This document shows, piece after piece, positions 1-64,000 of a stretch of 64,000 nucleotides of DNA (its first letter is position 1; every line of letters begins with the position of its first letter). Source of the DNA: Cloeon dipterum (lineage: Eukaryota; Arthropoda; Insecta; Ephemeroptera; Baetidae); NCBI RefSeq assembly GCF_949628265.1, contig NC_088786.1, positions 31,145,681-31,209,680 of the forward strand. Reading direction: 5' to 3'. Below the pieces are notes generated by a model. That model was not told the origin of the DNA, ran no database searches, and saw only the letters and a list, made by a program, of their open reading frames with translations. Made by a program: the position numbers and the translations under genes.

Positions 1-2383
1 AAAATCCGGGAAAACCCCTTTCTGAAGTCTATATCATTTGGTCGGGCGTGAATATTTTCAATTGAACAAAAAGGTTTCGTGCAGCTGTTTGGGCATGTGT
101 GGATATCAATCAAAACGCAACGACTATAATAATCTCCTATAATAAATTCGAAATTACTATTATTGTTGACGTACAAATTTAATTATTGATAGCGTGTGGG
201 TGCTTGTAGCCACACATTTTGTGTACAATTCTTTATAGTTATTGATATACGGCTGAAAAATGTGGCCGTGAACATGTGATAAGGACGCGCATGTCAACTT
301 TAGAAAAGAGTTATTCGCGGTTTCCAACCTTGGCATTTTGCATAAAGTTCGTGATGCTCTTTCTTTTAGGCAGAAATAATTGACTCCTTGTCATAAACAT
401 ATACTCACTTCTGGCTTTCCCCTCGTTTTTAATGTTTTTGAAATGCACAGGAGCGCACCTTGACGCCTGCCTGTGTCCGCACGGTACCGGCATCACGCGA
501 CACATCTCACCGCTGAAAAATCCGAGTTTGCTGGCACGAAATGTGCCGGCAAAACAATAAAATTGCTTTTTGCGCTAACCGTCTGAATGCCAATTTGCCA
601 GACAGTTAAGCCGCGGCTGCGAGGAAAGCTGGCGATAAGTGTCAATTAAAGCGGCTCGTTTCAACAGAAAATCCACAGAGTTTATGTGTGAAGGCTCAAG
701 GAAAATTGTCCTTTTAAAGCTGCTCACGTATTTGATGCTAATTCACTATAAAGTGTGAGTTCAAGAGCACTCTCGGTTTTTCCTCCGAGTTTCTTCGAAG
801 GAGGAATGTCACTTTTATCTTAAGAATGTCAACTGTTTCTTGAAGAGAAGAGGAATTTCTCATTGAAAAAATGTTGGAACAGAAAATCTAATTAATTCTT
901 TTTGTATACATTTAATTTCTCCTTTCCAGTCGAGTGACAAAACGGAATCAAAGATGAAATCTCTTGTACGCAACGCACACACCGCTGGGTTTGCAAAGGC
1001 TAACCCAGAGCAATGGAACAAAAAAATGTTTATTTGTTGTTTTCTTTTCCTTTTTGAGGTCACCCGCTTCAATGTTAGAAGCACAAAGAGTTAATGAATA
1101 ATTTTGCGGTTAGTAGCCGGAAACGGAAATTGGTAAAAGTAGAAAGAGAATGCAGTGTGTGCGCGCGCGGAGGATAAAGCGAGTGAGACGGGAGATAGAT
1201 AAAAAAAGGTGACTTTGCAGTGCAGCTGATGGAAACATTTCCATGACCTTGTGTAAATGAGTTTAAAAGCTTCCCGAGCTCACAGACATCAAAACCAGCC
1301 AGCTCGACTTTCTTTCTACGCATCCATTCATTATGGAAATAAATATTTACATGCATCTCCGCTCATAAATATGTAAAATGTAGTGTTTGTCTGTGTGACT
1401 TGAAACTGCTTCCGCCGGAATTTGCATTTTTTTATCAGAAATCACGGAGGCTCATTGTCAGATGCACACACAATGAATTTCAAAGGCTATTAACCAGCTC
1501 TAGATTCAGTTCCAAATTTAATTTCTAACTTATAATGTCTGTCATGGCCAAATAATCTTTGGTGTTTTAAATATTGTTGATCAAGACCTTTATATTAATT
1601 AAAAAAATTCTTGAAATATTTTAATTTTTTGTAAATGAGGATTTTCGAGGTTAAATTTAAACGCTTTTTCGGTAAAAATGAATTAATTGCACACAATGAA
1701 AACTTACTTTGTCCTTATTTGATATCAATATGGTTATACGCATCAAATAAAATTTTAAAAAAATGAATCTCAACTCTTCAGTTATTCGAAACAACGATTT
1801 CAATTCGACCAAACTTTCGATTCTTCATCTTATAGCATTTAGGAAACAAGTTTATCCATAGATGAGAAAAAAACTCAATCAACCAAATACACGTTTCGCT
1901 CTTTTTTATAGAAAGACTTTTCACCGATTCCTTTTCATTCTAAAAATAGCGTTCGGGTGTCTCAGCTGTGAAAGGAGCCTAATCTCTCGGTGCAAGTGGG
2001 TGTTGCCGAGCGAAAGAACGGAGCTGGCCTAGGCAAACTAGATTTGCCGAGAGCCAGTTCTCAATCTCAAGCCAAAAAATCCGCGTCGAATTGCTAACGT
2101 CCTTGCAGACGCGAACGATCAACCTGCTCCGCGGCGCAGACATTCTCTCTCACTCTCATTGAAAACTCGCGTGCTCCGCTCTGCTGCTGGCCGGCTGCCG
2201 TTTCTAGGACAATTTCACTGCTACTGTCGCTGCGTTTTTCAATGCTGTGTGAAAAAAACACGGCTACTCGCTTCTGCCTCAAATCACGGACGGCGAGCGA
2301 GAGACGAGTATAATAATCACTCTCTTGCAGACACACAATTCACTTGCAAACCCGCATGCGTGGCTTTACTCTCGCGGTCGGCC

Positions 2384-2408
2384 CTAATTGCCGCACACGA
2401 TTAATTAG
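2384..2408. repeat. 25-bp near-palindromic element, copy 1
   Basis: The element begins CTAATTGCCGCAC and ends ATTAATTAG, so its two ends are inverted CTAATT/AATTAG motifs, a TAAT homeodomain-type core. A second copy at 6992-7016 matches at 24 of 25 positions while the surrounding DNA does not align. The function is unknown; a paired transcription-factor site is an inference. Confidence 0.6.
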
Positions 2409-4922
2409 CCAGGTGGAACGAGTCGCCTGAAATGCCTTAATTTCAAAGCTTGCTCTCTTCATGCGCGAGCGAGACTAGAATTCTTGATCAGACGTGTTAC
2501 ATAAGTTTGCTTTTATGCGGTTTCCCTTTTTGGAATAAAAATTTACATGAAAAACTGTTCAGTTTCATAATGCATTATGTTTGCTCCCTCATTTGAGAAA
2601 AATAATTGAATTTAAGGGCCAAAATATTGTTATTTCCCCGTTGGTGTTTTCAAATTTCCTATTTCAGGCAAAAATTGGGCATTTTGGGTAATTTTAGTAA
2701 ATCAAAACTCTTAATCAAACTTAAATTTATTTGTTACATAAAAACAAAATTAAAACCGACATTTCTAAACCATCAACTAAGTGCTGCACACATGTCAAAG
2801 CAATCATTAGCAATTCTAGTTTCTAAACAACTTCAAAATGTTTTAAAAAGTTTTTAAATGCCAAATCAAATTTTTACAATTTTGTTTCATTTTGTATGTT
2901 CACAATTTTTACTGCCTGGGTAAAATCAAATTAGATTCTAGCTATTTAATTGAGAATGCCAAATTACTTACTCTTTTTTAGACCCTTCATTTTCAAGTAA
3001 CTTCTTCACACTCTCGTTAAGCATGGTTGAGAATAAAAAAATTACTCTCTAAAGTACTCAGACAAAAGAAAAGGAAAGGAGAGCAAAAACGTCGAACTGC
3101 GTTATCACAATTCGCGTATCACCTTAGAAACAAATGAATAGATCGTGTCATTGCACACAAAGCAACACAATAGCCCGCGAGTGGAAAAGAAAGGTGCGCT
3201 AGACCGCAGGCCGGAATTAAACAACACCCGAGAATAAGAGAGCCGTTGCATCCCCCACCAGAGTACAACGCACAAGTACATTATTAACCATTTCATTTGT
3301 TGTTATCACACTGGGAGGAATTCGTCGAGCATATAAAAATGTTTTGCAACCGCGCGCGGCGTTGGCAGAGGAAAGTGCTGCGCGCTGGGATAAAAGTACG
3401 CGTGTAGCCCGACACGCCGCTGGGCAAAGGGTTGGGCCAAACTCACTCACTTAGCGCCGCGTGCACTTCCTATACGAGTGGGAATTGCTTTCCCTTTCAC
3501 CCGCTGCTTCTATCGACCATGTGTCAAACGGCGTTTTTCCCCTTTCGTTGTGTCTTGACGCAGGAGCAGAGAGATAACTAATTTTTGTGGTCCATCGCCA
3601 CAGGTGGTCCTTCGCTCGCAGACGCATTTCTGCCGTTTTTCTTATCTGTTGCGCAACGTCCTTCTGGCTTCGAGTATGTCTTAAGTGGGCTCTCATGACC
3701 TGCCACTCCGATCTGGCACACGTAGACCTAGTTTCATGCAAATTGGGCCTCGCGTCTTGCAACAACTCCTGATTGATCCAATTTCCATTGTTTGCAGTAG
3801 GAAAGAGCCTAAGAAATTTTAATTGAAGGCGTGTTGCACTGAATATTATTGTTGCATCCAGCCAAAGAAATTCCTGGTTCCCATCCAAATGCTTGCTGTA
3901 AAAGAGCGTTTTGGAGATTAATCTTCTCATTTAATCAAATGTAAAAGTCGTTGAGTGTCGAAATATTTTATAGAAAGTCTTTATGATAAATTTTAACGCC
4001 GCACAAAAATTTTAAGGTTTTGCAATAAGTTAAAAATTAATTTACGCAGGATAAAGTGAAAAGATTGCAGGTGCTTTCCATGCCTCGGAACCAAAATTGC
4101 AAATCGAGAGTGAAATGAACAACGAAAAGGGAAATGCTCTGCTTGAAACCGGATCTACACGGCGCCTGTCTCTCGCCTGATCCCTGCAGACGTGAATAAT
4201 AAAAATTCCATCGGCTGCCTATAAGCACAATAAAAACAAGCCACTAACTTCAACATTGGAATTTGGAAAGAGCTGTGTGTAATTCCTATAAATTCCGGCT
4301 GATTTATTTCCACCGCGTTTCAAAACGTCTCGAAAGCAATATTTACCTTGATAAGAAGTAATTCCTTACATAATGGCTCCTTTGATCCGCTGGCTTAGTA
4401 TTGTTTATGGCTGAATCACTCTCACTTTTCGTCATAGCTAGCTTGAATACGCGTCGAGTGTGCGAGTTTATCCTATGTGTGTGCTAATAACTGTGTGGGA
4501 AGTAGCTGAAAATGTCATTACTTTAATTGCATTACGCTGCAAATTGACTCTATGAAGGTAATGATGCAATTGTGGACACAGAAGAGAGTTCCAGGAAAGG
4601 TATAACCCGAGTCATTAAAAAGGTGTTTTAATATGCAAAACATGCTCATCGTTACTCGACGGAAAGCCCCTTGGTGTTAACCTAAATCATGAATTTAGCA
4701 GAGAGGAAAAATGACAAATCGGTACAATATTGTGATGCAAATGTCTGGCGCCTCGGTTAATTATGAAAGCTAATGCGGCTGACTTTTGCATAACGAATGC
4801 GATCTTTTTCATCAGTTTTCACCGCGAGGTTGCGCGAAGAAAAGTAACAGATGATCGCAGTCGTCAAACTTGTTGCCGCAACGGCATTAAAGGCGACGCG
4901 CTTGGAGACTCGTCTAGGTGAC

Positions 4923-4942
4923 GTGACCTCAGGGGAGGTCAC
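4923..4942. promoter_or_regulatory. Perfect everted repeat of an AGGTCA half-site
   Basis: GTGACCTC and GAGGTCAC form perfect 8-bp arms around the spacer AGGG, giving TGACCT-n6-AGGTCA (everted, spacing 6). The AGGTCA core is the classical nuclear-receptor half-site, and everted pairs are bound by some receptors. The sequence shows the palindrome only; binding is inferred. Confidence 0.4.
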
Positions 4943-6373
4943 CGCGCCTGAGTACACCATGCAGAGAAAGTGAACCGGCAAGCAGCCGGCCGGCCACCTT
5001 CGGCGCAAACGTGTAACCGCATACTGCTCAAACTCATCGTCTCGTAATCGTTAAATTGCGTCTTTAAAAAATTCCTTACCATATTGTTGAGCTCCTAAAA
5101 ACGCCAAACATTTGAAGCCCATTATGCGGACTTGATTTTTAAATTTCAGGAGAAGCAGGGAAAGAAACTAAGAGAGCTCTACTGGATGCAATTAATTTAT
5201 TGTGATAAATTTTGTTGCTCATTGGCTTTTCTTAAAAAATTCTGAAGATTTATCACCCAACTTGTTTCATATACTTTGAACAAATATTAAAAGGCATCTT
5301 CAATCTGGCACGAAAATAGCGTCATTTGGTGAAAGTTGATTGTTGTGACTTCATCATGTGAGCATTTTTTTGAAACAGCATTACCTCTATAGATTTGCCA
5401 CTACTTGATTTTTTTTTCAAAGAGGTCAATCTTCTCATTTCGAGCATACAATGCATTATGTACTATCTGTGTCATCACTCTACATTTCGCCAATCATTTT
5501 AAAGACAAATCTTTTTGCCACAAGAGCTGGTTTTTATCTAGAAACGAAAGAGATTTGCGCGGCTGCTCCCCGCTGACAGACAAATGACGGTCATGGTCGC
5601 ATCTGCCTATATTTAACGAGCCAGCAGCTTTCTTTGATTCTGTCCTCGCGGAGGAGAAAAAGAAGACGCACAATCATCGCCGAATGCTCTGCTGGTGTAT
5701 TAGCATCCGTGTGCCTAATGGAATTAGAATATGATGTAGAAAAAAATCGAGGCAAATGGAACACACTCTTGAGATCATCATCATAGTTGAAAGAAAACAG
5801 CCGGATTAGTTAAATATACACGAGCACATTTTGCGGTTACTTTTATTCTGAATTGAAATGCTTACTCTTGGCGTCTATTGCACTTGACACACTTCTATGA
5901 TATAGAATCCACTATTAATTTGTGGTTTCTGTTGTGATAGACTTTCATTATCGAATTTCCTCTGCTGGAACGTAAACTTGCTTGGAATGGAGACAAACAC
6001 TGTAAAAACGGAATCTCATATATATTATTTACTAAAAAGGAGCAGATCAGTAATTTCTTTGAACACTTAAATCGGGTAAATTGACTTGGATAGAAAATTT
6101 AAGATGCTATAGTGCTACAAACTTATTTGCGGAAGCGGATTAAAAAGGAATCACAATAAGTCCCAAAAGGAGAGTAAAAATTCAAACTAATAAACCATTA
6201 CTCGTACAAGATTTGACATGCATTTTTCTTGCGCTCTCGTGAAATGCTTCTCTTTCAGTGTTTACTCTAAAATTCGCCAAACACGGTTGACAACGGATCG
6301 TCTTTTTGTCACCGAGTGGTATTTTCAAAGAATAAAAAAAGGCTAAAGTAGCCGATCCAGCAGAGAGAATAAG

Positions 6374-6408
6374 TATATCACGCGCGGCGCGCGCGCGAGC
6401 ATTCAGTC
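6374..6408 (+). promoter_or_regulatory. TATA plus Inr core promoter, probably of the CPAP1-like gene
   Basis: TATATC begins at 6374, and the arthropod initiator TCAGTC lies at 6403-6408 with its A (+1) at 6405, so the TATA element starts at -31, the expected spacing. A GGTCA that fits the loose DPE consensus begins at about +26, slightly early. The DNA around the start is very GC-rich (runs of CG/GC). The next coding gene downstream on this strand is the CPAP1-like gene, whose ATG exon starts right after a splice acceptor at 8747, so an upstream 5'UTR exon is required. That link is inferred. Confidence 0.55.
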
Positions 6409-8747
6409 GACGCTAAACTCACTCTCACTGGTCACGCGTGCCCGCGCGCCGCTTGCTCTCAGTGCGCACAACAGACGCCGGGGAAAGTGACACTCGCTCA
6501 CACACACCAGCAATATGTAGCAGTATAATTTATATTTCTTTCTGCACGCCGCCGAGCGAAAATCAAAATGCCAATCGCGCCAGCGCTCTCGTAATTATCA
6601 ATCGGCAAGTTTGTCCACCATCGGCTCGAATAACAAATGCAGTCGGCGTGCGCGCGCCGTGGTTTTGCGATTACGCCACCGACGAAAGTGGAAACAGTAC
6701 TGTTGTTCACCTTTTCGAGTCCGGGTGTGATATCATCACCGCGGGGAGAAATTCGATCCATGCGGCCAGGGTTGCCGTTCTTTTCAAACAAGATTTAACA
6801 TTAATATTTTATCGCATATTTCATTTTTAGTAAAACGATAATACCTTAATAATTGTTTTCAAATCAAATACTCGACATAGGGACAAGTATTTTTAGTATT
6901 TGAACAAGGAGAAAATATAAAATTCAGGTTTGGATAATCCACTTGAAAATAAATTTAGCAGGACCATATTTTTAGGCTTTTTTCGATTCTCCTAATTGCC
7001 GCACGCGATTAATTAGTTGCGTGCTCCTTAAGAAGTAAGCAAGTTGTTGGTGCCTATTAATTCATTACAAAATAAATCATAAAAAATATGGCTTTTCACC
7101 AAACTTTCAAGAGATTTTGATTTTTAAGAAATTAAATCCTGAAATTTTTAACCCCTCGTTTAAAAACATTTTTTCAACAACGCATGCGAGAGAAAAGTTT
7201 ATCTATGCAAATGTTGCACTTGAAGAAAGCACACTACAGGCTCTATGCAAATTTATTCTGGTGGCAAATTCGCGCCACACTTTCTTAGTTGTTGTGCGAC
7301 ACTTTAGCATGCCTAAGTAATTTTCTTTTGTTATGGCTGAATAGAGAGTGAAATCTTGACAAGTTTTCTTTTCCCTGGCACCGACGAATTAAATGAAGCG
7401 TTTATTATTATTATTTTTTCCTTCTTATTGATCGCAATCAGTGGAATGAAAAGTCGTTGCCGGTTCAATGGTTTCGCTTATTTACAATTTTTTCGATCCA
7501 ACAAAGAATTGTTTTGTGTTACCTGTCAGTTAAATAAATTTAAAAAGAAAAGGTGTGAAGACCCAAAATTATATATGAGAATCAGGTCTTTTGCGGAATG
7601 ACATGTGCTTGAAATTTCAGTTTCTCATCGCACATTATGAGTGGCCTTGATTTTAACTTGAAAGTAGAAAATGAGCTCGTGGAATATTTTCACAGGCAAA
7701 TTTAATGCGCGAGTGATGCACGCCATTAAAAGTCCCGCAGACAAATTGCTTAATTTCCATATACATCCAATTTGATTTCTGGGTGGAATCAGCACGCTAA
7801 AGTATTACTTTGTTTTCATTTTAATAATAAATCAATTCACATTTGGTTGCAAAAAGAATGTTTAGTTTGACATCTTGTTAACCTTTTAGCATAACCCGAG
7901 TTTCCAACGCATCTTTCTTTGTTAAAACGTCTGCATGAGAAATTTTTAAGTAAACATGAATGCAGCACTTTTCATATCATGAGCTCATCTCGTGTCTGCT
8001 TAACAAGCTTAAAGGTATTTTTTGCATTATAACAAACTCCCAGACAGTGGCTTTTACTTTTTTTCACGGCATCATAACTGGAAAATGTGTAAAATATTCA
8101 AATGAGCTCGGCTGTCGTGCGCGCTTTAGCTACTTATTCAGGGTGCACTTGAAATTCGCAGCATTCCTGATTCTAGAAAGTTTAATTGGGTAATTGCACT
8201 CATGTCTCTGCGGACAGGCGAGCTCGCACGTTGAAGTCGTAAAGAGCACCACGCCCGACTTCTCTGCTACTGCTGGAAAAATAAAATGAAATTTATATGC
8301 CAAACACGCTGACCATGACCAGTATCAAAGGCGCAAATGTATGCCTGACGTGTTTATTATAAACAACTCTTTATTTCCAGAGGAAAAACTATAAGCGACA
8401 TATAAAATTAATTGATGCAAAGTCGTTCTGATTGAGAAATCCCTTGAGTTGCACAAGACTCGATAAAAACCAATTTCTAATGGGGAAGGCGCTGAAATTA
8501 CAATGGGTGCGTTGCATCCTCACACGGCACTGCAGTCTCCCAGCAGATTCCCATGCAGGCTTCCCAAAGGGTCACACGCAAGAATAGCCCTGAAACCACA
8601 TAACAATTAGTCCTCTCGCCGTCGCAGACAGATATTTGAGTCGTAATTTTCTGTATAATTGAGCTCATTTGCATCCATCCTGGGAAGCGACCAAGCCTGT
8701 CCTCGTATTTAATAGTGAGATGTTCTAAATTGGATCTTGTTTTTCAG
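6409..8747 (+). other. 5'UTR exon plus intron region of the CPAP1-like gene
   Basis: This is the DNA between the core promoter and the acceptor before the start codon. A 130-codon open frame at 6438-6830 lies just downstream of the predicted start site, but it has no recognisable domain and looks like chance. The second copy of the 25-bp element lies at 6992-7016. Nothing else is recognised. Confidence 0.4.
6992..7016. repeat. 25-bp near-palindromic element, copy 2
   Basis: Second copy of the element at 2384-2408, in the same orientation and differing at one base (A to G after GCCGCAC). It lies about 0.6 kb downstream of the predicted core promoter, so the two copies bracket it. Confidence 0.6.
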
Positions 8748-8755
8748 GTAGCGGC

Positions 8756-11700
8756 ATGAGAGGCCGCACAGGCATCCCGAAGCGGCACCATGAACCTGCG
8801 CCCTCGACTCTCATCCTCTTCGCAATCCTATTTGCAGGCAAGTTGGCTTTCTTTTATTATATTTCTCAAATTGCTATTGATAAAAATCTTCTCCCAAAGT
8901 TAGAAAACTCTTCATGCAACAAGATGCACTTGAAAAATTTCTTGTCACATACACGGCATTTTATATTAATATGCAGTTTAATGTATTCATTATTCAGTAT
9001 CCATGAAATATCAAGCCATTATTTAACTTCTAAATCACGTTTATTATCCCTGGCATGAAACAAAAGCCAAATATGTTTCTAAAACATCATGATCTAGAAA
9101 GCAAGTCACGTAATAAACACAAAGAATGTGCAACATTTTTTCGAAAAACAAGCGCTAGACACCTGACAATCAACTAATTAAGTCAGGAAATTACGAGTGA
9201 GAATTTTAGTATCTGAATGATGCGACTGTTTTTTGTCGACATTGTTCCCCAAAACAAACATTGCAGCGAAAAATGCAGATTGCATAGCTTTTACTCTTAC
9301 GCAAGCAGTAGAAAAGTCTTTTCTTCGCGCAAATTTAATTTTCCCACAGTACGCGCGAAGAATATTCGATGGTAACAAGCGTTCTTGTAATGTTATTCAA
9401 ACTTCACAGAGGGAAATTACACGATCTCTATCTAACGAGTGTACAGCGTCTTTTATTAAAATGAGAAACTGACGACGGTGAGTTTGTGTTTGTAGCTTGC
9501 TCCGATGCGCTGAACGAGATTCTAATCACGATTCTTGGAAGCTAAACAGGAGTGTAATTCGTTCTTGCATAAAAGCTTTGAAGAGAGCAATAGCCCCTGA
9601 AGACCACTGACCTTCCCGTGCATTGTGCACAAGCTTGGATTCAATAACAAGTTCAACGCCTTTGTATAAACGGACGCGCAAACACAAAATCGCAATACAA
9701 ACCCAAGCTTTATTTTTTTTGCGAAAACGTTTGGTATTATTTGTTGCCCTGTGTGTTTGGCGGCATCAAAGCGTAATGATTTTATGCTTTTTTACTCTTT
9801 TTCATTCAAGCTGATCATGGCTGAGTTTTCGGGGAATTATCTGTAGAAAGCAGAGCAGTTTCATTTCCGTGCGCTTTGAGTTGCGTAACACGCAAATGAA
9901 ACTCTAGGACGGTTTCATTAATACATATTTTCGGACAAGTCGTGCGATTCGCTGATTTGTAAACAATGGCAAATAATGTTTGTTGTGTTTGCTTCACTAG
10001 TCACGACTTTATTTGGAAATGGAGTGAAAAAAGCACAGAGAAAGGACCGACAAAAAAAGAACTTTCGCCGCTATCGTGATAGAAAAAAGCTAATAACTAA
10101 AAAATGAGCACTCGCCCAAGGTCTTGTCGCACGACACCTTTTTGACTTTAGTCAGTTCATCAACCACACCACTTTCGTCAGTCAACCTTGGAAGACAGAA
10201 CGGACGTTATGAAATATTATTCACTTATTCTAGATTCAACCCAAACAAATGGTTTTTTGCTGAAAAGCACGCCCATGAATTGTAAAATCTGAATTTGAAA
10301 TTTATCATTGTGCAACATGAATGTTCGTTTGGAATGAACCGCGCCTTTCACGGTGCATAATTTGTATTGTTCTCCCAGAGCAAATTCAACTTGCAAACGG
10401 TGTGTGTGGGACGCGAGCTTTACTTCCAAATGCATTTGAACTCTAAATGGTTTGAATATAATGGTTGCTTCAGAGAGAACAAACTGTTGTCTCTCCATTC
10501 TATTCAATTTAATTCTCCTAACATGTAAAAATTAAAATATCTGTTAAGAGATATCTCGTTGAAACGGATATTAATAGTTAAAATTAAATTGCGGCGGGAG
10601 GGAATTCCATTGTTGCGGAATGAAAAAGAATGCAAACCGAGGTCTGTGCGCGTGCGAGAAGGACACATAATGTGTGCTCGCCGGCCGCATTTCTCGTTAC
10701 TTTGTGAATTATTATCCTTTACGTTGCATTTATGCCCGTTTCTCCATCGAGACATTTCCTGACGAAAGTCAATGTCTTAAAATTTGGAACTCCAGCACAG
10801 AGTAGGTCAGTGATACCATATATATACTAAGGTAGTAATCAGTTATGATCTTGACTGGCTTGCGGCTGTAAATTCTGCTCTAGTTCATGGAAACAACTAT
10901 AAAGCAGCTAGGCCTGTGATATGTAAAAGAAGGCGTTTCATGCGAATGATTATATAGTGGTCAGCTTCAAGATATATCGTACTTTTACTTAACACGCGTA
11001 AAATTAGCAGCCACCAGAGAAAGGGAAAGGTGAATCAAGCGTTAGATATAAAAATGCCTCTGCGAGCGTGTTGATTAGAGAGTTAAAAATGAAGGTGTAA
11101 AATTAAATTCAGTGTAAACTAGAAGCGCTGTTACGCCGCTGCATCGCAAATTAGTTAATTAGAAATATTGCACGGACACTTGACTAAAAGAAAGTAACTC
11201 ATTTAAGTGAAAGAAACAAGAATGAATGAGCCATGAAGATGCGTTTTTTTTGCCGGTTGAAGACACCGAAAAAACGGCTGTAGTGTTCACCAGGAGGTTC
11301 TGCGGGTTGAGCCAGTGGCTGTTGCGAGGCGGGTCGCGGCGCGCGGGGGCTGTGCATTGGGTTGCTGTGCGGCGGGTTGCAGCACAACATGTTCTGCAGG
11401 CGTCAGTGTTATCCACGGTGCTTTTCTGTATTTTTGGAAGCGCTGATACACCGCGATGAGATTTGTTACGAGGCGCAAACCACGTAGTTGTTATGCTCGC
11501 TGAACTGAATAATTTTTGCGGCGCGTTTTCACTCTTTATCGCTGTGATAGAGACAGGAAGAGTTTCGCAGGAATTTTTAATTATTTCATTTTTCGCTAGG
11601 TCAGCTGCAAGAAAGTTTTGAAACTCACAATCGCAGAGTGATAAAAAAATTAAAAATTAAAGAGCATGTATATGTTATAGTTAATTATATGGTATATTAA

Positions 11701-14694
11701 CAATCTACAAAGAATAAAGTGGCTTATTTTTATTTGATCATTTATATTATTACTTGCTCAAAATATAAAATATTCATTTATATATTGTTTCATTCCAGGC
11801 TGTGTGGCAATCTCGCAAGGAGTTAGTGCGAGCGCCCTTGTTAGAAGCAAGACCAGACTTCCAAAGACTGCGGCAGCAACTGCGGCCCCCGTGGCTGAGG
11901 CGGCCGCTTTAATTCGCCAACAGCAGTCGCAGAAAACTGAACTGGAGCCTGAGGAAAGGGCGGACAACGTTGAAGAAATTATTTTAGAAGAGGAGGAAGA
12001 AAAGCCATCCGTGAATGCAACTACCAAATCGCCGCTGACTGGCAATCCGCAGGTGGACTACAAGTTTGATCCAAACTTGCCGAGAGAGTTGAATGGCTTC
12101 AATTTGAGTGACTATCCCTTCTTTAGTTCTGTGCCAGAAGATATTGAATTTAAATGTGATGGACTTCATGATGGATTTTACGCTAGTGTGAAACACCATT
12201 GCCAGGTGAGGTCTTCAAATATAAAATTAATAGCTAATTTGATATCAATGAATTTTTATGGCAGCTTTACCATCACTGTCTGTACGGACAACGCTACGAT
12301 TTCCTCTGCGCCAACTACACTGCTTTTGATCAAAAAACATTTATCTGCCACTTTGTGTCGGAGATAGACTGCGTGAACTCGCCAAAACATTTCAATAGGT
12401 TTGAAATGGAACATTTATTTTGTCAGTGAGATTTCATTTACTTATATAAAATATTTATAGGAACGAAGCGCTGTACAAACAAGATACCACGACAACTACT
12501 AGTACAACCACGACAACCACTCCTGCACCACCACCACGAGAAAGGGAAAGAGACAGGGATGGCGGCGGAAGAAGGGGAAACAGGCGCAGACCGCGTCCAA
12601 GAAGGCCCACTTATGATGACGACGATTACGAATACGACGATTATGGTTCCTATGATGTGCGTTATTCAATTTACAGAATTTACAATATATATTTTGTACT
12701 CATACAAATATTTATTACAGGATGAGCCATCTCGAAGAGAGAGAAATAGGAAGCGAAGGCCAAACCGGCAACGAGAAAAATATGACGACGATGACTTCGA
12801 AGATAAAGCGCCAAAGACAAAAAGCACAACTACGGAAGAACCGCCTTTGCCCTCAAAACCAAATAAATCGGTCTTTGAACAGCCCAGAAAAGCACCGCGC
12901 ATCAAGCCACCGGTGCCATTGAGTGAAAAGGAAAAGTACGCTCGACCTGGCGACGACGCCCCGTCCGAGAAACCACCTGCTAAGGCCACTGAAGAATATT
13001 ACGACGAAGACGAAGACCACGCTCCTAAGAAAACCAAGAGGCCACAGTCGCAGGACGAAGAAGAAGACTTCAGGAGAACTCCCCCTCTGGGAGCCAATGG
13101 GCGCCCTTTGAGGAGAAATCGACCTGCCAGACGCCGGCGTCCAAGCATGAGACCGTATTATGACGAAGACGATTATCGCGACGATTACAGGCCAATGAGA
13201 AAGCGCCCTTACAACAGAAGACCAGCCTATGATGATGAATACGAAGAGGATATGCCACCAAGAAGCAGGAAGCCCGCCAGGCCGAGGCACAGGGAATATG
13301 AGGACGACTATGATGTCGAGGAGGCGGAAAAGAGACCCTCTAAGAAGAGCACTACTACCACAACCACCACAACTACTACCACCACAACAACGCCCAAGCC
13401 AACAACAAATCGACCCAGGCCATCCACGACCACTTTAGCTTACGATGACGAGGAATACTATGAGGATGAGTTCTATGAAGACGACGAGCCTGTTGTCAAA
13501 AAGCCCCAGACAACCGATTCTGCACCTGAAGCTTCTTCTTCATCTACTACGACAACCTCAACCACCACCTTGCCAACGAGTAGACGCCCATTCGCCCCAA
13601 GAGTAAAGCCAGCTACGCAACCACCTGAGACATCGCTTAAGTTTACCCTTAAGAATCCGACCGAAGCTGAGAGTGAGCGCGAGTTTTCCATTGATGACTA
13701 TGTGAAAGCTGCAACTCGAGCACCATTTGTACCGTCCAGTAAACACCCTGCAAAACCAGCTACCACCTCATCCCCTACAACCACAACCACCACAGTTGCA
13801 CCAAAAACCAATGTGGTGAAAGAGAGGGTGCCTGTGGATGAATACGAAGATGATGTAAAGCCTCAAAGTCAATTTTCACCAAGAATCCCATCAAAGACAG
13901 TCGAACTCACTAGCTATGCTCCAATTCCTTCTAGAACATCCAACAGGGGATCAATTAAACAAGTTGCCACTTTCACATCGCCAGAAGCAATTTCCAAACC
14001 GTCTAGGTTCCCGGCTAGGAACAACAAGCCCGTTCCTGTTGACCAAGATGAAGAGGAAGAGTACCACACTATTAGAAAGCCCGAGATTAAAAACGAGCCC
14101 GCACAAAATTTCAAAGCGCCTGCGCCCCCTCCACGAACAAGACTGTCTACGACCTTCCTGCCAAGAGGGTTGAGTCCCGTTGGAGGCGCCAGAAACAACG
14201 TGAGGCCTGCACCGGCTTCTATTGTGACTTTGTATGATGACGAGGACGACGAGGCTTTCAACGACGCTTTGCACCCCACGGGCGCTGACAGCTCCGCTAG
14301 CACCGTAAGCTACGTGCCTCAGCAGAGACAGTCGACCAACCGGCTGTCCCCCATCAGAGGCTCGCAGCAGCAGCGAGTAGGACTCGAAACCAGAGGTGCT
14401 GCTCAGTCGGGCTTCTCGAGAGATTCAGAGTACGACGACGAGTCTGCTCCATCCGCCCCGTCAGCGCCAGCCGGCAGGACAAGCTCGCTGCAGTCAAGAC
14501 AGCAGTACCAGCAGGAGGCGCCGACGGGATTTGACGCGTTCGAAAGGCAGCCGACGTCCAGTGCCACCTCCAACACTTTCCGCTCCCAATCGAGACAGTC
14601 GGCGCCGAGAGGCAATAGTAGGCCTCTGGCGGCGGCTGCCTCCTCGACGCAGTATCAAGGCTGGAGCCGTGATTACTATTACCCCACGTACTGA
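8756..14694 (+). CDS. CPAP1-type chitin-binding (peritrophin-A) cuticular protein
   Basis: Five coding exons: 8756-8837, 11799-12205, 12265-12398, 12461-12656 and 12721-14694, total 930 aa. Exon 1 and the start of exon 2 form a signal-peptide-like hydrophobic run (STLILFAILFAGCVAIS). One type-2 chitin-binding domain spans about residues 147-199; its six cysteines are seen in KCDG, HHCQ, YHHC, FLC, FIC and IDC. A single such domain in a secreted protein is the mark of the CPAP1 family, which binds cuticle or tracheal chitin. The remaining roughly 700 residues are low-complexity: Thr-rich mucin-like runs, basic RRRP patches and repeated acidic-Tyr clusters (YDDED, YEDDE), so probably disordered and perhaps O-glycosylated. 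Intron 1 (2.96 kb) begins GC rather than GT (CAG|gcaagt), a standard GC-AG intron. The ATG was chosen because it lies 8 bases after an acceptor and heads the signal peptide; the ATG at 8790 is in another frame. Confidence 0.85.
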
Positions 14695-14950
14695 TCAATG
14701 TGATATCGACGATGTAAATAATTTTATTTCCCGTGCCTTTAATTAATATAACAGTTGATCAATCTAACAAGTGCTCGCGGGTTAAGGGACAAATAAGCAA
14801 AAGTGTCTGCCGCTTACGCTTTCTTCGCGAAAGTGTGCCCTCATTTCGTGTGTATATAGCTTTATATCGAGTTGTTTTTGGCCTGATTCGTGAAATGATA
14901 CCAGTTTTTGGATGATTGTGTTTTTGATATGAGTTGGTGGTTATGTCTTT

Positions 14951-14956
14951 AATAAA
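14951..14956 (+). terminator. Poly(A) signal of the CPAP1-like gene
   Basis: AATAAA lies about 260 bases after the stop codon; a second AATAAA follows near 14992. The 3' end faces that of the convergent Osiris-like gene, leaving only about 440 bases between the two stop codons. Confidence 0.55.
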
Positions 14957-15135
14957 AAATTGTGACCCTCGAAAAGTACTGTACTATTTTAATAAAGCAG
15001 AAATTATTTAAAAGGATCGGCCCCAATGTTTAACACAAAATGCAACCAGAAAATTTCTTTTGATCTTTAATATCAGTCAGTTTCACAATAAATACTCAGC
15101 ATACAAATAAATTAATAAAATCTGAATAAAAAAAA

Positions 15136-16899
15136 TTAACGACGCCCAGCAGCGGCCAAAGTTTTGTACCTATTGATAAGGGCAGCCTTTGCGCTAAGGT
15201 GTTGCTTCTGCTCTTCATAAGCCCTGTCGTGAGCATCGTAGCCACCACTGTACTCTTCCCAAGGCGAAGACGACTCGGGGTAATCGTGGCCGGCGTTGAC
15301 AGTCACGTGAGGCCGAGGGTGCAGGTGGACAACCTTGATGATGGGCTGCAGCGGCCTGTTCTTGGTTTTGAACTCGACGAAGAGTCGCAGGGCAGCAATC
15401 AGCAATCCCAACAAGGTTAATCCGAGAGCTTTGAGTTGGACGATGGTGGAAATGGCGCTAAATATGGTCATAATTTTTGACATTTTAAAGGTGATGAGTC
15501 CAAGCAGGTGGCCCAGTCCATGGTGGCCGTGGCCGCCCAAGCCAATTCTCTTTCTAGCTTCTAAAATTAAAATATTGACAGTCGAGTTATATTAAAAAAA
15601 AACCAAAAACACACCTTCAAAGCGCCTGCCAGCATCTTCCACCTTATTGATTCCAGTCTGGAGAAGGGCACGTTGCTCTTCTTCTGAGTCTGCTCCGAGA
15701 AATGCAGACACGCCGTCGTAAATCATCTCGGCGATTATTTCCAGAGAGCCAGTCCAAGATGAGCTGGGCTCCTTTCCAAAGCTGGACAAAAGCGCAGAGG
15801 CCTCCTTCAGGTCGTAGTCCTCGTCAGTGTCGGGCTCCTCTTGGTCTTCGTGATTTTCCTCTTCCTCGCCTGTTTTGCTCTGTGGTGTTTCATCCTTTTC
15901 CTGCTAGTAACATATATAAATTATTTACAGGTCAATGCATCATGCTTGTAAGAGAAAATGTAATGAAACATGAGCTCGTGTTTCGGTCATTAATTATTGA
16001 GTTATGAAAAACCATTATTTTGTGATGCATGGCGAAGTGCGTGACCGCAGTGGCATAAATGAGCAAGTATGCCACTGTGCGAGCACGGGAGCTACGCAGG
16101 TTGCCTAAATTTTATAATAAATTGTACATTTTTGCGGCTTTTGATTTTCTCCTCAAGCTTTCTTTTCTCAAATAAATCAGCATTTTAAAATTTTCTCTTT
16201 ATCTAATTCAATGAATAGAATATTTACTAAAACATATTTCCGCTTATTCATTTCATCATTATTCTTCCATGAAGCGTTTCAAGAAATTAAATTCATGCCA
16301 ACATAGTTAACAAAAATATTATACGAACAGAAAATGTAAATGGGAAGATTTGAATGAAATATGTTTACGTATTTTAAAATGTAATGTAAATTTTTTAAAA
16401 CTTTGACATGCTTATAATTAGAAATTGGATTTGTTTCATTAATTTTGAAATGCAAAAAATAATACAAATAAATCATGAGCCACGAAATAAAAATTGTATC
16501 TTTCAACTCGATTTATTCTTCTCCGCCAAAAACCAAATGTAAATTTATATTTAGATTATTGACAAACTGTGCAACACGGAAAATAAATGATTTTGAGCAA
16601 AAAAGCCAAATTTTTACCTGGGCAACAGGTCCACTGTGGACAACGTTGGTGCCGATGTTGAGCCACTCCCTGATTGCTCTGAACGTCTTGACCTGAACGC
16701 AGGGCCAGTCTGCAATCAGCATGCACTCGAGCACGGTTTTCGGCGCCAGGTACTCGCCCTCTTCGAAATCATCGTCGTCCAACTCGACCCTGGCCTCCGG
16801 ACCGTCCTTGGGTGGCTTCTTGTGCGCTGCGGTCTTGTCGGCGGCGGAGGCGGCGGCCAGCAGGAGGACGAAGAGGACGAGTGTCTTCACTGGACCCAT
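15136..16899 (-). CDS. Osiris-like (DUF1676) protein
   Basis: Three exons on the minus strand: 16618-16899, 15615-15900 and 15136-15560, total 330 aa. It opens with a clear signal peptide (MGPVKTLVLFVLLLAAASA). A two-cysteine segment follows (LECMLIADWPCVQVKTF), resembling the N-terminal Cys pair of Osiris proteins, then an acidic stretch. A long hydrophobic region comes next (about residues 208-250, around IVQLKALGLTLLGLLIAAL). The His/Tyr-rich tail ends in an AYEEQK...LSAK segment resembling the C-terminal Ala/Tyr motif of Osiris proteins. Osiris proteins are insect endomembrane or secretory proteins linked to cuticle and tracheal morphogenesis. In-frame upstream ATGs exist (16983 and 16935), but the signal peptide begins at 16899. 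Assignment is by overall architecture; a clean DUF1676 match was not testable. Confidence 0.65.
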
Positions 16900-18806
16900 G
16901 GCTGTGAGCGTCTGCAATTGCGGCGTGCATTTCATTTTTTTCTGCAAGCCTACCCCACCTTTGATGATATCCCGGCCGGCCACTAGTGCTACTAACCGAG
17001 TAAAGACAAGTGCACTCGCGCTGCATTTCGCCTACCATTAACGGGACAAACAAGCTTCTTTCCTTGATAGCCCATTATTACCGTATCCGATCGGCGCGCA
17101 ACGAGAATAGCGCAGCAAGTCCGAGAAGAGTGCATTTTAATGCATCTCTCTTATTACGTGTCGGCATAGCAAAAGGAGGCGAATGCGAATCTCGTGAATG
17201 TAAACAGCAGTATTTGTGTCACGCAGCCTTCCATATGTATTGTGCTGATTTTCCGTAAACGCTGCTCAATTTTCCCCCGTTCGCGCACCGCATGTATTGG
17301 CGATCCTATTTTTTTTTTCACACTACAATAATTAATATGAAAAAAATTATGCTTTTGTTAGACAACAAACTTTGTTAAGTTGTACTTAAGTCAATTAATC
17401 TTTCAGGTGTAGATAACATGTATTAAAAACTCAAGTAACGCGAGTTATTCTGATTTTTCGAAAAAATATTTGAAATTTCAATTAATTGTTTTTTTCTTTC
17501 TGAGTGATTAGATTAACCTTGATTTTTTGCTTCCCATTTATTTAAGTTTTTTATTACAAATTAATACAGCAGTCAAATTGAAAATAATTACTTGTTTTTT
17601 CGTAGAAAAATAAAGTTTTTTTATGTTTTCCCTTTTGTCAACGAAGAAATACAATGTCAAGATTTTATTTCAATGAATAATGTTAAGCTGTTGCATCCTC
17701 GACCGCTGACAAATAAAGATTGGCAACAAACGTCTCCTATCAGACTCCATTGGGAAGTGTAAAATTTATTTGAAGTTGTATGGTCAATTTTTTTACGTCC
17801 TCGATGACGACGGTCACTAATAACATCAGCTGCGTGCTAACCCTAATTTTTGCTTTTTTCCTGTCTCTCCCAAAACCCAACACAACTCGACGACCTAATT
17901 AATTTTTAACTTAAAGCTACGAAAAGAATAAAAATATGAATAGATTACATATCTCAAGAAATATTATTTTTATATATTTTATAACGGGCATTATGATCTT
18001 AACACAAAAATAAATTAGCCATAATACACAAACAAGAACCAGCCTTAAGGTCGGAAAAATAATTAATAATCTTCTGATATGATAACGAAGCAATCAAATG
18101 CCCAGTCAATCAATTTACATTTTTTGCCTGCATAATTTACTTTAATTTTGTAGTTAATTTTAAAGATAAAAATACTTAGTAAATATTTCAGTCTTGTAAA
18201 ATTATTTCTGCTTACAATCATTGTCAGCAAGCGACTATTTTATTTTTCCAGGCGCTGAATTCTACGCATTCTCGTTAAATTTTTACATTGAAATAACTAG
18301 CTAAAACTCCACTCGATAGCATCTCTATCACCAATTTTCCCTAAACCCGTGCCTGCTCTCGTTATGCGTGTTAAGGTTGGTTTTTGTGCGAGTTGTTGCT
18401 CTAATTTGAATTACATACATATCTTTACCTTTATACTCCAGTGACTTCGATTAAGTAAGTACACGCTATATAAAGAGATAACTTTTAAACTTTCAGTATA
18501 GCTACACAAAGAATAATGAAATTTACGTATTTCCATGTTTTAAATCATTTAAATAAAGGGTTATACGTTTCATATTAACCCTGAGATCAGCTTAAAATTA
18601 TTAATATTCTGCGGTCTGTGTATCTGTCTTACAACACAATCGACGTCTGCGACTGCAAAAAAATTCTACATACACGACAAAATATTTTACCAGTGTCGCA
18701 TTGCTGAAACGAGGCAGGAATGTAAGAAGAGTATGATGTATGTACGCGATAAGGGGCATCAAGGCGTTTAAGGGAGTTAGTTTTGACGCAGACAGAGCGA
18801 GATAAA
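16900..18806. other. Intergenic region, Osiris-like to Tudor gene
   Basis: Divergent intergenic DNA upstream of both flanking genes. It is strongly AT-rich with many poly-T/A runs, and no reading frame of note was seen. Promoter elements of the Osiris-like gene should lie near 17.0-17.2 kb, but no convincing TATA/Inr pair was recognised there. Confidence 0.5.
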
Positions 18807-18961
18807 TATAAACATCTCTCTCGTTATGTTCATGCTCACTGTTCAGTCAGCGTCAGCAGTCAGTCAGTGCCCTAACAATAAGCTTAAAACCAACCTCAGA
18901 ACACAGCAGGGCGTGCAAATCAATTGTTTTGGTATCATACTTTGGTTTCGACAAGATCTGA
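18807..18961 (+). promoter_or_regulatory. Core promoter and 5'UTR exon of the Tudor gene
   Basis: TATAAA lies at 18807-18812, with initiator-like CTCACT (A at 18838, TATA at -31) and TCAGTC (A at 18845) downstream. About 120 bases later comes a strong splice donor, CTGA|gtaagt, at 18961/18962, and an acceptor (aatttcag) ends at 19389, twelve bases before the Tudor gene ATG. Together these make a plausible non-coding first exon. Confidence 0.5.
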
Positions 18962-19401
18962 GTAAGTTTAGTGTTTTTAGTGCTGCTGCTATGTACGCGA
19001 TGTTTATATTGATGTATATCTACATACATACTCTATGTGTATCATAATACACTTCTTGGAACAGCTGCGTCAAGCGTCAGTCGTCAGCGGTACGGTTTTG
19101 CATAATACATAACCGTACCCGATTCACATTATCTGCTTGAAATTGGCGATTAGATATTAGCAGATTTTTACATAATATTGATGTATTTACAGTTTTTTCC
19201 CTTAGCCACATAATATCATACATAGTGTGGTGAGAGGTAAAAGGACCACGACTGTCCTTTTGTTTATGTTGGGTTCATTAATTTTTCGTTGATTTCATAT
19301 CAATTTAATTACTTTAATTCTTCTCAATGTTTAATTTATGGTCACTACTATTTTAATTGAAATTGTATTATGCATGGATTTAATTTCAGGTTTTGTAAGT
19401 G

Positions 19402-21097
19402 ATGGCAGAATTCTCAAGAAATTTGTTTAAGGATATAAAAACACGTCCTCATCAACGCATGCCTGTGTCTTTCAGCATAAAAAATTCATGCAATATAAGC
19501 CGGACGAAAATCGATATGTTTCAAGATGGTAGCGTAAAATTGTTTCAAGAAATTCACTTCTTTTAATACAAGACATCTGATTCGTACAAAAGACAGTGAT
19601 GGCCAGGGATCATCGGAAGGTGGGAAAGGCAGCCGCAATGGCGTTGTCGGAAGTGGAAGCCACAAGAGCAGCTCGGAAAGCCCTAATAATGCTGAATCTA
19701 GCAGGCCCAAAATGAGCTACAATCTCAGCAGACCACAAACAGCAACGTCTGTTCTCCCAAATGATCTTCTGAAACTGCCTTCACCAAAATTGCCGCGTAA
19801 ACCGATCTCCAACTTGATGGAACCAAAAGTGAGCCGCGAAAAATGCTTCTTTGAGAAAAGCAGCTTGATCCTTGATCATGACATTGAAGATCTTGAGACA
19901 AAGGTACAGCTGTTTGTCTTTAATTCATGATGAATATTGAAATTTTTATTCAACAGCTTGAGGCGTACAACAAAGAGTTTCAGGTAATTAAATCCCATCA
20001 ATAAATATATTAGATTTGATAATAAAAGCTTATTTGCCTTCACAGAAGAACAAAATGCTTCCTGATAGTGTCAGTAAATCGTGTCAACAAAGTGGCATGA
20101 ATAATGGACAGGTGTATTTTTTTATCCAGTCGGGACGTTTGATTTATAAATATTGCTATAATGTATTAATTCACCTAGCAGGGATCTGTCGTCAATCTTG
20201 GTCATCTATTGACAAAAGGTGATGAGCACCACTTCACTGCCTTCAGGTTGAACCGCAACATTATTGTCAGTGAAATTAAATCCCCGTCTAATTTCTACAT
20301 CCAATTTTGCAAAAGTGCAATTGCGCTGAATGACCTGGAAAAAGCTATGGAGTATGTTTTCACCTTTCGCGCCTTTTAAAGTCATTGTTTGGGTTCATTT
20401 TAAGGTCTGAGTATGAGGGTGCCCTTTTGGAGCGATTGAAACTTCGTAGGGAAGACATGAAGGAAGGACTCTACGTTGTCTGTCGTCATTCTGGCCAGTG
20501 GCGAAGGGCCCAGATCCTCAAAAAAGTCGGCGATGCTCACGCCAAGGTTTGTTTTATTAATTTGTAATGATAATTATGCATGCATTGAAACTTTCATCCA
20601 GGGAATAACCCTGTAAAATTATTTATGGATGCGTAATTTTAAATTTTATGACCAAATAAGATTTAAACGATTATTTTTTTAATTTTCAGGTCCTGCACAT
20701 TGACTTTGGGTGTGAACAGATCAAGTGCCATGATGAAATATTCTTTCTGCTCGACAAGCCCATCTTCAAGATCGCAGCGATGGCCTTTCCAGCTACCCTC
20801 CACAACATTAAGCCTGTGGGCATTTTGGATTGGATGAATGCCTCAACCAGAAGATTCACCTCGCTTGTTAACCTTGGAGACAGTGACATGCTTGTTGCCA
20901 AATACTATGGTGGTGGATCTGTGCGTCTACTTAGTGTCAAATCAAATGAGTTTTAACTTTTCGTTTAGTAGATGACTGATCCAACCTATCAACTGTCTCT
21001 CTCAGTGTTTCTGAAGAAAGGAGAAGTCATCCAAGTTGGAGACAAATTGATTGAAGAGATGCTTGCTGAAGCTGCGACTCCAAAAATTGCATTTTAA
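19402..21097 (+). CDS. Tudor-domain protein
   Basis: Eight exons are proposed: 19402-19528, 19593-19903, 19957-19983, 20046-20111, 20182-20351, 20405-20546, 20690-20920 and 20972-21097, total 399 aa. The N-terminal half is Ser/Pro/Lys-rich and unstructured. A Tudor core lies at about residues 247-300 (EGLYVVCRHSGQWRRA then VLHIDFGCEQIK), with flanking segments that fit an extended Tudor (SN-like) fold. Extended Tudor proteins bind methyl-arginine ligands, often Piwi proteins in germ granules. The usual DYGN of the aromatic cage reads DFGC, and WYRA reads WRRA, so methyl-Arg binding may be weak. The first intron (donor GATG|gtagcg) is the least certain junction; the alternative is a start at 19712. 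The orthologue was not identified. Confidence 0.7.
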
Positions 21098-22979
21098 TGC
21101 AGCTTTCGGTGAGGTATTTACTGGGATTTTCTACTTTCGTATTTGCAGCAGTCCATTTTAAAGTGTCTTGATAGTTTTTTTGAGATAATAAGACTGAATT
21201 TGATCGAGTTAACGTCAATAACGGAAGGTTTATAGAATCCGCATAATTCAGATTTTAACTTATTTTACAAATCTATGTGTAAGCATGCTTGAAACAAAAA
21301 ATATAAGCTGGAGTAGGGAGTCAGAAAATTTGCTGTTCAAAGGAGGCATTGTTTTCAAATGGCTAAAATGCGTATTATAAATTCCCAAAATCTGCACTCA
21401 TTGAAAATTTCATGCGAAAAAAAATGCTTTTTAAATAATTCATGGCTGAATGTGTTAGAAATTTTTTTAAGCATTAATTAAATTGCAGGCCTTGCGCTGT
21501 TTTAACCTAAAATCGAGCGTGAGAAATCTTAAGTTAAGCTCACTAATTCCAGCTGCTAATTTTAACTATCATTTCACTAAATCATAAATATTTTCTTGCA
21601 GATCTGGCTTGTTCATAAATCCTAAAGAAAACATCATCTAAGGAAAAATTTCTGCAGTGAAGCTAGTTGTCAAGAAAAATAATGATTTTCTGAAAGACCT
21701 TACATCTCATAATAATATATAGTTAAAGTATTATTATGCATGATCTATCGTTAATGTATTTTTCTCGTAAAACATTTCTTTGAGTGACTAATGCAGTACA
21801 CGTGGTATAAAAGAGGACAAAGAAAAAGTGAATTCATAATTATCTGGAAAAGATAAGTGCAAGTGTGCTAGTTATATGAAAATTCCGCTAAAAGAAATGC
21901 TATGCTCCAGATGTGTGACGCGGAGCGCGCACTGGGTCAGTTCCGCATATATGTATAGGCGTGGAATGCTCCACTGTGTGGTTTTTGCTCTATCCTTGCA
22001 AATAAAATGAGGTGGCCTTCAACAAGAACAGTCAAAGAAATTTTATAACAATTATATCCTTCTATGTAAATATATGTTTATTCTTACTAATAGGAGGAAA
22101 AATAATTCTTTTTACACCATAATAATACTAGTCTTAATTAATTACACAGTCATTGCTGAATCTAAAAAAAAATTGTCAAGAGAGTTCACTATTCCTTTTT
22201 GAAATGACGTCGGCTGTGTTTTTATTCCTAATTGCTTAGGTAAACTGCTTCTTATCAAAGGTGGCATGGTGTGCAAACATTATGCGAGAACAGTTTGGCC
22301 AGCGACGAGTTAAATTGCTTACGAATACGAACGTTGGGTGGTAGTAGTGCGCGAAGGTCGATGAGGATAAGTAAGTTTCCATTTTAAATTATTTATCAAA
22401 TTGCAATTTTTTGTGCATATTGGTTCGCGTATAGGGAGTTAAATGCATTCTATTATAAATAAACAATAATATATCTTATATTAATCTACAATTATATTTG
22501 TTACCAAAACACATAATTTCGACGCATAGTTTGTCAAAATTTAATATTTGGGGCAAGTGAAATGCGTGTTCCAGTAGCGTATAGTTACAGAGATTTTAAT
22601 TAAAGAACCAAAATCACTAAAATACTATATGTTTCACCGGATTTAAGTTATTTTTTTTCTTATTTTTAACAGAGGGCCACTGAAAAATATAGCAGTTTTA
22701 ACATTTAAAACGCTTGATACTTAATTCTTCTAGACAAAAAGTAATAATTAACACAAACTAGAATCAGCGAACCCCCAAATCACTAAAAGCAAAAACAATA
22801 AAATATGCACATTCCGCACTGAGCCGCTTTCTATGAAATGAACTGCTATTTTATGCTAAAGGTAATCTCATTTATGCGTTGCAACCTGAGATTCCTTCTC
22901 AATTGTCGCAAGAGAAAGTTAAGTGATGATGGAAGAAAGTAAATTTGGAGCTGACTATTAGGATAGGCAGTCATTGAGG
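21098..22979. other. 3'UTR and intergenic, Tudor gene to Hcs
   Basis: No coding signal seen. An AATAAA at 22001-22006 could end a long Tudor-gene transcript. The DNA is AT-rich, and GC content rises sharply only at about 22.98 kb where the next promoter begins. Confidence 0.4.
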
Positions 22980-23226
22980 CAGGGAGAAGTAGCGGGTTGC
23001 ATACGTGCAGTGCGACACTCGGTTCGGCGCCGACAGCGCCATCGCGAGGAATTGGGACAATCGATCGCTCACATGTTAGAGTCGGTCGAGGGGGAGCGAG
23101 ACGGCAGAGAATTTCTCGCCGATTTTTCGCTTTTCTTTTAACCTAACATTCGGCGAGTGGTGAATGACACGACTCGTGTTCTCTCATTAATTGTTTTCGT
23201 CGATAAATCGCTTTCGAAACGACACG
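22980..23226 (+). promoter_or_regulatory. GC-rich promoter and non-coding first exon of Hcs
   Basis: A GC-rich block rich in CG and TCG steps ends in a textbook splice donor, ACACG|gtgagt, at 23226/23227. The matching acceptor (attccag) ends about 35 bases before the Hcs start codon. No TATA box is evident, which would suit a housekeeping gene. The start of transcription inside the block was not resolved. Confidence 0.5.
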
Positions 23227-23370
23227 GTGAGTTTAGAACAATTTTTCACGTGGCTGTTATTTTTAATTGAATGATAACATTTTTTTCTGGCAACTGTAAT
23301 TATTTATACATATATTTCTCTATAATTCATTCCAGACATGCGGTATCTTTAAAAGCAGTACCAAGAGAAC

Positions 23371-26300
23371 ATGTTTTTGTCTTTCTTCTACGCTGCGGCG
23401 ACCTGGGTCCAATCTTCAAGGCTAGCAGAACTTCACTCCAGAATTTTGCAAATCACCGCACAGAATGGAAGTCTCGTCCTTTACAAAGTCCCTGAGGTCA
23501 TTCACACGGATTTTGAAAGTGAGCTGGTGTTCTCAGAATAAGTAAAAGTTTATCATGAATTTCTGAAATAATTCAATTAGTCAATCCTAAATTTTCTATC
23601 AATAAAATCAGGTCATGACCCAATATTAAAAAAATCAAATTTTCAGACAGAGGCATAGATGCCCAGGTTCCAAGTGTGACGTCAAAATTTTGTGAAAACA
23701 ACGATTGCGCCAAACTTGGTGATCTACTATGGAGCTACAACTCAAAGCGACTTTGCTCCGTGTTTCCAAAAGTATCAAGATAACAATATTTTAATTGATG
23801 TGGAGAGTTAAAACACAAAATTTTGCTAGCAATCCATCTGTGCCAATCGATGGATAAAATTTTCTACCGATCAAGGGGAGTTCCCAATCAACATCGCCTC
23901 AGAAGATTTGGTGTTGGAGGAAGATCGTTTGCATGTAATGATCGAAGCCGACTACCAGTTCACAGAGGGCCGTCACTGCTTCCAAGCGGAGTTTGTAAAG
24001 GTTTGTTTGTTTTTTAATATATTATTTAATTATTGTAATTTGTCCTAATTGGCATGCAGCTTGAAAGGTTTGGGTTGCTTCATGCTTGGAAAGCGGGTGA
24101 ATATTTCGGGATCCTCCTCGAAACTGACGCTAACCACCTCACTCGACTTGGACTGAGCTTCTTGCAAAATATTCTTAGTCTTGATGACGGCATGGAAGTT
24201 TTAAGGATTCAAAGTGAGTTGACTGTCCGAATCTTTACTCTCTGCTTAGCTCCTAACCCATGCAGATTCCTCATTCTTCTATTAACAATTAAAATAGGAA
24301 CGCTGCAAAAAATTAATTGATATGCACCTAGTTATTAAAAATAAATAATATTTTATCATGTGTTTTTAGCTGTTGACGTGATTGGCAAACCATGTCCTAT
24401 GCTAAACGCTGATTGCATCCCTGCTCCTCGCTCGCTTCCCATGGGAAGCGAAACCAGCGTTAAAAATGATGAGTGCGATACTCAGTTTGCTGTGGAATCA
24501 ATGGCGGGTATGTCCTATTTTGTTTTGCAGCGCATCAATTTTTTCATTTAAATCTCTCACCAGGACTACTGATGTCACCAATTCAGTGGAAGTCCCATGT
24601 TGAGCTTCTGCAGGGATTCAGCAGAGCCGTCAATGATGCTGACGGGTCAGTTGGACTGATGCTCAGTTCTGACCGCGTTCCAAATCTTGTCCCGATTGCT
24701 GCTGACCCGCCCACGCCTCCCTGCTCACCAAGAAATGGCTCAGTTCACAGTGAAGCCCCCAAAATCATGTATGCTCAAGTTTCACAATTTTCTGGTGGTA
24801 GATAAAATGGTTGTTGATAATTTATTTCATACTATAATAGATAAATCACTCGGGAATGATTATTCCATATCAAAATTAATATCAAAGTTGATTTTATTTT
24901 TTTATGCCTTTGAATTTCAACTTACTGCGGTTTTACTTGTTTTCAGTGAGTTGGATAAAGTAAATGTGGATCAAAGCAGCAACGTTCCTCTGCCTCAAGC
25001 AGAGATCAACGACAACAAGAGCGTAATTAGTGGAATCACATCTCACTCCGAAAGTTTCTACTCATGTGCCAGTCAAGACATGGGAAAGCTTACAGAGAGT
25101 TTGGAGCAGCTCAACAAGGCACTGTCCTCTATCACAGATGAGAACAACGAAGATGAAGCGGCTGAAACTAAAGCTGAACCGGCTGAATCTGAAGCTGAAG
25201 CGGCTGAAACCAAAGACGTTGTCCCTTTGCCGCCATTAGAATCAAATTTTTTGAGTAAGTCAACTAAAATTTGAGCATCTGGGTTTTAATATTCACGTCC
25301 TTAGCTGCAGGCAAAGGTCAGCCTTTGACTAAACCCAGTTTCAAAGGTTCCGCTGCAAGTCTGCCCTCAGCAACCCCAAAATCGCGCTCACCCACCACAC
25401 CAATTAAATGCCCCAACGTGCTGATTTATTGTGACAATACTGAGGTTAACGAAAGCATTAAATCATTGCTGAGGCAAACAATTAAAAGATATAGGTGAGT
25501 AACAACAATTATCTCAGTGTGTAGATGATGAATTAAATTTTCTTGAAAGAAGTTAAAGTCTTTAAACGGCTTGAATGAGTTAAATTAAATTTCCATGCGA
25601 AACCTTATAGGTATTTTAACAGTTTTGCTGACATTTTTATTTGATGTTAATATTATTAAGTTAAACTCTTGAACCAGTCGAGTGTCAGTTCATAAATATC
25701 ATCTTCACGCTTTTCTAGGTACACTGTGTACAATGTGAATGCTGAGCAGATGAAAAGCAATGCTTGGCAGAAGAGCACTGCCCTAGTTGTAGTCCATGGA
25801 AACATTCCTGACAATTTAGCTCCTACTCTTATTTCTTACTTAGTAACAGGTACAGTGATCATGTTTCTGTAACGTTGTGATGATTAAAATATCTTGTTGC
25901 AGGAGGGAAGGTTTTGAGCATTGCCTCAGATCTTATTTTTGTCCCATTCCCTGACTTGCAAAAGTGTGAACTGCAAGAAAATGAATTAGCGACTTTTTCA
26001 TATCAAAAGTGGAAGCAGATTCGCCTGCTAAATAACATCTTCTCAAAGTATGCTCAAAAGTAATAATCCTTAGTGCGTAAACTTAAGTATTGATTTAGTT
26101 CACCAGCCCTGCCATCAAGTCTAGAGATAAACGACAGTTCGGGATATTCACATAAGTTGAATATTAATGTGTTGAGTAAGGACGACATTACTAACTCACC
26201 AAGTTTGGTTTTGGCTACCATGGTAGGATCTGGAGGGAAAATGCTGCTCTCGCAGGTATTATATGATAATGTTAAGCTAAATTTGCATCACCTGGTTGAA

Positions 26301-28220
26301 CAAAAATTTTCAGGTCCATTTGGAGGTTGATGCTCAGATGCACCAAAATTCTAATCCTGCTCTTTACGCGCCTTTGAAGGAGCACGACTCTGCAAGGCTA
26401 GAGATCGCCAAAGAAATTCTCTCTGACCAGCTGGGGCTTGATTGCACCAAAGACTCAAAGGAAGACACGTTCACTGCGGCCTATTTTTTGGGACGACACG
26501 AGGTGCTGATTGTGCTCCGTGCATATTTTGTTCTCTCTCTGATTTTCATTTGCATCTCTATCGTTCTGCTTATTGTGGCGGTCTCAAGCTTGGCTACCTA
26601 CTTGTTTCTTGCACAGCTGCTTTACCTTCTTTTCTAGCATGCAATTATTTTCTGTTCATAGTGAACCTTTCATTTATTAAAGAGCACATTTATTTCTCTT
26701 GATCCTTTACTTCCTCAAGTTTTTAAATCCACTTTCAACCCGCAGTTAAAAATGGAAATGCTGAATAATCTGAAACCAAAGATGGATGCTGCTGGAGGTT
26801 TTCTGCAAATGGATAATTTGAAGATTGAATTTGTCGGCAAAGGCGCAAACGCCGGTGCAGCAACTTCTAAAATTCTGCCATGCTATCTGCATACTTGCCC
26901 ACCACATTTCAACACAGTGGAATATTATGATGTGAGATGTGGTCTCAAACGTGAACAAATTATTAAACCTGGTGTACATTTAGAACTTGCAAACTGAACA
27001 TCTGGGGCGGTTACTCATTTATTCAGACGTGTTGACATCTTCGGTAGACGTATTAGCAGGCACACCTCTTTACCATGGGCTGGCGGCTGTTACAAGGGTT
27101 CAACTTGCAGGAAAAGGTACACAATACTATTGAAAAATTCAATCAGAGTCCATTGGTCACATCAGAAAATGATACCTTTGAGGAAAGTCTATAGAAGAAT
27201 CAGGAAGCAATTAATCAAATGATTTAAAAAAATTGTTTTAAATAATGCAGTAAACCCCCTCATCTTCATATTATGCCTTTTATAATTGGCTGTTCCTACT
27301 AGTTTTATATGTTAAAAGTGGCTAGTTTTTATGTAAATCTGATTGAACCAACTTGGCTTTTGCTATCCAAAAAACATATCTTCAAAGCTGTGTCCTTTTA
27401 GAAGGTTTTTCAAAGTGAACTTAAGGAAAATATCAAAACTCTCTCTATCTTTTAAGGTCGAAGCAACAATGAGTGGCTCAGCCCTGAAGGATGTGCGATG
27501 TTTTCCCTGCAGCTTCATTTGCCAGCCAAATCCATTCTTGGCCAGAAAATATCTCTCATTCAACACATTGCTGCATTAGCGGTTTGTGTAGCCATTAGAG
27601 AAGCTCCAGGATTTGATGTGAGACTTTGTGCTGATCACAGCAAGTCATTTCAAAGATAATTGATTGCAGGATATTGACCTGAGACTTAAGTGGCCAAACG
27701 ATATTTATGCTGGGGATTACGCGAAAATGGGCGGCTTGGTGGCCAACTCGACGTTCGTGGGAGACCGAGTGATCTGCAACATTGGTCTGGGATTCAATCT
27801 GACCAACTCGGAGCCTACGACCTGCCTGCAGGACCTGCTCCTGGAACTGAAAGCCAAGGCCGCGCCCATGTCCCTTGAAAAGTACTTGGCGCTCACCTTC
27901 AACAAGCTGGAGTCGCTGATCGAATTAGCCCAAAGCTCAGAGGAAGGGCTTGACGAAATAATGACGTTTTATCATGCTTACTGGTTGCACAGGTGAATTT
28001 GACCTATCTTTCTTAAATAAAAATACTCATAGGATGATTCAGTGGCGCCGAGGTGACTGTGCGTTCTGAAGACGGAAAAGAGCAGAGGGTGACGGTCCAA
28101 GGGCTAGATCCATACGGATACCTGCTAGTGAGAGGACACGATGGGAACCAGTTCTCAGTTCAACCTGACGGCAACTCTTTCGACATGCTGCAAGGTCTGA
28201 TCAAGCCCAAAGATTGGTGA
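23371..28220 (+). CDS. Hcs: Holocarboxylase synthetase (biotin-protein ligase)
   Basis: Seventeen coding exons join in frame to 1013 aa: 23371-23518, 23647-23771, 23830-24000, 24060-24213, 24370-24507, 24564-24768, 24947-25254, 25305-25494, 25719-25849, 25903-26047, 26099-26255, 26314-26502, 26746-26931, 26984-27116, 27457-27617, 27670-27992 and 28043-28220. The enzyme makes biotinyl-AMP and attaches biotin to carboxylases. The catalytic domain starts near residue 750: LGRLLIYSDVLTSS, the AGKGRSNNEWLSP nucleotide-binding loop (about 790-802) and KWPNDIY (about 854-860). The C-terminal cap ends VQPDGNSFDML, close to the end of human HLCS. The middle part (CPNVLIYCDN, GGKVLSIASDL) matches the conserved animal N-terminal region. 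An acidic Glu/Ala repeat lies in the seventh exon. The acceptor before 25305 is followed six bases later by a second usable AG, so a two-residue splice variant is possible. Confidence 0.93.
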
Positions 28221-28230
28221 AGTTGTTATG

Positions 28231-28236
28231 AATAAA
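28231..28236 (+). terminator. Poly(A) signal of Hcs
   Basis: AATAAA eleven bases after the Hcs stop codon (TGA at 28218-28220), implying a very short 3'UTR. Confidence 0.55.
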
Positions 28237-29412
28237 TCGTTTCTGCGAGTTGATAAAATATGGTTATATTTTTATTGTTGTTAATTGCGGTTCTACTCAA
28301 TTCCACTTCTTGATGAAGTATAATTTATTTGTTAAATACTTTTGGTGCCTTAGATACTTCAGTTTGTGGAGTCAAGTCAAGAATAAATAGCACATGATAA
28401 AGTGATTGTATAATAGAATGTTAAAACGTGGGCAATCGTCAGTCACCGATACAATCGCAATCCATGTTATACAATAATGAATGTACCAACTGCTTGTAGA
28501 CTGAAAAGAGCTAGGTGTAGCTTAACCTGGTTTAACCATCTCCACAATGGAACTTCAATAATAAATTGTACTTATAATTCATTTGACCCTGATATTTATT
28601 TAACTCCACCTCAGAGGCGATAACAAGTTAAAAAATAAATCTAACAAGATAACCTCATTAAGTCCATTTCAAACAAACCTTTTGTTGAGGATAAAAAATT
28701 ATCAATCAACCTCTTTATCCATTCTCTCGATCTTCTGCTCAGCACCTCCCATGGGCTATGATCTCATCGGGTCCAAAGTACACCGCCGAGCGGATAACAT
28801 GGGGCCCAAGTAGCCGCAGAGGAGCTTTGGCCCACTGTGGCCATCTTTTCGCCTCCCCACGCAGAATTCTTAATTGAAAAGCCACCTATTTTCCACTAAA
28901 ATCCGCAGGAGAGGTTCGAAAAGCAGCAAGTGGAGAGTCCCTGCCGGTTGAGCATTTCTCTTAATTAATCTTCTTTTGCAACCTCTGACATTAGGCAACC
29001 AGGAATAATAGATCCCAGATGCTCAATTATCTCTAAATGCTTTGATACGTCTAGAAATGCCTTTACAATGCGAGCAAACATGCTGGCTTGTATGCAAAAT
29101 ATTTTGGCAAGGTTTAAAATCATTCTTAGGACTTTGGCAAAGTCAGTTTTCTTTTTGCTAAAATAAATTTTATTTTATTATTAGTAATATTTCATGGGTT
29201 ATTCATAGACAAGAGGAATTCATGTTTTCAACACACAAATACTATACCTGATTGCCATTGAGATGCAGGAACCATGTGTCTTACCCTTATCACAGCGGTG
29301 AGTAGGCTACAAAAACAACTTGCAAAATGTAATAGATTCCAAAATGAGTTCTTTCGCTCCCCTGGTCATTTTAGCTCAGATCAAAGCACAAAGAAATAGT
29401 ATCCAATTCTGG
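28237..29412. other. Intergenic region between convergent Hcs and U2A'
   Basis: No coding potential recognised. A GC-richer patch at about 28.74-28.96 kb stands out from its AT-rich surroundings, but no RNA-gene motif or open frame was recognised in it. Confidence 0.45.
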
Positions 29413-29418
29413 TTTATT
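29413..29418 (-). terminator. Poly(A) signal of U2A'
   Basis: AATAAA on the minus strand (TTTATT on plus), about 140 bases beyond the U2A' stop codon. Confidence 0.5.
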
Positions 29419-29556
29419 TGCACAAGATATGAATACAGCTTGCGTGTCTGTTCTTTTTCAGACCTTAACATCTGACATTTAAAAATATTAAATTGTAAAA
29501 TACAGACACTACCTACAAGGAAAATGCAATAGTGTCTTGCACAGTGACTTACAAAC

Positions 29557-30971
29557 TCAGTGTCCATTCATCTCATCTTCTTCCTCCTCCTCCTCTTCCT
29601 CTTCCTCTCCCTCCTGCTGGTTGCCCTCCTGAATTTCCTCAACTGCAACAATACCAAGATAAACAATAATCAAATTTGCTTTGCTATTAATTAGGTTAGC
29701 TGGTCGGTCTCACATCAAATACGACGATCTGAATCTGAAAACTCTTAAACATGAAAGGAGATTTCTATAATTTTCGTTAAAAGTACCATTGTTTTGAGCA
29801 ATGCGTCCAGGGATTTGGCCAGCTTGGAGGAGTCTGTTCAACCTCTCGACCTCTTCCAGGCTGGTGGCCTTTGCGATGGCTTCACGGATGGCTCGCATTT
29901 CCTCTTGGCTTGGTCCGTGCTTCTTAACTGCATCTGCCATAGATGTCTTGGCTTTGCGTTGGATCTCCCTTTGGATTTCCTTGCCCTTCCTGCTCTTGAA
30001 CAATGATTCGGCTTCCTTTCGCTCCTGAAAATCCAATTAATAAAGTCCCCATCAAACAGGGTAATGAATTTTCCCATTTACTACCGTAAAAAAACAACCC
30101 AACGCGAGGAAATATCCCGATTTTTCCTATTTGCCATTCATTCAAAATATTTCCATGATTTTTTTTGCCTCATATTGCGTGAAATGTTTTCAATTTTTTT
30201 ATTTAAGTAATCTTTACGCTTAAGACCGCTAGTATTTTTAACCCTGCAACAAAAAGATCTGAATATATTTGATGCAAACCTTCAATTTCACTTTGCGGAA
30301 ATCCAGCAGCTTCAGGTTGGGAAGTTTGAAGATGAGGTAGAGTCTGTAGTGTGGCCTGGCGGTGACAGGATTGTGAAGTAGGCTCACGACCTGCAGTTTG
30401 GGGATGGTGGCCAACGAGTCAAGGTCTCCCAACTCCATAATCATGTTGCCGGTTAAAATGAGTGTTTCTAGGTTGGGCAAGTTCTGTTCTAGGTGTTCTG
30501 ATATTCGACTGAACAAATTAGCAATTTTTAGTATATTACAATGACGGGAAAATGAAAGGATTATTATACACTTACACAATTCTGTTGTTGTTCAAGAGCA
30601 GGCATTTTAACCTTTTCAGCAGGGGGAAGCCATCCAACTTTCGAACATCGTTTTCAGAGAAATCAATGGTGTCAAACTGGTCCTGGAGATGAAAAAAGAT
30701 CAGGTATTAATTGAGCCAAAACAAGTTAAAGGGTCTTCTTACCAAAGTCGCACCCATGTTTTCAATCACCGGGATTTTGTATCCTGCAAACAACAATAAT
30801 TAGAAACAGTTGAATGAAGTTGCAAAATAAATAAACTCGTGAGCACAAATTGATATTTTCTTGTCCAAAAACTTTTCACAAATTTTTACCTCTGAGGATA
30901 AGTTCACGGTCCTTCACTGGATTCATGCGCTGCACCGATTGCTGGATTAGCTCTGGTGTTAATTTCACCAT
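29557..30971 (-). CDS. U2A: U2 snRNP protein A' (leucine-rich repeat protein)
   Basis: Six exons on the minus strand: 30890-30971, 30743-30783, 30576-30682, 30280-30508, 29787-30024 and 29557-29642, total 260 aa against about 255 for human SNRPA1. It begins MVKLTPELIQQSVQ and then has leucine-rich repeats (GYKIPVIENMGATLDQFD, LLLNNNRIVRISEHL, LETLILTGNMIMELGDL). The LRR cap follows (LLHNPVTARPHYRLYLIFKL then LKLLDFRKVKLKERKEA), all diagnostic of U2A'. It partners with U2B'' on stem-loop IV of U2 snRNA in the spliceosome. The tail is Lys/Arg-rich with a coiled segment and ends in a run of about ten acidic residues encoded by the last exon. The ATG at 30971 fits the conserved N-terminus. Confidence 0.95.
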
Positions 30972-31874
30972 GTTTGCCCTTTTTGTGACAACTTTTGGCT
31001 AAAAACTTCACTCAGAATGATAAACAGTGGTAGCAGCTCTTGTTTATTTATGTGCCACACGCTACGCAGGAGGATGCAAAGCGGCGCCGGTTTAGTTGCC
31101 GGCAAACTTAGTTTGACGACATCTAGGGGCGACTTCTGGAGTTAAACAATATGCGCGCGAAGGAATTGTGGGATTTCAGCCTTCTTTTCACTTGATCCTC
31201 CGTCTCCTCAAAAAGTAGTGTACTTCTTGGTCAAACTAGGCCAAAGGATTGGTCTTAAGTCTTAAATAAATAGTTAATAATCTATTTTTAATATTATTAT
31301 AGGCTAATAACTGATAATAAAATTACTAGTTTAAATTTTTATGTGTCTAGATATGAAATCTGGACTAAAAACTTAATAATAATTATCATCGCCTGAATAG
31401 GCTTATCTCACCATGATACACATTGCAAAGATTTTTAAAGATTTAAAAAAATAAGAACAATACAATACAGTAGTAATAACCGTTGCTCACTATATGGCCA
31501 AATGTAGGCGTTAGAGATCACCTCATTTATGAAAATTTTAAACTGGGAATTTTATTTCAACAACTACTATGTTTTAGCAAACAAAAAATTGAATTTTTCT
31601 TTTTTAAGTGGGTTTGGTTTTTGAAGAGCGCTCAAATATCTAATCGGTATCAGAAGAGCACGATGGGGAACTTTTTAAGAGTGTGCACGCGACTTTATTT
31701 GTGCTGTGATATACCATTCGCAATATTTTTTTTTCATTTAAAAATTCTAAAAATGACTTAAAAATCGAACAACTCAATTTTTAATCATGATTTTAGGTTT
31801 CTCAAAATTTAGGGAATAAAGTTGAAATAAAAAATCAATTACATTCACAGGACTTAATTTTTGCTCTTTGCACT
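30972..31874. other. Intergenic region upstream of U2A'
   Basis: The first 250 bases should hold the U2A' promoter and 5'UTR; no TATA/Inr pair was recognised. The rest is AT-rich and featureless. Confidence 0.4.
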
Positions 31875-33209
31875 TTTATTCATCGCTTTCGCTTTAACTA
31901 TTAAATTTTTTCCCATAAGTACAAAATGAGGAGAATATAATTTATAGAAATTGTACAGATCTAAACTTGTGGTGATGCATACATGTACATAGTAGGTTGT
32001 TTGCTGATGTGTGTGTGCCATTTAAACAAAAGTATTCAATAAAATTCAGTTATCCGCCAAAATGACATAGTATCTACATACAAAAATATATCTTCGATTT
32101 AAATTAGGCTGTTCTCATTTTTATAATTCCTTTCCAAAATTGTACAATACATAATATAATGAATATTTAGCGCACAAAAGAACTTGCAAAAAATCGGAAT
32201 CTGAGATATAAACCTATTAAAATTTTACTACTAATGGCCGTTTTTTCAAATATGAATTAACAAATGTCTAGCGAAGTGGCTTATATTAATAGTATCACTC
32301 CGAAGCATCATGTTTTATTTTACAGCAATAATATTATGAATTTTATTTAATACAACGACGGGCCAACAAAATTAAGATGCATCGCAACGTTACGAATTAT
32401 GATGATAAAATTGAGTTATTTAAAAACTATAACAAAAATCAACCAATTAAAATTGTATCACATTGTTAAAAATTTACCCATTCCACTGTACCATTCTTTA
32501 AAATCCTGCTGTGTGTTAACGTAACAGTAACGAAAATCACCTTAAGCCCCTAAAATTCAACTTGGTAGCAGGCAAGCATTCGTCTCATACCCTAAATTCG
32601 GTCCAACAATAACAATGAATCTATTTAAAATAACTCAAACCTCTTATATGAAGACAAAACACGCTGAAAAGTGCAAAAAACTACCAGAGCGTTGGGCTCG
32701 CACATCATTTTTTTTTTTTTAACAACGCGTGGCTTTAACAGTTTTAACTCTTTTCCGCCAAACATTTGCTGAAATGGAATGAGGTCTTTCTCTGCAGTTG
32801 GATTTAATTCTATTATAATGGCACAGCAAAGAGTTCATGTTTTCCTTCAGTATACACTTCTGACTGAGTCAATGCGTACTTGCGTTGTGATCAGAGGCAA
32901 ATTTGAGGACACCCGCCTTGCAATTATTGCTCGCGATTAAGTACACAAAGATCCCGCAGCCACACGGCTTTAAAATTCAAATCGATTTGTAACAACGTGG
33001 CAATTTGTCACTTTCAAAAGCAATAGTTGCTGATAAGTACGTAAAAGTTTCATCGCCTGCTCTTGAAAATCAGTCTATTAATGGCTGTGCTGTGCCATTT
33101 ACACAACTTTTTATATTTTTTATTATTTTTTTGTTTGTTTGTTTGTTTTGCTTTGCTATTTGAGGTGTGTTGTTTCCTATTTACACATAAATCTTGACTG
33201 ATGACCAAT
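31875..33209 (-). other. Probable hexokinase 3'UTR
   Basis: AT-rich DNA immediately 3' of the hexokinase stop codon, without coding frames. Several minus-strand AATAAA signals occur, the farthest noted at 31875-31880, so the transcript end is uncertain. A GTTT microsatellite lies near 33130-33150. Confidence 0.35.
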
Positions 33210-36200
33210 TCACCGATCCCTGCAGGCAACAGCAGCCACCAGGGCGGCCCCTCGCCCACTGCCATCCTCGGACAGCATGAGGTCAAACTGAAATGATATT
33301 TTACAAATGTTTAGAAATAAAGTAGCAAAAAAAATTATTAAATTATATTCAAATATTTTGCTTAAATTACCTTGATGGAGGGGTCAATGAGCTCAGAGAT
33401 TTTGTCCATCATAAGGTGGTGGAAATGCGGGTGGAAGCGATAAACGGAGCCGTCCACGGCCACGGTTACGTCCTTCTCGCCCATTCGGTCGAGCAGGCAG
33501 GCGACGCCGGCCGAGGTCAAGTGGGCAGCACGGCGAGAAACCAGCTCGCAGACTGTCCTTACGTCGGCCATGTCTGTCTCGGTGGCCACGCCACCCAAAC
33601 CCAACTCCTCAAGCACCTGCAAGCAACTGTGGTACTCGCCCTGCTTATCACTGAAACAACAAAATTGCAATTTTAGACAAATAAAAATCATAAAAGACAA
33701 TCCGCAAATTTTTTGTATCAAAATAGTTTGTTTAGGTAGGTACCAGGGAAGGTGGATATGCAAATTTTTTTATTTAAAACAAAGTTGATAATTTTTAAAC
33801 GATATTAGTTGAAATGGGCAGGGACTTGTTGTAAATTTAATATTTTGACAATTAATATGGTTCTCACCTCTCGATTTCTGAGACGTATTTAGTGTAAAAC
33901 CTTCCCTTTTCTTGGATCAAGTCTGACGACTTGCCGCCAAAGATGAGACCCTCTCGGATCAGTTTCACCAGGACTAGACGAACGAGCTCGCCCATGTACA
34001 TGCCAGAGATCATCTTCTCAAAACTGAAATTTCGAAATTATTATTTATTTCACGAAGGCGATGGGAGCAACAGGCACTCACAGTTGTTTGCCTGGATTGA
34101 TGGACTCTCTGTCAATGGTGCGGTCGTACTCTGTGCGGATATTTTCCAGCACATCGTTGTCGCCGAATGCGCCCCATTCAGTGTTGATGATGACCTGGTC
34201 AGGAACGCCTTCGGTCGGCCCGTCCCACAGCTGCACGTTCTCCAACTTCTCAACGTAGCAGGCGTTACTTCCGGTGCCTTAAGAAATTGCAGTTTCAATT
34301 AGCAAGTGCCCCATTGGCTCGAAATTGGCGTAAAAATGCAGGGTAAGGGAATATTATACTGCGAGTTATATATATTCATGCAGCTCTCATGCAAATGTTA
34401 CTAAAAGCGATTAATTTAACCAGAGCGCGTTAGTTGTTAAAATAATAATAAAATAAAACTATAAAATATTTGTCAAGTGTTAATATATGTATCTTTGGTA
34501 ATAATTGTAATGGGAGTGGGGGATGCGGAACATACCAACAATGACACCAACTCTGCAGTTTGGCTTGACCCAAGCACTGGACATAAGAGTGCCCGTGGTG
34601 TCGTTTAGCACGGCACACACAGTAATTGCAATATCCTACAACAGCGTGGATCGTAAGAAAAAAGAAATAAAAAACATGACAAAAGTTAAAAAGAAGTGAG
34701 TTGGAAAAGATAATAACAATATCGCGAGGAATTGAAATAAAAAGAGTACATATAAAACAGAAAGTAAAATAATCAGTAAAAGATCAGAGAGAATAAGATT
34801 GAAATCACTTTAGATAAACGGGACGGCGACGAGACTGCTGTTGACGTGTCAAATAGGGAATTTAAATGCATATAGATTTGAAGAGGAAGATTTACGAGCA
34901 GGTATGCAGTTTATCAGAAATAATATACACAAATAATGCGAAGATATCCTGGCCTAGCAAATACCGCAAAGTGTATGCGCAGAATATATACACAGCAGAG
35001 AAAATCGATGCTCCTTACTCCGCACAAATAGTGTGGAAAAGAGGTTTTCACTTAAAATCCTATTTATTATAACCAAAGTGATGTTTCAATGTGATGATGA
35101 ATTAACTGCAAGTGTAGTTGAATGGTTATTTTCGTGTGTAATAAAAACACCTTTTCCGCACTTGTCTGCTGCACATTCAGATGCTGACACTTAAATGCAG
35201 AGCATGCTTCTTATTTGTGGAAAGTAATCGATTTTTTTACCTCGAAAGCGTATTAAATTTTTTACTTATGGTTTCAACCAATTGAAGCTATAAATCGACT
35301 AATTTCCTAATCCTAATATTAAACAAGTCAAATTTATAGTGCAGCTTCTCCATCTGGGTTGCTAAAATAAAATAATAAACATGTAGACCCGAAACCAATA
35401 GTAGCCATGCAGGGAGCTAGCAGTATAAAAATAATCAACATGAAACGCTGCTGGCTAAAAAGTATTAAAAGCGCAGGCAAGACTAAAGAAATCTCTCGCC
35501 TAGAAGGCCACCGGCCTTACCAACTATCAGGCCGACTCGACAGTTGTGTTTTTTGTAGGCGCACGACATAAGGGTGCCTGTTGTGTCGTTCAAGACTGCC
35601 ATCACGTCGATTTGCACGTCCTGAATTCAGAGACAAAAACACGCGCGCAAATTTTAATTCTGGACTGCGAATCTGCTCTCTGCTTCACAAGACTAACTAT
35701 AAGCTGTCCAAAGTTTGATAGTGCATTCAAAAGTTTTCAGGAAGGTTTCGAAAGTAAAATAGAAAAAAAAATGTGGAAAGACACTCACCCCTCGCCTCGC
35801 GATAGCTTCCTTGAGCAATTTGACGACGTCATTGTTCTCAACACCCTCGCAATTGAACCCTTTGGTCCAGGTGGACAGGCGGGCCTTGGTCAGACCCTCC
35901 TGCACGCAGGGGAAGCTGAAGGTGAAGCCCAGGGGCAGTTTCTCTTTGTACACATCGTACTCCTTCATGAAGTCGGCCAAGCAATCAGCAATGTGGTCAA
36001 ACAGCTACAAAATGCAAGTATTTAGCATTAAAATGTCAATGCGGCAAAATGGATTTTTTTAAATACCCCGGTGCCAGGTCCAGTCATGATGTCCTTTGGT
36101 ACCGCGTAGATTTTAGAGTCCATGTGGAAATGCGCACCTTCGGCCAGGGTGATGAGCAGCACGCGGAAATTTGTGCCTCCCAAGTCCAGAGCCAAGAATT

Positions 36201-39200
36201 TGCCACGCTCTAAAAATCGGTTAAATTTAGGTTTTTAATCATGCTCGCAAGATGTTACGCGCATATGTGATCGTTAAGTTGGCTCTGCAATGCTGACACT
36301 ATTTCTCTTGGTACTAAGTTTATTTTTAGTAGAGTATATTTTTTTAAAAAGAGTTGCGTTCAATGTGATGATGTACGCATTTCAGGGAAGTAATTTTAGA
36401 ACTGCTAATTTGGGAGAAATCGATCAAGCAAAATCTCTCCAGCAGTTGGTTCAGAATTAAATATTGATTTGCGTCATCTTTTCCTCGTTTAATTTTAATG
36501 AGCAACCTTGAGACGCACCGCCAATCGGATTCCTGTAAGCTACTCGCAATTTCCTATATTGATTATATATATATATATGTATATGTATATAAAACAAACC
36601 TTTGCTGTTGGGTAGGTCCTGAACATAGGTGATGAAGCACTTGACAGACGAAGTGTCATGCGTGTCCTTGCCGAGACCCCGTTCGATCTCGTGGTTGAGC
36701 TTGTTCTTGATCTCGAGAGCCTGGTCGGTGCTCAGCACCAAGTCCTGCAAACGCTCTCTAACCTGCAAAAACCAGAGAACATTGCATGAGTCAAAGAAGA
36801 GCTTAAAAGCAAGAAGCCGCGTTTGTCATCTTTGCACGCCTACTTGACCCCTGAATAAACGAGTTTTTTTGTGTCCTGGACGCAGTCGCCCAAATCTGAC
36901 GCCAGTGCGAAATTTTGTAAGGCACCCGCATGGCCTCCACTTTTTTCAGAAGAAGAGTTACTAAACAAATTTGAGTGAGTGTTTTTATCAGAAAAGATAG
37001 CGGCATAAAATTGTGAGTTGTGAAAAAAATTTAAATTTGTACGTTAGAACGTTTTTTCGGTAAAAAAAAATTAAATCCGTATTTCCGCAAATCAGAGAAT
37101 TTTCAATTTAACGAGCAAATTAATGTTTCGTGACAGAGTTCTCAGATCATGATCGCAGTCTTCCGCACTGTTATGATCGCCATTGAGAGATTTCACCTTG
37201 AAATTATTTTAATCAGTTCAATGGCACTGCAGGCGGCGAGCAGACAAAGTAGGAATGAAGTTTTCACTTTCACTTCCCGATTGCAAACAAAATGCAAAAT
37301 CATACACATATATGTTTAAACTGTTGCACATTGCAAGATAAAATAAACCTACAGCGTGACACGAGAAAAGAGAATAAGGAAAAACCGACAGATATATTGA
37401 GTTTCCTTGTCGCTCAATGCGTTGCCAAGCGAGTCTTGCTGTAATTTATAAAAGTCCAATTAAGCCAATTAAGGATGATATCAAAACTAACTAGAAACTT
37501 TTGTTTTTTAAATATTTATTTAAAAAATTGTTATGCTGTTGTACGTGCAAGCGGGAATTTTTGGCCCACTTCCACTTCCGTCACGCCGCTCGCTTGCGAG
37601 TGCAGGCGCGTGATTTTGTGCGGGTTTGACAGACAGCACGCAGACACTACTAAAATAATCAGACGTAGGAGCGAAATACGAATACGCTGTTACTCTCACG
37701 TGCAGCGCGAGAAGCGAAGGGGAGACGGGACACAAGATCAGCCGCTCCTGCATATCGCCAGAAGCGCGTTGCGATATAACAGCCGGGAGAGCAATTTTAG
37801 AAAATTATGTGGGTCATAAACGCATATAGAGGTTATTTTGTGTTTCTCCGTGGCTTTACGTGATGAAGCACACATCCAAGATTTGGCTTTAGTACAAAAA
37901 TCACAATTGCGAAAATTTAAAAAAAATATACTACGCATTTGTTCGTAGATTTAAACTATTAAATAATGATTTTTATTCAAAACGTCGAGGCTGTGAGTTT
38001 GCGTCTCATGAAAACCAATGAAGTGGCGAGTAAACACTTAGAGATAATTTTCCCTTTTTTTGCGCTCGCACGGGGTCAAGGCTGTCACACGAGACTGACT
38101 GCTTGGCTCAATTATTTTGCAGTCAACCACAGATATAATGGGACGCAAGGATGTGTCGAAACGCCGCTGCTCATTGAGCGGCAGGAAAAGCACCGACTCG
38201 ACTTTCGTCAGCTGCCACATATTGAACGGCATTTATTGGGAATCGAAGAGGCGAGCGGTCGCCCGAGGCGCAATGTTTTGTCCGCAGTTCAACGAGAAGC
38301 TGCTGCTGTTTTCTAGCAGGCGCCGCGTTTTATCGCATTATATTATTTAATTAATGTATACGCGGTGGCAGCGGCCGAAGAAGTACACGTGACTGCAGTC
38401 ACATATACTTTGCTCTTTCTTTCACTCCATTGTACGCGAGTGAAAAATTCGAGAACGAATCAAATGCGGAAGAAAGAATAAGTAAATGAGCTCAGTGCTG
38501 AAGCGGAAGTTGATTTTAATTGCTTTATTGTTTTGAACTTGAAATTGTTAAGCGGCATTGATTCTGGATTAAATTGTTATTTAATAAGTTAGAATAAAAG
38601 CTGAATTGAATTACAGGTAGAGTGTCTTGTGGATTTCCCCAAATAAAAAGATTGACTGCTCGTTTTTATCATCAGCCAAATTATCAACTGAAGATTGTTT
38701 GTATTGATTCATTTCATGAAAATATATACAGACACAATTAATTTTCGATGGCCGTGAGCGTTATGTAACCAAACTTGGTAGAGTTCGAAGTTCGTCTAGG
38801 CTCTCTCGTAAATAAAAGAAATTAAATACACACGCACACAGTATAGTGAGAAACAGGATAGGAAAACCGGATCTCAAAAGAGAGTCGTGTGTTTTGTTAT
38901 CAGCAGAGAGCGAGCCGCGAGTCAAGCAAGAGGGTTTGAAATGCGCGCTCCGATCGCGTTCACCGGGTGAGCACCGTTCACTCCACACCCCCCAAAAAGC
39001 AGCCAGTCGATATTTCGTGTGTCCTTTATGCCCTTTAGAAGAGGGATGATCGCATTCAACCCCTAAATGACCGCGGGCGCCGCGCACCACCGCAATTACG
39101 CAGTAAACCCAAATTTATTTTGATGCGAATCAAAAATTAGGGCATTTTATCGCGATTTTGTAGTGCCGGCGTAGGTGGCGAACGCGACGGGGGTGGTTTT

Positions 39201-39288
39201 TCGGGGGGTTTTCGCTACTCACGGTCAATTTGGCCCGCCGGTTTTTGCTGGCGGCCGCCTTGTTGTTGGCGTCGGTGTACTCCCTCAT
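33210..39288 (-). CDS. Hex: Hexokinase with two mutually exclusive exons
   Basis: Minus-strand coding exons in order: 39223-39288, 36600-36762, 36067-36209, 35789-36004, then either 35521-35620 or 34536-34635, then 34082-34277, 33868-34023, 33371-33650 and 33210-33287. With one alternative exon the sum is 1398 bases, 465 aa, the usual single-unit size. The enzyme phosphorylates glucose with ATP. Visible marks are [15 protein letters not shown] (phosphate 1 loop), the hexokinase signature LGFTFSFP...LSTWTKGF (about residues 149-174), the catalytic-base segment LNDTTGT (Asp about 208) inside the alternative exon, [24 protein letters not shown], and a C-terminal [16 protein letters not shown]. 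The start ATG lies in strong context (GCCGCCATGAGG), about 20 bases downstream of a good acceptor, so a further 5'UTR exon is likely. The first coding exon is linked to the rest by phase only. Confidence 0.9.
34536..34635 (-). CDS. Hex: Hexokinase alternative exon, distal copy (D2)
   Basis: A 100-base exon with acceptor gttgtag| and donor |gtatgt. It encodes a segment starting [16 protein letters not shown] and continuing [18 protein letters not shown]. It aligns over its whole length with the exon at 35521-35620 and keeps NDTTGT and NCRVG. Nine of 33 residues differ, including Cys to Ser and Tyr to Trp just after the catalytic Asp loop. Length and phase (0 in, 1 out) are the same, so it can replace but not accompany the other copy. 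Confidence 0.85.
35521..35620 (-). CDS. Hex: Hexokinase alternative exon, proximal copy (D1)
   Basis: A 100-base exon with acceptor tctgaattcag| and donor |gtaagg. It encodes a segment starting [16 protein letters not shown] and continuing [18 protein letters not shown]. It is the more canonical version, as animal hexokinases typically have a Cys after the NDT loop. It is separated from the preceding constitutive exon by 168 bases and from D2 by 885 bases. Confidence 0.88.
36563..36592. repeat. TA-rich microsatellite in a hexokinase intron
   Basis: An (AT)n run with interspersed G (tatatatatgtatatgtata). Simple sequence with no other content. Confidence 0.7.
36763..39222 (-). other. Large 5' intron of hexokinase
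   Basis: 2.46 kb between the first coding exon and the second (donor ACC|gtgagt at 39222, acceptor gcag| before 36762). No exon with matching phase was recognised. GC-richer islands near 37.56-37.75 kb and 38.9-39.1 kb could hold enhancers or alternative promoters, which is unproven. Confidence 0.5.
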
Positions 39289-42200
39289 GGCGGCCTCGGA
39301 CTCGTCTGCGACAACAGCAATTATTTGGCGTGTGCACCGGTGCACTCAGCGCTGGCAGCTTTGTCCGTGCTTATGCCTACCAACTGGCTGGCCTGATACA
39401 CTTTGGCCTGGCTTAATAGTGTCTGCGCTGACGTCAAGCGATCCCCACCGTCGCAGCGGCGCGGAGCACGCGATTGGCGCAGCGGCGGGCGTGCAGCGCG
39501 AGCCTCCCGGCCAGAGGGGCCCCCTCCCGAACCTGTCGGCCCGCCGCACCCCATTCACCCCGCGAGCACCTGCTCGCGAGCACCCCAGCTGCGACAATGT
39601 ATTTTGCCACAAACAGAAACAAACCACGATGGTCATGGTTGCGGCGCTTTTTCAATTTTGTTATAATGAGCTGGGTTTGAAATTTAAAAATTTAAAAAAA
39701 AATCATAATTTGGGGTAGTTTAAGCTAACTAATTTACCTTGGAAATGTGAAAGAAAAGGTCAAACGACAATTTCTCAACGTGCATCCCTTAAGGAAGATC
39801 TATTTATTTATGACGGCGTTCAGATATCCCATAAAATAGTGTTTTACCCAGAAACGCTCGTTTGTGTGTTTTTAAATTGAAATTCAAAAACTGGTTGTTT
39901 GTGTACACAACAAACAATACAGCGGTATGTAGATTATTTATGACCGAAAGAGGGTAACCGACCCATGCCTGATTTAAATACCAATTCCGCCTGACGAGTA
40001 ACTTTTACAACAGTTCTATGGGTCTGAATGGCTATTGAGCACCGACATGTCAAATTCATTTTGGCAAATTTAACTACAACCTGATATTACAGCTTTTCCG
40101 TTCGAAGGACAAGTATTTTATTTGTGAAGTACCTTTTGGCCTAAACTTGTAGCATATGCCAGCCCAAGGTCTGTCATTGAGTGAAGCTCATCGGGGTTAC
40201 AAAATTTGAATTGAATGAAAATTTCCGCGTCCGCGATTTGTGTTTCCTCTGCCACCCCGCTGGTTTAAAGGTACCATTAAATTTGTCAATGAATTTTTCT
40301 CGTTTTACTTTTCGGAAGAATGCTTTTCTTGTTCTTTTTTGTCATTTGACAGCTCCACTATCTCATCGAACTACTCCTTCAAGAATTCCTGCAGGTTTTT
40401 TTACGCTATCTGTCTTTATATCCGGTTGCCGTGCACGGCGGATATAGAATTCTCCGCAGCTAGGGTAATACTCTGTGGTATTTTAATTTTAAATTTTGTT
40501 TAGGAGGCTAAGTACTGCTGAGAGACCATCGGGACCGAAACAGATGTTGTACAGTATATGAGAGCGTGATATTATATTTTCTTTTACAATTTTTCAATGT
40601 TGTAGCCAACCATTCATTATTTGTTCGCTTAAGGAAGTTTCATAAATGAGCTGGATTTCTAAAGCAACGTCTTTTGCGGTAAAGTGTATTGAAGAAGTGG
40701 GATATGAAAGAAATATCCGAGGAGAATCGCTCTGGGAACAGCAATGTCTGCATGTCTAATTTAGTCGTTTTCGTTAGTAAAATATTGAAGAAGAGGTCTC
40801 AGTTAAAAATAAAATACTACCAATTCCAAATTTTGCCTCATTTTTTCAAGTGAAATTGAAGAACAATGCATAGTCCCAAGTCCTTAAGCTATAACAAAAA
40901 CAAAAATATGATGCGAGAGTATTAATTGGAGCAAAAGTGCGTAATTGTTCAAGACGCTGATAACTGTATAGAGATAAGACGATAGCATTACGAGGAAATG
41001 TCTGTCTGCTCATGTCATCGCTAACAATGTTGAGACTTTGGCCTTTTAGCAGAAGAAGTTCATTTCTCTGCACAAACGATTTCTAAATATTTTAAACCAA
41101 CTCACTTGCTGCATATAACACGTAAATGCAAATACAGCAATTTTTATCAGTAGATGAGCTACTGAGAAGTGATTCCGTTTGTTATCATATTGATTTAATT
41201 TTGTAAGCAATCTATTCGTTGGGACCCGACATGTTCATAGCTTTAATCAATTTTTTTGTTACGTCTGATTGATGGACAAAACACAATTAAAAAAAAAATT
41301 AGTTTGCGTTTGATAAAAGCGAAATATAAAAACTTTGGAATCTGATCTAACTTAAACAATTCTTCATCGCGGGATAATGCAGTGTAGCATCAGGTACTCT
41401 CTATACTTCGAACCGTCACGTACGCCATTACTCTTACTCCCCGGCCTTCCCATCACATTTTTAACCACATTTTCCTCATTGAGCTTCACAAGACAAAAGG
41501 ATGCTATTAAAATAAATATTTCATATTTCAAAAGGATTAACATTTTCAATTTTTCCTTATCAGAGCGGAAATTATTGCCATTTAATTTAAAACACTCGTG
41601 AATTTTTTACACGGATTTAAAATTCGCATACTGTGCTGAATTGCGTCACAGAGCCGCGAATTCTGCGCAGCAATTTGGAGCCTATGCCAAGGGAGGCTAG
41701 CATAAAGTCAAGAGTTTTGCTCCAGCATTATATAGAATAAAATGCACCACGCGACTGACGTCACCGGCTATTGATCGCGGCTCATGCCGAGGGGTTGGTT
41801 CAATTGGGGGTGTGACCGAGGCTGGATCTGCGCGGGAGGGGAACCGTGTCCTCCAAGGTGACCTTTGCGGAGCTAGCCGAGCCAATGCACGTTGACCTGG
41901 TACATTACATCAGCGGCTTTACTATACAACAAAGCCACCGTGCACAATCATGACTACGTGCACACACACACCAACGGCACTGCCGCGCCTCATTGCAGCA
42001 ATGATAATGAAAGTAGTTGCAGTTCCGTTAATTATTGGACTCGACACAAGAGCAAAGATCTCGCGAATATGCATTTGCGCGCAGTTGATTTATTGCGTCT
42101 TGTTTGACCATTTTCCAATGGAAAAAGTGAAAACACTTTCTTATCGCGACGTAATTTGCAATCGAAAGATACAAAGCTACGACGGTTGAATACATATACT

Positions 42201-45200
42201 CCACAGCACTCTGTACATTTAAAAATTCTCAAATTTCAAGTCGCTTTTCAGTTTCAAGTAGTTTTGTGTCACGAGGTAAGCAACAATATAATGCTTGGCG
42301 CCAGCAGCACTTTTGCCGGCTAGAAAGAGTAGCGCGAAAGTGGACAAGAAAAACCACTTTTTACAGTTCAAATGTTGACTAACTCACCTAATTGATGCAG
42401 AAAAACCGACGCGTCTGAATATTCCAGTTTGAATAGAAAGGCGAAAACCAAAAGTGATTTATGGCAATCGTTTTAGAAATTCAATCTCAAATAAAAAATA
42501 TTATTTTTAAATATTTTGGTGGTTTTAGAAAGCTTTATTCAGTTGGTTAAAGATACCTCGAACTTCAAAGGGTGGTAACGTAAGGTTGAGAAAAAATATT
42601 GTTATATTTGGTATACAGTTAAAATATTTACTATAAGTTGATAGGAACATTTCGAAATGATTTTTTTGAATATTCAACGCGTGATGCAAGCGTATTTAAG
42701 GGTTGCGCTTCGTGTGGATGGAGTGGAAACTGCGTGACGATATAGAATGTGGAATTGCATAATCCAAGGGGCTGGTATTCAGACAATTTCTCTGCGTTAA
42801 AAATAGCAGCTACTCAACATCATATCTTTAAAGCATTGCATGGTCAACAAGACAGGAAAAGAACAGTCTTGTTGTGCTCCCGGTGGTATAAAACCTCACA
42901 AAATAAAGTTCTCACAGAGGAAGCTCGGCCGTGGGCCACTCCTATACGTACTGTATATTGCAATGCTACAATACTGCGGTTCTCTTCACCACCCGCTTAT
43001 ATGAACTTACAAGTTTAAAATATGGACGTTCAAAATTGTTCTCTCTGAAGTGGAATTTCGCGTCGTTTGGGTTTGCCCAAACTGATTATGTTTCTGGTTT
43101 TAAAACCAGTTTTGTATGCTATCTGTGGGACGTGCAGTTGGAGGCAGAAAGGTCAGCCTTATTATGCTGGCTGGTGAATCCCAACAAGGAAAACGACACT
43201 CGCACACATGTCTTTTCATTCGGTGTTTTTGTCACAATGCCAATTATTGTGTTACGTAAATAAGCCAATCGACGATCGCGGTTTTCGCAGTTAAATAAAT
43301 TTACAAATAACATGCTAATCAGGTCACGAGTCGGTTAGTGCCCTAGATAGATCAAAGCGCAACGATTTTACTTAACAACCCTTTTTGAAAAGAGTTCTTT
43401 AAAATCAATTTTAGAATTCGCGAGTGAAAGCTCCAGAAGTTCAAATCGATCGGAACTCCCGCCAAGGTCAAATCTCTCAGAGCGACTGAACTGTTGTGTC
43501 ATTTTGATTTCTTCTTTCATCATATCCGCAAAAAAATTGTGATCACTTGCAAGAATTAAATAACAATGCCAATGTGGCGCCTGCCTGGCAGAGATAACCC
43601 GCTGGCAAGGTAAGCTTCCAGACGGGCAAAATTAATATAATTATCTCCAATGCAAATAATGTACCTCCCCACTCATTGTCCGTTAGCGTATTTTGTTTAC
43701 AGTTTCCATTTCCAAGAGGAAAGGTTTTATAGGAAAATTAAAAAAAAGCCAATGAAAGGTGACACTGAACCTTGGAGGCTAAACGTTAACTGGAGTCATA
43801 AATATATGAAATCAATTTCAAAGCTCTAATATACCTGTAATGGCCTATTTTCATTTTGTTATTCAATTTAAAGAGAAATTCTTCTAAACATTAGAAGATT
43901 AATACACAACTGATAAGGTAATCAAAATATTTTCTTGGTGGAGTGGATATATTTTTAACTTATTATCGTTTGAAATGAAGATTTCCGTTCAGTTTTTAGT
44001 CTCTTCATTTTAAACGAACATTCCAGCGCGACAATTTTTACTCGCAGAAATAATATTTGCATGTGCCGCGTCCTGATAATATCTTTTCCAGCTTTATATA
44101 GCTTTTATCGCTCTCCCTTTAGCTCGTTTTTACGAAGGTCAGCCAAGGTCAAGAGCAGAATCTGGTTTTCTCTGGACCACCAGCTCCGCGAGATATTATT
44201 TTTTTCCGCGCTATCAATATTCACGAAAAAGGCACTCGGCGGTATCGTGACAAAGCACGCTAGACGTCCAAAGATATCTTTTTCCAAGGTCGCTATCTGC
44301 AGCTTGGATAACTAATTGGTACCCCGAAGACTTTAAACCGAAAAGTCTGTTCTTGCAACGGCAGCATTTAACTTCCGCGATAACCTCATGAACTTCAATT
44401 CAAAAAAGCATAAAAAGTGCAAAAGGTTGTGGATCACGCTTCACTTTTTCTTTTCTCTGAGATTAAATTCTATCGATTGAATGGAACCTTCTCTATGAAT
44501 GGGCTTTTGTAATTTACTCATGCGAGAACAATTTTTACAACTTGCGCTTTTCTCAATTGCAGTGCCATCTTACGTACGTAGGAAAACTTTTTGCACTCAG
44601 CGCATGTGTGTGGGGAGAAGAGAGTAAAACCCGCGCTGCCAAATATGTGTCTCAGATTTTACGCAATTTAGACTTGACTTGCAGCATTTGAATAAAAAAT
44701 CAATAATCGTTTCCGCAAACAGCCTCCGACATGACGCAACAGGCACAAATTGTTTAGTGCAAAAGGTGTCAACAATGAAATATAGAGCTCGTCTAATTAA
44801 TTTGAACCAAGTGTGGAAAAGTAATGTGTAAACACAAAAATTGAACTTTAAACCCTATTTGAAAGCAATGCATCGAGAAAAGGAATTGTTATATGCCAAG
44901 TATTCACTCAGGTATTTCACGTATGTTGTGCACGCAGAGATTGCGGAGTGTGGAATACAGTTAGTGGCGACTTTTCCGAATTCATTGAGTTAGCACGAAA
45001 CATGCAATAAATTTGGTGTCTTTACTCTTTTGCTCTGGCCGTCCAACTGGGCGTGCGTCCAACTATCCAAAGGACCCGTGCAGAGTCCGAAAATACCCGG
45101 CGTTCTGATGTCGCGCTACGAGCACGAAAGCGTTGATATTGTCTGGCACACAATCTTTATTTCAATTTCACTAGTCTTAAAATAAATCCATTGAGGATCT

Positions 45201-45541
45201 TTGAAAATTCCTTCAAAAGGCGATGCGTCCAGAAAACTAAACGCAGTAGTCGCAAATCTGTCCCCACTCGAAGGCGCGCTGGCCGAAATGCAAACTTTTT
45301 TTATAGTGCTCGCACCAGTGACGTATGCTTTGTGAGCATAAATACTTACGCAGACCGCGAGCGAGACGAGCAAGGTCAAGCTCCACGAACGGACCGAAAG
45401 AATTTAGCATTTCTTTTTCAAATGATTTTTCATAACCAGTAAAAACGAATAGAAATAATCGATAAAATGTGGTGCAATATTAGACTCTATATACAGCTTA
45501 TAAAAATTGTTTTAAAATCAAAAAAGGAATAACTAGCTCAC
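39289..45541. other. Non-coding region 5' of hexokinase
   Basis: A GC-rich block at 39.4-39.6 kb next to the first coding exon is the most likely hexokinase promoter or 5'UTR exon. Beyond it the sequence is AT-rich with no convincing gene. Several AGGTCA-type nuclear-receptor half-sites occur between 41.86 and 45.38 kb, including a direct repeat with spacing 4 at 44136-44151. If the alternative first exon at 45542-45562 is real, all of this is hexokinase intron. Confidence 0.4.
44136..44151 (+). promoter_or_regulatory. AGGTCA direct repeat with spacing 4 (DR4)
   Basis: AGGTCA GCCA AGGTCA: two perfect half-sites four bases apart, the second preceded by CCA so that it also fits the monomer site YCAAGGTCA used by FTZ-F1/ERR-type receptors. 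DR4 pairs are bound by RXR/USP heterodimers in general. Occupancy is inferred. Confidence 0.35.
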
Positions 45542-45562
45542 CTTTAAACTGGTCGCAGACAT
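45542..45562 (-). CDS. Candidate alternative first coding exon of hexokinase
   Basis: On the minus strand ATG opens a seven-codon exon (MSATSLK) followed at once by a good donor, AAAG|gtgagc. It ends in phase 0, the phase needed to join the hexokinase exon at 36600-36762. Upstream on the same strand are an initiator TCAGTC (A at 45672) and a TATA-like TTAAAAG about 32 bases before it. No other minus-strand gene lies between it and hexokinase. The link is inference; it could be the first exon of something else or chance. Confidence 0.4.
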
Positions 45563-47491
45563 GTTTCTTCAGAAAATGCGGGTAACAAAAATTGGCCTTC
45601 TGGACGAACAGTCGACGAGACTAGAGGAATGGAGGAATGGTAAGCGTATCGCGTGGCGCCAGCAGAGCGACTGACTAGTCGTGTTTTCGGCTAACATCTT
45701 TTAAGTCGGTGCCATCGTAAACATCACCGCCGCTCCTCCTACTACAGTCTGCGTAAGAAATCGTCACCTGACCGACTGATAAAAATTAAACGAACTCTAA
45801 GACAATTAAATGATTTTCTATAAAATTTTCCAATCTCAAAGTCAAACCAATTGAAATACATGACCTTCAAAATGGTTAACAAAACGACGTTAATTACAAA
45901 TCACATATTGAACTGACCAGCAATAACATTATCATATGTCCATTCTTCAAATTGAAAAAAATCAAACTGCATTGAATGTTATCGGACAATTTTTCCAGGA
46001 AAAGCTGTTTGCAAGACGAGTTCAATCTAAAACTCTTCTCTTTCCTTTCAGATAGAGCGAACAATTATTTCAAATCAACAAGAGAAATACTGAGAATCGC
46101 CGTGACGTTTGCAGATATTATTGCATTAATCTGTGTACGCACGGTATAATGAGATTGGTATCATTAACATGCAAAAAAATTAGAGAAATTTGACACCTTA
46201 TCATACAACTTAATCAGAGACATCATGTTTGTATTTCACCTGTCAATTTGCAAGTCTAAAAAATAGGTTGATGATTGGGAAAGGCCCAATGATGATAGAC
46301 TGAATAAAATATTATTCCTTTTTGCCGTTCTACTATTCAATTCAGTGTTAAAAATACAGAAGATTTTAAAAACAATTTCCCGATCAAATATTTTAAAGTA
46401 ATTATATAATTTTTTTGTTAAAAGTTATTTGTTATGTCAGAGTGAAATAATAATCAATTATCAATAAACCTTGACTTTGACATTTTCAAACAAATGTCGA
46501 CAGGACGATCGCGACCAATCACTCAAATAATCCGTCTTGTTCAATCAAAGTATTAAGTAAGAATGCGCGAAAAAATTTATCATCACGTGCAGGAATATGT
46601 GGATTAAGATAACAAGCGTACCTTCAACATTTTCGCAGTCAAATGTGTTTAGATTGCGATTTTTCAGTAAATCCTTCCAGTCGGCATTGATAAGGGCACA
46701 AATAAAACACTAGTTGGAAGCTACATGATAACAGGTGTCGTAAACCTGCATGTAAACGTCCTGCATTACATAATCTCTTGATAATTGTGTGCAATGCACA
46801 CACCCAATGTTGCGCAAATTATAGAACTTTCTACAATGAAGAACACAAGAAAACGAGATGGAAATTCAAGTTATTTACCCATTTTTATTTTACATTTAAG
46901 GGAACACGGTTATTGAAAGATCCATCACAAAAGGTCAGAAAGAGAGCCAATTTCTGAAAATTTTATCCGAACCTTGTAAACTATAGAGGTATAAATTCGA
47001 GTACTAAAAGCTGCTCAAAGACTAGATATTCTTCCTCCTTGAATGCGCTAAAAAGGGCAATACTATAGGTTGAATTACTGTTTTACGTATCCCGTTGGAA
47101 TGTATTAGCTTGGATGAAATATATAAAAAGTTTGTAAAGTATATAAACAGAAAAAAAGTATTAAAAATTCGATCAATCAACAGAACGCATTTCGGATTTT
47201 GCGTTTTATCACTTGGCATTTTAAGTCAAAATTTGTAAATAAATTGCCTATATGGCAAAATTTAATCACGTCAAAATTCTCCTTTAAGAAACCCCATTAA
47301 TAGGCATTAAGAGGAGTCCCCTCAACGCTTTAATGTTATCAGCCAGTTAATTCGGTTTTAAAGACCGTTAATTATTTGTTACTGATAAGTAAAAAATAAA
47401 TTTACAGTTCCAGACGATCAAAATTAAGTTACGAACCCAAGAGAAGAGAGCAAATCCTGGTCAACTAACAAATTTGGCGACTGCAGAATGT
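45563..47491. other. Non-coding region 3' of HPS1
   Basis: AT-rich. The proximal part should be the HPS1 3'UTR (minus strand) and the distal part the flank of the candidate hexokinase promoter near 45.67 kb. No coding frame recognised. Confidence 0.4.
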
Positions 47492-50400
47492 TTAAAGAAG
47501 ATCGGCTGGGTTTCCTGGAACTCCTGTCACTTCCCAAATTGTAGCTGCCAATCTTCTGGTGTGCTCCAACACACAGGAGGAGGTGGCCAGACCAAGATGC
47601 ACGCAAAACAGCTCGTAACATTGCACTTTTCCAGGAGAGGTTTTCGGAAAACATACACTGATCAGGTTCCTAAAATTGCAGCGAATATTTAAAAATAAAT
47701 CTATTGTTGAATGTTTGGGTTCTTACTGATAAAAATCTCCGCACATAATACCAGGCTGAGGCATGTTCTTCAGCTGAGCAGTTGGAAAAACCTTTGGTCT
47801 GATTGGAGAACCCTGATGAAAGAAACTTAACATTTGTATCAATTTTGCAAATACGGAGGCTTACCGAGGAGCCCTCAAACCAAAGGAAATAGGCGTAGTT
47901 GAATGTCGTGTCCTTCCACATAAGAGAAATGTGACCATCCACCAAATGCGCCCTGCTGAAGTCAACCATGGACCAGATCTGAAATCAAATTCAAATTCCT
48001 CTCAATCAAGTTCAGGGTTTTCTGTAACTGTCAAGATTGTCTCAATGAATATACAAAGAGACGTAGAAACAATAGGTCATGCAAAATATTTTTAGTTTCT
48101 AGGTTTCAATTTATATTAGATAGAATTAAATGCAAACAAATCAACAGTTTACTAATTGAAAAAGTGACAGCATGCGTATTGATTTTAATTTATATTTAAT
48201 AAATAAATGATCCAGCCAAGCATAACTATTTATTCCTATTTAAAATGTACTAAATATGCCCGACTTTAATATAAATGATATATATACACATTAACGATGG
48301 AATAAATACCAAGGTTATTTTACTGTCATTTGTATAAAAATGTAATTATAAATAGCCAGGTCATAAGGAAGGAAAGCGTTTGAATTATTATTGAGCATTG
48401 TTTTCCTATATTATCATTAAAAGCCTAACTATTAATGTCAAGAACCCAGAATTTCGTCGTCAAAATCACTGATTCAGCAAGTATTTTATAAGTTTTAAAA
48501 GGAAATTAAAAGAGCTTCTCGTTTATTTTATATATCATTGAACTAAAGTGGAAAAAATAAATGAGTATAAACTTAGCTGATTCTCATAAGTTTAAGCGTG
48601 CATTAATACTAAATATTGATAAAAGGTTTAATCAAAATTAAAGATAATGAAGTGCGATAAAACATAAAAAATAAATTAGGATTTAGCAGGCTCCAAAATA
48701 AAGAACAGATAAGTCTTCATTACAATCTGAGCACTGAAACGTATTATGTTCAAAATTTGGCATGGACCCAATTGAATAAATTGCATGCACCCATAATCAG
48801 CAAAAATTTATAAATTTTATGATGGCGTAAATTTATTGTTAACAGTTATTTCCATTCATCAACCTTACTCTGGTCAAAAAAAATGTTTATGTTGGTTAAA
48901 AGAATGCTTGTGAGAACTAATAAAATTAAGCTTTTTTGATTTGTTTGAAAATTATGGATATTTTAAATTTTCTATCATGCCTTGAAATGGTTTAAATGCA
49001 TTCCCAAAACATAAGCGACCACTGTTTTTAATTTGGTTGCAAATCTGTCTCGCAGTTCTAACCTTTCGTTTTGTGAGCGACATGGTTTCCTCAGAGCTAA
49101 AGTCGAGACTGGGGGTTGTGACACGGTGATTTGTGCGATCGATGTACAAAAAGTGCACCAGGCCAGGGAACTCCTCGAGGTACTTGTTAATGGACAGTGT
49201 CGCTCTTGATCCGAGCGTGAAGTTGCGCATCGCCTTCACTTTTAGGAATCCAATGAAGTCGGCCAAGCGAGCCCGCACAGCCTTGGCCACCGACCTGGCT
49301 GGATCCGCAGAGTGGGTCACTGCCGCTTGGTCCAGGCAAACAAGCCGGAAAATTTCACAAAGCAACTCCATGAATTTGAGGCCACACGACTCCACCCTCA
49401 GGACGCAATCGAGATCATGTGATTTGATCAACTCTGTGTAATTTCTGAAAGTTGCTGCGTTTTAATATCATTTTCTTGGTCATGATTTGCGTGGTTACTT
49501 TTTAAGAGCATCCCAGTTGGCAGTGAGCTGTCTATGGCACCGCTCGTACTCTGGTCCGAGAGAGCGGATCTTCTTCAGTCCTTCAAGAATTTTCTTCACA
49601 CCAGAGTCTAAATGTTCTGTTGTGGCTTTCACTCCATTCATGTCCTTCTGTAGCTGCAGAGACTGAAGGGAATTCAAAGCATGGCAGGCCTCCCACAGAC
49701 CCGCTGATATGTTGCTGCTTCCAGTCTAAGAAAAAAACAAAATTCTTGTTTTTTAGTGGTTAAGACATTTCTAGAAAAAGTCTGCGATGGGCAAAAGAAG
49801 GGCTCAAAAGTGTTTGATGCGGAATTTACAACTGATTTATAATATAAAAAAATATTCTTTGGGATTAATAAAATTGTGTACCTCTAGAACAAGCACTAAA
49901 GCGACTTTTTCAGAAATTGGAGCAATGTGGACGACATGTGGATGGAAGCCAGGTGGAGATCCCATAAGAAGTGCCAAATTGCTGCCGGAGAGAGGCATAT
50001 CTGTGCCCACTTTGCTTTCAGACTGCTCTGTAAGCAGGGGCTTTGCCGAGTTTCTGCGGGTGCCAGTTGGGCTGTTCGAAGGACTGAAAAACTCGTCCTC
50101 CTCTTCGTTGGTCATGCTCGACAATGTGACAAGCTTCTTCAACTCAGCTGCCTTTGATTTATCCAGGACTGGCTGGTACACTTCAGTCAGCAGAGTGAGG
50201 AATAAAATGTCAGCAGGAGTCAGGTCTTGGGCTCCTCGGCTGGGAAATATTGGGTAGAAATTCAGAAATCAGAAATTTAAGGCAGATGCGAAGAGTCCTA
50301 AAATCTATTTAATCTAAGGTGGGCAATCCTGTGCAACACTCCCCAAAAAATCAATGTTCCATGTTAAAAAAAAATTAAAATAAGGATTTTTGCAATCAGA

Positions 50401-53320
50401 AACTTAGTCAAGGAATAGGAACATAAATCTTAAATAGGTATTTCAATCCAGGCAATGCACAAATAAACATTTTTCCGTCAACTGGTTTCCTGCAGATTTC
50501 TTTAGTCATTTTTGCGCATTTCTGAACATTATTTTTATGACAAAAACCTAACATAAATATTGACTATTTTTATAAAAATAACTCATTAAGATGATAATCA
50601 TCAATTTTAGGCCACTTGTTGAAGAAACTATTGTTTAGTTTGAAAAAGAACTAAAAGGTATTATTTAAAATAATCTTAAACTTGTTTAGTGCATATTTAT
50701 TTATTAAACATGCGACTTTTTAAAATTAAAAAAAACCGTTGATTTTCAGCTGATTTCTCAGCAGAAACTAGGGGAGCATATTTCTGCGTTTTGTGAAAGT
50801 GGCAACCCAAGTTAAAATATTACCTGGAATAGAGAGAAAGAAACTTGTTCTCCACAAACACAAGGGCGTGAATCCGATTGAAGTCTGTGGCTGCCTTGAG
50901 TCTGTCACAGGCGTCCTGCAGCGCTTTCAGAGTGGCCATTGTGATTTCAGGATTGACACTCAACTGCTCGACAGCCTCAACCAAAAAGGCCTGCTCCGAA
51001 TCGCGAAGCAGCACCCAAGTGTCGATCAATTTGGTCAGCAGTTTTGCTCTTGGAGGTATTCTTTTTAGCCTGTTTAATTGTTAAATGAGCTTGGTTTATT
51101 TGGTGTTGGATTTTTTGTTACATTGAGACGTCTGGGCCGCAAATGTGCTGGACCAACACTATGCAGGTTGAAAGGTTCCTCCGCATTATTTCAACTTCTT
51201 CAGTGCTGATCATCGCGAACAAGAAGCCGAGGTACTGGAATGAAGGTAAGCCAAATTTTCAAACATTTTCGAGACAGACACGTGCGGTGAAATTGGCATG
51301 AACATTGAGGCCTTGAAAGCGTGCGTGCACGTGAATAACACATTGTCGCGAACTAAATTGAAGCTGCAGGCAAGCAGACATTACCTCATCAAAAACCATA
51401 GAAGTCCCGTCCTGGCACTGAACGGAAGAATAAGAATTGCCGAACTGACAGCTCATGATCCTCTGGGACGTTACTATTGGAGAAAAAAGCTGCATCACCA
51501 CATTTGAGCTCAAGCCTAGGAATTTTTCGTCATCATCCTGAAATTTTTAAATGGCTGATGAACATTTCACCGAAAATTTATTTAATGCATAATTATTCTG
51601 ACATTCATTAATTTTTTAAATTAAGAGCTAACAATCACAAAAAATTATAATGGTTTATCATTTATTTTTTATATTAGAGCTGGTTCTTGAATATAATTCA
51701 ATTTCTGTGAGTATTCCAAAGCACACAGAAACGTAAGTATTTGGTTGGATTAAATATTGTCGTATATTTCATATTTCCTACACACTTTCAGTCAGAAAAA
51801 TTTCTTGTCGTAAGATTTCTTTACCATTCATATAATTATATTTAAGTGTAACAATGAGACGCACTTAAGTTAGTTAAATCACAGATTAGTTGGAGTTGAC
51901 TTCAAGCTAGACTCAATGCAACTTTCAGGCCGATGATCTACACTAAAAGATATTTATATTTGAATTTACTCAAGATCAAGAAAATCATTCTAACGTAAGC
52001 AACAACCTTTTCGACAAATAAAGAAGAAAAATAACGAAACCTATTTTTAATTAATTTGTTCTTGTTTTACACACAACTTTCACCCAAAGACGGTTTTTTA
52101 CAAAATGTGTGCAAAGTTTGGTGTAGTATTTAAGAGTAACCATTTTTTATTTAAAATTAATATTTGTAATTAATATGTACGTACTCTAATATTTTGGAGT
52201 CTAATTTTGTTTTTTTAACAAAAGCAATAAATTGAGTGTTCTAAAAAATTATTTATAAACTATGTTATCTTTACATTAAGGAGGATTTGATACTGCAAAA
52301 TCCTTGTTGCCAATACATGAACATGAACCCATCCCTTAGGATTCAGTTGAAGCCAAAATTGACCCAATCAATTAAACCCAGGTAGCACTGTTGTTTTTTT
52401 TTTTTAGAAAAGTTGTTGCAAAGTTAGTATGCTTTTCAAATGGTCAGTCTCCTTATTTGAAATTATATTTTATTTCACAACAACGAGTTTCCCTAAAAGG
52501 CTTCATACGCTGTTGTACAGATCTCAAGAAAATGTGATCAAGCGCTGTAAATTTTGAAACATTTTGATTTTTACTGTAGCAAGGTTATTTTTTTATTGTT
52601 ACAAATAATAAATAATAGTAGAATGAATTGTGTATCTATCAACTGCTTATTGCATCCAACAATTTTTCAAATAATTTTCAATTGTTGCCCTGTATCGATC
52701 CAATTTAATTGTTTTTATTTATAAAAAAAACCACCCCAACCTCCAAAATATGTTAAATTTTATACGTACACAAATTAATTTGTTATATAATAGAGCTGAT
52801 AACAGTATCAGCAACTTTTAAGGTAGGTCCATCACAAAAGGACAACAATAAATAGGACAGATGATGCCTTTCCTCTTACAAATCGCATTAAAACACGTGT
52901 TCAAGACTGGTGCGCTTGAGAAAGTAATCCAATCTCGTTAACATATTAGTGCATAATTGTCTCATGTGATTCGTCAGCAGGAATTAAGCTGCTGGAGCTC
53001 GTTCAGTGATGTTAGTAAAATAAAAATTAGATACAACTTTCCTTTTTCCTATTGATTTGTGACAAGAACAACATCAAGCCAACAAGATCAAATAGAATAA
53101 CTGAGTTTGGAGTTTTACTCCCATCGGTTTAGCAAATACTAGATAAGATATTCAAAATAGAAAGTAAAAGTAATACAGTAATATTAATAGTTACCTGGCT
53201 CTCGGCCTCGGAAATGAGGCCCTGAATGCGTGCTAGCTTCTTGACATGGTGTGCGAACCGCTTGTCGCATTTGGAGAAGATCAGATCGTTCAGCTGGTCG
53301 AAAATGAGCACACATTTCAT
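47492..53320 (-). CDS. HPS1: HPS1, BLOC-3 subunit
   Basis: Ten exons on the minus strand: 53195-53320, 51385-51537, 51122-51234, 50824-51069, 49882-50239, 49499-49725, 49063-49444, 47865-47978, 47727-47812 and 47492-47669, total 660 aa (human HPS1 700). HPS1 and HPS4 form BLOC-3, the guanine-nucleotide exchange factor for Rab32/38 in lysosome-related organelle biogenesis. Conserved landmarks are the N-terminal MKCVLIFDQLND, the longin-like first third (YLGFLFAMISTEEVEIMRRN), LLTKLIDTWVLLRDSEQAFLV, YLEEFPGLVHFLYIDRT (very close to human), WKDTTFNYAYFLWFEG and the C-terminal KVQCYELFCVHLGLATS. An open frame extends 66 codons upstream of the chosen ATG, but family conservation begins at MKC. Intron 1 (1.66 kb) holds one arm of an inverted repeat. 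A TCAGTC initiator with its A at 53630 could mark the transcription start. Confidence 0.93.
52278..52700 (-). repeat. Diverged interspersed repeat, copy A (HPS1 intron 1)
   Basis: Its reverse complement aligns through most of its length with 54400-54848. Shared blocks include ATTTCAAATAAGGAGAC, CATTTGAAAAGCA, AACTGAATCCTAAGG, ATTGGCAACAAG and AAAATTATTTGAA. Identity is patchy, with indels, so the copies are old. No transposase-like frame and no clean terminal repeats were seen; the family is unidentified. Confidence 0.7.
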
Positions 53321-53584
53321 TTTCGCGAGCCTGCAACGCACCCCTTGGCTCACCCTCGACTTTCTGCACTGTTTTTGTTGACGGGCGTCCGCAGGGGAGG
53401 CGTTCCGGGACGACGGAGAGCGCAAGAGCGGCAGCAGATTCGAAATGTACTCCATATCGCAGCGCGGGAATAACACTTTCACTATAGTCGCGACTCGCGC
53501 ACGTTCGTTCGCTCTCACAGGCAGAAAAAAACGACGAGAAAAAAAATAAAATTGGAAAAATTTTCAGCTATCCGTGGGACGGAA

Positions 53585-53615
53585 AACTTTGTACTTTGCT
53601 GCCGAATCTGGAACC
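53585..53615 (+). repeat. Short duplicated segment, copy 1 (HPS1 5' flank)
   Basis: The segment starts AACTTTGTACTTTGCTGCC and ends AATCTGGAACC. It recurs in the same orientation at 54264-54295 with about two differences in 32 positions, including one indel. It lies about 15 bases inside the predicted HPS1 transcription start. Confidence 0.65.
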
Positions 53616-54263
53616 GCACAGCAACAGACTGAGTTGCAGTAATGAATAGTAATAAAGTAATCAAAAAGCGTGCCAAAATGTGGGGAGACGGACCGGAGTG
53701 CCGGGTGTATATACCGGCAAGACATTTTGCACGTGACGTGACTATACTTGCAAAATGCAGAGGGCTGGCTTTGAGGAAAATAATAATTAAGTTTGCAATG
53801 CGAATTTGTTGTTTATTTGGCCACTGTCCAAGCGCTACTTTTTTAAGACGGACTTTTAAAATTTTATTTTCAAAATTAACTTAATTTAATTGATGGTCTT
53901 CTTGGAAAAATATTCATATGGATTCAAAAATTACAAATTTGTGTATGTACATAAATCAGAGAAGTTTTTCAGGTCTCGAAAACATTTAATATTAATCTAA
54001 AATGCGTGTTTTCCTCAAATTCCTTAGCTAAATTTTTACGCCTTTCTCAAATTTTCAATAAAATACTCTTATCCCTAATAGTCTTTAGAAATTTTTCATC
54101 CAATAAAGAATAGGTCGTCAAAACCGTTTGACATATTAATCAAATTAAATAAATAAAATAATGAAACTGTTAATTGCATTCGATTTGCATGCATCACTGG
54201 AAAAAACAATGAGTTTATTCGAATTTAAAGCAAAATAAAACCACCTAAAATTCTAGAAAATTG

Positions 54264-54295
54264 AACTTTGGTACTTTGCTGCCAAATCTGGAACC
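54264..54295 (+). repeat. Short duplicated segment, copy 2
   Basis: Direct repeat of 53585-53615, one base longer. It lies just upstream of repeat copy B (54400-54848), so the two may have moved as one block. Confidence 0.65.
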
Positions 54296-54399
54296 ACGCA
54301 ATTCCTATGGCTTGTTTGAATTTCTCATAATCATGTTGGACCCATCGATCGTTACCTGCTTTCATCCGCTCAATAATAAAATAGCAAACATTAAAATAA

Positions 54400-54848
54400 C
54401 AAGTGGAATGATACTGCTGGGCAACTATAGAAAATTATTTGAATTTTTGGATGCCATAAACAATTGATCGATAAACAATTTGTTCAACAATTTGTAAAAA
54501 TAACAAAGGACCTTCCTAAAGTAAAAATTCTAATTTTGCCAATTTTCTCCAAAATTTACAGTGCTCGAACATATTTTCTTGGCATATTCCGATTCCTCTC
54601 GTCGAGATCTGTCCAACGGTGTATGCCACTTATTCGGGAAACTCTTGGTTTTGAAATTAAATCGGATTTCAAATAAGGAGACAGACATTACCATTTGAAA
54701 AGCACGGTAACTTTCCAGCCAATTTTTTCTCAAAAAATTACAGTGCTTCTAAGGTCAATTTAGGCTTTAACTGAATCCTAAGGGGCGAGGTTATGCATTG
54801 GCAACAAGCATTTTTCAGGCTTTTGCAGTATCATTCCTCTTTAAATCA
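54400..54848 (+). repeat. Diverged interspersed repeat, copy B
   Basis: Inverted partner of 52278-52700. The two copies face each other across 1.7 kb that contains HPS1 exon 1. Short open frames inside it (for example 54464-54676) are not preserved in the other copy as read here and match nothing I recognise. Confidence 0.7.
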
Positions 54849-54955
54849 AATAGAAAAAATTGTAGATATATTGTTGGTCCATTTTTTTTCAAAGCACAAG
54901 TGTTGTATTGTTTACGCAGCTCTAATTGTTGCACTCAAAATTAAGTTCAAGAAAA

Positions 54956-57900
54956 ATGGAGACCGAGTCTGATCATGGCTCCCGGCCCGACGAAGCTGGC
55001 GATGAGTTTGGTCCTGCTCAGGAAGCGATGCTCGAAGGGCGGAAGTCGCAGGTGGCGTCGATGGGGCGGCGCAAGTCGTCGTTGAGCAGCCGCCGACGCT
55101 CGATGGCCGCCGAGGAGATGCGCTTGGAGGAGGAAGAAGTGAGTCGGCAGATGAAGGGCATCAACATGATGGAGGACTCGTTCAAGAACAAGTGGGTCAA
55201 GGCGCTGGAGACGCACAAGGAGGACTTCAGGGTGCGGATGGAGAAGGAGAGGCTGGAGCGGGAGGAGATGGAGAGGAACAAGTCGCTGGTGCAGGAGGTG
55301 CGGGCGCACCGCGACCAGAAGAAGGTGATGAGCGTGCAGGCAAACATAGAGGAGAAGAAGGGCCAGGTGGAGGAGTTCAAGAAGCGCAGGGTCACCATCG
55401 TCGAGAAGGCGAAGAAGGAGGAGATGATCGAGTGCTTGAACAAGAGGAAGTGGATCATCATGATGCGCGCATTGAGGAACCTGCAGAAGACCAAGAAGCA
55501 GGAGCTGGAAGAGGAGAGGAAGCGCGAGTTCAGCATGCAAATGGAGAGACACAACTCCATCAAAGAAAGGTATTATTGCTGTTTTCTCTGGTGTCTTACG
55601 ATGTTGCGATTTGATTAGTGGTGAATTTATTGAATTTGAACACTATATTCATCCTATATTCACCCAGGGTTCGCCAATTTTCCAATGCGCAAAAATGCAT
55701 CACTGGTTTTTTGCGCAAAAAACCGGCCGGAAAAACCCACCAGTTTTGGGTTTTTCCGCATTTTTTCCGAATTTTACCCGAAAATAGTCAATTTCTGCTC
55801 CAAAAGAGTCTGAAATATCGGAAAATTACGTTGATGGAGTTAAAATTTCCAGTCTCTTGGTGGAACTAGTGGCTCTAATACTGATTTCAATGATTTTGAA
55901 AAATTCCTATTTTTGGTCATCCATCATGAGAATATTTTATTTTCCTTAAGAATGCTTGTGTGTCGGAAAAATGCGCAAAATTGCAGAAAAACCCGCAAAA
56001 AAAGTTTTTCACAATGCAGTGGGTTTTTCCGGAAAATTCGGGTTTTTGCGAACCCTGCATACACCGGGGGACAATTTTTAGTACGACGGCACGTGTGCGA
56101 GTTATGGAGCTCTAAAGGAATTAAATCCTTATAAGGAATTTGACGTGGGGAAATTCTTTGAAATTGAATTATGAAACCAGTTTTCGTCTCAATCATGATG
56201 ATTTTTTAATGGCAGACTCCAACCGATCGATGGGTAATTTTTACCTTCCATATATAGTCCCTATTTTTTAGACTTTGTCCAGAAAAATCCCTAATAGCTC
56301 GTTAAGTGCTAAAGATTATTGCTCCAAATTTTCGGAGCCGATGAACAGATATCGTAGCTCCATTTTCTTAAGTAGGAGAAAAATTCTGAAATTTTTAAAT
56401 AGACTTAATTTGAAATAATTATTTTTTGAATAAAAAATCCATAGTTAGTTTTGGATCAGTGCAAGAAATATAATGATTTCAGGTCCTTGAAACCCTCCCT
56501 CTCCCACAATTTTCCACAGTCATGCAGAGTCTTTGAGTTGACTGCGGGCGTCTTAATTATTGTTTAAATATAATTATCAGAAAAACCAAACAATGCAGTT
56601 AGAGCCATTAAGTTCCAAAACTGTTAAATAACAATAAAAAACTAAGCATATTGTTGTCAGACCTCACTGCTTTAAAAAAATGAACTAAACCATTCCATGA
56701 GGTGCTCCTTAAATTGAAGTTTCGGGAAAATTTTCAAATTTCTTCAGGACAAAATTAATTTTTTGAGCAGGCAAGATTTTACTGCATCCAATATTGCAAG
56801 GGCATATTAAAATATTAAGTGAAATTTGTCTTCAGGATGGACCAGCGGAGGGAGGAGCAACGCAAGTCGCAGGTCGAGTGGGTGCAAAAGCTGTCGACCA
56901 TCAAGGAGCAAAAAAAGGTGGAAAAGAAGCGTCGCAAGAAGCGGCAGCATCCACCGACTGAGTCTGAGAACCGCTTCAAGCGGATGCAGCGCGAGGCGAA
57001 GATGCGTGCCAGACGCGAGGAGATGCGCAAGAAGAAGCTGGAGCAGGAGCTACTCGCGGAGAAGCGCAAACGCTACGTCCGGGAGCTGGCGCGCAGGGCC
57101 GAGGTGGACGCGCGCCTCGACTACCTGCGCAAAAGCCAGGAGCTGAACGACTTCAGGCAGGCGGTCGCCATGGACAGGGTGAGGCGCGAGTTCGAGGCCA
57201 AGGTGGCGGTCCAGAAGGCTGAAAAGCAGTTCTCAGAGAAGATGGTCACGATGCTCAAGGAGAACGACAAGTACATGAAAAAATTGAGGGAAAAAGCTGC
57301 AAGGTAAAAACGATTTATTACAAATCATTCAGGCCATGAGTTATATTTGAGTCTTTTTTCAAATAATTTTTAACGTTATTAATTGTTATAGAGGGCAAAG
57401 ATTTTTTGGTTTTTGTTTGCCCTAATTCAAATTTGCTATGTCGTGGATTTTTTTAAGTTTTTTAGCTATTGGAATTTTCAATTTTATCTAAGAAAATCAA
57501 TATACCTCCGAAGAAACCCCATCATCTGCAAATTTAATTATTTTCCCTGGTTTTAAAACTTAATAATAAGAACTTTTTGTTATGATGAGAAATACTATTA
57601 AAATACACGACACCATCCAGAAATCTTGTCTGAAAAAATTTAAAAATCCCAAACCTTCACATAAAATTAATATTAAACATTCAGGTTTCTGTTTCCAATT
57701 GTACCAAGAGTTCCGCAATTTTTTAAAATTTTAAATGATCAAATTCATGATTATGAAAAATCTGTGACGATTGCAGGGAAAAGAAAAAGAAGGCAAGCGA
57801 GCTGAAGGTGCAGCTAGAAGCGACCAGGCGGCTGGAGGTGGCCGAGAGGGTCGAGCAGCACCAAAAACTGGTGCACCGCCTGGCGGAGGAAAAAGGTCGG

Positions 57901-58392
57901 CAGCTGGCCGACGAGGAAGTCAAGTTCCTGAAGGAACAGGAGGAGCAGAAGGAGTACAACAGGTGGGTGTCCGAGCAGCACCACCGCAAGGCGCAGATCC
58001 TTCGCAAGCAGGCGCGCATCAGGGAGTGTCTGCGGCGGCAGGCGGCCAGGGAGCAGCAGCAGCTGAAGAAGATGAAGGAGCTGGACCGCCGGGCGACCAC
58101 CCTGAAGAACATCGAGTTCCTCACTGTGAACAAGAAGGAGCCGCTGAGCGAGACCGTGAGCACCGAGGCGGGCGAGGAGGTGCGGCGCCAGGTCATCCGC
58201 CTTCAGAGGCAGCACCACCGGCTGCTCAGGCAGCAGGCCCTGCAGAGGAAGGCGGAACAGGGTGCCGAAGTGAGGAAGGAGTTGGCCAAGGAAAGGGACA
58301 AGTACTCAGAGGAGAGGGGGGCAGAGTTGCAGGAGAAGAAGGAGCGCAAGGCGCTGGTCACACGCCCGGCGCAGAAAATAGCTTGGCGCTGA
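54956..58392 (+). CDS. Highly charged coiled-coil protein, function unknown
   Basis: Three exons: 54956-55569, 56836-57303 and 57777-58392, total 565 aa. All junctions are phase 2 (AG|G). After a short acidic start (METESDHGS) and a Ser/Arg patch (RRKSSLSSRRRS), almost the whole protein is Glu/Lys/Arg/Gln-rich helix without Pro, predicted as long coiled coil (for example RMEKERLEREEMERNKSLVQ and KMKELDRRATTLKNIEF). The pattern resembles trichoplein- or CCDC-type cytoskeletal and ciliary proteins, but no family motif was recognised, so no function is assigned. Coding exons are much more GC-rich than the introns. The ATG has good context (AAAAATGG), and no upstream in-frame ATG exists before the nearest stop. 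Confidence 0.8.
55665..56057. mobile_element. Short non-autonomous DNA transposon (hAT-like MITE)
   Basis: A 393-base element in intron 1 of the coiled-coil gene. It starts CAGGGTTCGC and ends with the exact inverse GCGAACCCTG; the inversion continues imperfectly inward (AATTTTCC and GGAAAAACCC-like blocks). Flanking 8-mers TATTCACC and CATACACC match at 6 of 8 positions, as expected of a decayed 8-bp target duplication. CAGGG ends and 8-bp duplications are typical of hAT elements. There is no transposase frame, so it is non-autonomous. Confidence 0.7.
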
Positions 58393-58413
58393 ACTCACAT
58401 GTTATTAAATTCA

Positions 58414-58419
58414 AATAAA
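58414..58419 (+). terminator. Poly(A) signal of the coiled-coil gene
   Basis: AATAAA 22 bases after the stop codon. Confidence 0.55.
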
Positions 58420-58798
58420 CAAGAAGAACGGAGTTTTGTTTCTATAGGGGAAGTTCTAAAAAGAAGTTTTGGCTTGCAGTAATTAACCTGAAGTTGTGAA
58501 ATTTTAACTTTTTAAGTTTTTTTGTAGCACGTTAAATTATGCACAGTATGATTGATTTAAGTTTATTTTCTTAATAAATTGTATCGCTTTGTTCCAAGCT
58601 GGAACAAAATGTGGTACAACCGAAAGTTTTATTTAATCATAAATTAAATACTTTGTCTCTCTAATTTGCATTTTTTCTGAATAATATTCACGCCAAGATA
58701 AAAGTGACATTCTGGATGTCAGCAAAAGCTGATAATAATTATCGCATTGCATGTTGCTTTTTGTATTTTCCTGCTATAAGTTTCAAACGTTCATCATC

Positions 58799-60035
58799 AT
58801 GCATTTCACTTCACTCCTGCTGGCATTTTTGGTCTCCGTTCAACACGCGGTAACTAATTTTTTTCACCATCGATTCGATAAAATTTAATTTGTATAATCA
58901 CTCAAAGAAAATGGAATCTCCAGCAATTCAAAAAACAACGTACCTGAAGTTGACTAAAATATATCAGAGGCTCAAAAGTGGTCCTGGCTTGATTTTTCCT
59001 GGAATAAAATCAGCGCCTGGTATAAATTATTTTCAAAACTGAAATATTATTAAACTGATTTTCGCAAAACACCAGACACTAACGGCATGATTCTGATGAA
59101 CATCGGACCACATATCTCTGGAGGAACAGAGGCTCAGCGAGGACAATGGCCATGGATGGTAAAAATCGTGATGGACCAAACTGCGAATTGCGGAGGGACG
59201 TTGATTTTGCCCGATTGGGTTTTAACTGCCGGCCAATGCGCTTACAAGTAGGAATTTAAATGGAAGCAGCGGCTCATTTTATCTTAAAAGGGTTGTGACT
59301 TTTGAGCTATACATTGGAGCACAAAACTTGAACGATGCAGAGGAGAGCGGAAGATTGGTCCTAAAATCTACAACAAAGAAACTACGTTTAAATTACAACG
59401 ATGAAATCCGTGCTAATGACATCGCACTAATTAAGCTCCCGAAAAAAGTTGAATCAAGTTAGTTTTCAAACTACTTTTGGAAACGCAGATTGACCGAGTT
59501 TAATTTATTTCCAAAGGTGCTGTCATAAATTTTATTCGCTTGCCTCGACAGTCTGATATTAAAAAAGATTTTGCCGGCGTTTCTGCAACCATAAGCGGAT
59601 GGGGATGGAAATTAGATGGTTATAATTACAATAAAATATTTTGATTTATTTATTTCTAATGATTGAATTAGACGGAGAGAAAAACAACAATTTGCATTAC
59701 CAACCAGACAATTTGGTAATTTCAAACGATGACTGCAGCAAAAATTATGGCAATATCTTTTCCTCTGTTATCTGCGTTGAAGCAAACAAGACGTCTATGT
59801 GTAATGTAACGTTATAAATTATTTTATATAAAAAGCGAACGTTCCAGACTTAAATTTCCAGGCCGACGCTGGTGGCCCTTTGCTTTATCAGGAGGCAGAC
59901 AAGAAGTGGACGCAGATAGGCATACTTTCGTTCGGCAGGAACGAATCGTGTCAGGGCTACCCGCTAGGGTTCACAAGAGTCACGCACTTTCTCAGTTGGA
60001 TTTCGACGCAAACCGGGCTGAAAATAGAGAGCTAA
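58799..60035 (+). CDS. Serine protease homologue (S1 family), catalytically dead
   Basis: Seven exons: 58799-58849, 58908-59019, 59076-59247, 59291-59457, 59517-59618, 59672-59805 and 59862-60035, total 303 aa. It has a signal peptide (MHFTSLLLAFLVSVQHA), a pro-region of about 50 residues, then a chymotrypsin fold starting HISGGTEAQRGQWPWMV. The His-57 site reads LTAGQCA (Gln), and the Ser-195 site reads CNADAGGP: Ser to Ala, and Gly-193 of the oxyanion hole to Ala. Asp-102 is kept (ANDIALIKL). It is therefore a non-catalytic serine protease homologue; such proteins act in insects as cofactors or decoys in melanization, digestion or reproduction, and which applies here is unknown. The frame is intact and the splice sites are good, so it is not a pseudogene by sequence. 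First of a tandem trio. Confidence 0.88.
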
Positions 60036-60325
60036 AACATAATTGATTGTGATTAAACAATAAAATTTGATAACCTGCACGTCATAATTTTCACGGCGTG
60101 ATTTATTTGCGAAACAGGCCGTTACCAAATCATTATCTCTTATTTTATTATAGTCATTTTAGCTCCCCGACTTAATCAATCTGAATTTCCCCTCCCTTAT
60201 AGGAACATAACGAAATTCGCACTGCACGCATCCTATTATTTGATTTATGGGGGTCATGAGCTTGAATATAAATGTGGGCTCGCGAGATGACGTTGGAGTC
60301 AACTGCCGATTTCAGCTTGGCAATT

Positions 60326-62099
60326 ATGAACCGGCTGTCAATCAGCGTGCTCATCGCTCTCGTGCTCTGCTCCCAGGTAAAATGCTAAATTTTTTATTGT
60401 TTGCAAGGAAAATTTTACACATGTTGACTAAGGTTTAAAATTAATGGACCATAGAAGAAAAATTCAGGCATTCGTCGTTGAAAATAGTTGCTTTTTTATT
60501 TATGCGAGAAATTATTTCCTTGAGTGCTACTTTCAAAAAAATTATTACCAAAATATATGGTTCCGTTTTTACTAAAGTAGTGAAGGTTTTTTTATATTCT
60601 TCTTTGTCAAAAAATTAGATTGATTGAATCAAATATGGAGCGCCAAAGAAACTTAATTATTTTTTTACACAACTCTTGATTATGGAAATATTAAAATACC
60701 TGACGGTAATGAATGACACTAAATAATCATACTGTTAACTGAATGTTAAAAAAGCACAAAACTTTAAACACAAAAAGTTAAGAACAGACAAGATAAATTA
60801 GGATATTTATCAAATTTCGATGCTCAATTTTGCTTCTGAATGCTCAAATTAATAATATAATTTTTGTTATTATTTGTTTTGAAAGGTCGGGGGACAGGAT
60901 CAAGACTTTCGCTTTGTTAGAAAATTCTTGCCAGCGCTGAGAGAGAAGTTGGTTTACAACGCATCGGAGTACAACCTAATCGAACAGAAAAATAAGCCAA
61001 AAATAGATTTTCTGCCAAATGGCACTCGGCCTCAGTCCCGTAAGCAACACAAAATTATGGAAATCAATTTCTTTTTTTAATTCTTTCTTTAATATTTTAT
61101 TCCAGCCGAAGCGGGAAAGGTCAGAATTGTCCCAAATGGGCAAATCGTGGGAGGCTACAGGGCAGCAAGGGGTCAATTTCCTTGGCAGGTATTTATTGTG
61201 ATGGACAAAGTGAGCTCGTGTGGCGGCTCCCTTATTTCGCCCCAGTGGATTTTGACTGCGGCGCATTGCGTGCAAGGGTAACTGGCATTTCCTATACAAT
61301 CTAACATTTTATTCCACGAAAAAAAATTGACAGATTTTCTACCTTTGAGATCACGCTGGGATCTGCCAAGCGAAATATTGCAGAAACCGGCAGAATAAAC
61401 GTCGTCACGACCCACAAAATAATTCATAAACTATACAACGACTCCAATTTGCAAAACGATATTGCATTATTAAGACTGATCAATCCGGTCAACATTACAG
61501 GTAAAGGTAATTGGAAACGAACTCGTTTATAATTTTTCACAACTCGTTTACTCAAAAATCAGGTCCTTTCATCAACACTATCCGCTTGCCGCGTGTTGCT
61601 GACGGATCCAGAACGTTTGTCAACACCAATGCGGTCGTCAGCGGCTGGGGGAAAACGTCAGATGGTTCGGAGATATGATTGCTGAAATAACAAGAAGTAG
61701 TCAATTTTTTATATTTATAAATTTCAGCTGGCACCACAACTGTGCAGCTAAACTTTGTGACGTTGCCTATAATTTCAAACACTAATTGCTCAGCCACTTA
61801 CACATCAGAATATATCAAGTCAACGATGATGTGCGCGTCTGGAGCCAATAACAAAGGAATTTGCAGTGTAATAATTTTTTGCGCGCTCATTATAATCCAG
61901 TGACTGATTTTTTTTTTTTTGGAATTAGGGAGACAGTGGCGGTGCCCTGGTTTACAAGGAAGCCGACGGACAGTGGACTCAGATCGGAATCGTGTCGTTC
62001 AGTGCTTTCTCGTGCCACGGCTACCCTCAGGGCTTCACCAGGGTGTCCAGCTTCATGGGATGGATCTCAAACAACACTGGCATTAAATTTAGAAACTAA
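60326..62099 (+). CDS. Chymotrypsin-like serine protease (S1 family)
   Basis: Seven exons: 60326-60376, 60886-61039, 61106-61277, 61334-61500, 61563-61664, 61728-61867 and 61929-62099, total 318 aa. It has a signal peptide (MNRLSISVLIALVLCSQ), then a pro-region of about 65 residues without a clip-domain cysteine pattern. The mature start IVGGYRAARGQFPWQV is preceded by Gln (PNGQ), not Arg or Lys. The catalytic triad is intact: LTAAHCV, NDIALLRL and SGDSGG. The base of the specificity pocket (position 189) is Gly (KGICSGDSGG), so trypsin specificity is unlikely; chymotrypsin- or elastase-like is inferred. The residue after GDSGG is Ala instead of Pro. AATAAA at 62168-62173 ends the transcript. 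Second of the tandem trio. Confidence 0.9.
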
Positions 62100-62440
62100 A
62101 CTGTTTATAATATGTTCTGTAGATTTTAAATAATGTTCTGTTTTGTTTGTAAAAAAATTATTTGAAAAATAAAATTGCAAAAACTATTTTCTTTGTGTTA
62201 TTGGACGTTAACAAACCTCGATTTAAAAATGAATAATTCATAGCTCATCAATTCTCTATGTCAATGAACAAAAAATGATAACGGTTTTAAGTGAGACTTA
62301 AATAACGAAAATATGCTGACCCTTCCACTTGTGTTTATCGATAATGCTACCAGCATGGCACTCCACTTCCTTAAATTTTATCAACGAAAGAATCAAGCAG
62401 TATGACATTACACTTTCTGACAGCAATAAGGAAAGTTGCC

Positions 62441-63708
62441 ATGATTATTTTCCTCTTACTCGTCACTTTTCTTTTAGAAGTAAGTCAATAAATTTAATTC
62501 GAGACCAAAAATTTGTAATTTGTTAAATGCAGTCGCAGTCAAGCGATGAACTTACTCCGATTGAGAATAACATTCCACCGAGCCCAAAAGAGAATTTTAA
62601 TGAGCGAGAATTCCAAAAGAACAACAAGTTTAAAGTTGATTTCAAGCCAAAGGGAAATCATAGTCAAGAAGGTGATTTAAAATTAAAAAAACTTAAAGAT
62701 CTAAATTAAAATACAATCCAACAGAAAGTGCAGGGAAGGTTCCTTTAAATTATCGCGATCAAATTGTTGGCGGCAGTAAAGCAAAGAAAGGACAATTCCC
62801 GTGGCAGGTTCTTATTACCATCGATAAAAGGTACACGTGTGGTGGATCTTTGATCGACCCTCTTTGGGTTTTGACGGCGGCCCATTGCTGCTACAGGTGG
62901 ATAAAACTGAGCTGTGGAGCGGAATAGAGCAAGTAATATATATGTTATGCAATTTTAATATAGTTTCAACACTTTTATGGCGAGCGTGGGTCTTGTGAAC
63001 CGAACAGTAAATGAGTCGAGCAGAGTTGACGTTGACGTTCAGTCAGTTAACATCCACCCGAATTACGACAGTGACTTCTTGACTGCGGATATTTGTCTTT
63101 TGAAACTCCAAAAGGCTCTTAATACATCCGGTAAATTTGGAATAATTTTATATTTTGTTTATTTACGAATTCTCAGGTCCTTTCGTCACCACTGTCCGTC
63201 TGCCCAAAATTTCTGACGCGACTAAATCTTTGGTTAAAGTCACTGGAACAATCAGTGGCTGGGGGAAGACGTCAGACGGTAAAATAGTAGCAATAATTTT
63301 TTTGAAGTAATTTTGAAATTCATACGTGAAAATGTAAAGAAAACGGGCCGAGCGACGTTCTGAAATATGTTTCAAGGACCGTGATCGACAACAAGGAGTG
63401 CGCCAAGAACTATGGAGATATCACGGTCAATGGAAATCTTCTCTGCATAAATAACAAAGACAAGCAAGGCACCTGCCAAGTATTATATCTTCTAAATTAT
63501 TATTTTTTCCTTTTTGCTTTACATTGAAAATTAGGGAGACAGTGGCGGACCATTTGTGAGGACTGAGCCTGACAACAAGTTCACTCAGATTGGCCTTGTT
63601 TCCTTTGGATCATCCGTGTCGTGTGTCACGTACCCTAGCGGCTTCACAAGGGTCTCTGCGTATATAGGATGGATCAGCACCGTCACCGGCCTGAAAATGA
63701 GGAACTAG
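62441..63708 (+). CDS. Chymotrypsin-like serine protease (S1 family)
   Basis: Seven exons: 62441-62479, 62533-62671, 62725-62896, 62964-63130, 63177-63278, 63340-63479 and 63535-63708, total 310 aa. It has a short hydrophobic signal (MIIFLLLVTFLLE) and a charged Asn/Lys/Glu-rich pro-region of about 60 residues. The mature start is IVGGSKAKKGQFPWQV, again preceded by Gln (YRDQ). The triad is intact: LTAAHCC, TADICLLKL and QGDSGGP. Position 189 is Gly (KQGTCQGDSGG), so chymotrypsin- or elastase-like specificity is inferred. AATAAA lies at 63749-63754. Third of the tandem trio; the array may continue beyond the window. Confidence 0.9.
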
Positions 63709-63754
63709 AGCCTTCGTTCAATCTACCATGAATTAGATTAAATATATAAATAAA

Positions 63755-64000
63755 CGCAATTTATTCCTTATTAAAAATTATGAAAAAAATAAAGGTTTTT
63801 GACAGGGCAAAAGGTACATAGAATTTTTAAAATACAGTTTTGACGCTAATGTATGTATAAAATAAATCAATTATTATGCTAATAAGTGGTTTTTATTGGT
63901 TCGATAATATCTGCTTATTTCAGCATTTGCGCGGTTAGAGGCTGGCACAGTTTATTTTAATTCACTTTTATATATATTAAACAAGCCGGTGGCTCGCATT
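63755..64000. other. Non-coding end of window
   Basis: AT-rich flank after the last protease gene. No start of a further gene seen. Confidence 0.4.

Follow-up and report, generated by a model that had tools for sequence, protein, structure and literature searches.

The minus strand of the window (the whole 64-kb stretch of Cloeon dipterum DNA considered here) carries a hexokinase gene at positions 33210-36762, as recognized from the joined located exons and from a Pfam match. The gene includes two similar exons, designated D1 and D2. The path through D1 comprises eight located coding exons, and D2 is the ninth located exon (Table 1). All borders between located exons carry AG/GT, and the joined exons form one open frame; the exon carrying the start codon was looked for and not located. 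The stretch that separates D1 from D2 is the longest gap among neighbouring located exons and contains no further exon copy.

Table 1. Located features of the hexokinase gene, listed in the direction of transcription (window positions).
Feature	Positions	Strand	Details
First located coding exon	36600..36762	-	163 nt; Pfam Hexokinase_1 match begins here
Coding exon	36067..36209	-	143 nt
Coding exon, upstream neighbour of the pair	35789..36004	-	216 nt; whole codon at end
D1, first alternative exon	35521..35620	-	33 residues and the first base of a Gly codon
Stretch between D1 and D2	34636..35520	-	885 nt
D2, second alternative exon	34536..34635	-	33 residues and the first base of a Gly codon
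Coding exon, downstream neighbour of the pair	34082..34277	-	196 nt
Coding exon	33868..34023	-	156 nt
Coding exon	33371..33650	-	280 nt
Last coding exon	33210..33287	-	stop TGA at 33210-33212

Whichever of the two exons is used, the 443-residue product exceeds the gathering scores of both Pfam hexokinase models (Hexokinase_1, 238.9 bits with D1 versus 234.1 bits with D2; Hexokinase_2, 279.6 bits versus 279.8 bits). When a 389-residue portion of the D1 isoform was compared with solved structures, 48 distinct sequences matched, hexokinase 2 (2nzt) best, and the predicted protein presumably resembles fly hexokinase. Scans for Rfam families, tRNAs, and tandem repeats gave no match inside the gene. 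Parts of the protein were also compared with bacterial/archaeal and viral contigs, and with phage by tblastn, and neither a relative nor a second genome carrying the pair emerged; the queries of these scans measured 72, 271, 72, 53, and 271 residues, the collections are described as bacteria, archaea, and viruses, and a single-protein scan reaches close relatives only.

Other open frames were noted elsewhere in the window. On the minus strand, the frame at 30238-30591 matches the leucine-rich repeat model LRR_9 (E=7.8e-29) and, we assume, resembles the spliceosomal protein U2A', and two frames within 48952-50268 match longin domains 2 and 3 of the FUZ/MON1/HPS1 family, above cut-off. On the plus strand, the frame at 26281-26637 is without a Pfam match and has a weak NCBIfam prenyltransferase match (20.2 versus a cut-off of 289 bits), while that at 27664-27996 has a BPL_LplA_LipB match just under cut-off (20.9 versus 21 bits); the plus-strand frames across 26281-27996 are presumably pieces of a biotin-protein ligase gene. 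Long, highly charged frames lie at 54926-58392 (plus strand), where 54926-55618 and 56819-57307 gave no Pfam match and these two together with 57757-58392 gave no NCBIfam match. A low-complexity frame of 754 residues, rich in T, P, R, and acidic residues and without an NCBIfam match, occupies 12430-14694 (plus strand) in the block 12001-16000, the GC content of which (0.472) is the maximum of the window.

A preliminary description of this DNA had reported two 100-base exons of equal phase that encode the same hexokinase segment with 24 of 33 residues identical, both retaining the catalytic Asp in NDTTGT. All of these statements were reproduced: the coordinates are exact, the AG/GT borders are canonical, both exons are entered in phase 0 and left in phase 1, and the motif is found in D1 and D2 alike. 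The aspartate of NDT, which we take to be the catalytic residue, aligns with position 211 of yeast PII and position 657 of hexokinase 1. Searching the window by tblastn with either exon recovered the other copy (E=2.9e-12) and revealed no third one, the next match having E=0.11 (D1) or 0.56 (D2). At the DNA level, 62 of 100 bases are identical. The flanking introns share 20% identity over 20 nt upstream and 45% over 20 nt downstream, with 60% in the first 10 nt downstream, where the splice site is included. Since the introns are unlike beyond the splice sites, the likeness is limited to the exon, as would be expected for an old duplication under selection. Nothing was found to favour an assembly artefact, or the joining of two haplotypes or gene copies, and copies that are 62% identical in DNA and unlike in their flanks, in a gene where every other located exon is present as a single copy within the window, make such an origin extremely improbable.

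Differences between D1 and D2 number 9, 6, and 23 at codon positions 1, 2, and 3, respectively. That is, 23/33 third positions differ as compared with 15/66 first and second positions (Fisher P=8.9e-6, positions 1+2 versus 3), and 16 of the 24 shared residues are encoded by unlike codons. The third-position differences indicate that the duplication is old. Dating it by an amino-acid clock was abandoned, since D2 seems to have evolved at the higher rate and a segment of 33 residues is too short. Neutral change was simulated from a D1 start without constraint until the same count of third-position differences had been reached. In these crude simulations (equal base rates, D1 held fixed), none of 5000 runs retained more than 14 of 33 residues (mean identity 3.5/33, maximum 14) and 78% gained a stop codon, leaving a wide gap to the observed 24/33. 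Together, the codon-position pattern and the simulations argue that D2 is not a dead copy, and both exons are, on this evidence, under coding constraint.

The two copies are not equivalent. In comparisons with four mammalian-type hexokinase halves, D1 is the closer copy each time (20 versus 15, 17 versus 15, 16 versus 13, and 19 versus 16 of 33 residues); the matches made by one copy only favour D1 at small counts (5 versus 0, 3 versus 1, 3 versus 0, and 4 versus 1). Since D1 is nearer to all four halves, D2 is probably the faster-changing copy. The GC content at third codon positions (GC3) is 0.485 (16/33) in D2 and 0.667 in D1, against a range of 0.647-0.774 for the eight other located exons including D1; the last coding exon has 0.654. 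D2 may thus be the minor or rarer exon, and the asymmetry fits an isoform that is either specialised or somewhat relaxed. The greater nearness of D1 to other hexokinases and the lower GC3 of D2 also speak for D2 as a decaying, unused duplicate in a gene that makes its enzyme from D1 alone, and D2 might have fallen out of use very recently. However, a dead copy at saturated third positions would be expected to match D1 at 3.5 of 33 residues, whereas D2 keeps 24, contains no stop, has both splice sites intact, and leaves the catalytic segment unchanged, so that decay is an improbable account of this exon.

Inclusion of both exons, or of neither, had been said to break the frame, and an early stop is indeed encountered in either case. 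The first stop lies 619 nt (both exons) or 422 nt (neither) ahead of the last located junction, and the D1-only and D2-only isoforms remain open across the located exons. Because these stops are far upstream of the last junction, mRNAs with double inclusion or skipping should be targets of decay. That a transcript with both exons stops so early would also suit D2 as a poison exon, with a main role in lowering hexokinase mRNA through the frame shift and decay caused by double inclusion. Such a role would not need hexokinase-like in-frame sequence, yet D2 is held at 24/33 with near-saturated third positions, and as the main role of the exon it is quite improbable; a poison effect may exist as an addition.

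Mutually exclusive splicing, as the preliminary description had proposed, is the best reading of a tandem homologous pair with equal length and phase, the frame logic outlined above, and coding constraint on both members, and the probability that D1 and D2 form a true pair of mutually exclusive exons that modulates the enzyme is put at roughly 0.85. Under this reading, a single ancestral hexokinase exon would have been duplicated in tandem to give D1 and D2, and the spliceosome would join the exon ending at 35789 to either of them and then onward to 34277; double inclusion or skipping would shift the frame, and the resulting mRNAs would be removed by nonsense-mediated decay. We infer from the sequence that both exons are spliced in vivo and, likewise, any kinetic difference between their products.

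Three devices that could enforce exclusion were considered. First, RNA pairing between introns (docker/selector) is without clear support against shuffled sequence: for the three intron pairs, 37, 7, and 8 of 60 shuffles were as stable, and seven weak inverted repeats occur in 34278-36066, figures that derive from one sequence, in which short conserved elements could escape notice. Second, a U12/U2 mismatch is not indicated, as the donors GTAAGG and GTATGT look by eye like ordinary U2 donors. Third, the 885-nt spacing between D1 and D2 is too long for a steric block. Protein splicing factors would be the likeliest choosers of the exon.

Comparison with glucokinase identifies the segment that is exchanged. 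Matches to glucokinase chains cover 54 residues on both sides, and from their equal length the exon start corresponds to glucokinase residue 194. Human glucokinase exon 6 is 100 nt long and is a single exon in the human gene. Its first base is c.580, which opens codon 194, while c.580-1 ends intron 5 (PMC7716520), and the excerpted variant list places c.579 in exon 5 and Met197, Cys213, Tyr214, and Val226 in exon 6 (PMC11382428). What was duplicated is thus an exon with the same 5' border as in human glucokinase, and by alignment the counterpart of D1 and D2 is human glucokinase exon 6, with which they have the border at codon 194 and the protein segment in common.

In glucokinase numbering, which follows in part the residue names in PMC11382428 (Val203, Thr206, Cys213, Val226), D1 and D2 differ before the catalytic segment at 195 (V/I), 196 (Q/A), 198 (D/T), and 200 (M/C), and after it at 213 (C/S), 215 (Y/W), 216 (K/V), 218 (H/P), and 224 (L/V). 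Residues 201-212, including the catalytic aspartate, are identical. The earlier claim that the differences cluster around the active-site loop and just after it did not hold up: the 12-residue invariant run, which includes the catalytic segment, has P=0.077, and four differences within some six residues have P=0.44, so that clustering beyond chance is unsupported. Two of the D2 residues occur in other hexokinases, Ser 213 and Pro 218 in yeast hexokinase PII (1ig8) and Pro 218 also in the C-terminal half of both hexokinase 1 and hexokinase 2. Both changes are thus tolerated in hexokinases, and D2 has the look of a functional segment of the enzyme. Both isoforms, which would keep the catalytic segment, are most likely active hexokinases.

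The allosteric site of human glucokinase is described as comprising Arg63, Met210, Tyr214, Tyr215, Val452, Val455, and Ala456, with Met210 and Tyr214 in helix 5 (excerpts of PMC4370448). The variable position 215 is a published contact of allosteric activators (PMC4370448); Ala occupies position 214 in both exons, and the Tyr214 contact is consequently missing from either isoform. The excerpted variant list also includes Cys213Arg as a disease variant, and Met197Ile and Tyr214Cys under the label HH, read here as hyperinsulinaemic hypoglycaemia (PMC11382428). Deletion of Cys213 alters glucokinase kinetics (34.85 versus 7.18 for wild type in one column of tabulated values) and gives an activity index of 0.01 in the part of the report drawn on here (PMC12785307). 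Altered sugar affinity, inhibition, or redox sensitivity between the isoforms, as suggested in the preliminary description, is possible. A change in affinity, in either direction, is plausible.

By the glucokinase comparison, the predicted isoforms would have the catalytic NDTTGT in common and differ in strand and helix-and-loop regions, which would probably fine-tune affinity, stability, or regulation per tissue or stage. A more specific and rather unlikely possibility is that the pair constitutes an ancient arthropod switch, in which one hexokinase gene would provide two kinetic settings through exchange of the helix and loop, chosen by tissue or stage, with one isoform an ordinary high-affinity hexokinase and the other shifted in glucose affinity or cooperativity. 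The exchanged helix and loop bear, in human glucokinase, the activator contacts Met210, Tyr214, and Tyr215 (PMC4370448, in excerpt) and the activating mutations Met197Ile and Tyr214Cys (PMC11382428, in excerpt). Mutually exclusive exons are themselves a known kind of arrangement; the hexokinase gene and the place within it are what is unexpected.

Glycolysis begins with hexokinase, whose isoform diversity is generally attributed to gene copies or, in vertebrates, to gene copies and N-termini. In pyruvate kinase (PKM1/PKM2), a glycolytic enzyme with another fold than hexokinase, regulation is altered by a pair of mutually exclusive exons. PKM is named in a survey of human mutually exclusive exons, the main text of which contains 0 occurrences of "hexokinase" (PMC5740500). 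The nearest parallel in working is human ketohexokinase, in which, as in the D1/D2 pair, one of two adjacent duplicated exons is chosen; there the exons are of 135 bp, and the resulting KHK-A and KHK-C are both active and differ in fructose affinity and thermostability (PMC2651755, in excerpt). In contrast to D1 and D2, which are 100 nt long, the 135-bp exons are divisible by three; ketohexokinase is moreover a pfkB-family kinase outside the hexokinase family, and its swapped segment of 44 residues extends from helix 2 as far as the dimer-interface strands, according to the same excerpt. The excerpted WebScipio description of mutually exclusive exon clusters lists similar length, the same reading frame, homology, and compatible splice sites (PMC3228551), all of which are features of the D1/D2 pair. 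Literature searches on hexokinase splicing and exon duplication, and on mutually exclusive exons in arthropod glycolysis, returned no hexokinase pair among the matches listed, as far as titles and the starts of abstracts tell; annotation databases of insect hexokinase isoforms may already list such a pair. The earlier proposal was that splicing at the active site would be a distinct route to isoform diversity. For sugar kinases generally, exchange of a protein part by splicing is not new, given ketohexokinase (PMC2651755); for the hexokinase family, no precedent was found in the material covered.

If D1 and D2 are used as proposed, the natural exon swap would offer a test, already set up by nature, of how regions near the catalytic aspartate set affinity and regulation, in a segment for which the counterpart exon of human glucokinase bears listed disease variants (PMC11382428, in excerpt). 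It would also show that splicing can retune an enzyme of core metabolism in an arthropod, as it does ketohexokinase in mammals.
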